Assembly (NCBI GenBank): GCA_001600415.1
Contig: BCJX01000004.1
Span: 298,220-362,219 of the forward strand
DNA from: Pascua guehoae
Taxonomy: Eukaryota; Basidiomycota; Tremellomycetes; Trichosporonales; Trichosporonaceae
DNA length: 64,000 nucleotides
Reading direction: 5' to 3'
Shown piece after piece: positions 1 through 64,000 of this stretch (position 1 is its first letter; each line of letters begins with the position of its first letter). The translations under genes were made by a program, and so were the position numbers. The notes under the pieces are model-generated. The model worked only from the letters and a program-made list of their open reading frames with translations. It ran no database searches and was not told the DNA's origin.

Positions 1-23
1 TGTGGATGTGGGTGGGGTGGTGG

Positions 24-88
<65 letters not shown>

Positions 89-1165
89 TGACAGGAGTGG
101 TGTAGAGTACGTGCTGCAGGCACACAGATAGCCAAGACAAGGCACAGGTATACCGGTGAACAGGATGGGGACAAGCAATGGGCAGCGACACGCAAAACTC
201 GGGCAGGTAGTTTATAGCCCCCACAGACTCGGACTCGAGGCATGCTCACATATCCAGACGCGTACGGGCTCGCGACGCCGTACACGCACAGCGACATTGT
301 CCAGTGCAGTGATTGGGGGGAGCGGGAATGTTGCTGTGCTGTTCTGTGGGTTTGGTAGTGGGGGACGCGTCGCTCGCTGTGGCGCGGATGGGATGTGGTG
401 TGTGGGGAGACGCGTGCGGTCGTGATTGTGGATGTGGTCGTGTGCCGTCGACCTAAGGAGGGGGCCTGTAGTGTCTAGTCGTCCTTCACCCTGCGATTCC
501 TGGAGCTGTGGTGTCCGCTCGTTCGTGTTGGGCACGCGTCCGTGTGCCGTACAGCGTCACTCTCGTGTACGGCGTGGGTGGTGGAATGTGTGGGCCAAGT
601 GGTGACTGGGACGGGTGGGGCGTGTAGCGGAGGGAGCTGAAGTTGGTGCCGAGGCTAGGCTGCAGCTAGCGGTGGCTCGCACGGAACACCTAGCGCTCGA
701 GGACACTCGCATCGGCGAGTGGAGCGGGCCGGCCTCGTGTGCGCCTCGTAGCGTGTGAGCGTGAGAACGAAAACGGGTGGCAACGGGGACCATGACGAGC
801 GGGGGCGGGGCGGGGTGCATTAATAGTGTGAGTGGTTGGGGGTGACGACGGCGGGGACGTCGTCGGCGGTGGCAGTGGGATGGCGACGTGGGTCGGCGAT
901 TGGCTGGCCCAGATCCGGCGTGCGAGTCGGCGAGCCGGTGAGGCGGAGTAAGCGATTTGGGCGGCGTCGGCGTCGGCGTCAGTGTCAGTGCAGCCGTGCT
1001 CCGTGTTGTTCTGTTACGGAGTGGGATGTGGAGAGTCTGGTTCATGCTGGGTTGGACGAGTGCCACACTCGACCTGAGTGCCACATCCGCATACTTACGG
1101 CCGCCAGCGTGGTCGCCGGCTCATCTATCGTACATCGCATGCTACAGCTCGCTATACCATACACA
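1..1165. other. Gene-free left edge, 3' side of RFC4
   Basis: I see no gene here. It holds a TG dinucleotide run near the left edge and GC-rich sequence of low coding quality. The open frames in it do not resemble known proteins. It probably contains the RFC4 3' untranslated region and the flank of a gene outside the window. Confidence 0.5.
26..85. repeat. (TG)n microsatellite
   Basis: About 29 uninterrupted TG units, directly visible. Likely length-polymorphic. Confidence 0.95.
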
Positions 1166-3952
<2,787 letters not shown>

Positions 3953-4645
3953 TGTGGGTTGCCTTGTCGGAGTGTACTGTCGGCGTCGATTGGGTGGTGT
4001 TTGTCGAGCCCAGTCCAGTCAGGCTCTGGTCATGACGGCACTTTGATCTTTGGACGCGACGCGTCGGGCCGGGAGCAGATGCGGGGGTAAATTTGGTTCA
4101 CCGTGGCGGGTGGCCTGGTGGGTGGCAACTCGCACTGGCAGGATTGGCAGGTGCTGAGGTGACCAGCTGGCAGCTGGTGCGCGTGATGGTGAGGGAGAAA
4201 GCTGCATACACGAGTAATGGATCTTGGACACAACCTCAGACGGCAACGTGTACATACGAGATTGAGGCTGGCAAAGGCAATTCCTTTGTGGGTAACTGGC
4301 AGTCTGCTGCACAATGGTGCAACCGTTTCAGATCGCCTCGACTTGACTCGTTTCACGTTCGCTGCGCTGCGCGTTGCCACCTGCCTCGACCTGCCTCGCG
4401 CTGCCTCACGGCAGCCCTCCCGGCCTCCCAGTTCGCTATGCAGTGATACATACAACGATGCGATGCTCCTATGAATGCTCTGCCGCAACCTACCGCCCCA
4501 AGCGTCCCACTGGCGTCCCACTGCGTCCTGCTGGCGTCCACTGCATCCGCGTCCACTGCCCTCCTGCCCTACTGCCCAACTGCCCAACTGAAACCCAACC
4601 TCTGTACGAATGACGATACTCAAACTCTCACCCGCACCACCTTTC
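3953..4645. other. Intergenic, RFC4 promoter side
   Basis: Between the RFC4 start and the 3' end of the next gene on the same strand. No gene or RNA is recognised. It should hold the RFC4 promoter and the terminator of the neighbour. The stretch 4497-4595 has loosely repeated GCGTCC / CTGCC words. Confidence 0.6.
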
Positions 4646-6002
4646 CTACGCAGGACTGGGCGCACGCGGTCCGCGCCGGCGGCGCCGGTCTGCGCCCTTT
4701 TCCTCATCAACGAGCGAGATGCCCATTTGGCGCCGCTTGGCAGAACGGCGGACGGGCGTCGAGGGTCCGTCTGCCATCTCGGCGTCGATAATGGGCCGCT
4801 TGGCGCCAATAGGTCCCGTCTGGGCAGGGCCATTGGATGGGGGGAAATCGAGCTCGAGGGATGCAGCAGCAGGGAGGGAAAAGTTAAAGTTGGACGTCGG
4901 GACCGACGAGACGGGCGTAACGCGCGCGCTGGGGTTGCGCTGCAGACGAGGCGGGGCGACGGGGCGGACGACGAGCGGGGACGAGACGGGCGAGGACGAC
5001 GAGGGCGCCATCAGGGCGCCGTCCGAGGGCGAGCGCTCGAGTGCGGCTGCGACTGTGAGGCGGGTCTTGGACGGTCCTGGGGTCGCGGTGTGGTCACCTC
5101 CGACGACGGCCTCGCTGTGCGCGGCCGTATTGGAGGCACCAATACCGCTATGGCTGTTGCGCAGCGACGACGGTCCAGGTCCGTCACGAGCAGTGTTACC
5201 GTACATGCGCGAATCGGCCGGCGCCGATGACGGGCGCGGGAAACGCGTCGAGGCAGAAGTGGAAGCAGAAGCCGACGGCTGCGCCCGGGCTTGCGGGGGG
5301 GCCTCGTCGTCATCGGCAGCAAAGGCGTCCATGGCGGTCTGTCCGTCAGCACAAATGTTCCATTTGCACTGTGCGCTGGGAAAGTTGAAAGAGCTGCGCG
5401 GCCGGGCGCGCGCACAGCATCGTATGTGCGCCGCAAGGCCTCGGTCACACTGTGCAAATTGCCCAACTACTCCCCATGCTGCTTCGGTGGACTTACCTGG
5501 CGTGCCTCGGCCCAGTCCATCAGGCGTGCAAGAGCGGCGGCGGCGTCCTCGCCGGCCCCAATGTCGGACTGAACCTTGGAGAGAACATCGGTACTGCATG
5601 GTCAGTGTGTGCGGGGAGGTGTGATGGTGATGAGGCCGATCCACATGGACCAAGGAGGGCCGATGAAACTCACAGTGCCGCAGCGTATCCAACCTGGTAT
5701 GCTTGCTGGGAACATTAGCAACTTGCCACCGGGTCTGCAGGTTAAAAAGCAACGAGGACATGGCGTGGTAAGGGGCCGTCTCGAGCTCGGGGACGCACCT
5801 TTGTGTTGGCGAGCGAGGTCCGGTAGAGGGTGGTGATACTCAGTGCCGCGGCTGGGCAAGGTTAGCAGTGTGGGACAAGGGTTATGCCTCGGTGGCCTGG
5901 GGGAAGGTACACCGAATACGCACCTCGAAACTTGTCTCCCATATCCCGCTCGGCGTCGGCGAGGTCGGGGGGCAGGGTAGAGTTGAGCGCCGAGAGGTCC
6001 AT
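4646..6002 (-). CDS. HAPSTR1/TAPR1-like (C16orf72 family) nuclear protein
   Basis: Five exons (5924-6002, 5799-5851, 5674-5705, 5497-5593, 4646-5338) join in frame to 317 residues. The N-terminal third carries a helical signature: FR-x-AALSITTLYR at about 25-37, then AYQVGYAAALTDVL at about 46-59. This resembles the core of human C16orf72/HAPSTR1, which has FR-x-AAT-x-VTQLYK followed by a GYQ-type helix. HAPSTR1 is an oligomeric nuclear stress-response partner of the ubiquitin ligase HUWE1; transfer of that role to this protein is inference. Residues from about 95 on are low-complexity Ser/Pro/Ala, ending in a basic stretch with RRSAKRRQ and RRRRRG that looks like a nuclear localisation signal, as in HAPSTR1. 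The junction logic is strong because three exons under 60 nt only make sense with this helix. The family assignment rests on motif memory, not on a search. Confidence 0.6.
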
Positions 6003-6613
6003 CGCGGCGTGCTTGGCGTAGAGGCGATGGCGAGTAGAGAAGAGAAGAGTGGGTGAACCACGATCGATTGAGGAGAAGATAAGGGTGTTGCTTTAATGTG
6101 ATGAGAGAGGTGTGCACAAGGACAATAGATGGTAGAGTGTTGGTTGAACAAGAGCAAGATGTTGAGAGACGGGAGGGTTGAGTGCAAATGGTGGTTGTGG
6201 TGGCGGCGGCGGCGGCGGCAACACATGTTCCACTCGCCGACTCGCTCCCTCCCGCACTGGCGGGCCTGGTCGACACAAAGCTTTGAGCTAGAGCTAATCA
6301 GGGAAAAACACCAGTAGCCCACCCATGCCACCCACCCAGCACCATCCATTGCGATAAACGACGGAATCAATTTTCTTAGTTCCAACGGGACCTGAACACA
6401 ACCGCCCGCATGCATGAGTCACTGACCCAGGGCCACTGGCCATTACCACAGCTGCAGCTGACATCATATGCACTCATCTGTATGCACCATCTACCCGTCA
6501 AGGCACACGGCACACCTGTGCAAGATTGCAACCTCCAATGCACCCCACCCCCGCGACGACCGCTTTTATCACTGCATACAGGCTGCTATGCCGTCTACAA
6601 CACGATGACACAT
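6003..6613. other. Intergenic, contains a GGC microsatellite
   Basis: Promoter of the upstream-reading gene at 6002 and 3' flank of FBP1. A short (GGC)n run sits near 6200-6220. Nothing else is recognised. Confidence 0.55.
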
Positions 6614-8768
6614 CTACCACTTCTTGTCGGGCGACTGCCACTTCTTGTAAAACTTCTGGACGTCCTCGACGTCCTTCTTGCTGCCGAGGAAGACGGGGCA
6701 GCGGCCGTGAATGCTCGTGGGGTTGACGTCGAGGATGCGCTTCGAGCCAGTCGTGGCAAGACCGCCAGCCTGCTCGGTGAGGAAGGCCATGGGGAACGCC
6801 TCGTAGAGCATGCGGAGCTTGCCGTCACGGCTCTTCTTGTCATCGGGGTAACCAAAGATGCCTCCGTAGAGGAGCGTGCGGTGGACGTCGGCGACCATCG
6901 AACCAATGTAACGCGCAGAGTAGGGCTTCTTGTTCTCGGGGAACTTGATGCTCTGGAGGTACTCGAGGGTAGGGGGGTAGAAGAACTGCGAGTTGCCCTC
7001 GTTGAACGAGTAAATCTTGCCACGCTCGGGGATGCGGATGTCGGGGTGGGTCAGGATAAACTCGCCAAGGGCCTCGTCGAGGGTGAAGCCGTCAACGCCA
7101 GAGCCGGTCGAGAGGACGAGGTTGCACGACGAACCGTACCTGCAGGTTAGCTTTGGGTCTGCGGGAAGGGGAACAGTCTGTTCGCAACCGGGCAGTGCGA
7201 GCCGGCACCCATGCCCGGCTTCCAGAGCCAGAGGCAGCTGCAGCTCTCCGTTTGTGCGAGAAAGTTCTCGCACGTGCAAGTCTGTTTGTCCACACGCCCG
7301 GGATACTCACATGGTGTAACCGGCGGCAACCATGTCGCGGCCGGGGCGGAGGACGTCCTTGACGGAGCCCTCGGCGCCCTCGGGGACCTTGTAGACACCA
7401 AAGATGGTGCCGACGTTGACACCGGCGTCAATGTTGGACGAACCGTCGAGGGGGTCGAAGACGACGCAGCTGTGGGGTCAGTACTGTGTTCATCAACAGC
7501 AACACTCTGGGCTCGTGCGACGAGTGATCCGCGCCAGACAAGTTTCAGAACGTCAATTGTCGCGCGATCGGCAACACGACACGGCAAAAACAACAACTCG
7601 ACCGCGTAGCGGTACACCGGCAGACCAGAATCCGGGAACAAGACGCCCCGTCACCTCCACATGACGGCTTTTCTCGGGGGTCGCACCACCGCCCGTCCCT
7701 CTCGGGTGGTCGCGGTGTCGCGGTGGCCTGTGCGGGCTGCTCATCATGTGGGGTGTGTGGGTGGGCGGGGCGCCACATCATGTTCTCGGGTTGTTCTCGG
7801 ATATCGGATGGGGTTGTCACCGTCGTCTGCCCATTGGCTCGGCGGGCGGACTTGGATTGACTTTTGCCAAGTCGCCAGGCCGCGGCCGCATGGGGGGTGC
7901 GAGTTGATTGCCAGGAGGTTACACATCGGCACGCAGCCGGCGCGCTCCTCGCCCGGCCTGGGGTAATACCCTTTGCAATGTGGCTGATGTCCGTTGCACT
8001 CGGGAGTCGCTCTGAACAACTCGAGGACTTTCCCGTGTGTGGTCTCCAAATCGCATGTTCCGCCCGTTCGGCGGCATACAGTCCCTTTGCACTCCTCGGG
8101 CCTCGTGTGATGCCTCGTGTTCTCGTGCTTCCCGCCTCCCTCCTTCCAGGCTCCCGCGCCCACAGGTCACACGACCGAGCACTCACTAGCTGCCCTTCTG
8201 GCCCTTGACGATGATGGCGTCGTCGAGCTCCTCCGAGACCATGACGGCGACCTTGCCCGAGGCGCCGAGGGCGTTGACCATAATGTCGTTGGAGAGGACG
8301 TCGAGCTTCTTCTGGTCCTCGCCCTGGACGTTGGACGCGCCGGCCAGGCCGACGAGGTTGATCAGGCGCGCCTTGCGCACATTGCTGGCAATGTACTTGG
8401 ACGTGACCTGGGTGATGTGTGAGCGGGGGAACTGCGTAGGGGAAGAGGGGTGAGGTTTGCGAGGGACGGGACGAGGTAGCCGCGGACTAGACGGCTCTCG
8501 GACGCGCGGACGCCGGACTGGCGGTAAGAGAAGAGCCGACGAGGCGGTGGGGGAGAACTACCCGCAGCACCACCAAGGCTCGAATACAAGGGGAACAAGA
8601 GGTATGGGTCCTGGCGACGGCAGGGAGGACCCCGACAAGACTTACCTGGATGCCCACGAGGAGCATGGTGAGGTCGCCCGAGGCGCGCTCACCAAGCGCC
8701 TGCTGCTGCTTGAGAATGTGGCGGGTGAGGGTGATGAGGTCGGTGGGGGGGGCTTCAAAGTCGGGCAT
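6614..8768 (-). CDS. FBP1: Fructose-1,6-bisphosphatase
   Basis: Hydrolyses fructose-1,6-bisphosphate to fructose-6-phosphate, the committed step of gluconeogenesis, in the cytosol. Four exons (8646-8768, 8187-8407, 7311-7469, 6614-7139) give 342 residues, the usual length. The metal/substrate motif [10 protein letters not shown] lies at about 120-129, and the C-terminal half includes the conserved GGIFGYP, TEQAGG and [12 protein letters not shown] blocks. The tyrosine codon before CVVFDPLDG is split by intron 2, which confirms that junction. I see no RRxS site near the N-terminus of the kind phosphorylated by PKA in S. cerevisiae. Odd: intron 2 is 717 nt, over ten times the usual intron here. 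The start ATG is followed directly by the typical N-terminal helix [10 protein letters not shown]. Confidence 0.97.
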
Positions 8769-9688
8769 TGTGAATGGTGGGTTTTGCGGTAGGAGGATGG
8801 GATGGGTCGAGAGATGGGCGGAATGCAGATATGAGCAGATGCAAAGAGGATGGATGTGAAGGATGGTAGTAATGTACAGTAGAGAGATGGAAACGCTGGC
8901 TGGGTGTGTGGGTACTGTAGACCGGTAGCTGGTAGCTGGTAGCCAGGGGATGGATGGATGGATACATCTTGACCCCCACATGTCACCGCGGAGATCGCGG
9001 GCAATCCCTCGTGTGTTTGGCTAGCCGCTGGCCTGGGCACGGCACCGCACACTCGTCTACCCGCTCTACCGCTGTCGCCCCCGTCGTCGCGATCACGGCT
9101 CGCGGCTCGCGGCCCGTGGTCACAGTCGCACCCATGCTTTGATACCTGCCATCCTGCATGTCCTGCTCAGAGTCCCGCAACGTTGCCTACCTCCGTGCCG
9201 TGGAGCCGGGCCTCCGGTGTCATGATTGACCGTACACCCGGGCGGCGGCCCGGGGCCCTGCCCGCCCTGCCCGCCCTGCCCGCCCTGCCCACTCTACCGG
9301 CCAGGTCGGGACCAGCCGTTCCATGGCATCCCACTGGTCGGAAGATTCCGCATCCCACCCCACGTATCTCCCCAGGCACGGCTCTTGCATCCACAGACCC
9401 CCCCACACTGGAAACCCCACATCCTTCGGCCCTACTCGGCGCCGGTCCAACAACCCACAGCGCACTCGCCTGGACATACTGCCCATCAGTCATCCACCTT
9501 GGCGTACTGCAATTGCCGGCGGCATCGTCGCACGCTGCAACACAGATCCACAACCCTATCGGCACAGGCCGTTTCACCTGCATTCACAAATGCATCACTG
9601 CTCAAAGGAATGTCTGCAATCTATATATATAAAAAAATACCCTGTTGTGCGGTTTCTGTGGTGGTTGTGGTGGTGGTGGTGGTGCAGT
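8769..9688. other. Intergenic with short tandem repeats
   Basis: FBP1 promoter side and PSD1 3' flank. It contains GGAT repeats near 8945-8963, a 9-bp CCCTGCCCG repeat (about four copies, 9256-9290) and an AT-rich TATATATATAAA stretch near 9620-9637, probably part of the PSD1 3' region. No gene is seen. Confidence 0.55.
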
Positions 9689-11943
9689 CTAGTTCTCGGT
9701 TCCCAGCGTCTCGCCGACGCGCACCTTGTCGCCGGCCTTGACGGTAAACTTGAAGTCCTTGGGGGCCTCAAAGACGAGCACAATGGTGCTGCCAAGACGG
9801 AAGCCGCCCATTTCCTCTCCGGGGAGCAAGGGCTGGCCCTTGAGGACGGACGCGCCAGAGTAGACGGCCTCTGTAAACGTGTGCGGGGGGTGGGTGGGCC
9901 TCGTGAGGTTTGTGCGGAGCGTCTCGTCAAAGTTGACGACAATGGAGCCGACGTTGGTGGCGCCAACGGGGACCATGGAGAAGAAGCCATTCTTCCAGCG
10001 ACCGAGAAGCGAGACACGCTCGTTGAGGACAAACAGGTTGCGGAGGCGGTTGGCAATGTAAGGGGACACGCTAAACAGGTCGCCGGTAAAGTGGCGGCGG
10101 CGCTCGACGACCCAGGCGCAGGGCGAGTGGAAGCGGTGGTAGTCTCCGGGAGCGAGGTAGATGACAATGAACGCGAGCTTGTGGTCGGGACGGAGCGTGC
10201 CAATCTCAGTGTCGCGGTCGGTCGCAGTGCCCATGGCCGTCATGCCAAGGTGGGCGGCAACGTGTGCGTCGTGCGCAAAGTCAGTCTTGCCCGAGACCGA
10301 CGCGTCGTGCTCGTCGCCAACAGTCTCAGTTGGCGATGGTGGCTCGTGGAACTCTGCTCCCCCCTTGCCCATCAGTGCCGACAGCGAGTATGGGATCCGG
10401 TTGATGTTTGCAAAGTGTTCGTCGTCGACCACGGTCGTTTCTCCTCCACCAACCGTTGGCGACGCAGCCTGACGATCAATCTCGAGCGCCTCGCCGACCG
10501 CCTGTCGCTCGGTACCCAGCAGCGCCTCGAGCGAGTAGGTGATGCCCTTGACCTGCTCGACCTTTGAGCCCCGAATCACGCCGAGGTGCAGCACACGTCC
10601 GTCCGCGGGGGACACGAGTGGCGCATCCTCGATCGGTCGCGCTCCAGGCTTGAGCTCGCGGTAAAAGAACTCGCCCAGCGACTCGTACTTTGTCAAGTCG
10701 GACGGGACGCATTCGTCGAGATTACACCCAAAAATGTAGGCGTACAACCGGAAGCCGTACGGACGGAACCACATGGGCAGAACGAGCGAGTTGAGGTAGC
10801 CCCACAATCGCGACATTGATCGGAGCGGCAGAACACCAAGAATACGGACCTGTGGTGTGAGCGAGGTACTAATAACGCGCTACGCGCCAGTGCAACCATT
10901 CGCTCGCCGCACGCGACACATGCTACTCTACAGGCGTTCGCGGGTGATTGCTCCACTTTCTCGCCGCTTCGTTGCAATGCCTCACGCTGTCACAACTCAT
11001 TGTGAATGCAAATGCTAAAGCGCCCGCAGTACACACTCAACGCCGCGTCGCAGTTGTTCCATGGTAGGTCACGCGAGCTCTACGCTGCGAGCGCTAGCAC
11101 CACACATGGATACTGATGAGACTCTTCCACGACAGCACACATGTTCACTATGGCCGCTTGAACATTTCACTCCGGGGGACACAAGCCACATTGTCCACAT
11201 CGCACCATCCGGGCGCTCCCCCACGCCATCGTTCCCGCGCTCCACGCTGCACTCACCTGCCACGGCCCATCGATGGACGGCTTGATGACGGCACCGCCTT
11301 CGCGCTGTGAGATGACCTCTGGGGCATCTCCTTGTCGTTGTTTCCGGTACTGCACTGCAACGAGCACGAGCGCACCGAGAGCAACAGGAATGGGGAACCA
11401 TTTTGTTGGTGTCGACCACGCACGCGACAGTTTTCCTGCGGTCAGCATCAGTCCCAGTCGAGCTTGCTTGCTTGCTCTCTCTCTCTCTCCCACGCGTCCG
11501 ATCGCTCGTATTCTACGCGCTCGAGCCCCACAAGCAACCTCTGGTGTTCTCCCAGCCAAGCATACATGCCATGCATGCTTTGAGAGTTTGCATCCCCCAC
11601 TCCCCGGTCTCCCATCTACCACTCGTACCACTCGTACCACCCAGGACTCACCTCGAAGCGACTCCCTCTTCTTCTTCTTCTTGCCCTTCTCCCCCTCGTC
11701 GTCTTGGTCCTTTTCGGGATCCTCTGGTGCGCGCGAATACGTCGCATTCCCCCGGGCCCAAGTGAGCGCGAGGGCCGGCGAGGCAGGTCCCGCGCTGCGC
11801 CCGGCGCGCACGAGCAGCACGGGCGTGGGGCACGCTGGGCGGACGGCGGCGCGCACGCGCACGGCGGCAGCCTGCGCATGCGATGCGGAGCGGACACTGA
11901 CGCTCCGGCTGCGGCCGAGCGCCGAGCGCAGGGAGACGAGCAT
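9689..11943 (-). CDS. PSD1: Phosphatidylserine decarboxylase, mitochondrial
   Basis: Converts phosphatidylserine to phosphatidylethanolamine at the mitochondrial inner membrane. Three exons (11652-11943, 11257-11435, 9689-10849) give 543 residues. Order: an Arg/Ala/Ser-rich presequence without acidic residues in the first ~40, a charged Glu/Lys linker, one hydrophobic segment at about 112-127 (inner-membrane anchor), then the decarboxylase domain with LAPGDYHRFHSP. The self-cleavage motif LGST lies at about 509-512; cleavage before Ser makes the pyruvoyl group. An insertion of about 80 residues between the SPADGRV block and the FIVIYLAPGDYH block looks disordered. A single-exon model starting at 10816 would lose targeting and anchor; the upstream exons restore both and keep frame. 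Confidence 0.95.
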
Positions 11944-12491
11944 GGTGGGTGAGTTGAGGGTGGTGGAAGACGGAAACCAAGGACGTGGAAGGCTGCTGCT
12001 TCGAGGACAAGGGGGGAGATTTTGGCGCGGCCGGCTATCAGCGTGTGCGTGTGGTGCACCCGGTGGGTGTGTCTCTGGGTGGGTCTGGGTGGTGCGCGGC
12101 GGCCAGTCGGCTCATTGTGGCGCTGGGCCCAGTGAATGGGATGCATGGCATGGGAGGATTGTGGCAGCCAGGCAGTCCTCGTCCTGCTACCACTGTGGGC
12201 AGCTTGGCGCTGATGCCGCGCATTCATACGCTGGGCCTCAGGGGCAGGGACTGTCGTAGTGTGTTTGAGTGATGCCGGTGCCTGGCTGAGTGGACCTTGT
12301 AAAGTTGGCACCCACCACCCGACTGCATTTGTTGACATGTTCACAGTCACCACGTTAGACCCATCTACAGTACATTGTCGGCCACCATCGCATCACATAA
12401 CGTTTTCTGACAACTCGCAACGGCCACCAATTCACGCCACACGGACGCGCCGGTTCAACTACCCAGTTGTGTTGGCCGTCTGCGCAACGCC
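11944..12491. other. Divergent promoter PSD1 / RMI1
   Basis: A 548 bp region between the two start codons, so it should contain both promoters. I see no convincing TATA box or repeated operator. Confidence 0.6.
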
Positions 12492-14021
12492 ATGACCACG
12501 CCGGCCGCCATCACAACCTACCTTGGCTCGCGCTACCCCGTTCCTCCACCGGACCCGACCTGGGTGTCCGAGTGCTGCGCGGCGCTCGTCGACGACGGCC
12601 AGGAAGCGACACGTGCGACTGTCGAAGAGCAGTACCTGTACGCCGACCTGGGCGCGGCCACACTCCCAGCCCGACCGGGGACGTCGTTGCCGACCGCCGC
12701 CGAGGAAGCACGCTTGCACAACCCAGACCCCGGTCCAAGGGGCCGGCTGTTCACCACAGCGCCCGTCGTCGTGCAGATCCACGCCATCAGCGAGGTGGGC
12801 GTATCTGCATTCAGCCTAAAGAATACCGTCGAAGCAAGGCGGGAAGTGATACAGGGCAAGAACCGCATTCGGCGCATGGGCGACGACGACGAGGATGTCG
12901 ACGATCCCACGGAGAAAAAGGGCCCGCCGCCGTACCCCCGTCACATGCTCGCGCTCGAGGTTAGCGATGGGCGTACGGCAGTGAGGGCCATCGAGTATAG
13001 GTCTATTCCCGAGCTCGTGCTTGGACAGACACCGTTGGGGACAAAGGTGGGTTGCAGTCGAGTGGCTTCCGTTTAATTTCTTCGTGCTTTCTTCTGCTTT
13101 CTTCCTCGCATTTCTTCCTTGCTTGTCGTCCTCTTCCTTCATTCCTTTCTCTTCTCTCCTTACTTTCCCTTCCTCGTCTCTCTCCCGTCCCTCGTCCCAG
13201 CCTCCACTCACACAACTGTTACTCCCCTCCTCGATCCATCCGAAGCTCCCGCTGACTATAGCTCCTTCTCCACAATGTCCGTTGCCTCAGAGGAACACGT
13301 AGGTTCTTTTACTTTAAGCTAGTAACCTACTAACCCCAGTCCTCCTCGAGCCAGCAAATACCACCGTGCTAGGCGGCGCAGTCGACGCTCTCGAACACGG
13401 CCAGCCAGAAGCCTTCATCGCGGGGCTGGAGGCGCGTCTAGCGTACGTCGTCCCACGCTCACCGTTAACCCCTGCCCCTTTGTTCTCCCAGTATTCTCTC
13501 CTTCCCTACCCTGCCCCTCGACGCGACTGACCCGCAGTGCCGCACGTGCACCCACTCGGGGCACATTCCCAGCCGCCGCCCCAGCCACTCGCCGGAGCAC
13601 CCTCCCGATCCGCAACGCAAATACGAACAGCGCGCCCGCCCAGCCTCGGCCCCCGGGGTTGGGAGCTAATAACGCCGCGGGGCGCGCTGCGCGCCTCGCA
13701 GCGATCCAAGCTGCGCGGGAAGAGGCCGCGATGGAAGAGGCCGCTCGTGAAGCTGCAGTCCCGAATAGTGCACGGGGTACGAGAGCGAGCACACGCCGAG
13801 CGACGACGAGAGCTGCAGCGGTGGCCGCAGAGTCCGACTACGACGACAGCTTCGAGGTCGACGACAGTTTTATCCAGCACATTGACGCGGCGACCGCTGC
13901 AGCGACGCAGGCGGGGGGTTCGCGAACACGGGCCGGCGGCGCAGGAGGGGCGGCAGCGCGGCGGCCCACCAAGAGGGCACGAGAGGAGCCAGACGTCATT
14001 GAGATTAGCGATTCCGACTAG
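12492..14021 (+). CDS. RMI1: RecQ-mediated genome instability protein 1 (RMI1)
   Basis: Subunit of the Sgs1/BLM-Top3-Rmi1 complex that dissolves double Holliday junctions. Four exons (12492-13046, 13262-13298, 13340-13442, 13538-14021) give 392 residues. The N-terminal PPDPTWVSECC segment matches the family's helical start. The OB fold is seen in LEVSDG-x-TAV-x-AIEY (about 155-170), LGTK (about 182-185), then LLLHNVRCLRG encoded by the 37 nt exon 2, and VLGGAVDALE. That short exon is supported by the family pattern and by phase. The C-terminal ~150 residues are Ala/Arg-rich with an acidic patch and end in DVIEISDSD, a plausible SUMO-interacting motif. No second OB fold like that of human RMI1 is present, as in S. 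cerevisiae Rmi1, though this protein is longer. Confidence 0.88.
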
Positions 14022-14864
14022 GGGCCGGCTGTTGTGTTGTATGTTGTGACATGTAGTGCATTTCCCGCGCAGCGTTACGAGGTTGGGCAGGGCACGGGAA
14101 ACGACAGGCTGGGCGTGGGCGACTCGCCAATGGGTCTGGGGCGCTCGTACACGCCGTGAACGCGTGTGTTGACGCACGTCATTGAGCTGCCTCCGTGAAA
14201 CGTGCTCGAACCGCCATGTGAGGGAGTTTCCTATGGGGTATTTATGGTGCCGAGTGAGAGACGTATCCTGCGTGCTGGGCCGTGATTGAAGTGGACGTGG
14301 GAGCTGGCAGCGCGCGCATCGCGCCGAAGAGGTTGGTGAAGGACATGGCAAGTGTGGTTGGATTGCTGGATAATGAGGGTTGACGACGACCGTGCAACGC
14401 AACGTGCTTCTCTGCGGCTCGAACTGCAGGATGTGCGCGATGTGCGGAATTGATCTTAGCAGCATGTGTCATAGGGTGATGCTGCAAGGTATGGGGAAGT
14501 CACTTCCGCGTGCTGGAGGTGACGTTCAACTACTACTGAGATCATCCATGGACCTGTCGATGAGCAGCGCACGATCACTAGGCTGAAGAGCACTACCTCC
14601 TGGATACGGCCACAAGTGAGCTCCATCTGAGACGATCACGACGACCACACTACCCAACTGCACACTCATTCTAAAGTGAGGATGACTTTGCATCATCATA
14701 AAGGTCCCAAAAGTACATGTTACAAACAACAGGCTGGGTCTGCCCGCACCGCCTCTGTAGCCGTAGCGGTGCGCGCCGTGTCTGTCTAGCCACTATTAGA
14801 GACTCCAGGGCGGGGGTTGAGCCGGGGGGAAACATGCCGAGGAGTCGAGCTGGTGCTGACCAGT
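14022..14864. other. Convergent intergenic RMI1 / bZIP
   Basis: Holds the 3' ends of two convergent genes. Nothing else is recognised. Confidence 0.55.
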
Positions 14865-16674
14865 CTAGTCGAGCTTGCCGCCAAAGCCATTGATGAGGCC
14901 AAGGATGAGGGCACGCTTGATGGTCATGCCCTCCTTGTACCTGCACACAATCCAGCTGCCAGCGCCACGCGATGCGGCGGCGCGGACGACGAGCTCCGCC
15001 GCCATGCGGCCCGTGTTGATACGGTTTTCGCCGTCGGCGTCGCCTCCCGGGTCGAGCGTGGCCTTGAGCCCACGCCACGCGTCCTCGAGGAGCATGTGTT
15101 CCGGGTCGTCGCCCGGGACCGAATCCGGGTGCGAGCCGCCAAAGGGGCACGGAAAGCTCTGGCACAGACGCGTGGCAAAGATGAGCAGGCCCGGGTCGTT
15201 GACAACATGCGAGTCTGATAGGTGGCAGCATGCCTTGAGGCGCGTAAGGAGGTCGGGCTGGTTGGCAGGGGTCCCGCCGGGCGTGGCGGGTGATAAGCCT
15301 GCCGACTTGGCAACATCATTGTTGAGCTGGGGCGGCTGCTGGTTCTGGGCATTGTTGTTGTTGTTGTTGGCCTGCTGCTGGGGATTATTGTTGGGCGCAT
15401 CAAACATGCCAAAGATGGGGTTGAACGTGTTGTTCGCCCCCTTAAAGTCGAGCCCGGCCGTATTGTAGTCGAATGGCGGCTCGGGGGAGATTGGGAGCTG
15501 GAATGGCGTCGGGAGGTTGAACGAGTACGGCGCTGGTAAGTCGTTGGGAGACGAGAAGAGCGGCAGCGCCGTTGCTCCTGGGTTGCCGCCCATGGCTGAT
15601 GACGGCCCAGCGCCACTGTTGCCGCTGGTCGGGTTCGAGCTTCCCCCTGGCGGATGCGGGATGGTCGAGACGCTTGGCGACGACGTCGAGCCGCGGTTCA
15701 TGTCCGACTCGTTTGAGCTGTCCTCGGCTGGCGGGAGGCCACGGGCACGGCGCTCGCGCTCTCGCGCTTCCTTGCGCGCACGGACACGCTCGCTCATGGG
15801 CACACCACCATCCTTGAGCGACTTGCCACGGCCGGTCGGGCCCGAGCCAATCTTTGGTCGGTCCGCATCCGGGAGCGACAGCAGTGCACGCAGCTGCTGA
15901 TTCTCGGCCTCGAGGATCGCGATGCGCTCCTCGAGCGACGCCAGGTGCTCTGCACGTCTCAGGCGGAACGCACGTTGCACCTCGCGGGCCCGTGATGGCG
16001 GCAGCTGGTCATTCGGCTTGCGGCCACGGGGCTCATGCCTGTCCTATCGAAGTCAGCAGCTGGACGGATGCATGCATGCATGGATGGCTTGGTGGTTGTT
16101 TGGGTGAGAGGCTCAGGTGAGGGGATGCAGTAAGGTGGCGGCAGACGGGGTGGGAAGCGGGGAAGGCCAGGAATGGCTGGCACTGGCACAGGGTGCGAGC
16201 GCCCTGGCCGGTAGCATACGTGGCAGCAATGGGGGCCAGGCGGGCGCTGTCAATGGGAGGGGGGGAGGGAAGGGGGCACAGGCTAGCGTCCTCCCAGGCC
16301 ACGCAGTAGGAACGGCGTCGGGTTTGGGGATCGGCCACCGGTGCACGGTGGCAAGCAGCCAAGTGGGACCTTTTGTGCATGCAAGCGCAACCAAACAGTT
16401 GCTCAAGTGGAATGGATGTAGACAAAGGTTGGGTGGCGACAACGATTCCCAAAGATACCCGATGCCCAGTAAAAGGGGGGTAACCCAGAAGAAAGAAAAG
16501 GCAGACGGGCAAAAGACGCCGTGTCACATGGGAGGGCAAGGAAGGAAGCAAGATGTTGGAGTGGGGGGGGAAGGCGAGATAGCAACCACCAGAATGCAAC
16601 AAGAGAGACAGACGCACCTTCTGCGGCGGCTGCGGAGCCGAAGGGGTGGAAGCGGCCGAGGCCGAGTCTGCCAT
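14865..16674 (-). CDS. bZIP transcription factor, Yap/Pap-like basic region
   Basis: Two exons (16618-16674, 14865-16043) give 411 residues. After a short Ala/Ser/Pro leader comes a basic region starting GRKPNDQLPPSRARE and continuing VQRAFRLRR (about 25-50), then a leucine-zipper helix with heptad hydrophobics through LASLEERIAILEAENQQLRALL. QRAFRLRR resembles the Yap1/Pap1 class, but I do not see the Asn that is nearly invariant in bZIP basic regions at its usual place. The middle is Ser/Pro/Asn-rich with an Asn run encoded near 15350-15370. The C-terminal 130 residues carry five or six cysteines, including CC-H at about 298 and QSFPCPFGG, reminiscent of redox or metal-sensing Cys regions; that role is inference. 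The acceptor was chosen because an in-frame TAG lies just upstream. Intron 1 is 574 nt. Confidence 0.85.
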
Positions 16675-19600
16675 GGCGTGACGACGCGATGATGTGGTGA
16701 GGCAAGGTGACGTGCAGCGGCTGGTGCGGCGTCGTGTCGTGTCAGGTGTGTTCCGAGCGGAGGGGGAGGAGGGGGGGGAGGGGCGAGGGAGGGCGTTGGC
16801 GTTGGCGTTGGCGGGGGGGGGGGGGGGGGGGTATGCCGCCAAGTGGATGTTGGCGATGAGCGAGTGATTGCGTTGCAGAGAGTTGCAACACGAACAATGT
16901 GCGATCGTTTGGGGATAGGAAATTGCAACTCGTCAAGACGGCTTTTGCCAAACATGCCACCACTCCCCCTCTGGGGCCATGGGGCTCTTGCGCCTCGCCG
17001 CAGCCCATACGCCTGCACAGTGAAGACGGGGGCGCGCGCGGCCGGCGATTCCGCACAAAGCCTTCGCCGTTTGCAAAAACTCCGACCGAGGCGGATTCCT
17101 CAACCGTGTGGCACCACCCAAATCCACAAAATACCAAATACGGCAGCCAAGCTAATAACAACTTGTTATGGAATATCCACTAATCCGTTTAGCTTGAGGC
17201 TAGTCTGCATCCAATAGCGGGAGTATTTTCCTAATAAAAAATCCCAACTTTGCCATGCCGATGTCGCGTGGCAGTGCATCCAAACAGGCAATCCTGGCTA
17301 GCTGGCTGGCTGGGCAAGCTGTGCAAACCTTGGCGGGCTACGGTATAGCGTACTGGGGCCCAGCCAGCGATGAGATCTGATGACCAGGTGGGTGCGGGTG
17401 TGTGTGCGTGCTACTACCGAAGGGGTTGCACACGACAGTGGCGTGTGAAAACATGGCCAGCTCACGCTCAATCGTGGCAATCCCCCAGAACTGCAAATAC
17501 CTCGATCAAACCTGACGAACTATGATAAGGATAATGCAATAAAGAAGCATGTGCGACCAAACATATCCAGATACCTGGTTGGGCCATTGACAGTCAGCTG
17601 ACGATCAATGCGAGGTGGCGCCTCGGCTCGAAAGGATCATCGGATCAGCAGCCAGTCAAACACCAACAAAGTGCAGGTGGCGACGAATCGTGCCACGCAA
17701 GCAGACTTGTTTGGGTACTCAATGGAGCGCCGGGGATCCTTCCCAAAGGCCCCGAGGACGCACAGTGCACGCCTCATGGCGGCGATCCATTCCCGTACGA
17801 TGCTGACGATCACAAGCATCTGTGGCACTGTGGCGCGACCTGTGCGACGGTTAACAAGAGGCCGATGCTGGTGCAGAGGTTCGGCAAACTGCAGTGTAGC
17901 GGCACGGAACCTGGCTCAGAACGCCATCCATGGGTGCGAGGTGGAAGTGTGCGTCAGGAGTAGACGCCGTTTACGACGATATCTGTCCATAACGGATCTC
18001 GTCTCCGGCCACAGATGATTTTGTGATAATCCAGATAATCACATTGCCGCCGGTCCACCCCTGGCCGCAACGCCTCGTCCGGTGGTGTCGGATTCCTTTC
18101 GACAAGTCGCAACAGGTCGAATTCGCAACAGCGACATGGGCGGCGGCCAACAATCCGATCTCCGACCGACCGACATGTCGACCGAGCGTGGTTGGTAAGA
18201 GCATCGTGTCGGAGCCCATGCCCCGCCTCTGTCACATGCGCTCGGTAGACGCGCCAACAGGCGGCACATGACGTGCGCCTCGTCCATTTTTATCAAACAC
18301 GCGAGCCAAAAGTTGCAAGGATGGGAACCGTCGTCTTATCTTTGGATATCACCAAAGTCAGATGGAGCTCCACGCGCTTCGAAATGGTAGGCAATGGTGG
18401 AGCCTCGCGTCGAGCATAGCATTAACGCGGGCGGACCATGTTGTTTCATGCCGCTCATCACATGCTTCTGCGTGCAAACGTGTTTGGATCGAGACAAACG
18501 ATAGCGCGATCTCGGCTCAGAGTAGCGTGCCGACTTGGCTGAGATGGGTCTTTGTGCAAACTCGGCTCTGACACCTCGCTTGAAGGTTGGGCACGGGCCA
18601 AAGTGGGGCCATTTTTTTGCAAAGCCTGCGGTGCTGAACAAGAGTCCGATACGGGGTTTCGCCGTTGGCCATTTCTGATCACTCTTGCAAGTTGCACAAA
18701 TGGACGCGCACGCGTTGACGTTTGTGTTTGCGTTGCGAGCTGGCCTAGCTGCAAGCTGGGCAGTCGTTGTGAGCTGGAGGCACAATACGAGGAATGCTGC
18801 CAGTTGCCACACCCGCTGCCAAGACGAGCCTCTCATCTGGAAGCGATTGCAAACATGCAAACCATGCAAACATGCAAACACACTCACAAAATCGTAAACC
18901 AACCTGCAAGACGTACACTGCGTTCCACGACCACAATCCGCGATGACGAGCGCAATCGCGACGCTCAGTTCCCCTTGGTGTTCTGTACCCACGCGCTGGC
19001 AGCTTGGCAGGACAGCCTCATAACGGCGCCACAGCGCCACCGCGTCAGAATGGGTGCGCAAACGTGGCACATATCACAGATCATCGCGCGCCACCGACTC
19101 AAAAAAGTCGCATGACTTGTGCCACTGCTGTGCCAACCGCAGCACCCAGGCAGACGCGCGGTTGGGCAAAGGCACAGCTGGACACTGGAATTATGAATCC
19201 CAAATGGCTGGAGTGAGGAAAAATCGTGAAATCATGGTGTGTGAGGCCATGCCAAATTATCGACCTCGGCTGAATGTCGCGACGAGTGTGATAATGGCCG
19301 AGGAATAAGCCGACTTATGCAACAATCACACCTAGGCTGTAAATCACACCAAGTTTGTGGTAAATCACACGCAGTCTGTGTTAGACTGGTCAGACATCTG
19401 TGATTAGTGATATGGCGGTCTTTGCAATACTTCAATGCAGATGTCAGTCAATCAAGTCGCCGACGGGGCGTTGGCATTTTGGCGATAAGTGACACACCCA
19501 TGCCTGCTGAGAGGATGACGAAGGGCTGGGTCACGCCAACCCAATCATGCGCACGTTCTGGGCGAGCAAGAAGACCCTCACACGATATCCCGAACACCAC

Positions 19601-19905
19601 GATACCAACCTGTCCGCCGTCCATGGCACTGTGCGCTGCCCGACGGGGTGCGGACGATATGGTAAGCCTCCTTTCGCGCAGCACCGCTGGCCGCGGGGAA
19701 GCTACGAGTCGTGCGACTGGAAAGCTGGGCCAATACCTCGACCCCTACAGTACGTATCCTACGTCGTGTTTTGCGATGCGAACCAGGCCCTCAATTTCAC
19801 CCCAGACGTTGCACAATATCCCTATTTCACACAACTATTGCATCAATCTAACACAACGAGGTAGGGTTATTGGAGGATAGGGGGGGGGGGCAAGGAACAG
19901 ACGGC
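16675..19905. other. 3.2 kb gene-free stretch, bZIP upstream region
   Basis: No open frame here resembles a protein family and I could not build a spliced gene. It contains a G homopolymer (about 16814-16832), a long region of less GC-rich sequence from about 17,100 on, and a small tandem repeat near 19322-19382. The part next to 16674 must hold the bZIP promoter; the part next to 19906 is the GH88 3' flank. A long non-coding RNA or decayed mobile element cannot be excluded by eye. Confidence 0.5.
19322..19382. repeat. Three imperfect copies of an AATCACAC...TGTG unit
   Basis: Copies begin at about 19325, 19340 and 19361, spaced 15-21 bp. Each has CACAC near its left end and TGT or TGTG near its right end, so each is a weak dyad. 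Confidence 0.6.
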
Positions 19906-21655
19906 CTAGTTTGGCCGAGGCTTGAGCTTGAACGCCTCGATGGCAAACTGGAGGAGGTAGTAGTCGGCATCTGGACGTCAGTCGAGCGGCTGGCTTGCTA
20001 TCAACGATCCGGGGCGACTCACAGACGAGGCCATGGTCCATTCGTGGTGCGGGCATTGCAAACTGGTTGCCGTTGAGCGTCGAGTGTTTGAGAATGGTCT
20101 CCCACCCGCCTTGGCCCCAGTTGACGTTGCCGCCGTTCAGAGTCGCTTTGCCCGTCTTGCACTCGGCGAGCGTGTCCTCGACAAGCTTGAACGCGCGCCC
20201 GAGATAGTTGTCTGCGGCAATGGGGTCAATCGGCCGCAGGACCTTGAAGAGAATGAGCATGCCCGCCGCCGCGATCGTGGCTGCAGACGCGTCGTAAGGG
20301 CACGGCTTGGGGGCGTCAAAGTCCCTCGGCTCGTCAGTTTCATTACCTCTACAAAAAAAACCCAAGTAATTACCCCACGCCTTTGGGGGACTCACCACCA
20401 TGGGACACCCGAGGGTGGGAGCAGCTCGAGAAACTTGTCCGTGACCTTGCGCGCCGTGGCGAGAAAGTCTTTGCGACCGGTCCGCGCCGCTGCTTGTCAG
20501 CTCCTTATGCCTTTTGCTTCGTAGGTGGTAGGCGGGCGTACTGACCACACTGCGCATACCCGTGAATCGCCCACGCCTGTCCACGAGACCAGCACGACTC
20601 GTCGGCGTATCCCTGCCTTGTCAAGCCGCGTTTCATGGACCCGTCGGCATTAAAGTCGACGACGTGGTACGTCGTCCCGTCCGGCCGGATGAGTGTCGTC
20701 TGGGATCCCTCGGCCTGTTTGTTGGCCACGTCGGCGTATTTTGGGTCGTTGGTGAGGCGCGTCACTTCGTACAGCATGTCGAGGTTCATCATGTTGTCGA
20801 TGATGACGAGATAGTGCTCGTCCCGGTTGTCCAGGCGCCAGATGTCCGGCTGGCCTGCAAACTGCATGTGGTCCCAGCTACGAATCATGCCGACCCTGGG
20901 ACAGAAGCGTTCAAGGAGGGAATCAGCAGCTTGGATCATTACGTCGCGTGCACTCTGGGTGCCCGTGAGCTCGTAGTCCCTGTCTCTGTCAGTTCTGGCG
21001 TGGTGTGTGTGTGTGTGTGTTGGGGGGGGGGGGGGGGGAGGTGCAGTAGGTGACCAAGAGAGACGGGGATGAGCGGTGGGGGTCCTAGGCAGCGATCCTT
21101 CTCGATCCTTTCCGAGGACACTCACTTGCCATAGCTCAACTGGAATCGGAATCCCTGGTCGTGGTTGATAGCCTTGTTGGCCATAAACATGAATCCATCC
21201 TGGTACCGCCTCGCGAGGTGGATAATCTCTTGCTCAGTATAGCTGGACTCGACAGTAGCCGGGAGCAGGCGACGGCGCTCAACCACGTCCCACAGGAGGC
21301 CCACAAAGAATCCCTGGGTCCACGAGGTTTCAACTGCCGTGTCAGCTACCGTCTGTTGCAAGTACGAGCATGTCAAATCCTGCTGCCACTCTCTGGCGCA
21401 GCCCCTGGCCCACATGGCCAAACGCACCTTCCTGACACAAGTACGTGTTCGGTCCCCCTGGGTACGTGTGATGGGGTACCTTGTCAATGGACTCTCCCTG
21501 CCTGTCAGCTTTGCCTAAAAGGTCTGACAACGTGTGGCAGATAGGTGACATACTTCGGGCCCAGCGTACTTCTTGGCCGCTTCGACAATCTTGATGGTGT
21601 CGCTTACATCGTAGAGCTCGGGGAAGCAGGCGGGGAGCTGTGCGATAATGTCCAT
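19906..21655 (-). CDS. Unsaturated glucuronyl hydrolase, glycoside hydrolase family 88
   Basis: Family 88 enzymes release the 4,5-unsaturated glucuronic acid left by polysaccharide lyases acting on glycosaminoglycans, gellan and similar polymers. Seven exons (21554-21655, 21428-21497, 21126-21333, 20546-20979, 20396-20489, 20023-20324, 19906-19970) give 424 residues. Family landmarks in order: SWTQGFFVGLLW (about 61-72), HDQGF with the first conserved Asp at about 116, DNMMNL with the second at about 188, DESCWSRGQAW (about 253-263), GVPWWDFDAP, and VYADYYLLQFAIEAF at the end. Several diagnostic words (WWD, VYADYY) are rebuilt exactly by splicing, which supports the model. The exon 4 donor is ambiguous by 3 nt. 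There is no signal peptide, so it should act inside the cell on imported oligosaccharides. It is divergent from a Zn2Cys6 regulator, with an MFS carrier beyond. Confidence 0.92.
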
Positions 21656-21997
21656 GGTAGGAAGGCGGATGACGAGTGAGATGGGGTGTCGTAGATCATT
21701 CTGTAGGAGCTCTGCGCTTGCTTATAAGGAGTGGGTTCGACACGTCGTCGTCTTTTGACGCGGATATTGCTCTCCTGGTCCTCGCCATGTTGTTGCATAA
21801 TAGTCGTCATGGACGAGCAAGTGGCACAAGAGTACAGGAGGTATTGGAAGTAGCTTGGATGTATCCGCCATCGCTCAAAGCCGGCTGAAGCGGGGCGGCC
21901 CGGCGGTCCGGGATTGTGGTTCCTCAGTAAATAAGTATCCACTCATGACCTATTCCTCTTCGCCCACCAACCTCTTACTTCCATCGCACATCCGAAC
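21656..21997. promoter_or_regulatory. Shared divergent promoter GH88 / Zn2Cys6 regulator
   Basis: A 342 bp gap between two start codons. The stretch 21881-21912 is packed with CGG and CCG triplets, the half-sites normally bound by Zn2Cys6 proteins. Regulation of both genes by the neighbouring regulator is inference. Confidence 0.5.
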
Positions 21998-24033
21998 ATG
22001 AGCTCTGAGACGTCCAGCACCCTCCCTATAGCCGCCAGCGACTCGTCCACCCGTCCACCGTCTCGCAAGAGGAGCAGCAAGGCATGTGAGATGTGTCGTG
22101 TGCGCCGAATCAAGTGTCCTGGCCCGCCGCCATGCGAGCCATGTCGTGCTGCCGGGTTGTCGAATGCGTGCACCGTCCGTTTCAAGGCGCGCCCAAAAAG
22201 GTGCGTCGTGGATGACTCAGAGCTATACTCACAGATGCCATGTCCTTGCGTTTTATCGAACGTGGTGTGGATAACGAATGAAACTGGCGAGTTAACACTA
22301 GAGCCCCATCGGCAAAGCTCCAGCGCCTCCGGGAACGTGCGGCGATCGGAGCCATTACCTCTCCAGAGATGTTTGTTGGTGCGCCATCGCCATCCGTGGC
22401 TGGTGGACAGGCCGACAGACGGAACCCATTAGATGAAATCGAGCAAGCTTTGGCAGTATGGTGCCTGGACAGAGGTGAGTCTGTCGGTTGACAGAACTCG
22501 ACCTGTGCAAGGCATTAACGATCCCTCTAGAGGTTAATCTCGCCCAGCTCGTGTTCAAAGTTGACACGCGCCTTGCCATCACAATCCCGACACCACTCCG
22601 CGACATTTCTGTGATTGTCGAATACGAGGACATGCTCATGGAGCAGTTATTTGCTTCGCCCGAGGTTGTAGACCGAACGGGGGACAACCGCACGCTCCTC
22701 CGCAGCCTGTATGGGCGATACCGCGCCGTGCCTCAGTCGCTCACCGACGACCAGCGGGCTCTAATCTACGCCATGCTGTGTATTTCGCGGTACACGCAGG
22801 TGAATCTCGAGCTGGGTAGTGGTGCCACCAATGTCGCCCGTGACGACATCACATACTTCAACATGGCCCGCAGTGCGCTCGCCGACTGGAACCGAGCGTC
22901 CTTGTTCGCCTTATGGTCGCTCATCTACATTTTGCCCTTTACAATCGAGATGGGTGGTCTGTCCGAGACGCATGACGTTGTCCAGCAGGTAGCGGGCCAA
23001 ATAACAGAGTTGGGGTTGCATAAACACTCGACGGCGGCGCTCTACCAGCCGCACGAGCAAGTCGGAACTGTGTTCTCGGCCTTCTTCTACCTCGACATGT
23101 GAGTTGGTCATAAATCACCGCGAGTCTTGCCCTCCACTACACTACGAGATATGCTGACAGTGAGGCTGCGGGCATCCCTTGTCGATCTACGACCCACACT
23201 GCCTCTGGCGGAAATCGACATTGATCCATCCGCTGCTCATTCTACCATGCCCGAGTTTCTCCGCCGCGCGTTCTACTTTACCACCAAGGTCATAGGCGAC
23301 CATGCCGACTCGACCATGGACACTACGTCCCTTTCATATATCACGGCGACCGAGGCACAGTGGGCACCCTACCTCCGCGACCTGCGACATTCCAAAATCG
23401 ACGCTCCGCGGGCAAAGATATGCTGGGCCGAGTTTCGCTATAACTGGTGAGTCCAGTGTGGAGCATTTGAACGTGTTTTGGCAAATCAACGAGCTGACTG
23501 CGCCTTTTCCACAAACTAGGCTAAGGATTCTCCTCTATGCCCCACACCTGTCCACCGTTCTCGCGCCCCAGGCATACGCAATGATTGCGCGCTCCGTCGC
23601 GCAGATCATGCACATCTACGTCGATCTCATCGCTGCCAACACAATGAAGCCCAGTTGGCCACAGCTGCACCGAATCACCATTTGCGGGCAGCTCCTCATT
23701 CTGTGCCACGAGGCGGGCGAATTTCACCAGCGCGAGGCCCAGACCCTCTTCCAGATTCTCGTCGATGTCCTCCAGAAACACCAGGACCAATGGGCTGTAG
23801 CTTACGACCTCGTGGTTGGATTCAAGGCTGCTGCGGCAATTTTTGGTGGGTTCAGTCGAACAGACCTTGAGGCATTGTTTTTTTAGCTCACGGTTGTGGC
23901 AGATATTCACGTCGACCCCGAACCCTCGATCCCACTGTACGATCCACTGTCCCTCACGAGCGAGGATCTTGGATTTTCATTCTTCCCATTTGACCTGGGC
24001 TTGGATCTTGACATGTCATCGCTCCCGTTCTAG
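21998..24033 (+). CDS. Zn2Cys6 fungal transcription factor next to GH88
   Basis: Seven exons (21998-22200, 22235-22261, 22302-22474, 22495-23098, 23165-23446, 23520-23845, 23903-24033) give 581 residues. The binuclear cluster has six cysteines at 30, 33, 40, 46, 49 and 58 with spacing C-x2-C-x6-C-x5-C-x2-C-x8-C, flanked by RKR and RVRR. Residues from about 150 to 540 form the helical fungal-specific regulatory region, and the C-terminus is acidic and aromatic (EDLGFSFFPFDLG), like an activation tail. Exon 2 is only 27 nt and is the least certain; the others are fixed by phase. One acceptor is GTGAG just after a CTGAC branch point. The position between a GH88 enzyme and an MFS carrier makes it the likely pathway regulator; inducer unknown. 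Confidence 0.85.
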
Positions 24034-24262
24034 TTTGTTTATGCAAGGACAGAGAGTGGAGCGAATGTGTGCGCTTGATGCACCCACCGTCTCCGTGGCG
24101 TGGCAACCCCAAACCCGCGGAATAGTTTGTTGTCACAGTGTTCATGCACTACGACACATCCACATATCAATCCACAAGTGTTCTCGACCAGCTGTCCTGC
24201 GCCACCCCGTTGCCTCCACTGGCAACCCTCTGTCTCGCGCCCTCCACGGCCCGCCGTGCCGT

Positions 24263-26325
24263 TTAGTAAGTGTACCTAAAGTCGGGGTTCTGGAGGTCGG
24301 TCAGGTCCTCAAACGCGTGCTCGTTCGTGGGACCGCGCTCGCCCTGCGCCGCTGCCTTCTGCCTATTGCGGTACATGAGGAGGAAGCGGGTCGTGAGGCA
24401 GGTGATGCAGAATGCGCCGTCTATACTGTTAGCAGGAGCGTGGTAATTGGGCAGAGAAAGCTGGCAGTGACTCACAGAGACCAATGTGGATGTAAAGCGA
24501 GTTGACATATCGCGGTGCCCACTTGTCACGGAAAAGCTGAGCCGATGCTGCGTTGCCCCCTGCCCAGCCAATATCTGTTGTTAGCGCCTAGGCGCAAGGT
24601 ACATGCCGACGAGTTGCGGGATACCAAAAGTTTCCACAGTCTTCCAAACTCACAAGTAATAGCATACGTGATCGACTTCTTGGTCTGTCCCGCCGAGTTG
24701 CGCGACAGCATGAGGAAGATACCCGGCTGGGCACCCTGGAAGAACTGAAGAATATAGTAGGCGACGACGAGGCCGCCCTTTGTCTTGTCCGAGGGCGCTA
24801 CGACGATGAGTACAATCGTGCCGATCAAGTTGGGGATGCAGGTGCCCATGATGCAGAAGATGGTCTGCTTGGTGCGCGTGATGAGGTACGACATGAGAAG
24901 GAAGACGAGGACGGTCATTGCGCCCTGGGGCAGGTTGAGGAGCTGCGACTGAAGGACCTGGGTCGTCAGTCGTGCTCTACACAGTGGTTGGAGGGTAAAC
25001 TCACATTGAAACCGAAAGCCTTGTTGAAGAGCAGGAGGTTAAATTTATTCACCCCACCCACGACCATGGTTTGGAAAACAGCCATGAAGAAGAGGAGGTA
25101 CGTGAACGGGTCGGTAAGTGCCTCGTATACCTGCGCGCGCTTAAAGTACTTCTGCTTGATACCCTGGTTATTGGGACGGACGCGCTCGACAAATTTGACC
25201 TTGTCCTCCTCGGAGAGCCAGCGCGCAGATGTCGGCGCATCGGGGAGGAAGAAGAAGACGATCGCCGAGACGCAGAACGAGAAGAGCGAGATGGCGATAG
25301 TGAGCCACTGCCAGCCACGCAAGCCCTTTGCGTTCGTCAGGTGGTAGAAGCCAAACTGTGACGTTAGACGAGGTGGGGGGGGGAGAAGGGTTGGGAGACG
25401 GCGGGGCTACTTACACCGAGTAGGCCGGAGATGATGGACTGGGCGCCGATCATACACTGCCAGCACGAGGATACAAACGGCTGTTCAGACTTGAGGTACC
25501 ACTGGACCGTGACTGGGTGTGAGTCATTTGTGACTTGGGGGCGTTGTTGATTTGTGCCTGCGAGGCGACCGAGTGCTCACTGGAGAGAAGGCATGGGCCG
25601 ACGAGGGCCTCGAAGAAGCCGAGGAGGAAGCGGATGGGAAGGACATACTTCATGTCGAGCGCAAACGCGAGGCCCAGGTCGAGCTGCGCCTGTCAGTCTA
25701 GGACATTGAGTGGGCTCGAGTTGCTCCAAGAACCCGAATGGACTCTTGTGTGTGTGCTTGATACTGACAACAGACCAGACAAAGATACCCGCCGAGAGGA
25801 GCTTGGCGGTCGGGAAGCGACGGACAAATTGGTTGGCCTGTGGTGTGAGCGTTGTCGTGAGCTGTCAACAACACTAGCCCCGAGACTCGGAATCGACTTA
25901 CAAGGGGTTCACCGGCGATAATTCCGCACCACAGGATGGTTCCCGCGAGTGCATATCCTTGCGAGGTGGTGCCGACGTCGTGCTGCCAGCCCATGATGGA
26001 CGCGACACCGAGCGTACCCTCTTGGGAGCGTCAGCAGCCGAGTCGGGCTTGACACCACAGTCAGACCTGCGTCGGACTCACTGTCAAGCGACTGGGTAAG
26101 GTAGGCAAGACACAGAATGGGCAGGATACGCTTGTGAATCCTCCACCGCATGGCCTTACTCTCCTCCTCGGTAATGACGAGCGTAGGGTCGACATAGTTG
26201 GCTGCGGCCGAGTCGGCAACCTTGTGGTGCGCGCTCTCGGGGTCGTGGTCGTTGTAGTCGAGGTCTACTTTCTCGATCAAGGCCAGCTCGCGCTTGTCGT
26301 CGCAGTTGTCGTGCTTTGCTGTCAT
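24263..26325 (-). CDS. MFS transporter, Dal5/anion:cation symporter type
   Basis: Nine exons (26082-26325, 25902-26020, 25769-25837, 25581-25689, 25415-25512, 25005-25355, 24654-24957, 24476-24559, 24263-24420) give 511 residues with about 12 hydrophobic segments. The hydrophilic N-terminus of about 80 residues, the first segment ILPILCLAYLTQSLDKGTLG, the central FFLPDAPTSARWLSEEDK loop and the late WGNAASAQLF block match the Dal5 group (allantoate, nicotinate, pantothenate and other organic acid carriers). The substrate cannot be read from sequence. Because it lies in a three-gene group with GH88 and a Zn2Cys6 regulator, uptake of an unsaturated uronide is a reasonable guess. It is convergent with the regulator, with 229 bp between stops. 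Confidence 0.9.
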
Positions 26326-27402
26326 GGTTGCTGTTGTCGGGTAGACTTGTCACCTCCTCCCTCTCACACCATTGCCTTTATGTATTGTTTGTACAGACGA
26401 GCCCACCAGTGGTAAGAGGAATTGACAAGCTACAACCCCAGCCCGAACCCGGCATCAAGGGCGGGGGTGGACAAACGAGATGAAGACGCACCTCCAGTAC
26501 TTCCCATCTACTTCCACCTCCAGCTATGATAACGGCTAGGGATACATGGATACATGTTGGATATTCCTGGCGGTCTGTTGTTGTGGACCCCGGCCCGCAC
26601 GGCCCGCGCCACCACGTGCTTGGACGTATGTACGTGGGATGTAGGAAGTGGGCGACGACGTTTTGGCCGGAAATCGACTTGTCAATCTTTCATTCTGCCA
26701 GATAGTAATTGTGCGCGTGATCCCGTCGAGCGACGCAGTTGACGATCAACGCCGATGTTCGCCTGAGAACTGCATCCAGTGCGCATGTGTACTCGGGACC
26801 GGTCCGCTACCCGGTCTATTTGTGGTGACATCGTCACAGTGTTGCTCGACCACTGGCAAGCGATCGTGATCCTGTGCGGTATGCTAGGACAACAGTTTTG
26901 GCCCAGGCGGGAGTGTACGAGATCAACGGGGGCGTTTCCTTTGTTACCCACAGAGTACAATGACAGCGAGGGGTATGACAATGCGCGCAGTCGGGCCATC
27001 TATCGCAACCTGTTGCCAAAGGAAGGGGTGGCGCACAAGCGAGGTTCGGCGTGGTGATAGGGGCACACGAACGAGCACTCATTTGTTGTACGCCTGGAGA
27101 CGGGCTCGTGATGTGACAGTGTGAGTGGGCTGGACTACGATGCGACGAGTAGCTCCATCCTGTGGCGGCATGACATGGTAGCCTTAGCCATCAGGAGAGT
27201 GCCACCTGCCACTTAGGACGATCCTGGAGTTGCAAGGGTACGGTGGGCACCATTGTGACAGGATGTAACACTGACATCTGTATCCCACTATTGTAGTCAG
27301 TGCAACATAGTTGCTTCTGTCAAACTCTCAACCTCTACAAGGACGAAGGGCGAGACTGTATGCAGTGGTGTTTATACATATATGCAATGCTCTACGGCCA
27401 AT
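26326..27402. other. Intergenic, MFS promoter side
   Basis: About 1.1 kb with no recognised gene. Must contain the MFS promoter and the 3' flank of the gene ending at 27403. Confidence 0.55.
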
Positions 27403-28563
27403 CTAGACTGCACCCCCCTGTGCCTCCTTTGCGTCTTGCTCGCGTTCGAGCCTCTCGACCTCGCGCATGGCCACCTTCTTCCTCTTGTTCATCTCGGTCT
27501 TCCACGCGTGGCGCCTTCTGCGTGCATTCTTGACCTTTGCAATCGTCTCTTGGTCAAACTTGAGCTCGCTGCGGTCTCCGTAGGCGTAAAACGACCGTGT
27601 GAGCAGACGGAACGAGCCGGCATAGTCGCGCTCCCAGCAATACGGGCTGCTGGCCCACTCGTCGTATCCGGGAGTATCGTAGTCGATGCCCAGCTTGTCC
27701 CAGAAGGCCAGCTCGGCCTTCATGCTCTCGACGTTTTCGGCCATGTCGCGCTGCTTTGCGATGCGCCGATCGCGCATCGCAATGCGCCGGTTGATCATCA
27801 TGGTAATCTTCTCGGGCTGCGGCTTGAGCCGCGGCATCGGCGGCCAGTGCAGCGTCGGCCGCATAAACCCGCCCGTCAGCCGCGGGTGCTTCTTGACCGC
27901 TGCTGCGGCTGCGGCCACAGCGTCCTGCTGCTTGAGCCGGAAGACTGCTCGCTCCTCGAGGTACGCGATGCGCGCCGCGGCCTCGGCAGTGCTCGATACC
28001 AGGTCCGAGAGAAGGGCCTCTTCGCGTTCCAAGAATCCACGCGTGCGCGGGATAGACGTCAACTTGCGCGCCTTGCGCCACCGCGCGCGCGTCTCGGCCA
28101 GCAGCGCCGGGAACGGTGTCGAGGATGGTCGCGCAGGCGCGCGGACCGTCACGGACCGCGGGGGCGACTCGATCAGGCGCACCTGGGTCCAGCCGCTGGA
28201 TGAGGGTGTTGCTGGAGACGTCGCAGGCGAGGTCGCTGCCGACGAGGACGAAGCGGCTGCATCCCCGGTGGACGTCTCTGTTGACAACGAGCCACGTGCG
28301 GCCGCAGTCGCTTCGCTCCCCGATGCCAAAGTCGACGCCGTCGGCGAGGACCCTCCCAGACCAGCCTCCAATTTGCCCATAGCTGCCGCACATGGCGGCC
28401 GCTCAAAAGCTTTCAGCAGTGGCCGGTACAGATCCCACTTTACGGGCACCGTGTGGGCCGGGTCGCGGAAGAAGGGCGGGCGGGATGGTGGTCGAGGTGG
28501 CCGCGCAAAGACCGGAAGCGGCAGCAGCGGCGCGCGTGCCGCCATGAATGCCGACCTGCCCAT
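27403..28563 (-). CDS. LYR-motif-like protein, probably mitochondrial
   Basis: Single exon of 386 residues from the ATG at 28563; the open frame continues upstream but without a better start. The N-terminus is rich in Arg, Pro and Ala with no acidic residue in the first ~30, like a mitochondrial presequence. Next comes WDLYRPLLKAF (about 44-54), with the LYR tripeptide and hydrophobic helix typical of the LYR family. After a Ser/Thr/Ala-rich insertion of ~100 residues, ARWRKARKLTSIPRTRGFLE and a Leu-rich helix resemble the second half of fungal LYR domains. LYR proteins serve assembly of respiratory complexes, Fe-S proteins or mitoribosomes through the acyl carrier protein. The C-terminal 150 residues are basic with MRDRRIAKQRDM-type helices. 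I cannot name the subfamily. Confidence 0.5.
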   Translation of the reverse strand: MGRSAFMAARAPLLPLPVFARPPRPPSRPPFFRDPAHTVPVKWDLYRPLLKAFERPPCAAAMGKLEAGLGGSSPTASTLASGSEATAAARGSLSTETSTGDAAASSSSAATSPATSPATPSSSGWTQVRLIESPPRSVTVRAPARPSSTPFPALLAETRARWRKARKLTSIPRTRGFLEREEALLSDLVSSTAEAAARIAYLEERAVFRLKQQDAVAAAAAAVKKHPRLTGGFMRPTLHWPPMPRLKPQPEKITMMINRRIAMRDRRIAKQRDMAENVESMKAELAFWDKLGIDYDTPGYDEWASSPYCWERDYAGSFRLLTRSFYAYGDRSELKFDQETIAKVKNARRRRHAWKTEMNKRKKVAMREVERLEREQDAKEAQGGAV

Positions 28564-29760
28564 GTTGACGGTTCTGGCAGAGTAGGCGGTGTAACGAGGC
28601 CGGTGAGGTGGATGGCGTGAACAAGTGGGGTGAGGACAAAGTTCGACTAACGACTGAGGTGACGGAAAGTTCGAGTGGAGGTTGCAACTTTTGCCACCTG
28701 AACTGCCCTCTCCTTTGGACGCCTCGGGCCATTCAAAGTCCTGCCCGCCTGCTCGGCATAGCTGCGAGTTTATCACCGCCCTAGCATTCACGGCGCGGCG
28801 ACTGCACGCCGAGCAGCTCGTGCATCATGCATGCGTGCAGCTCGTGTGTGCTACCGTCGTGCTCTGCAACAAATACTCGGACCACACCACACCCCACACT
28901 CGACAAACATGAGACCACAATATTCATCAAAACACAAGAACAGTAATAAAAAAATGTCATGCCGTTGGTTTCTCCACAACCTCATCGGTCGACGACCTAG
29001 GCCAGGATATAGAATAACGGATCCCCACGCCCCAGCACCCCTTCCACACCGGCCCAACACGTCGACGCCCAGTAGGCGGAGCGTCGGGCCGTTTGGAGTG
29101 CGCAGAAGAGACGCGGGTCGTGGGTCAATCTCGGGGAAGCCGTGTCCCGTCGACCAGGAAGTGTGCGCCAATTGCGATTCGTGAAAAATCGCGCGGCGCT
29201 TCCAGTCAGTCGAAATGTCCCAGCTATCCGATAGACAGACGGCTGGGACCGGGCCCTTGATGAAAGAAGAAGACTTCAAGAGATGCAGGTTGGGCCAAAT
29301 TTATGGGACGCCCGTGGGCGACGGGGTGGAGGCGAGGCGAGGCACGGTGGGTGCGAAGGGCGGTATCGCCGCGGCGATAAGAGGGGACGTGGGGTGTGGC
29401 GCAGGTGGCCATTTGTTGACAGCCGGGCTGTGACGTCAACGTCAACTGGCCAACTGGGCCAACTTGCAACTGGGTCATGGGCCAACTTGCGAGCTGGCGG
29501 AAGAATCAAGCCCGTTCTGTTTGACCCCACTCGACAATAACAACTACCTTTCAGACGCGATATCCCGACACTGGAGCCACATCCCTGATACTCGTCGTTC
29601 ATCAAGAGCGCGGTGCTGGACACGACAGTCGATTCGGTTGACGAAAACAGCCAAACGTCCGTGCGGACGTACACGTTTCCCGACAGCGACTTGGACCCCA
29701 CTTGTCTACCAAGACCCCCTGACCTGTACAACGGTACACCGGACGTCTATCGACGCAGCG
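28564..29760. other. Divergent intergenic LYR-like / racemase
   Basis: 1.2 kb containing both promoters. The frame upstream of 29761 stays open to about 29464 without an ATG and looks fortuitous. No other feature is recognised. Confidence 0.55.
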
Positions 29761-30462
29761 ATGAAGACGATCGGCGTCCTGGGCGGCATGAGCTGGGAGT
29801 CGTCAGCCGACTGGTACCGCCTGGCCAACGAGCGCGTCCGCGACCTCCGGGGCGGGTACCACTCTGCGCCGATCCTGCTCGACTCTGTCGACTTTGCCGA
29901 GATTGAGGCCCTGCAGGCGCGGGGAGACTGGGACACGGCGGGCAAGGTGCTTGCCGAGCATGCGCGGCGGCTGGAGGGTGCGGGCGCGGGGTTGATTGCG
30001 CTGTGCACGAACACGATGCACATTGTCGCCGACCAGATTGAGGCGGCCATCAGCGTCCCGTTCCTGCACATTGCGGATGTGGCTGCCGACGCCATCCGGG
30101 CCGCATCGCTCACGAAGGTCGGCCTCCTCGGCACGGCGTTTACGATGGAGCAGCCGTTTTATCGCGACCGGCTGCAAGCGCATGGTGTCGACGTGCTCGT
30201 TCCCGATGCCGAGGATCGCGCTCACGTCCATCGCATCATCTACGATGAACTCGTGCAGGGCATCGTGGACGAGGCGTCCCGCCAGCGCTATCGCGACGTC
30301 ATTGTCCGCTTGGTCCAGGCGGGCGCGCAGGGTATCATCCTCGGATGCACCGAGATTGAGCTGCTCGTGTCCGACGGCGACTCGCCCGTGCCCCTCTTTC
30401 CGACTACCGCACTGCATGTGCGCGCTGCTATCGACATGGCGGCGAAGTTGGACGGTCAATAG
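29761..30462 (+). CDS. Aspartate/glutamate racemase family protein
   Basis: A single uninterrupted exon of 233 residues. It begins MKTIGVLGGMSWESS, the standard N-terminus of bacterial Asp/Glu racemase (YgeA-like) proteins, which fixes the start. The two catalytic cysteines of the family are present in LCTNTMH (Cys at about 82) and LGCTEIELL (Cys at about 196). These cofactor-independent enzymes interconvert L- and D-amino acids by a two-cysteine mechanism; the substrate here is not readable. It lacks introns while most neighbours have several, and the family is far commoner in bacteria, so horizontal acquisition is plausible though unproven. It is convergent with the regulator ending at 30760. 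Confidence 0.88.
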   Translation: MKTIGVLGGMSWESSADWYRLANERVRDLRGGYHSAPILLDSVDFAEIEALQARGDWDTAGKVLAEHARRLEGAGAGLIALCTNTMHIVADQIEAAISVPFLHIADVAADAIRAASLTKVGLLGTAFTMEQPFYRDRLQAHGVDVLVPDAEDRAHVHRIIYDELVQGIVDEASRQRYRDVIVRLVQAGAQGIILGCTEIELLVSDGDSPVPLFPTTALHVRAAIDMAAKLDGQ

Positions 30463-30759
30463 ACAGATCCAAAGGACTGCTCCTCGTGACGGCACGGTGA
30501 CTCCTGCTTCTTCTGCTCAGTCCATGGCCTTGAACGAGGCTCGTGTGACGAAGAATCATCTCCTTTGCCCATGATCAACAGGTCCCTCCGACGGTCACCC
30601 GACTAGAGCTGAACCGCGATTGCGGAACTCTGCGTAACGACTACACACTATACGCTCTGCGGCAACGAAAACGCATCGCCAACATATGCATCTCATTCCT
30701 CGTGATTGTCCAACCACAACCCACAGAATATAACGCCTAATCGTCTCTCTACAAAGGCA

Positions 30760-33681
30760 CTACATCACCTCATAACGATCCTCGGCAGCAGCAAGGCCGA
30801 GGAGCACGCTCCGGTACCGCGCGGCCAGGCCCCACGGCATCATGGCGAGCCTGTCGGCGCCGATCTCGAGCACACGGGTAGCGGAAATATCCTGTCCAAG
30901 GCCGTGGACAGAGACGACGCCGTGTCCCGAGGCGATCCACTCGTCGACTTCGAGAGACGCCACATGGGTAATGACCACTGGCCTGCCTCTTCCCTCGGCC
31001 GGGGTGTTCGCTAACCGTAGCCACATCCACATGCAGAGGACTGCGTCGAACATCCATGCGCCTTCTGGTGGTGTGCTGGGGTCAGTGAGCCTGAAAAAAA
31101 ATAAGGTGGTGGCCTTGGGACCGGGGCGGCAGTCCGACTCACTCAAACGTAAACCGGGATAGCAAACAGTACAACATGGCGGCGTGTGCAAACACATTGC
31201 GCGCCTGGGCAGGCCGCTCGGCCGTCCATACCCGCAGCGTGTTCCGGGCGGCGTCGCGGCTCCTGGCATCCCCCGAGCGCCCTGCGGCGAGCTTTACATT
31301 TTCCAAGAGACCAGGCGACGTGAACGCCAAGTGGGCGTGGTAGGCAAGTGCGGCACACGAGACGAGGAGGGCCGACGGCGCGGGTGATTGCAGGGTTTGG
31401 CTGGCGAGGTGGTCGAGCATGGCCTGTGGGCTAACGCGGTCAGCGGCAGAATGAGGGGGAGGTGCGTACTGGATGGTATAGGGGGTGGCTAGGGTGTACT
31501 TTGTGCCTGTGGGCGTGGTAAGGATGAATGTGCGTTGTGATTCGGCGTCGAGGCATATTCTGTGGTTAGGAATGAGTTTGGCCCAATCTGCGCTCACCGG
31601 TACAGGGCGTAGGCGATGCAGCTGAGGCCAATGTCGTCGAGGTGTGGGTCGAGCGACCCGTCGCTGAGGAGTTTGGACATTGTGTGCGCAAACGAGTCCT
31701 GGCGCGGGCTCATGTTGGGCTCGACGGTGGGGAGCGGACAGGCAATGTAGTGCAGGGGGAGCAACGGGGTCGCGTTGAAGAGACACGCAAGCTGGCAGTC
31801 AAAGAGCTGGAATGCGGTGTGAGCGAACTAGTCTCTGGTCCGAGTAGTCACAGGTGGCTCACGTAGATGGACCAGCCTGCGCGCCTGCGGCGGTGGTCGA
31901 GTTTGAGTGCGCGTGCGAGCTGCTCGTCTGTGCCCTTTGAGGCAAACACCTGGTCCATGATCGAGACGGCGGCGTTGAGTAGATCCATGCGCCTGCAGCT
32001 TGCGACGAGCCAGCCGCGGGCCACCTCTGCGAGGCGGAGGAGCCGCGGGGAGCCGCTAAAGAGGGAAAAGTAGGCCTGGAGGAGGTTTGCCTGGACGACG
32101 CTCAGCTCGTATGTGAACCGCTGGTCGTGCTCGCACTGCGCAAGCGGGCGTTTCAGCAAAACATGCACAGTACTGTACCTCGTACGAGATGGGTTATGGC
32201 TTACCATGAAGAAGATTTCGCGGCGGACCAGTTCGGCGAGGGCGGGGCCGAGGCGCTTGCTGGCGTCCCGGGCGTAGACGGACCCGACGGCCGCGGTGGC
32301 CTTGAGGAGGAGCGGGGCGGCCTTGTCCATGAGAAACGACCCGTACGGCCAGTCGAGGACCGGGAGCCACTTTGCAAAGTGTGCAAGGTAGAGGTTTACG
32401 CAGGCTGTGAGAGTGGTTTCAGAGGGAAAGTTGCGCAAGTCGGGCGCGGGCCAGCTGGCGCGGTGCGAGTGCGTCGCGAGCGACAGCATCATGCGGCGCG
32501 CATGCGGCTTGACCGACCTGGCACTCGACGAGGAAGAGGGCGGCATGCCCGTGTCGGTATCGGGTCCCGGGTCCGGGAGGTGGACCTGGGGATCGGGCGA
32601 GGGCGAGCGCGCGTGCCACCCGTCTGTGGGGTGGCGGTCTGGCAGGCGTCGCGGATCGGCCGCGCCGTCGACCTCTTCGGGGAACGCGGCGACGATCAGG
32701 TCGGCGTCCCGAGACGGCGAGGGGGATGCCGGCCTGCTCCCGAGCGGGACGAATATGTTGGCGTCTGGCTCGGCGAACCCCCAGTCAAACGCCGTGTCGG
32801 GGTCGGTCAAGCCCCAGTCGAGCGCCGACGCCTGTGGATTGGGCTGGGACGGGCCTGGGTCCTGCATTGTGGCCGAGAGGATCAGGTCGGTCAGCCAGTT
32901 TGGAGACGTCAGGTCCAGCGGGCCCTCTGCGCGTCCAGCTGGGGGTATGGGGGGCGGAGGAGGTGGCTCCTGCCATGGCGCCGGGAGCGCGAGGTGGGGC
33001 GTAAACTGAACGCCTTGGGTTGTAACCGCCTCAGTACCGAGTCCGAGCGGGGGCACGAATGGCGACTGCGCTGGCCGCGCGACGCCGAGCAGCGAAGCGT
33101 CTCTGGAACTATCCCCCTGGTGTCCCCCCTGTGTCAACAGCGTCCCAGACGTCGACGCTACTGGAGACGACGACCCCGGGGCCTGCTGCTGCGCCGAGCT
33201 CTGCGCCTCAATCTCCAGATGCCGGTACCTGCACTGCAGACGCAGGTCGCGGCACCGCGAGCACACACGCGGCGGGATCCCATCACACGCGACGCGCCGG
33301 TCCACACAGGCAATGCTGGGCATGAGCGGCGCCCCACCCCAGACGATACGCACCACGCCGCGCGCCGCGGCCGGCCTGCCCGGGCGGCCTTTTCGCCGTG
33401 CGTCTGCACCAGGTGGCGGTTGAGCACGTCGCTGCCGTCAGTTCCCCGGCGACGCACCCGCCTCACCTCCGCGAGTACTGCTTGTGGCAGCGGTAGCATC
33501 TGTACTCGAGGTCCCCCGAGTCTGGCGTTAGGCATGCCCCCGACGCGTCGTCTCCACACAAACACTCTCCTGCCACGCTCCACTTACGCGACTTCTGGTG
33601 CCGCTCGAGGTGGTCGAGGCGCTTGTACGCCTTTGTGCACCCGGGCCACGGACACGCGTTTAGGGGACCCTCGGCTGGCAT
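30760..33681 (-). CDS. Transcription factor with two C2H2 fingers plus a Zn2Cys6 cluster
   Basis: Eight exons (33588-33681, 33467-33521, 33354-33431, 32205-33315, 31863-32135, 31598-31806, 31143-31559, 30760-31090) give 855 residues. Finger 1 ligands are Cys10, Cys15, His28, His32; finger 2 Cys40, Cys43, His56, His61; the binuclear cluster uses Cys76, 79, 86, 94, 97 and 104. His32 and Cys76 are each rebuilt from codons split by introns, which makes the first four exons very secure. A Pro/Ser-rich linker (about 130-360) leads into the fungal-specific helical domain (about 380-855). C2H2 plus Zn2Cys6 proteins are known in fungi but uncommon. A possible 46 nt intron near 31430-31475 would break frame and was not applied. 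The target is unknown; the downstream transaldolase-like gene is on the same strand. Confidence 0.85.
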
Positions 33682-34077
33682 GGCGTGCACATGGACACTG
33701 GCACTGTGCTAGTGGGTAATGCGACGGTGCGACGCGAGTTGCATGTGGGGAATGTGGGTGAGAGATGGTCAGTGATGGTGTCTACCCCGCGTCTGTGGTG
33801 GAGCGCCAAGGTGTCGGCGAGACCGGCCCGGTCGGACCGAGGCTAGTACCAGGACGGGAAGGCGCATATCGGCGCAGGGGAGTATCCGAGGATTTAGCGG
33901 GCATTAAACAACAGTTGCAACAGTTAACGAGACTCGTCACTGATCATTGTCGACTACGGCAGGGCAGACGTGCACGACCCCGACAGCCCCGACGCTTATT
34001 TCCCAGTACCAAGCTTGCATACACATGTCTAGTCCGTTGCTGTCCTGCTACCAAATCTACTTTCCGACTTATTGCGC
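33682..34077. other. Intergenic, regulator promoter
   Basis: About 400 bp between the regulator start and the transaldolase-like 3' end. Nothing specific is recognised. Confidence 0.5.
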
Positions 34078-35319
34078 TCAGAGCGACGCCTGGAGGTCCT
34101 CGATAAACTTCTTGCTCAGGTTCTCGGCCACCGTAAAGCGCTCGAGGGCAGCCTCGAGGCGGGCGCGCGTCGCCTCGTCCTCGGCGTTGAGCTTGTCGAC
34201 GACGCCGTCGGCGGTATAGTCTACGTCGGTGGGGGCCACCTTCCACTCGGCAGGGGCGACCGAGCTAAGGGGATCGCTCTGAATGAGGGCCTGCATGCGC
34301 GCGTCGGTGGGCTTGCTGGGCGTCCAGGGTCCCCACGAGCGCGTCTTGTCCTCGGCCTGCTTGCTAAAGGGGACATGCCACATTCCGGGGCGGTACTCGG
34401 GCACGGTGGAAAAGTCCTTCAGGTCGGTGAGGATGGGGATGCCAATGGTGGCATGGTCGGCGCCGAGGTCGGCGCACGCGAGCGCGTCGGCCGGCACACA
34501 AAACGACGCCGTCTTCATCGACGGCACCGGCTTGCCCTCGCGCGCGAGACGGTCGTACGCCGCCCGGATCTGCATGTGGCGCGGCGCCATGGGCGCCTCG
34601 ACTGCCGGGTCCGCAACGTCGGGCCACACGCCCACCTCCGAGTGCGCCTTGGGCTCGTTCAGGTACATGCTAATAGCGATCATGCCCGCCTGCGACGCCG
34701 CCAGCGCCTGGTGTACCGAGAAGAGCGCAGTGCCCAGCGTCGCGATGCCTTCTTCCTTGAGAATCTGCGCCGCGGCGATGCCCGCGCTCGTCACGGGGAT
34801 CTTGATCGTGAACCGGTCACTGTAAGAGTTAGTTTCCTCACCCCACGCTTAGATGTATAGGGCTCACTTGGTAATCCCCTCGGCATTGTATGCACGCGCG
34901 TACTTGCGCGCATGCTCGACAATGTAGTCCTTGTCGTACGCGTGCGACGTCGACGTCTGCGCCAGCACACGCCCGCTGATCAGCGGAATCACCTTCTTGG
35001 CAATACGCGCGACCTGGGAACACGCGTCAGTTTCTAGTCGCCGCACACCGAGTCGAGTTGCTAGTTATGACACACTCACGCAGACAGCATAGACATCCTC
35101 CCACGACTGGCCCTTGAGCTCCTTGACGGTGCTCTCGACAATGTCCTTGTTGCGCTCGTCGATGAGGGCTGCGTGGATAAAGCCCTGGTTGCTAGTCGCG
35201 TCGACGGGCGTGAGGGGAAGCGTCTTGATAAAGTCGGCGTCGTACGTGTCGGCGTCGACCTTGACAAGCTTGGCAAACTGCTCAAGCAGCGAGGGCTCGT
35301 TCTGGGTCACAGTCACCAT
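34078..35319 (-). CDS. Transaldolase-like protein, divergent clade
   Basis: Three exons (35080-35319, 34868-35013, 34078-34819) give 375 residues. The Schiff-base lysine lies in FTIKIPVTSAG (Lys at about 135), followed by the TALFSVHQALAASQAG block typical of the transaldolase / fructose-6-phosphate aldolase fold. The canonical DATTNPS motif reads DATSNQG here, and the sequence is not the housekeeping pentose-phosphate enzyme, so this is probably a second, specialised paralogue. Transaldolases move a dihydroxyacetone unit between sugar phosphates in the cytosol. The gene is divergent from a sugar porter with a 741 bp shared promoter, suggesting joint use in sugar metabolism. Confidence 0.82.
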
Positions 35320-36060
35320 TGTATGAGAGATGGACGGGTCGGGGGAGCGGGGTGGGTGTTGAACTTGGGAGTGGGTGGGGAGTTCTACAGACTTAGGCGA
35401 CAGCGTCTGCTCATATACCCCATAGGTTGCCACCACAGCCAAGCATCTCGGTCGCCCCCGACATTCCCGCGTCGCAGGTGTCCCCGGAGAATAGCCGTGC
35501 AGTTCTGTTGCCCGCTGTTGCACCACCACAACAAGCAGCAACCAGCATCACGAGTCGGTCGGTCACTTGGTCATCCCCATCCGCCATCCACAATCCCCAC
35601 ACAGTTTAGCAGTTCAACCACTCGCAGTTGAACAGTTTATCCCCCCCAGTTCCCAGCCGCACGGCCCGCCCGAAGCCGTCGAATACCGGGACCTGGCATC
35701 GTATGGAGCTCCAGAAGCTGGCCGATTAAGCTTAACCACCCACAAACCCCACATCTAATCGTGCTCGAAACCCACAAACCCCACAAACCCCACCTCCACA
35801 GGTCACATGATGTTCACCTGGTGAGTGATGACGGTGCCTTGACATCTACAATCGGCGCATCATTGACGCGTCTTGGACCTTTGCCCCGCCGATATGCGGA
35901 CCAACTCGTCGTCATCTGGTGGGCATCCCCCACCGTGGTTTCGGTGGTGGCCGTGGCGGGGTCCCATTGACAAACTGATATAATGCGGGGCCGAACTCTG
36001 GGATACGTTTCCTCTTACCATTCCAAGCTCCCCCTCTTACCCCACTGATCGATATACACT
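35320..36060. promoter_or_regulatory. Divergent promoter transaldolase-like / sugar porter
   Basis: It contains several copies of AAACCCCAC or AAACCCAC between 35739 and 35794, and a TATAAT-like word about 80 bp upstream of the sugar porter start. CCCCAC-type words resemble binding sites of glucose-responsive C2H2 regulators of the Mig1/CreA type; function is inference. Confidence 0.45.
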
Positions 36061-37974
36061 ATGGGCTGGAAGGACGACTGGAAGCAGGCAACGCCGTACC
36101 TCGCCTACTGCGTGCTCACGTTTGCGTGCGGTGATCTAATCTTTGGAATGTAAGTCGCGCGTGGTCGTGTTCCCTCACGGCCCTGGTCGGCAAGTAGGAA
36201 CCAACTAACATCAGTGACTCCTCCTCATTCGGATCCTTGCAAGCCCTTCCGTCATGGCTTAACACTTTCGGTACACTGCAGCCTGACGGTACCCGGATCC
36301 TCACCACATACCAGAAGGCCATCTGCAACTCTAGTATGTCACGAGCGTCTCGGGTTGATCATGGAGCTTACCTGGCAACAGTTGTTTACGTCGGTCGTAT
36401 CGCGGGCACCACCACTTTTGAACCTGTTGTCGGGTACATTGGCTACAAGAAGCTGCTCTTCATCGCTGCCTTTCTCCAAATTATTGCCGTCATCAGTGGG
36501 TACGATGCCACTGGACCACATTACTGACAGCAGTCCAATTGACATCCCACACATGGCAGGTCTTTACCATTGGTCGAGTGTTTGCGTGAGTACCCCGTTG
36601 ACAGTGGCCACATACTAACCCCAGCTACATGAGCGTTGGATACATTGAAAACCTCGTTCCTTCGTACAGCGCCGAGATTGCCCCGCCAGCTCTGCGTGGC
36701 TTCTGTTCCGGTCTCCTCACGCCGGTCATCACCCTGTCAAGCGTGTGGGGTGCCGGCATGGCTCAGGCGTACGCCACAGAGGTCCACAAGATTGGCTGGC
36801 TCGTCCCAGTCGGTGAGTTTTAGTTTCACGTCGGAGCAGTCCTAACAGGCCAGCCGTGCAGATCATCCCTGCCGTCATGCTTCTTTTCCTGCTGCCCTTT
36901 ACCGTCGAGTCGCCCCGTTGGCTGGTCCTCAAGGGAAGAGCGCCCGAGGCATTGGCCAACCTCAAGCGCCTTCGGCGGCGCTCCGACGTCGACGCCGGAC
37001 TGTGCGATGCCGAGATTACCGCCCTCGAGCATGCCGTCGAGCTGGAACGGTCCGTCAGCACCGCACGCTGGCGCGACCTCTTTATCAAGGCGACCTACTC
37101 GCGGCGTACAATCTTTGCCATTCTCCTCTTTTGGTTCTACCAGACGACGGGAAACTCGTTCTACAACGCATACGGCCCCACATTCTTCAAGGAGATTGGC
37201 CTCGGGTCAAAGTCGTTCACGTACGCCGTCATTGTCCAGCTCGTCGGTGCTGTGGGCTCGTCGATTGCCATCGCCCTCACGGACCGCGTTGGACGACGCC
37301 CGCTCATCATCATTGGCTCGTGTGGGCTCATCCTCTTCGATTTCCTCATCGCCGGCCTCGGGGGCAGTGATACGCGGACCACCGTGTCCAACAATGTCGT
37401 TGTCGCGAGTTTTATTCTCATGATCTTCTCAACCAAGATTTCCTGGGCAACCCACTGCTGTACGTTCATTTAAAGATTTTGGGGCATATCTAATTCTAGT
37501 CCTCGTCACTTCCGAGCTCGGTGGCCTCCGCATGCGCCAAAAGAGTAGGTTTAGGAAATCCACAAAAATTAAATTTAAAATTACTGACATCCAGTCATGA
37601 TGGTCGGCACGTCGACCGACGTCTTCGCCGGCTGGCTCGTCTCGTTTACATCGCCCTACATCATGAACAAGCCCTACGGCGGCATTGGCGGCAAGATTGG
37701 CTACATTTTTGGCGGGATGAGCATCCTGTCGCTGATCTACGCCGTCTTCTTCGTCCCCGAACTCAAGGGTCGTGGTCTCGAAGAGGTCGACGAGCTGTTT
37801 GAAAAGTTCCACTGGGGGTGGCAGTTCAAGAGCATCGAGACCACCGGATATGGCGCGACCATTGCGCGCCTCGCTGCCGGCGACGTTACTGCCAAGGACG
37901 ACAAGATTGCCCAGGCGGACCACGGTTCGACCGAGGACATTAAATACGACGTCAAGCATGTTGAACAGGCGTAG
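36061..37974 (+). CDS. MFS sugar porter
   Basis: Eight exons (36061-36149, 36215-36333, 36382-36495, 36534-36585, 36625-36812, 36854-37459, 37500-37544, 37595-37974) give 530 residues. Sugar-porter landmarks: SYSAEIAPPALRG, VESPRWL before the central loop (the family usually has PESPR), GRRPLI in the second half, and PELKGRGLEEVDELF after the last helix. About 12 hydrophobic segments are present. These proteins import hexoses, pentoses or disaccharides across the plasma membrane; I cannot tell which. The 3' acceptor choices at exons 4 and 6 follow close CTGAC/CTAAC branch points. The short intron before exon 8 is unusually AT-rich. Confidence 0.92.
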
Positions 37975-38822
37975 CGGGGCAGGTGTAGATGTGCGTGGTG
38001 GATTTGTAATATCCGTATTATGGAAGGAAGTCAAAGATGAATGAGCGATTAAGCATGGCGTGAGCATGTTGCCGGTCCGACATGGGCGTTCCACACTGGC
38101 TCACAAGCTTGGAGGGAGTCATTGAGGTGAAGAAGGGCAGCGTTTGCGAGGATGGCCACCTGCAACTGCCTTGGCTAGAGCAGAAGAGAATATGGAACAG
38201 GGGCGGCTCCGTGGCATGCCACCAACAGCCAGCATATTGTCCATGGCGACGGACGACGATTCACACAAGTCAGTAGCCAACGACCCTCACCTTGGATGTG
38301 TGTAGCATGACTCGTCATATGCATGGGGGATTCCACAGTTTTCTTCAGGATGGGTGGTATTGCGGTCGTAACGTACCATTTGATGACATCCGACCTCCGA
38401 ACGCGGCTGCTGGTTAGAATCTCGACGAAGCCCCCGACGTGTAGGCGCCAGGGTCAGAGCAAACCCCCTGCGACGCGCGGCCGTGCTTGTAGTAAGCGAC
38501 GGAAGAGTGGATATGAGGTCTCTTTTTGCGCTCTCTTTTCGCAAAACGTCGGTGACACTTGCGGGATCTGCTAGAACAGTCCAGCCCGGTTCAGCGACTG
38601 GCAAACGATGTAATCTTCTGCCTTCTTCAGCACAGTTCCAACCACCATGTTTTTCGGTGTTTGGCAACGAGAACGGACTTCTAACCTGCCTGGCATTGAT
38701 AGGGGCAATGTGCTCTACAATGCAACGGTATGCGTACAACATGGCCTCTACTTGTATGTTCTAAACGTTTACTCGCTCTCCAGGCCCACCATATTAATGC
38801 CCACTGACCCAACCACTGACGC
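37975..38822. other. Convergent intergenic sugar porter / SNF8
   Basis: No gene is recognised. It holds both 3' ends. Confidence 0.55.
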
Positions 38823-39662
38823 TCACGCATCGGCAAAGTCGACGGCGGCGACCAACCACACTGTGCTAATTTCGTCCTGGGCATCGACCCACGCGAGTCC
38901 CTCGCGCAGGACGGCGTCGTCAAGGGCAGTCCTTGAACGGACGGCCGACCAGCCCGTCTTGTCGGCGACGATGCGCTCGGTGAGGCGCCCGCCCGTCTCG
39001 CTCGCGAGGACGAGAAGCATGCTCTGGTCGGTATCGAGTGCGCGGGGCACTGAGCGAACAAACGTCGTTCCGCCGACAGAGTGGAAAGTGTAACCTGCGC
39101 GGAGGGGGTGGAGGAGTTCGAGCGCGCGCCGAATATCGTCCTCGGTGACTGTCGCTGGGTCGACGGGGGTCTTTGGCGGTTTGGCAGGCTTGCCATCCTT
39201 GCCCATCGCCGTGGGTGGTGGTAGTGGTTGTGGTGGTGGGGCGCCGCCTCGTCGCATGCGCTCGACGCGCGCAATCAGCTCGCCCATCTCGATGACGCCG
39301 CCGTTGAGCTCGCGCGTCGACACGCACACGTCGACGACCTGCAGTGCGAGCTCGCACGACCACTCGCGCAGGCCCAGCGTGTCGACCCACCAGCCCCGCC
39401 CGCCGCCCCCGGAACCCCCGGACCCGAGGGGGTCCACACCGATCGCCGCGCACATCTTTTGAAACTGGTGCCGGAACGCCGGGTCGGCGCGGATGTCGGT
39501 CCGGTGCTTTGCGGCAAACGCCACGAGGGCGGTGCGGAACGACGCCAGCGACGACTCGAGGTGCGTCACCTGTGTCGCGGTGAGGGACGTCGAGAGCTGC
39601 GAGTAGGATGTCGCGGCGGCAGAGTGCCGCGCTAGCCCCGAGATGCCCACGCCCTTGCGCAT
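38823..39662 (-). CDS. SNF8: ESCRT-II subunit SNF8 / Vps22 (EAP30)
   Basis: Component of the ESCRT-II complex at endosomes, needed to sort ubiquitinated cargo into multivesicular bodies and, in many fungi, for Rim101 pH signalling. A single exon of 279 residues starts MRKGVGISGLARH, a hallmark of Vps22/EAP30. FRHQFQKMCAAIGVDPL is the next conserved helix, and the C-terminal winged-helix part includes GWSAVRSRTALDDAVLREGLAWVD. Two insertions expand it: a Gly-rich stretch near 80-88 and a Pro/Lys-rich stretch near 136-157. Its 5' end is divergent from EOS1. Confidence 0.95.
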   Translation of the reverse strand: MRKGVGISGLARHSAAATSYSQLSTSLTATQVTHLESSLASFRTALVAFAAKHRTDIRADPAFRHQFQKMCAAIGVDPLGSGGSGGGGRGWWVDTLGLREWSCELALQVVDVCVSTRELNGGVIEMGELIARVERMRRGGAPPPQPLPPPTAMGKDGKPAKPPKTPVDPATVTEDDIRRALELLHPLRAGYTFHSVGGTTFVRSVPRALDTDQSMLLVLASETGGRLTERIVADKTGWSAVRSRTALDDAVLREGLAWVDAQDEISTVWLVAAVDFADA

Positions 39663-40882
39663 GGTGCCGGGATGGGTCGAGTGGGAGTAGTGAAAGATGG
39701 AGGCCGCGCACGTGCGCAAACGCGAGGTGGGAATCAGGGGGCTCGGAGGGACAAGATGTATTGGCGAGGCTTGGCAGAGTAATTCAAGCAATGTGATTAG
39801 GTGCGAGAATGACAAAGGATGAATAGAGTAGAGAGAAGCGAGGTGGAGAGAGGGTTGATGACGATTGTCCAAGAGGGCCAAGACTCGATAAACTAGGGCC
39901 TCATGGTTGATGGGCGCCAGGTGGAGTCGGCGGACGGGGTGGCGTCACTACTGTGTGCGTTGTTAGTGTTAATCTCTCGTAATCGTAATGGGCGCACTAA
40001 GTATTAACCGTGTAACAATCAAATGTTATTGGCTGTAGAAATCTCGAAACACGGAGATTGGATTAAAGTCCGTGGCCCCCTTGGCCCTCTGCTCTGCAGA
40101 TCTCTCTCTCTCAGATGTCGTCGATTCTCAGCCTTCTACAGTAGCAGCAGCAGCAGCAGCAGCAGGTGCACTAAAGAGTGTCAGTGCCAGGAACACCAAC
40201 CACGACATCTCACCATTCTACGTCTCCCCTCGCCCTCCCGTCTCCGAGGCTCCCCACACCACTACTGGTCCAAGCCCCCCAGTGTCCACTTTATCATCAC
40301 CACCCCCCGCCACGCACTACCACCCACCGACCTATCATTGTCACTTTTGGAGCACCAGTCGCACCGATTTGCGACCTCGTCCTCGGAGCCATCGATTCCT
40401 GCGGCCCCACAAACTGGGCAATCTCGAGTGAGTGTTTGGCTCACTACCGCCTCTTTTTCCCAGCGTACCTGCTTATCGCGAGGGAGCACGAGCACGATTG
40501 CTACTAGATCACGCCACACAACGCCACGCAACGCACAACGCAGACACTTTGCTTTGCTTGGTTTGCTTGCTTGGTTGCTTGCTTGCTTGCTGCTGCGGCC
40601 CGTACCGTTTACGCCTCTGCCCCACGCCCCCTATCTCGCCGCTCGCCACCGCTATCAACGTTTAATTTACAGCGCAGAGGGGCACAAGGTATCACACCAT
40701 TCCATCCGAAGGGTTCTCGTGCCTAGGTGGCTTCTACTCTCGTTCTCACCTTCTCATCACCGTGGAGAGTGGGTGGTAACCTTTGCATCAAGTCACTCTC
40801 CCGGCACCACGTCCCACGCCCGCCGCCCGCCGCCCCGCCAGCAATGTCCTCGGCCTAAATCCAACGCGCGCGCCGCTCGACC
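39663..40882. other. Divergent intergenic SNF8 / EOS1 with microsatellites
   Basis: Contains an AGC trinucleotide run (40143-40165) and a TTGC tetranucleotide tract (about 40555-40593), both upstream of EOS1, plus CT-rich sequence. Probably includes a long EOS1 5' leader. No gene is recognised. Confidence 0.55.
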
Positions 40883-43800
40883 ATGTCGCAAGCTGTTGGC
40901 GTAGCTGCCCCCGTGCCAGTGCCGCTGCTGGCGGCGTCTGTACCTGCACCTTCACCTACAGCTACGTCTGCCTCTGCAGCCGCGACTGCGTCGACGTCTT
41001 CCAGTTCCCCACCCTCGCCTCCCGCGTCTGCGACTAGCTCTTCTTCTTCTTCCTCTCCCATTCGTCACGCCGCCGTACCCCGTCCAACTCCCTCGAGAGA
41101 TACAGCAAGTGCACCCCCAAACGCTTACTCGTTGTCAACGAGCAGCACCACTGCGTCGTCGCCTCCTCCCTTGCCGCGTTCCACCACCTCGTCGCCCCTG
41201 GCAGCCTACCCCGAAACAGCCTCTGGACAAACGCGAACACGGCACGGACGCGCAAGTAGCGGCAGCGGCGACCGCCTCCCTTCTCCTCCAGTGCCATCAT
41301 CACTGTCTCCCATGTCGACAATCGCCGTCCCAGCCATGCCCATGGGCGGCATGGGTATGGGACTTGGCTCGCACGGCGCGATTCCATCCCTCCCCGACCT
41401 CCCCACTGGCTCTCCACCGGGCATGGGTGCGTCTGGGTCATCCGGCCTCATGCTCTCCGGACCCGGGGGCGCGATCCCGTCCATCCCTACGATCCCCTCT
41501 GTGCCTTCGGTCCCGACATTGCCATCACTCCCGGCGCCCGCGTCCTCATCCGGCCCGGCACCCAACGGCGTCCCTGCCTCTATTCCCGGCACGGTTCCAA
41601 ACGGCCCCGCTCTCGCTCACCAGCTGTCTGCGCACCTCGCGGCCCTTCGTCTATCATCATCCCGCAAGCTCTCGCTCTCCAAATCTGCGCCAACGTCTCC
41701 ACTCGCGCGCCCCACACGCGATGGCCTCCACGGTCTCTCGGCGCTCAGTACCATTGCACCCATCGACATGGGTGCTACAAGCAGCTCCAACGTGGGGGCT
41801 TTGGCCGCGCCAGTGTCCCTCGGTGCGAATGGGAGTGGAGGCGGGGGTGTAAACACACGCACAAGTGGAGGCGGACATCACGGCCACAACGGTAGCCTGG
41901 GTAATGGCCCGGCCATGGATGCAAGCGGCAGTCTCGGCCCTGGGCTCACCGCACACGGCCTGGCCCAGCAGGGACAGATGCAGCCTCCCAACATTCGCAT
42001 ATCGCCCGAAACGCAGATGCGAGCACTCCGGCACTCGCCCGAAATTTTAAAACCGCTCTCGACTCTCTCGCCAGCGCCAGTAGTACCGGGCACCAACGGG
42101 CGTGCCGGCAGTTCGGCAGTCGGAGGGGCGGCGCAGCTGCACCCACACGCAGCCCATGGCCACTCGCAGCCACATGGACAGCCACACCCACATGCACCGC
42201 AGCGCAGCGTGACGGTTCCGCAACCGGGACAGCAAGGCTCGGCTCCACTTGCCGTATCGGTGTCGTCGGGATCATTGACGCGCCGCCGCTCGCGCTCGCG
42301 AATCTCATCGTCTTCGTCGGACACGTCCGAGACGAGCGTCGACTCAGACTCGACATTTGTCCCTGGGCGCATTCGACGGCACCAGCATTCGCGCTCGCAG
42401 CCAGATCTGAGCGCGCTGCGCTCCCGCCTCGTCGAAGGATGGGCCGACGGTGTGATGCGGACGCAGCTCGAGGAGCGCAGGGCTCGCGGTGCTGCCGCAG
42501 CACAAGCGCAAGCGCAGGCTCAAGCACAGGCGCAGGCAGCGCAGGCAGCGCAGGCCGCACACGCTCAGGGCAATGTTGTGCGCCGGCGAAGCCATGGGCG
42601 CAAGACACCGCCCGCACGGTCGATATCGCTCCTGCCGTCGGGCGCATCGGGTTCCCAGTACCCGGCAACATTTGCGTCCGGAAGCGCGTCAGGCTCGGCC
42701 CTCGGCTTGCGACACGTGTCGCCCCGGCAGAGCATGGTGTCGATCCCACACCTGACGCCATTGACGACCGTGGCGCGCGATCCGCTTTCTGACGACTCGT
42801 CGTACTCGTCCTCACGGCCCCTGGGCGGTATGACAGGGAGTGAGGATGCTGATGATGACCTGGAAAGCACGAGCACGGACTCGCCATCGAGCGGGAGCCT
42901 GAGTTTCTCGCCCAAGCGGCACCGACACGCCCGCCAGCGTGCATTCTCTGGGGGTGCGGACAAGCAGCCACGCACCGGCCCGGCCGCGCTGGGCCTGCTC
43001 CTGGAGCCGACGCCGAGCGCAGACGAGCAGGACGCGACGCGGCGCAGCATCGACATCAAGGCTGCCAGCATCGAGGCGCGCTTCCGTCGCTCGTCGCTGC
43101 TCGGGTTCCGCTCCCTCGCGGTCGTGCCTGCATGCTGGGGCGTGGCCGTGCTGGCACACGCGTTCATCACAGGCGCGCTGTGGTACGACGTGTGGCCGTG
43201 GGGCGTCGACTTTTCGCGTGAGACGCTCGAGCGCCTTGTCGCCGGCGGTGACACTTATGAGGGCGTGTATGGGCCCGTGCACCGAGGTGACATGCTGCTC
43301 GCAATTGCTTGGGTACGTCCGAGCCGACCTCACCGACAGAACACAAGCTAACCCCTTCCTACAGGCCTTTGTCACAGCCCACTTTTGCTTCAAACTCACG
43401 ACGGGTCTGACCCACCGCTGGCGCGCCTACTACTCGCTCCCATCTACGCTCACGCGCCTCGTATCCCTCCAGTGTCTCTGCTGGCCCGCGACCTACATTA
43501 CACTGCGGTTCCTCGGCCCCCGCCGCCCCCTCCTCGCGTGGGCCGTCATTGGCGTCACCACGGGCTTTACCCGCACTGTCCAGATGTGGGTCACGTCTAA
43601 CGTCCCCGGACGCCCAAGCAAGCGCGAGCGTGCGGGCATGTCGGCCAACTCGACCGATGCCGGCGGCGACATCACCCCGGGTCCCACGCGCAGAGATCGA
43701 GATCGCTCCTCGCCGCCCCGCTTCCCACCACGCGGACCGCCCCCGCCGCCACCCAGTCACATCAAGGGATGGCGCAAGTTTACGTATGGCCGGAAATGGG

Positions 43801-43907
43801 ACTGGGCCCGCGTCGCATCCGAGGTCGCGTGGAAGGTCGGCGCCATGCTGCTCGTTACGACAGTGTGGCTCTTTTGGCGTTTCGAAGAAATGGGCGGCAT
43901 GGCGTAG
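40883..43907 (+). CDS. EOS1: EOS1 family membrane protein with very long disordered N-terminus
   Basis: Two exons (40883-43312, 43365-43907) give 990 residues. The C-terminal part, from about 722, matches the Eos1 family: FRSLAVVPACWG, then GLTHRWRAYYSL, LVSLQCLCWPATYITLRFL, LLAWAVIGVTTGFTRTVQMWVTSN and a last hydrophobic helix near the end. S. cerevisiae Eos1 is an ER membrane protein linked to N-glycosylation and oxidative-stress tolerance. The first ~720 residues are low-complexity Ser, Pro, Ala, Gly and His sequence with several SP sites and a Gln/Ala run near 535-560; this is far longer than the yeast protein (about 370 residues). The start ATG sits near the beginning of the open frame, and a shorter isoform from an internal ATG is possible. 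Confidence 0.85.
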
Positions 43908-45318
43908 GTGCGCCACGCCCATTAGCCGGTGGGACGGCGTGACCATACCGGGATTGGGAGACGGGCGGCGCTGGCGCGTCGCGTCGGTGCGCCTGCCTTG
44001 TTGGGTTGTGCTCCCAGCCCATGGGCGCGTCCATCTCACCGACCATTCATCCAGCCCACTGCCAGGCCTGCGGATCTCGTCAGGCCTTGGACCTGGGAGT
44101 CACCAAGCCTTGGAACACACCGAGGCGATCTGTCGCGCAGAGCCTTTGCATTAGGACCGAGCACATCTTGCCCACAGAGCCCGAGTTTCCGATCCGACCT
44201 CGTCCACCAATCCCACGGATCCCGGCGCAGAGTCCCTCCCGACATCACCGACCCCCCGAGCGATCTCATACCGAGCAGATCTCCACCGAGATGACTCCGC
44301 CCAGCCACCGAGCCGCCAAACCATCGATAATGCGGCCTCGTTCACCATCAGCCACCATGCACATGCACTACACATTCAGTACCCGGCCCCACGCTCCGAA
44401 ATGTCCCTTCTGTCCGGACACACCACATTGACGCTCTCGCCCGACACTTTGCTACCTTTCGATCTCGTACTTTCAGCCCCCGGCTCTCATTTTTTATATA
44501 TTTTTTGTCTTTCCCCCGGCCGCCACAGCACAGCATTACATATTGTACACTAGGACGACGGCATGCACGCACGTACATGTCGGTGGTGGGCAGGTTTAGG
44601 CCTGGGTTGGGTGGGTGGACTGCGGAGGGTTAGGTTGCCGAGGGTTAGATTGCGTTTGGTTGCTGGAGCAGCAGGCCCGGGCGGGTCGTGGTCAGCCTGG
44701 GCACCAATTCACCAAGAGGAGGGGATGTCAAAGCCCAGACATGCACTGCATGGCTGATCTGCAGAGCAAAGGTGGAGCACGGCTCCTGGCTGTGCACTCT
44801 TGGACGTCTGCCCTCGATCACTCCACATACTTCTCGACTCGACCTAACAAAACTTCAACAACCGTTCCCTACCACGGCCTTTGCCTTCAGTAGTCAGCAG
44901 ACGATTTGGCAACAACGTAATACTCGCAGCCACGTCGCGTCTGCAATATCCCACTGCACCCCTGCCCGTGCTCGCGCGCCGCAGACCAAATCTAATTCAT
45001 GACACGGCGCAGCCGTATATCGCCAGTGTCCTTCCCTGCACCCAAGACACGCACGCGCGTGCCCGCATGGGCGTGCCTTGGCGTCCCTTCCGTTTTGTAT
45101 GTACATCGTTTACAAGATTGACCTTCCCGGGCCAGTGTTCGAGCCATTGGCACTTAATGTCTGTCTGTGTGGCGTTGCGTCCCGTGTATGCTTGCAATGC
45201 ACAGACGTGCGCGTCCGAGTCATTTGACAGACTGGGCCTGTTCGCAACTCGAAACCCCACGACTGCGCGGTTCCACGGGTACGGCCACCGTGTCCTCGTG
45301 CGTGTGCGTGAGCGTCTT
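43908..45318. other. Convergent intergenic EOS1 / RhoGAP-GNA1
   Basis: 1.4 kb, unusually long for a convergent gap here. I see no coding gene. A TATATATTTTTTG stretch near 44494-44506 could lie in a polyadenylation region. Confidence 0.5.
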
Positions 45319-46290
45319 CTACTGCTCGCTGCCAGGGACGGGCGGTGTGACTGTCATTGGCGGGGCAGTGGTCGTGGTCGGGAACGTGTATGTCACCGAC
45401 GAACCCGTCTCCGACTCGATGGCGCTCTCGGTCTCGGCCTCGGTGTCGGCGTAACCCTGGTAGGCCGGGTACGCAGCCGTCGCAGGGGCGAGGGTGTCGC
45501 CTGCGCCCGTGCCCGTGTCCGTGCCCGTCGCGCCCGGGCGTGCTGGGAGCTTGGGGCGCTGATCGCCACTCAGAATCCACGATGGCGGGCGCGACGGCGG
45601 GAGCGTGGATCCAGGCGCATAGTAGGCCATCTGGCGGCCGCGCATCTCGAACCCACACTTTTCGTAGAAGCCTGTAGGATGTTAGTTGACGCACCGACAC
45701 CCGACACCATATGCATTTCCAACGCTACGCCCACATTGCACGTCCCACATCCACTACACACATCCGCACGGCGGCACAGGCGTGTGCGCCTGCGGCAGCA
45801 GGGGCGTGGGCAGCGGGTGCTGCCCAGCGACCGCGTACTCACCAGTCTTGGACTCCTGGCAGTCGAGAATGACCTTGTAGCACCCAAGTCCCACAGCGAG
45901 CTCGCGCAGGCCAGTCACAAGCTTCAAGCCCAGGCCGCGTCCCTGCACCGCAGACGAGACGACAATGTCCTCAATGTGTCCAGCGTATCCACCGCCACGG
46001 ATAAACTTGCGCTCGACAATGAGCGTGCCCGACGCGACAATCTCGTCCGTGCTGCGGTTGATAATGACAACAATGTAGTACGTGTCGGGCGTGTTCTTGA
46101 GCGCCATAAAGAGCGACTCATACACGCTCGGCGCTAGGGGTGGCGACGGCGACAGGTTGGACAGGAGACCAAAGTGGGACCGCAAAAGGTCGTCCTTTGC
46201 CAGCGGACGCACGTGCAGGTCCTCACCCACGGTGACGTGCATGGCCTCTGGAATATACGCAGGGTCAAAGAGGAGCTCGAGAGACTCGTC
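45319..46290 (-). other. GNA1: GNA1 module of the fusion gene
   Basis: This part alone looks like a complete glucosamine-6-phosphate N-acetyltransferase, beginning near LLFDPAYIPE with an internal ATG at 46242, the acetyl-CoA loop QGRGLG and the terminal GFYEKCGFE block across the last intron. A tail of about 100 residues rich in Thr, Glu and Pro follows, absent from yeast Gna1 (159 residues). If the gene is really two units, this is the second one. An ATG at 46638, inside the preceding intron, is also in frame with it. Confidence 0.8.
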
Positions 46291-49200
46291 GGGTGTGAAC
46301 CTTGGCGCAGGGTAGCGTTCGGCACCAGCAACCGTTAACAAGTCATCAGGAGGAAGAATGTCCACCCGAGTGCGGGCGCTTCCATGGTTGACCGCGCGGG
46401 CTGGACCCGGGCCGCCAGCTGCGTCTCGGTTGTCTGTCTCGGCGTTCTGGTTGGCCTCAAACGAAAGGGGCGTCCCAACAGATGCAGGGGCCGATGGCGG
46501 CGAGTCGAAGAGGAGGTCAGAGTACGTGATAATGTCTTCAAGCACAGAGTCCTTTCCTTGCTGCATCATCACAGCGATGGCATTAGCGGGCACATCGTGG
46601 GGGCCAAAGACGACCGAGTCTGGGAATGAGTATGCCATGCTGCGATATGTGCGTCACCACTCACGGAAGACGACAGCGAGGTTCTTTGCGTCCATCTTGT
46701 TCTCTGCTGCGCGCGCAGCGACACGGGTGAGGTGTTGAATAATGGCCCGGAAGGTCGTCTGGTGGATTGGGGCAAGGCGGCGAAGACGGCCACGGAGGTT
46801 CGAAAAGTTGCTCGAGATATGTGCTTCTGCAAAGAGTCAGTGCGAGCCGGATTTGGGGGGGGGGGAATGTGGGTGTTTATTGTTGGTGTGGGAAGCGGGC
46901 AGTGCGATTGGCGTGGGCGGGAGTGTTGGTGGCAGTTAGGCTGTGGTGCGTTACACCGCCCACTGTCCACCAGCCAAAAGTGGGCACTTTCGAAACAGAC
47001 CACGTACCGCGGCTCTCGGTGAACTTGACGCGCTCAGCGTAGGGTAGAGGGAACAGCGGCTCTGGCAGCTCGCGAAGGTATTGCTTGAGAATGCCGCCGA
47101 TACTGTACACGTCGAGCGTGTCTGCAAACACAAACGCATCCTCGTTGAGTTCAATGTCGCGTACGAGCTGTTGTCAGCAAAGATAACAGGAGTAAAGGTG
47201 TCGAGGCTTAAGGGGGCCACAGACACTGCCCCATGCGTGTCACCGTCACACGCCACACACACATACTATGCCTGCTCTTCACTCACCTGCTTGATTGTCG
47301 CCTGCCTTCCGCTAACACGGTAGATGCCCTCAGACGAGAGTCCGCGCGCCTCGACTGCGGCAATGCACTTTTCGACAATGAGCGGTGGGCGACCGTGGTC
47401 ACCGCCCTCACCACGCGCAAAGTCGTAGTCGGTCAAGCTCACACCGAAGATGAGCGAGCGGCACACGCCCACGTAGTAGTTGTCATAGAGCATGGGGGCC
47501 GACCGCGGGGCACGGGGGAACTTGGAGCGGAAGAGCATGGCTTTGGAAGTGTAAGCATTGGTACCGAGGTGAGGGCGAGTTGGGCACTGGTGTGACTCAC
47601 TGTCCGACTCGAGGTTGATCTGGTGGATAGCGTCTGTAATGACATCTGTCGACTGTGCGAGAGTCGCGCCCGTTGCGCGGGCAGCATCGGTGAACGCGCG
47701 GAGAGTGTCCAAGAGTGCCTTGTTGAGGTCGTCGTTGAACTCGTTCAGGCTCTTGAGTGCGCTCTCCTGGAGCCTGTCGCGGCGGAGACGGAGCGACTCG
47801 CAGTGGAACACACCCGTGCGGTACGCCTTGTCGGCGTCTTCTGCCTCGCGCTTGACCCTGGTGCCCTTCAAAGGGCCGACAGACCGAGTCGAGCCCGTGG
47901 TCGAGCCGAGGCGGCTGTGGGAACGGAGGCTGCGGTCGTCGGTGCTCATGCTGCTCAGCGAGGTCATGATCGACGCGTCGTCGCCACCGCCAAAGCGCTG
48001 CATGATGGCGCTAAAGCCTTTCTTGCCTTGGGCGGCGACATCGCTCAGCACCTCCTTGCCGCGCGCCTCGACGGCTGCGAGCGAGCCTGAACCCGAGCGC
48101 GCACGCCCGTGTACAGGGATCTGCATCGAGGCCTGCGGCTGCTGCTGCACCTGGGGGACTGACGACTGCACCGGCTGGACACCCCGGCTCGGGCGCCGCG
48201 AGTGATTACGAGGCGGCAGGGCCGGAGGCTGCAGCGGTGGCTGCGGGGCAAGAGGCTCCTCGGCTGCAAGCGACAGCGACGGCGCCGAGAACGTTGGGCT
48301 GATGAGCGATGGTGGTGCCGCCGAGGACGGCGTAACGGTCGATCCAGGAGGGCTGGGGTCCGAACCACGGCTGGAGGTTGTCGAAAGAATGTTGAGGCTT
48401 GTGCCGCTCGCGTTTGCATGGCTCGTCATTCCCGGCGAAGCAGGCGACAGCGGGTGGTGCGGAGACTGGGGGTGTGTTGGGGACGACGACGCCGACGCCG
48501 CCAACACGTAAGGATGGGGCTGTTGCATCACTGGTGGGTTGGATTCGGATAAAAGCTTTTCCTGCTTGGCAACTGCGGCTTCTTGGCGCTTGTGGTCCTC
48601 GACCGCAGTGCACTTGTTGTCGTATGTGCGTTTGAGTTTCGGTACCTTTGAGAACGCATAGTCCTCGTATGACTGCTGGTCAGCTCGGCTCGGTGTCGGG
48701 CAGCGGTTGACGCTGGTCGGTAGACGAGGGAGTATAGCCGGCGTAGAGCAGCTGTTCGTAGCTGTAGACTCTCTCCTCAACAGCATGCAAAGTGCGCCGC
48801 CCACACACTGCTCAACGTGGCAGCCGCTCGCACCACACTTACAGAGGTAGCCTGTTTGAGGTCGTCCGCAATCCTTTTGCTGATCCTGGCCTGGGTATCT
48901 CGAACGGCGATGAGGCGCGCAACAACCCTCTCTTTCAAGGCATTGACAAACGCCTCTCGCGCGTCCATCTCGCGCTGGGTGTAGTCGCGGACCTCAATCC
49001 AGGCGCGGCGCGCCGTCGACCGCTGTCCACGGTGCTTGGTACTGTGGTGTGAGCGCTCGACGTCTTGGAGGAAAGCGCGCGCGAGGGGGTATCAGGGAGC
49101 AGAGTGGCGGCGGCGGGGTGACAGTTGACGAGCACGAGCACGAGCACGAGTGCAAGTGCGATCGTAGACAGAGCATTGCGTTTTTTTTTTTTGGCTTGGC

Positions 49201-50394
49201 GAGCGAAACCAAGACAACGAGGACACGGTGTGTGCTTCATGCTCGTCACACTGTCCCGTCACGATGCGTCGCTCCCTCGCCCTCGGCCCCGCTCGGCTCG
49301 GCCTGTCATTCCGCTCGCGCCAGCGCACTGCACTGGCTCCCCGCACCTTCCGTTGGCGCCGACAATGACCCACTCGTCATGTAAGCTGTCCTGGCTGACC
49401 GTCTTGGCGTGCAGCCTCTGCAGCTGGTCAATGTATGTCTGCTCGATGCGGATACTGGGGGTCAGCGGTGCAGGATGCGAGCGACGTACCGATCGTTGAA
49501 GTAGTTGATATAGTTCTCGTCTGCCGTCAGCGTTTGTGCATGCTTTCGGGGGGGCGAGGCAGTCGGGCGGTGCGAGTCAATGGCCGGCTGAAGGGTCCGT
49601 TGAAAGAAGGTTGTTGCCACCAAACATCCTTTGGAAGCAGGTTGTCGCCCTGAGCCACGGCTAGAAGCGATCGCTTCCCAGGCTAGTCAATGGCAGACCA
49701 AGCCATGCTGAACAAGGCCGAGCTATGTCAAGGGCGAGCGTTGCCGAAGGGGGAGGAGTTTACTGCACCACGTCACACGACCAAGACGGGCGCCGACCGG
49801 CGCGGACGGGGCGCGGACTCCCCCTCCCATGTCCATGGCAAACAGAGATCTTGACTGGCACGAAGCGCCGTCGATAGTCGCATTGTGCCACCGCGGCCAC
49901 GGCGGTGAGGCGGTGCGGGTGTGAAGCTCACCTTCTGCAAGTTTACGCTGCGTGTCAGCTTCGGCAACGTCAAACGCCGTCGCACGTCGTAGAGGCGATC
50001 CTCCAGGCTACACTCCAGCCCACACGACGGGGGATACACTCTGCCAGGCGACAGTGATGACAGTGGTGGCGAGTCGGTGTTGGCCGACCACGTCCACGGA
50101 TGACCGCGCCACCACGTCCACCGACGCGCCCCACCCCGTCACCCCTGCGCGTCTGTGTACGTGCGTGCAGCACTGCCCCGGACCAGGCGTCCACCCCTCT
50201 TCCTCCGCCACCGGCTAGTCCACCTCCTCGTCCACACCCCTGTCCCCTCTATCCCCCGTCGCCAAGCCGACTGGACCCACCGACCCCTACACTTCACAAC
50301 TCACCTCGAACGCCTTGGTGATATCATTATCCCGGCCCCCGCCCTTCTTCACGGGACTCGACGGCGGCGAGCGGTCGGTATACGCGTACGCCAT
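45319..50394 (-). CDS. F-BAR / RhoGAP protein fused in frame to glucosamine-6-phosphate N-acetyltransferase
   Basis: Eleven exons (50305-50394, 49932-49947, 49490-49520, 49347-49454, 48843-49041, 47601-48672, 47287-47540, 47008-47167, 46665-46826, 45843-46619, 45319-45671) join to 1073 residues. Order: F-BAR start FERKLAEDENYINYFNDR (about 30-47) and helices to about 215; a Ser/Pro-rich insertion (about 215-430); more F-BAR helix to about 505; RhoGAP domain (about 510-740) with arginine finger in GIYRVSG (Arg at about 580), KQYLRELPEPL, and NLAVVF-x-SVVFGPHD; a linker of about 70 residues; then a GNAT domain (about 813-970) with GHIEDIVVSSAVQGRGLG at 911-928 and GFYEKCGFEMRG, matching GNA1; last a Thr/Ser/Pro tail. 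RhoGAPs switch off Rho GTPases; GNA1 makes GlcN-Ac-6-P for UDP-GlcNAc. No stop separates the two parts. Two transcripts remain possible. Confidence 0.8.
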
Positions 50395-51588
50395 CGTGGC
50401 GCGGGCTTGTTTGGTGCAAGCGCGAGTGGGTTACGCTAGTGCTTGCGTGGTATTGGGTATCGCGTGAAGTACGGCGCTGGGTACTGGGCACTGGGTGCTG
50501 CGTGCGTACGTGTCGCGTACGGGTGAGCGTGTGTGTGCGCGCGAAGCAGTGTAGACAGTCTCGCAGTGTTGACACTGTCTGGGTGTCGCTTGGGGGAGCT
50601 GGCGGCGGCGTCGGGGCGAGGGCGACCGAGGGGTGGTGGCTGCCGCGTGGGGCGACGAGGTCGAAAGAGTTGAAAGGGAAGTAGGGTGGAGAGAAGGAAG
50701 GAAGAAGGGAACGAGTTTGGGAGGGTAAGGAACAGAGAGTGGGGGAAGGTAGAGGAGGAGGAGGAGTGAAGTGTGGCTGGGGATGGTAGGATGGATGGAT
50801 GGATGTGGGATGTGGGATAGCACAGTGAGTGAGCGAGGGAAGGCAGGCAGGCAGGCGCCTAGGCAGGCAGGCAGGCAAGCAAGCAAGCAGCTAGGCAGGC
50901 GTAGTCAACTAGGCACAGGGTCAGGGGGCGACGTCTCAGATTGGTTGCGTGCAAGGGTAGGGGCAAGGGAGGGCGCAGCAGATGAAAATGAACAGAGACG
51001 ACGCGCCTTTTCAGCCCCCACTCTCTGTGTGTTGTCTTTCAGGCACTGCCGCCATTGCCCCCCCCGCACCCGCCGCCCACAGCCCACAGGCCCCATGCGC
51101 CCCAGGCGCCGCAGCACCCATCCACAGGCACCCACCCACCCATTCATTACCTTCCTCCCTCTTGCTGTTGATCCATATCCAACCAATATTGTCTACGACA
51201 TGGCCACATGCACTGACCTGCACCACACGCAGCTGTACCACACACTCGACCAGCTAAACCAGCTTGGCTGCATCAAGAGCACACACCCTTTGCTACCACG
51301 GACACGAATGACATGCATCGATCGATCGATTCAATCAATCAAACCAAATCAACCAATCGTCAACAGACAGACAGACCAGACGCACAACGGCGCTGGGACT
51401 CTATGTAACACAATGTGCGCCATTTGTCTCCCAATACTGTATGCAGAGAGACTGGACTGGACCCAAGCATGCGACGGGGGCGGGGGGGAGATACGAGAGG
51501 GGTACCGAAAGACGGGCCAGAGCCGGAGTGGAGAGAGACGGTGGGGGGAATACGCGCGGGGGAGGGGCGAGAGAGATCAAAGATCCTC
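50395..51588. other. Intergenic with simple repeats
   Basis: RhoGAP-GNA1 promoter side and CKA1 3' flank. Holds a purine-rich tract (about 50660-50770), GGAT repeats (near 50788), a GCAG/AGGC tetranucleotide tract (50838-50890) and ATCG/AATC repeats (51318-51358). No gene is recognised. Confidence 0.55.
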
Positions 51589-54149
51589 CTACTTGCGAGC
51601 CTCCTTTGCCGCCGCCTCCTTTACAGGGTCTGTTATTGTCAGCACTGTTCGTTTACTGCGTAAACCCAAGGCTGTACGCACCAAAGTAGGGGTGAGACTG
51701 TGCCTCGAGCGCGGTCAATCGCTCCTGGTGGTCGTAGCGGAGGAGCTTGTCCAAAAAGTCGATTGCCTCGTTGGAAATGTAGCGCTGGTTTTCCGACGTG
51801 ATAAACTTGGACCACGGCTTGCGGGGGTAGCGGCCGAGAATCTCGTCAAACTGCGAGTCGAGGTCAATGTCGTAGCGCTCGAGATAGTTGAAGAGCTCGT
51901 CGGTGCCGAGAACGCGGGTAATCTTGACGAGCTGGTCGGCATTGTCGTGGCCGTGGAAGAATGGCTCCTTGCGGAAGATCATGCTCGCAAACATGCACCC
52001 GAGCGACCACATGTCGAGGCTGTAGTCGTACTCTTGGAAGTCGACGAGCAGCTCGGGGCCCTTAAAGTACCGCGACGCGACACGGACATTGTACTCGGTG
52101 CCCGGGTGGTAGAACTCGGCCAGTCCCCAGTCAATCAGGCGCAGCTGTCTCCTCTCGTGGTCAATCATGACATTGTGCGGCTTGACGTCGCGGTGCATGA
52201 TGCCCTTCGAGTGGCAAAAGTCGAGCGCCTTGAGGAGCTCGTTGATGTAGAAGCGGACGTCAAAGTCGTTGAATTTGGGGTAGAGCGTCTTGAACTCGGT
52301 GTTCTGGGGGTGTGAGTAGGAGCAGCAGACATCGCAGCGGACATGGAGAGCAACCCTTACTCACGTTGACATACTCCGAGACGATCGACGGCGTCTTGGA
52401 CTGGCTGTCACGGACAACGTCCAAGAGACCAATGACGTTGGGCCCGCCGGCGAGGTTCTGAAGAATCTTGATCTCGCGCTTAATCTTCTTCTTCTTGACC
52501 GGCTTGAGCACCTTGACAATGCACTTTTGGTTGGTCGGGAGGTGCACCGATTCAAAGACCTGCGTGTTAGTTGGCACTGGAGGTTGGAGGTGGGGAAGCT
52601 GGCAAACGGGTTGTCGTTGACCAGGTCAATGGGTGGTTGACGGAGACGCGTCGTCCACAAGCTCCAGTGGCCGTTGAAGGCGCAAAAGCTAGTCGTCGCC
52701 GACCAGGCCAACTGTGCCATCGGCAACCGAATGTCCTCCTCAGTGCGTAGGCCAGCAGCTGGCAGACGGACAAAAGCATAGTCTGCGAGATTGGTCCACC
52801 TCAGCGGCAGAATATATGCCTAGGACAGCTGTCCAACGGCTCTACCAGCTCGGCGTCTGGCGGTGCATGCCCAACTCGACAGCAGACGCAACCAACTTAA
52901 CAGGGGACGCAACCAAGTCGACAGGGGACGCAACCAAGTCGACAGGGGACGCAACCAACTCAACAGGGGACGCAACCAAGTCGACAGGGGACGCAACCAA
53001 GTCGACAGCAGACGCAACCCAACTCTTCATGTCCCAGCCCTGCAACATCTGGCGCACCCCCCAACGTGACCAGCACAATTCAACACCAACCCCAACTCAC
53101 CTCGGAGTACTTTCCTCGTCCGACCTTGCGCACAATCTCGTAGTTGTCCTGCACACCCCACGTCACAATGAGGTTGTCTGGGCGTCAGCGCTGCAACGAG
53201 AGTATTTTGGCCGATCTCGGCGGTGGCAGGGCGGTGCAGCGTAGCGAGAGTGCGGGAGGGTGCGGATCTCGGCGGCCGTGCAGTGCGCGTGCAGTGCGCG
53301 GTGCAGCGCAGCGGGGGGCAGGCAGGACAGTAGACCCGGGCACGACAGGACGCTGCCGCCGTCGTAGCGAGGGGCACGCCACGCAAGCGGCAGTGCCGTC
53401 CCCGTGGGCCGTCGGGTATGCGCCATGCCCGGGCGCGACGAACAGGCAGGCGACGCACGGCCCGCATCCCGCGTGCCCTCTAGCCCTCTGCGTCGCCTCG
53501 TCTCGTCTCGCCTTGCCCGCGTGCGTCCGCCCGTCCGTGCTCGGTCGCCGCACCCTTTTCGCGTCCCTATACCCTCCGCGTGCACACCAACACCAGCACC
53601 AGCACACCAAACACCCGTTGTGCACTGCATCCCCACCCTCCCTTTGGACCTCGCCCGTGCACCTTTGCTGTGCCTCGGGGGTGCGCACCGCGCATCACTA
53701 TCGTTACGCGCACACCACCCTTTATGCACACTGCGCAGCGCACACGCACACGGCCACACACTGCGCTCGACGCACCATAGTCCCACCACGACCGTCCGAG
53801 CTTTTCGTTGACGTCGGGGTAGACGCGTGCCTGTGGTCAGCATCGAGTCGGGCCCGGCGGGGCGTCGAGACCGGCCCCAGTGTTGGTTACGGTGACGGGA
53901 CGGGGACGGGGACGCAGGGGACGGAGCGAGGCTGAACCGAGCGAGCGAGGGTGACGCGGCCTGGGCACGCTCGCGAGTCCGCTCGGTGCAGTCTGGCACG
54001 CACACTGGATGCGTATTTGGGCACAGAGCATCCGTGGCTAGCACAACATGGCGTGCCATGCCATGCCGGTTGGCCCGCGCCCAGCGTCCAGCGTCCAGCG
54101 CCCGCGCCCGAGGACCAGCGCAACTCACAATACTCCGGCTGCCCGACAT
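51589..54149 (-). CDS. CKA1: Casein kinase 2 catalytic subunit alpha
   Basis: Constitutive acidophilic Ser/Thr kinase of nucleus and cytoplasm, catalytic half of CK2. Six exons (54129-54149, 53776-53830, 53101-53177, 52365-52559, 51682-52303, 51589-51629) give 336 residues, the normal length. Landmarks: [10 protein letters not shown] at the start, glycine loop GRGKYSE, catalytic Lys at about 67, the basic cluster [13 protein letters not shown] (70-82), HRDVKPHN (about 153-160) and the CK2-specific DWG in place of DFG at about 174, then [19 protein letters not shown]. The tiny first exon (7 residues) is placed by phase and by an ATG directly before a good donor. Introns 1-3 are 298, 598 and 541 nt, unusually long for this genome; intron 3 holds a minisatellite. 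Confidence 0.96.
52878..53022. repeat. 21-bp minisatellite inside CKA1 intron 3
   Basis: About seven tandem copies of a 21-bp unit containing GGGGACGCAACCAA followed by GTCGACA or CTCAACA. Because 21 is a multiple of three, the array is open in frame on both strands, but it lies between two secure CKA1 exons. Confidence 0.9.
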
Positions 54150-54972
54150 GCTGGCGCGCTGTATTGTGTTCTGGGGGGGTCGGCGTGGAATGGTGAAGGC
54201 TGGGTGGGGGGGAAAGTGGGGGCGAGGAGAGGTGGAGTTGGCGGGGGAGAAGAGAGCGGGACGAGGACGACGTGTGAGGGCGAGATGTAATGAATTGGAC
54301 TTGTCTCGGGATGGAGAGAGAGAGAAAGAGAGAGTCGAAACGTTTAACGGGTTGGGCGACGCGAAATATAGATGGACACGGGCACGGGTATGTTGCTCGA
54401 TGTGGGGGGATGGGGGGTGGGCGAGGTTGCAAATCACACGTTTGTGTGTGGGCGGGTGCCGGGTGCCGGGGCTGCGTCGACGGGTGGTGTCGACGGAGGG
54501 GTGGGTCGCGGCGGCGGCGGAAGTGAAGGAGGTGTTGACAAGCGGCGGTGGTTGCTAGTTGCTGATATGCTGGTGCTGGTGCTTGTGCTGCTTGGTTGCT
54601 TGGTTGCCTCTCGCGGTGCATGCACTCTGACAGCAGCTGACTGACAGTCTGCTGCTGGCTGCACGGGTGGACGACTGGCTGGCTGGCTGGCTGGCTGCCT
54701 GCCACCCGGGCGTTTTGGAATAATGCCGTTTGTGGCACTTTGCACCTTTTGAAACCACATTTGTAAAATGTGGCACTAACATCCATGAATCGTCATATCA
54801 TATGTATCGCCGGCCATCGTCCATGAGTACAATACAAGGGAGAGAGTGAAGAAGAAAAAAACGTAGTATGCGGGAATGGCGGGGACAGGAGCAACCATGG
54901 ACAGTGCAAGCACCAGCCCGAGTTGCTACTGCGCACGTGGACACGGTCCACGATGGGAGGGGGGGGGGGGGT
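54150..54972. other. Intergenic, CKA1 promoter side
   Basis: Holds purine-rich sequence near 54230-54340 and a GGCT tetranucleotide run (about 54675-54695). No gene is recognised. Confidence 0.55.
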
Positions 54973-57305
54973 CTAGTTGGTTTGGGTGGTGGGCGCAGTA
55001 GCAGTTGCGGCAGGCGCCTGGGGCGAGGGGGACCGGTCGGGCGAGGCAGCAGGGCTGGGCGAGCTCGCGGGGTTTGGTGAGCTCGCAGGGTCTGGTGAGC
55101 TGGCCGTGTTGGGCGTCGCTGGTGGTTCCGTAGCAGCAGGCGTGCTGGGTGTCGGGTCGGGGTTGGCCGGTCGAAGCTGGTCGTAGCGGGGAGGTGGATC
55201 ACTGTGATGTTAGGTAAAGACACGTGTTAGGTGACTCACGCCATGGCCTCCCACTGGGCGGCTTCCAGGGCGGCCTGTTCCTGTGCAGAAGTAGGATATC
55301 CCATGCCGGTCATTGACATTGTGGTGAGCGCGTCGCTGGCGACAGAACCAGCACCCGAACCGTGATACGCTGACGGCCCTGGGCCGAAACCAGCCTTGCG
55401 GGTCGAGTTGCCGCGCCGCATCATGCTACCGCCCATTGCGGCCGCGTAAGAGATGGGTGCACCAGTCGCGGATGTGGGGTCGCTCGACATGGTGATGGTG
55501 CTCTGGCGGTTGGGGTTGGTGGGGTCTCCGGAGCGAGTAGGCACCGACGAAATGTCGTAAGGGAAGGGAGAGAGCTCAATCTGCTCCGTGTGCGACTCGG
55601 CTGTCAGCACCGAAGGAGCAGGGCCACCGCCAGGGTGGCCTTCGGCAGCCTCAATCTCGAAACGGTACCCGTCGCTGAAACGTGCGTTTGACGGCCGGCT
55701 CCCGAGACGCGAGTGCCCGTGGGAGCGAGTGATGCGGTTCAGCAAGCCCTGTCGCTCCGGTTGGCCGTTCTCCTTGATGACCATAGGAGGACCGTCCTCG
55801 GCGTTTTGGACTGGCTTGCGTCGTCGCCAGCAGCAAATGCCAAGAATAGCGCCGATAATGAGCGCACCCACACTGGCGACGACAGCAGCGATAATGGTCG
55901 TCTTGGTGTTGCTGTTGCCCTTGTCGTCGTCACCCGAGGAGCCACTGCCAGTTGCGCTGGGACTCGACGATCCAGAGGTCTTGGAAGACGGCGTCACGAC
56001 GTGCGCAGCGCCCGAAGTTGTCGACGGGCTGTTGCTCTTGATGCAGGTGTTGTTGGAGCTCGCCTGCACAGTCTGGAGGTGCGAGCTTCCGCCTGATCCG
56101 CCTTTGCCATCGCTCATGAGAACAAAGAACTGTGTTCCTGCCTCGACGTCGACAGGGAAGGTAATCTCCAAATCCTTCGAGACCACCGGAATCTCCCACG
56201 CCGTTCCAGAGGGAATAACTCCGTACAGGTGGACTGGGAACGACGCATTCTCGTTCCACACCACGCGCAGCGGCGCGCACTGCGCTGGATTGTTCATGGG
56301 CTCCATCCAAAAGGTAAACTGATCGGTGAGCAAATGATAATTGTGAGGGTATTTTGAGGTTAGCGACCTGGGCGGTGGTTGTGGTGTGGGCATGTTCTCC
56401 TGATGTGCTGCCGAGGACCCAGGGTAAATGACATGCCCTCGCGCATTCCACCCATTCTGTCCCAGGTGCTAACCGATACAGAACTTACGTCGAGAGGGTC
56501 TGAACTGCATGGAGAGGTCAGCGACTGTTGGCGGTGCGGGTGTTTTGGAGAGGTCAACGACCTAGGTCGTGGGAGGGGTATTTTCGGATACGGGCCCCCG
56601 GATTCGGGCGAAATGACAAACCCAGCATCCCACCCAATGCGCCCGAGATCCCAACCGACGCAGAACTCACGCTGTAAGACATCCCGAATCACCCGAATCG
56701 GCCACAGCTGCCACGCCATCAGCACTGTCCGCTGCACGCTACACGCGTCCCTCATGGGAGCGAGCTCCCGTTGCCACCCACTCATGACCTCGCTGACGCC
56801 GCCTGTTCCGAAGCCTTGGGCGTCCTGCATGGTCGCAATCATGTTGAGGCCCTCTGGCTGGTTGAGGACGAATGTATATGTGTACGGTGGAGATCCTTTT
56901 GCCTCGAGGGAGAGGTTCAAAAGTGAACCCTTACTCTCGACCGTTGTCTGTTGTTAGCTTTGCACCGCCTCGAGGACCCAGGATGCGCAAGACGCGTTTC
57001 GTGTTGCCAATGACGCATGACGCACTGGAATGAGAGCGAGGTGGAACGGTGGACTTCCTCCATCCCTGTCGTCGTCAGCGATGGTTGCGCGTTTCAGATG
57101 CAAAGTCGGGCGTGGTGGTGTCACGGCGTCGGGTTGGGTTACCTTGCGACGGGTGGTGTGGGTGTCTCATCGCCGGCACTCACCATGTCACTGTAAAGTC
57201 ACGACACATCGAGGGCGGATTAACGGTGAACGAGAACGCCGAAGCGATGGGGAGGGCTGGCGCGAGCAGCGCCAGTGCCGCCGTGGCCAAGCGTGCGAGG
57301 CGCAT
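54973..57305 (-). CDS. Single-pass membrane protein with signal peptide and Ser-rich ectodomain
   Basis: Seven exons (57184-57305, about 56782-56933, 56671-56707, 56489-56504, 55240-56318, 54973-55201) - six listed segments with certain ends except the second - give 544 residues. A signal peptide (LARLATAALALLAPALPIASA, about 3-23) precedes a Cys-containing ectodomain with GSPPYTYTFVL, GDSGCLTASDPLDFTF and NASFPVHLYGVI; then a Ser/Gly stem, a TM helix at about 250-272 followed by CCWRRRK, and a long cytoplasmic tail ending PPPRYDQL plus a Pro/Ser/Ala-rich end. Similar proteins are widespread and uncharacterised in basidiomycetes, with a layout like fungal surface sensors. The exon 1/2 junction is unsure: the nearest AG would create a stop, so I used a downstream one. 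A 16 nt exon at 56489-56504 is required by phase. Total exon count is six. Confidence 0.7.
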
Positions 57306-60300
57306 GCTGGCGACGGTCGTGGGGTGGTAGTAGTGGTGTTGGGGGTGGTGGTGTTGGTGGTGGTGATGGCGATTCAGTGTGCGCTTATGGCCTGCGCGAG
57401 TGACTGGTGCGAGGCCGAAGGAGGGAGTGATCGCGCCGGGATGAGGGCGGGGGGTTATAACGAGGGGAGGAAGGAACGAGTGTGGAGGGGAAGGTTGCAA
57501 TGACTAGTTGTCGCTGCGCAGTGCGAACGGATTGCCTAATTACCGTGCAACGAGGTGTGCGCTGGGCGTGCCGGGCGTGATCGTGGTCGTGGTGCGCGCA
57601 GTGCCGGGGCTGCCTGCAACGAGGTGGCCAGGTGCGTAGGTGGTGGGTGTGCGTGCTGTGGTATCGAGGGCTCGTGCACCTGCAATTGAGAGGTCGGGAA
57701 GGGGGCGACAAGAAGATGGAGAGACGTGAACGGTGCTGTGAATAGCAGAGGAAGAGGACAGAGCCAGTCCTTGTCGCAGATTGCACGACTGCACAGGCAA
57801 GCCAAGCCAAGCCAAAAGCGGGTACGGGTGTGCGTGTCCTGTCGCCGCCTGTCGCTATGGCTGCGTCAAAAGTCTCTCAATCTCTGTTCAGGTACAGGTG
57901 ACTCGCAGCGAGTTGCCCGTAGCGACTAGTCGGGAGGGGTTGAGAAGGGCGAAAGATTAAGGTTTTAAAAAGAATGGGTTATGGGGGAGGATGCGAGTAT
58001 GTCGAAAGAATAGTGTTTGCGTGTACAGTTATTCGTGTGTGCGTGTATGTGCGCCCGTGTGCGAGCGGCGGCGAGGGAACGACGAGGGAACGAGGGGCGG
58101 TGTGCGCGGCGATGTGTCGGGTGTGTGTGCCGTAGCGAGAACAAGTGGTCGGGAGTGGAATGGTGTGCACGGTGCCGGACACGCTCCGACTGGCGACTGG
58201 TCGACTGCGCGACTGGCCACTGGCGACTGGCGACTGGGCTAGGTGGGCCGCTTTGGTCAAACCGAAAAGAGGAATCGCGAGATGGAACGAGAGACAAGGG
58301 AACGAGGCGAGCAAGGGAGTAAGGCAGGGAGGCAGGCGGGCAAGGGTTCACAGGACAGGGGGGCAAAAGAGAGACAGAGAGCAAGAGCGAGCGAGCGATG
58401 GGCAATGAATGACACATGCGAGCAACCTGCGACACGCGACACCATACATCCCAGATGGACCCTAGCCAAGCCGCCACCAGCCAGTGGGCCAGCACCGCCA
58501 CCAGGAGCAAGAGCGTGCATGCCCGTGATCGTTGGCTGGAACCGTGTCCCGTGTCCCATGTCCCATGTCCGACCACCGACCAGCAAAAGTCCAAAAAGTG
58601 CACCACCACAGTTGCCGCGTGTGACGAAAACAAGCACACGAGCGCACGGGCCCATTGCCCAAAGTACCCTACCCGTAGCGTCGTTGACCAGCTACAGCTA
58701 TCCCAGTTCTCTGCCCCAGTGGGCCCCCCTGGGTACCCATGGTGCAATTTCCGTCTGGGCAATCGCCGTCAGCCGTCACTGGCTCACTTTGCTCACATTT
58801 TTAAAGCAAACGCGAGCCACAGTCGACAGGGGTGACAAGGGTGACAGGGGTGACACTAATGACGCACCCCTCAGTGTGCGTAGCCACAGTAGCATGCCTA
58901 GTGTGGGCCAAGACGAGGCAGGTGGGTGGGTGGGGTGGCGTTTGGTGGCGCGGTGGCGATGACGTGCCTGACGTATGTGCGTCGCTCTCTCGGCATGCAC
59001 GCGGCGTCTACTCTTAGTTGTTCTCGTCCACAATTCTTAATTCGGGCCGCTGCGATGGGTGATACCCACCGCAAGTTTCCACGGCAGCCAACCAAAAATG
59101 CAAGCCGGGGAAGCCCGGCTGCAGGCTGGTCAACGCAGTGCAGAAATGGGTTGTGGTCTAGATATCAGTGGGCGATACCTGTGCGCCAGAGGGCTGTGCC
59201 TCCCACTGCCCAGAATGGACAAAACCGCACGATAAAGGCTGCAGCCACACGAGCCAAGACGGCCAAGACATGCCACCACCAATGCCCCACGAGCCATCGC
59301 GCCTCACTCGTCCGCCTCGGCCTGCATAGGAGCCCGGACGGCGCGGGGACTGTCGGCAAGACGACTTGAGCTACACTACTTAGCTGGGTCACTAGACTAC
59401 GCGACGCCGCTAGTCCCCATTCCCCAGCGCGCACCACGACCTGACAACGACTGGCATGGAAACACGGCGCAGATCGTCGTCATGTGTCGGGTCACATACC
59501 GTCCCGGGCCGGGTGGGGGCCGAGTATACCGTGCCTCGTGCCGTTCCCGGGTCAACCTGTCGACGGGGTCAGCGCCGTCAGTCGGCGCAGTCACCCGGGC
59601 CCAGTTTCGCCCAGGACTCGCATACTCGTACTATACTCGGACTGCTGCGATCCTGCATGTACGGCATACGGAATACTGTGTTACAGGAACTGCAACTCGG
59701 ACGGTGGTAAAGCCTAACCTCGCTGGTGGCGGCAGGCCTCGACCTCGTACACCGTCATGGCCAGCCTGCCAGCGCAGCGGAAACGCGGCGTGCAGGCGTG
59801 CAGACGCGCAGGCGTGCCTTTGGCCAACGTTGCACAATGTCGATCATGATCGCCATCCTTGCGCGACATATGGTTTGCGCGTTACAGGTCGAGATCTCGG
59901 TCGCAATTTGTACGTTGCCGCTCAGGTTGGTGCTTTGCTCGATTCTCCATTCCCTCCGCCCTGCTCCATGTTCTATGCGTGCTCCTCTTGTCGCCAAGCT
60001 TGCTGTTTTCTCGTAGCCTACATGGGAGTGTATCTTGCCAACTGGACGTCTAACGCCTGCTTCTTGGACAGCCTGCGATGACTTCTTATTCCACTCACGG
60101 CGTCACCCCTTACCCCACATAAGGCGATGGCTTGTTGAAGAACATAAATTCGTCTCCATAATCAGCGGGCAACCCGAGACGCTTAGGAGGACACCACGAT
60201 GATCAAGAGGACACCACGACGAACAAGTGGACACAACGGCGAACAACAGCAACCACCGGCCTAACCCCGCAACAGACACTTGCTCCGCTGCCAGCACGCC

Positions 60301-60492
60301 AGTACGTGTTATCACAAGTGTGCGCGTTACGACAAGTACGACAAGGTCATTATGGAGATCCGGGGGATGGCCGGCGGCGTTGATCTAGGGAGTGTAACGA
60401 GTGGCCCGCCGCCGACCTCTACAGTTTTCAAACAGGTATAAAGACAAAAATACAAGCTTGGCCACCCACAAGTGTTGTTGTGGCGACCCCGG
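57306..60492. other. 3.2 kb gene-free stretch
   Basis: No spliced gene or known RNA could be built. Contains GACTGG repeats (58195-58240), GGTGACA repeats (58830-58862), a doubled GAGGACACCACGA word (60184-60220) and otherwise unremarkable sequence. The left end is the promoter of the gene at 57305; the right end is the 3' flank of the TBC gene. Confidence 0.5.
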
Positions 60493-63400
60493 CTACATGT
60501 ACATGGCGTCGCGGACCGCCTGGGGCAGGTATGCTGCGACTGCGCCGACGCCCGACGCGACGCGGCTCTTTGCGAGCCACTGCTCGATGACGAGGGCCCA
60601 CCAGCGCGCCCAGCCCGTGAGGCCCGAGGTTGCGTGGCGGTGGGTGCGCCAGCCAAAGAGCGCCGCGCCGACACCGAGGACGACGACGCCAATCGCGACG
60701 GCCGCGCCGAGGCGGTCGGCGGAGAGGTGCATCCGCAGCCCGAGGGCGCGGAGGGGGAACGCAAGCGGGGGTTGTTGGCGCGGCGCGACAGTCCACTTTG
60801 TCGGGGCTGGTTTTGGCTCGGCCTCGGATTCTTCGGCTTCGTCGTCGTCCAGCACGTCGCCGCCGGGGACAATGACGTCGACGTCAATGATGGCCTCTGC
60901 GGCGGCGAGCGTCCATGGTTCGGACGGGGCAGGATCGCGTGGGCTGGGCTCCGAGTTCTCCGAGTGCAAGCTCGAGCTCGAGCTCGTGTCCGACGCGCTG
61001 CCTTCGTCTGGCTCGTCGTCGTACTCGCGCGCGTACGTGTTGACGACGCTGCCAGGACCTAGCACCTCGTATCCACGAATCACGGGTCCGTCCCAGGGGT
61101 ACTTTTCCTGCAGGCCGTCGGCGAGCGAAAAGACAGTACTAAGCAGGATCGGTGTGTACGGGTTGGCGTCGTGGTGGGGTTTCGAGTCGGGCGTCTGCCA
61201 GTCTTCTGGCGGGACGGGGTTGGCCGGCGTGTCGGCGTATAGTGGCGGCAGACGCGCAAACAGCGGGTGGAGGAGGGACGGGTCGCGGCGCGCCTCGGGT
61301 CCGAGTGCCGCGGCGAGGCGCATCATTTGCGGTTTCTTGGCCACAAGGATCTGGGGCGTCAGCACGTGCATACAAGCACAGGCTAGCGGCTGGGACGCGC
61401 CAGTGCACATGCCATTTTGGACCAGTCACACAGAGTGTACGCACGGCTACGGCGAGGTAGATTGCCGATATGGGGTTGCGGGAAATTAAGTAATCGAAGA
61501 TGCGCTGCACGGGCTCGAGCGTGTCAACGTCGTGGGAAAAGAGTGTGAGGATCCATGAGAGGGCAAAGAAAGGTAGAGTAGGGACAGGTGATATACTGGT
61601 GGTCAGTGATGGAACCCGTATGGAGGCCGTCAGGCAGTAATGTGGATAGTATGGGTGTTGGGGATGATAGGTGGGATGTCGACTGTCTTGGGATGTCGAA
61701 TGCCTTTGCACGTGTCGGCAGACTTTGACTTAAACATGTAGACGTTGAAAGAGCCTTTGAAGATGTCGACAGCCTCTGAACGTGTCGATGGGCTGTGAAC
61801 ACTTGCCAGTCTCCAACATGCCAACAGTCCTTGAACAGCCACTCTGCGCACTCTGACGGCATGGAGAAATTGAATAACCACGGCCATGCCACCCAGATGA
61901 CTACTCACGATGATGATATACGATACAACTGGGGATCGGCCACAGCAAGCAGACGGCGAAGGAGACTGCAGTCAGCGGCAATTCAGTATATGACGGCACG
62001 ATGTGGTAGCGCGCGCAGATAGGCCAACGTACCGGAGCATGCCCATCATGGGGCCGAGGCCTTTACCCATGGCATCACGCATGCGGCAGAGACACACGAC
62101 CTCGGCGGCGCGCACGAGCTGGTCCCACTCGGCCTGTGGGTTTGTGCTGTTTGTGGCCTGCGAGCGCGTCGACGACGGTGGGGGTGGGTTCTGGGACCGG
62201 CGAGTGGCTGCATCTAGGTTTAGGCTGTCAAGATGCCCCCCTGCGCATATTTGCTCGAGATGGTCTGGTCCCGGCGAAGCCGCGCGAGACTGTACACGAG
62301 ACTGTACGCGAGACTGCACCCTCGACGCCGCGCGGGATGCCGCCCTCGACTGTGCGCGCGACGCCGCCCGCGACAATGCGCGCGAGCGGAATCCGTCCAC
62401 GTCGCTCCCGGCCCGCGGACACTCGGATAGGAGCGTGAGGTACAGCACGGTCATGATGTCGTGCAGGCCTTGGAAGTAGCTGAGGCGCGGGTGGCGCTGC
62501 AGGACCGCGACGATGAGCGCGTGCAGGTCTTCCTGGAGCGCAGACTTGTGCGCGTTGGATACGGCTGGTGGTCAGCATTGCGTCGATGAAGGGACGGCTG
62601 CTCGTCGTTGCTCGAGAGTATGTTGCGTGCTCCATGGCCAACCTCAGTCCCAGATGCAAGCCCACACCGCATAAGGACAAGCGTGTTGTTCGCATGCCGT
62701 ACGGAGATGGCAGCTCGGCGCGGACAGCACCTTCTCGGCCAGCCATGGTTCAGGCCAACCATGCTCCAGGCCGGCCATGCTCCAACCCGCAATCCTCCAG
62801 ACCATCAATACTCCAGACGATCCATAGTCCAGACGATCCATGCTCCACGACGTCATGCTCCAGACCATCCATACTCCAGGCCAGCATATTCGCCAGCCAT
62901 GACTTGGAGTCCACCAGGCTCCCCACCCTAGCGGCATTGGCAGCACTTCGATCCGGGTCACGGCCGCGAAGCTAGCGTGACCAAGTGGTCTCGCACGTCC
63001 CAGCCCGGTCACAGCTTTCACTTCCTTCCTCCACTGACCACCTTCCCCCCCCCCCCCTCTCACCCAACCGGCTCCAAACCTCACGGCACCACTTACGTCG
63101 GGGATACGCCACAAACGCCCGGCGCGTATCGAGCAGCACCTGCCCCTCATCGGGGTGCGGGGCGTACACGACCGTCGCGTCCGTTGCGTCAGTCGCGTCG
63201 GTCGTGCCCGACACATACGTCGTGTCGGTGGCTGACGTGGTGGCCGTGGCGTCTGTCGCGTCCGTCGTATCCGTCGCGTCGGTCGCGTCCGTCGTGTCCG
63301 TCGCGGCGCTCATGTCCGTCTCAAACGTCGACGCGGTATCTGGCGTCTCCTCCCCGGTGGTGTTTGTGCCCCCCTGCACGGGCGGGTCTTGGGGCTGGGG

Positions 63401-63935
63401 CTCTTCCGTGACCGGCGCGGCTCCGCCTGCAGCGGCACCGACACCATCTCCGTTGGTTGTAGGCACCCCGTTCTGGCCCGGCGCGAGGCGGTCCACATGC
63501 AACAGCTCCATCCTGGCATCAGCGCACGCCAGACTCTAGAGCTCACCACGCAGCGCGGCGTGCGGCGGGGGACCCAAACCCGCCCGGGCGCGCGGCGAGG
63601 GTGCGCAGCGCGGCCTCGTCGTGCGCGGCCGTCGCGGCGAGGACGGCCGCGTCGCGCTCCGCTACCCATGCCGTGGCCTGCTTCTTGTCGGGCGCGTGCT
63701 CGCTGCGGTCGGGCTCGGACTCGGGCTGGGTCTTGGGCTTGGGCTCGGGTTCGGACTCGGACTCTGGTTTGGACGCGTGATCGGGCTCGGGCTTGGGCTT
63801 TGCCTCGACCTCGTGATCGAGCTCGAGCTCGCGGGCCCGGGTATCCGGAACGTCGGGCGCGTCCAAGCGCTTCTCGTCAAGCGAGAGGGCGGTTTCGGCG
63901 CGCGGCGGGCGCGGCGCAGTGGCTATCGCAGGCAT
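60493..63935 (-). CDS. GYP8: TBC-domain Rab GTPase-activating protein, Gyp8/TBC1D20 type
   Basis: Six exons (63547-63935, 63097-63512, 62033-62564, 61909-61965, 61445-61595, 60493-61350) give 800 residues. The two catalytic TBC elements are visible: IxxDxxR as LLDTRR (256-261) with the Arg finger, and YxQ as YFQG (299-302). Later blocks LPFFALSWILTLFSHD and RIFDYLISRNPISAIYLAVAI match TBC1D20/Gyp8, and a C-terminal hydrophobic helix (about 728-748) fits the ER membrane anchor of that subgroup, whose members act on Ypt1/Rab1. Odd: the N-terminus is Glu/Pro/Lys-rich, a Thr-Asp-Ala repeat lies just before the TBC domain (about 200-242), and an Arg-Ser-Ala repeat insertion (about 328-362) splits it. 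Intron 2 (532 nt) holds degenerate repeats. Confidence 0.85.
62742..62895. repeat. Degenerate tandem repeat in TBC gene intron 2
   Basis: About eight imperfect units of 15-18 bp built on CCATGCTCCAG and CCATACTCCAG words, inside the 532 nt intron. Confidence 0.75.
63171..63312 (-). repeat. Coding repeat for Thr-Asp-Ala in the TBC gene
   Basis: Tandem GTCGCGTC/GTCGTGTC words on the + strand, in triplet phase, encode a run of TDAT and TDTT units at about residues 200-242. Confidence 0.85.
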
Positions 63936-64000
63936 AGGGAAGGTGAGGTGGACGATAACACAAACGCCCCGCTGCGGTCTGTTGATGGTCGCCGGCGCCA

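Follow-up and report, generated by a model that had tools for sequence, protein, structure and literature searches.

A predicted fusion of an Rgd1-like RhoGAP with a complete GNA1 acetyltransferase in Pascua guehoae and other Tremellomycetes

We report a gene of the basidiomycete Pascua guehoae in which one spliced reading frame joins an Rgd1-like F-BAR RhoGAP to a complete glucosamine-phosphate N-acetyltransferase (GNA1). It lies in a 64,000-nucleotide stretch of contig BCJX01000004.1 (the window). A real bifunctional protein with an ancestral history of duplication and fusion is the best explanation overall, and one that we hold with good, though not full, confidence.

Results

The fused gene is read on the minus strand from a start codon at 50394 to a stop codon at 45319-45321. 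Its introns all possess GT/AG ends, and the spliced frame of 1074 amino acids contains no inner stop. The encoded parts follow in the order F-BAR-like part, RhoGAP, a linker of 70 residues, complete GNA1 and tail. A first-pass annotation of this DNA had proposed a continuous RhoGAP-GNA1 frame of 11 exons and 1073 residues, and splicing confirmed it with 1074 residues. The annotation had also placed a 45-nt intron after the exon encoding NLAVVF, followed by an exon running from the RhoGAP end into GNA1. We found the same arrangement: the NLAVVF exon ends at 46665, directly before the intron, and exon 10 (46619-45843) carries the end of RhoGAP (SVVFGPHD to LLFDS), the linker and the start of GNA1. 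The features are as follows.

45319..50394, minus strand: the complete fused gene, in 11 exons encoding 1074 aa; spliced model, with its architecture matched in 29 database proteins
50305..50394, minus strand: exon 1, which has the start codon and encodes the N-terminal aa 1-30; spliced model; an MAYay start is frequent in relatives
49932..49947, minus strand: exon 2, a 16-nt micro-exon (RKLAE); spliced model; relatives have RKLTE or RKLAE
47601..49520, minus strand: exons 3-6, remainder of the F-BAR-like N-terminal half, to aa 506, with a long insertion
46507..47385, minus strand: RhoGAP domain (aa about 559-736), encoded by exons 7-10; PF00620 at 124.2 bits; presumed arginine finger R581
46620..46664, minus strand: 45-nt intron that separates exon 9 from exon 10 within the RhoGAP domain; ends GTGAGT ... 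CAG
46297..46506, minus strand: linker inside exon 10, aa 737-806; SRTK-like motif, SARTRV in P. guehoae
45843..46296, minus strand: first part of the GNA1 domain, exon 10; begins at TPDESLELLFDP
45616..45671, minus strand: last part of the GNA1 domain, exon 11, FYEKCGF to MAYY; end at about aa 976
45319..45615, minus strand: C-terminal tail with a VTYxFP motif

A first splice model of 1103 aa, in which exons 2 and 3 had different acceptors, was replaced, the 16-nt micro-exon being seen in relatives. In the micro-exon region the present model agrees with them (P. guehoae RKLAEDENYINYF; C. oleaginosum RKLTEDEGYINYF). The Pfam scan and the long-protein search described below were run on the 1103-aa model; the differing stretch, aa 31-64 of that model, belongs to neither the GNA1 nor the RhoGAP region but does bear on the FCH score.

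Long open reading frames are numerous on both strands of the GC-rich window, and an open frame alone is therefore weak evidence for a fusion. Codon use modestly favours the joined frame across the linker, with a mean log codon probability of -4.10 against -4.35 and -4.57 for the two other frames of the same strand, both of which contain stops. We take the decisive support for a fusion to be the identical architecture of the 29 database proteins, themselves apparently gene predictions. Upstream of the fused gene, the window holds another open frame (51653-52360, minus strand), which we take to resemble the catalytic part of a CK2-alpha-like kinase.

Both domains keep their key residues. On the 1103-aa model, the Pfam GNAT domain scored 46.9 bits, above its cut-off. 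The fused GNA1 aligned over the whole domain to AfGna1 (2vez; query 4-164 of 166, E 1.7e-32), and when tested for the GNA1 fold it was found to have it. The active-site residues E915, D916, C952, Y960 and M972 are present (E104, D105, C141, Y149 and M161 of the Ce enzyme), and each of the residues E, D, C, Y and M is conserved in all of the 30 fused sequences that cover the position in question. The first-pass annotation had spoken of a full GNA1 supplying GlcNAc-6-P. Its key residues are indeed kept, but a role as the sole source of GlcNAc-6-P does not hold, since a stand-alone GNA1 is also encoded in the genome.

RhoGAP (PF00620) likewise scored above its cut-off on the 1103-aa model. R581, which we recognised as the presumable arginine finger from the GIYR motif, is kept in 30/30 fused sequences. 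The N-terminal half gave an FCH score of 22.3 bits against a cut-off of 27.8 (E 1.7e-4, 1103-aa model), and FCH was detected at E <= 0.001 in 24 of the 29 relatives. A structure model of one relative (P0005) predicts long helices with a low-confidence stretch between them; the long insertion within the F-BAR-like half is probably disordered. An NCBIfam scan of three proteins gave only matches far under the cut-offs. The fused protein is the one Rgd1-like RhoGAP found in the P. guehoae genome. 'F-BAR-containing RhoGAP' is the wording of a reference title cited in the available part of PMC4393305.

We then compared the GNA1 boundary between fused and stand-alone proteins. TPD stands at the boundary in 28/30 fused proteins, and 5/25 stand-alone GNA1s start with MTPD. 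The position that holds the start Met in those stand-alone GNA1s is occupied by F, L, I, W or Y in the fused proteins and by Met in none of the 30. This comparison places the junction at the start codon of GNA1. Two further motifs were observed outside the domains: an SRTK-like motif in the linker of 28/30 fused proteins (missing from the two Vanrija proteins), and VTYx[FY]P in the C-terminal tail of 27/30.

The fusion in relatives

The long-protein search was scored on the GNA1 part and restricted to proteins of about 607-1930 aa (E <= 0.001, 1144 candidates). It returned 29 matches (database clusters), every one with a RhoGAP and a GNAT domain. Four are unnamed, and the 25 named ones all belong to Tremellomycetes: six Trichosporonales (Cutaneotrichosporon 3, Vanrija 2, Cryptotrichosporon 1) and 19 Tremellales (Kwoniella 12, Cryptococcus sp. 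2, Tremella 1, Naematelia 1, Kockovaella 1, Tremellales sp. 2). For Vanrija, Cutaneotrichosporon, Cryptotrichosporon, Kwoniella, Kockovaella and Naematelia the order comes from a look-up; the remaining genera follow their usual placement or the record name. The presence of the fusion in related Trichosporonales, suggested as a check by the first-pass annotation, is thus borne out and reaches into Tremellales. As 29 relatives share the architecture, the fusion extends beyond the P. guehoae genome. As far as can be told, the relatives' fused proteins are gene predictions. Public databases thus already contain the architecture, in entries named after one domain or called 'hypothetical'.

Seven named Tremellomycetes with a stand-alone GNA1 gave no fusion match in the long-protein search: Apiotrichum porosum, C. 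depauperatus, C. amylolentus, C. deneoformans, Kwoniella sp. B9012, P. laurentii and D. hungarica. Some of them may be masked by the clustering of the database at 90% identity. For C. deneoformans, a fusion was not among the matches listed in three protein searches. We claim no loss there, because models of 552-606 aa or of more than about 1930 aa, matches beyond the best 120 and members of 90% clusters all escape such searches. Filobasidiales and Cystofilobasidiales gave no named match in the long-protein search, whose database may not include their proteins. A paper on C. neoformans septins, consulted for a protein of this kind, names only Lrg1 as a Rho GTPase activator in the available part (PMC11651612).

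Vanrija humicola has a separately annotated GNA1 of 227 aa (P0030) that starts at an inner Met. As it matches the fused V. pseudolonga protein (residues 750-973) at 203/224 positions, we read it as probably a split gene model of the fused type.

Other unusual GNA1 models were observed. In a Wallemia mellicola protein of 510 aa (P0221), GNA1 is followed by Mo25 (PF08569) in one predicted chain. The stretch MNFFKARPKTP inside it looks to us like an Mo25 start, and the protein is probably a merger of adjacent genes. Three proteins of 337-386 aa (P0178, P0187, P0193) each contain two matches to a GNA1-like motif of the FYEKCGF type, perhaps tandem GNA1 domains.

A second, stand-alone GNA1

The first-pass annotation had raised the question of another GNA1 copy in the genome, and one was found on the same contig, about 146 kb from the fused gene.

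C4:495823-494943, minus strand: stand-alone GNA1 paralogue, 6 exons, 185 aa, intact

Its best match among solved structures is AfGna1 (E 2.3e-39), and its last intron is common to the fused gene, at an equal place and phase. An earlier idea that relatives mostly lack a stand-alone GNA1 came from the best 120 of 469 matches, obtained with search words from the fused domain, among which only Uapishka_1, of the named Tremellomycetes, showed the paralogue type. It was rejected when a wider search, with words from the paralogue also, placed a stand-alone GNA1 in at least 25 named Tremellomycetes (best 120 of 1467 matches; Uapishka_1, a partial record, included). Both forms occur in at least 18 of the 25 named fusion species (hand count, stand-alone forms again from those best 120). 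The other seven had no stand-alone GNA1 among the matches listed, which does not imply absence. Because a stand-alone GNA1 is present in P. guehoae and in at least 18 of these species, the fused domain represents an additional copy.

A tree of 79 GNA1 domains was built from 30 fused proteins, 26 stand-alone Tremellomycete proteins and 23 chosen others. The fused domains form one clade (100/100), and all Tremellomycete GNA1s cluster together (99/94); support for the stand-alone Tremellomycete proteins as a single group is weak (61/73). The outgroup was not clean, with 1/5 rows misplaced and several long branches. The simplest reading of this tree would be that the Tremellomycete line saw a single duplication, and that there was a single fusion. 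GNA1 would have duplicated in that line, with one copy remaining a stand-alone enzyme and the other, joined at its start codon, going onto the 3' end of an Rgd1-like F-BAR RhoGAP gene. The fusion most likely predates the split between Trichosporonales and Tremellales. A long branch (0.59) leads to the fused clade, in keeping with a changed role.

Discussion

That two adjacent same-strand genes have merely been merged in annotation, or that GNA1 is made separately from an inner start, seems very improbable to us. All the sequences are predicted proteins, the V. humicola GNA1 is annotated separately, GC-rich DNA leaves many frames open, and the Wallemia model is an apparent merger of this kind. 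An inner start could also draw on a Met that lies within 10 residues before TPD, at varying places, in 6/30 fused proteins, or on one inside the P. guehoae GNA1 domain (EAMHV). Against this, 29 database clusters share an equal order and a joined frame, a linker motif recurs in nearly all fused proteins, and none keeps Met at the GNA1 boundary, while the Wallemia model retains its Mo25-like start.

For a real bifunctional protein, we propose that an F-BAR-like dimer would bind the membrane at growth sites, that the RhoGAP part would switch off Rho3/Rho4-type GTPases, and that the GNA1 part would form its usual dimer and make GlcNAc-6-P there. S. cerevisiae Rgd1 is a GAP for Rho3 and Rho4 and occupies the tip of the bud as well as the presumptive bud site, according to the available part of PMC4393305. 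This location, the kept active-site residues and the synthesis of chitin at the cell membrane (PMC7324522, in the part available) would suit a growth-site GNA1 copy serving a hexosamine path that is bound to the membrane and leads to chitin synthase. We regard such local supply as possible but rather doubtful. The same part of PMC7324522 places GlcNAc-6-P two steps (Agm1, Uap1) short of the UDP-GlcNAc used by chitin synthase; a small soluble product would spread fast in a yeast cell, so that little would be gained without channelling; and a stand-alone GNA1 exists. Retention of GNA1 purely as a strong dimerising module for RhoGAP, with incidental catalysis, is less probable still. As such a scaffold would need, AfGna1 occurs obligately as a homodimer, with elements swapped between the chains and active sites that draw on both (available text of PMC7324522), but drift of the active-site residues would then be expected, and all five are kept in the fused proteins that cover them.

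The first-pass annotation had suggested that the fusion could place chitin precursor synthesis at membranes under Rho control; a RhoGAP acts on Rho and not the reverse. We lean tentatively, at somewhat less than even chances, toward a link through which substrate state (GlcN-6-P, acetyl-CoA) and Rho switch-off affect each other. This mutual influence is ranked over local supply and scaffolding because the separate GNA1 could supply the cell and the product would diffuse. In its more specific and more speculative form, which may well be wrong, the fused protein would be a sensor: occupancy of GNA1 by GlcN-6-P or acetyl-CoA would change the dimer and, through it, either the activity of the GAP or its hold on the membrane. 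Rho signalling at growth sites would then be set by the state of wall precursors or carbon. Duplication would have freed a copy in the ancestor of Tremellales and Trichosporonales, and catalysis would have joined the switch.

The predicted fusion puts a hexosamine-pathway enzyme and a Rho off-switch in a single chain. In two orders of fungi the key residues of either active site are kept, and a separate GNA1 copy is retained alongside. Because of these three properties, point mutations in each domain could test whether wall-precursor metabolism is linked to Rho signalling. 'GNA1' can mean two genes in these fungi, which matters for studies that take it to be one drug target or one metabolic step.

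The first-pass annotation knew of no description of such a fusion, and we found none in print. Our literature search covered the fusion and its setting, Rgd1 and cryptococcal RhoGAPs; among the matches listed (titles and abstract starts, with subscription journals mostly outside coverage), there was no paper on a RhoGAP-GNA1 fusion and no study of the fused entries P0001-P0029.

Compared with known systems, the fused domain shares a whole-domain match and the active-site residues with solved GNA1s (AfGna1 2vez/2vxk, ScGna1 1i1d). Whereas GNA1 elsewhere is mostly a free protein of 160-220 aa, here it forms the C-terminal part of a protein of 1074 aa. An Rgd1-type F-BAR RhoGAP such as S. cerevisiae Rgd1 lacks the linker, the full GNA1 and the conserved-motif tail, and the fused protein differs from it also by the long insert within the F-BAR-like part. 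RmNag is similar, by its description, in that a glucosamine-type acetyltransferase region (GNAT) is joined to a fungal protein of aminosugar metabolism, a GH3 beta-N-acetylglucosaminidase; the partner there is a glycoside hydrolase and here a Rho regulator (PMC4680927, as far as the available text goes). The Tremellomycete entries P0001-P0029 have the same architecture as the P. guehoae protein and are its orthologues by the tree of the GNA1 part. Their names (such as 'glucosamine-phosphate N-acetyltransferase', 'RhoGAP-domain-containing protein' or 'hypothetical protein') convey one domain or none.
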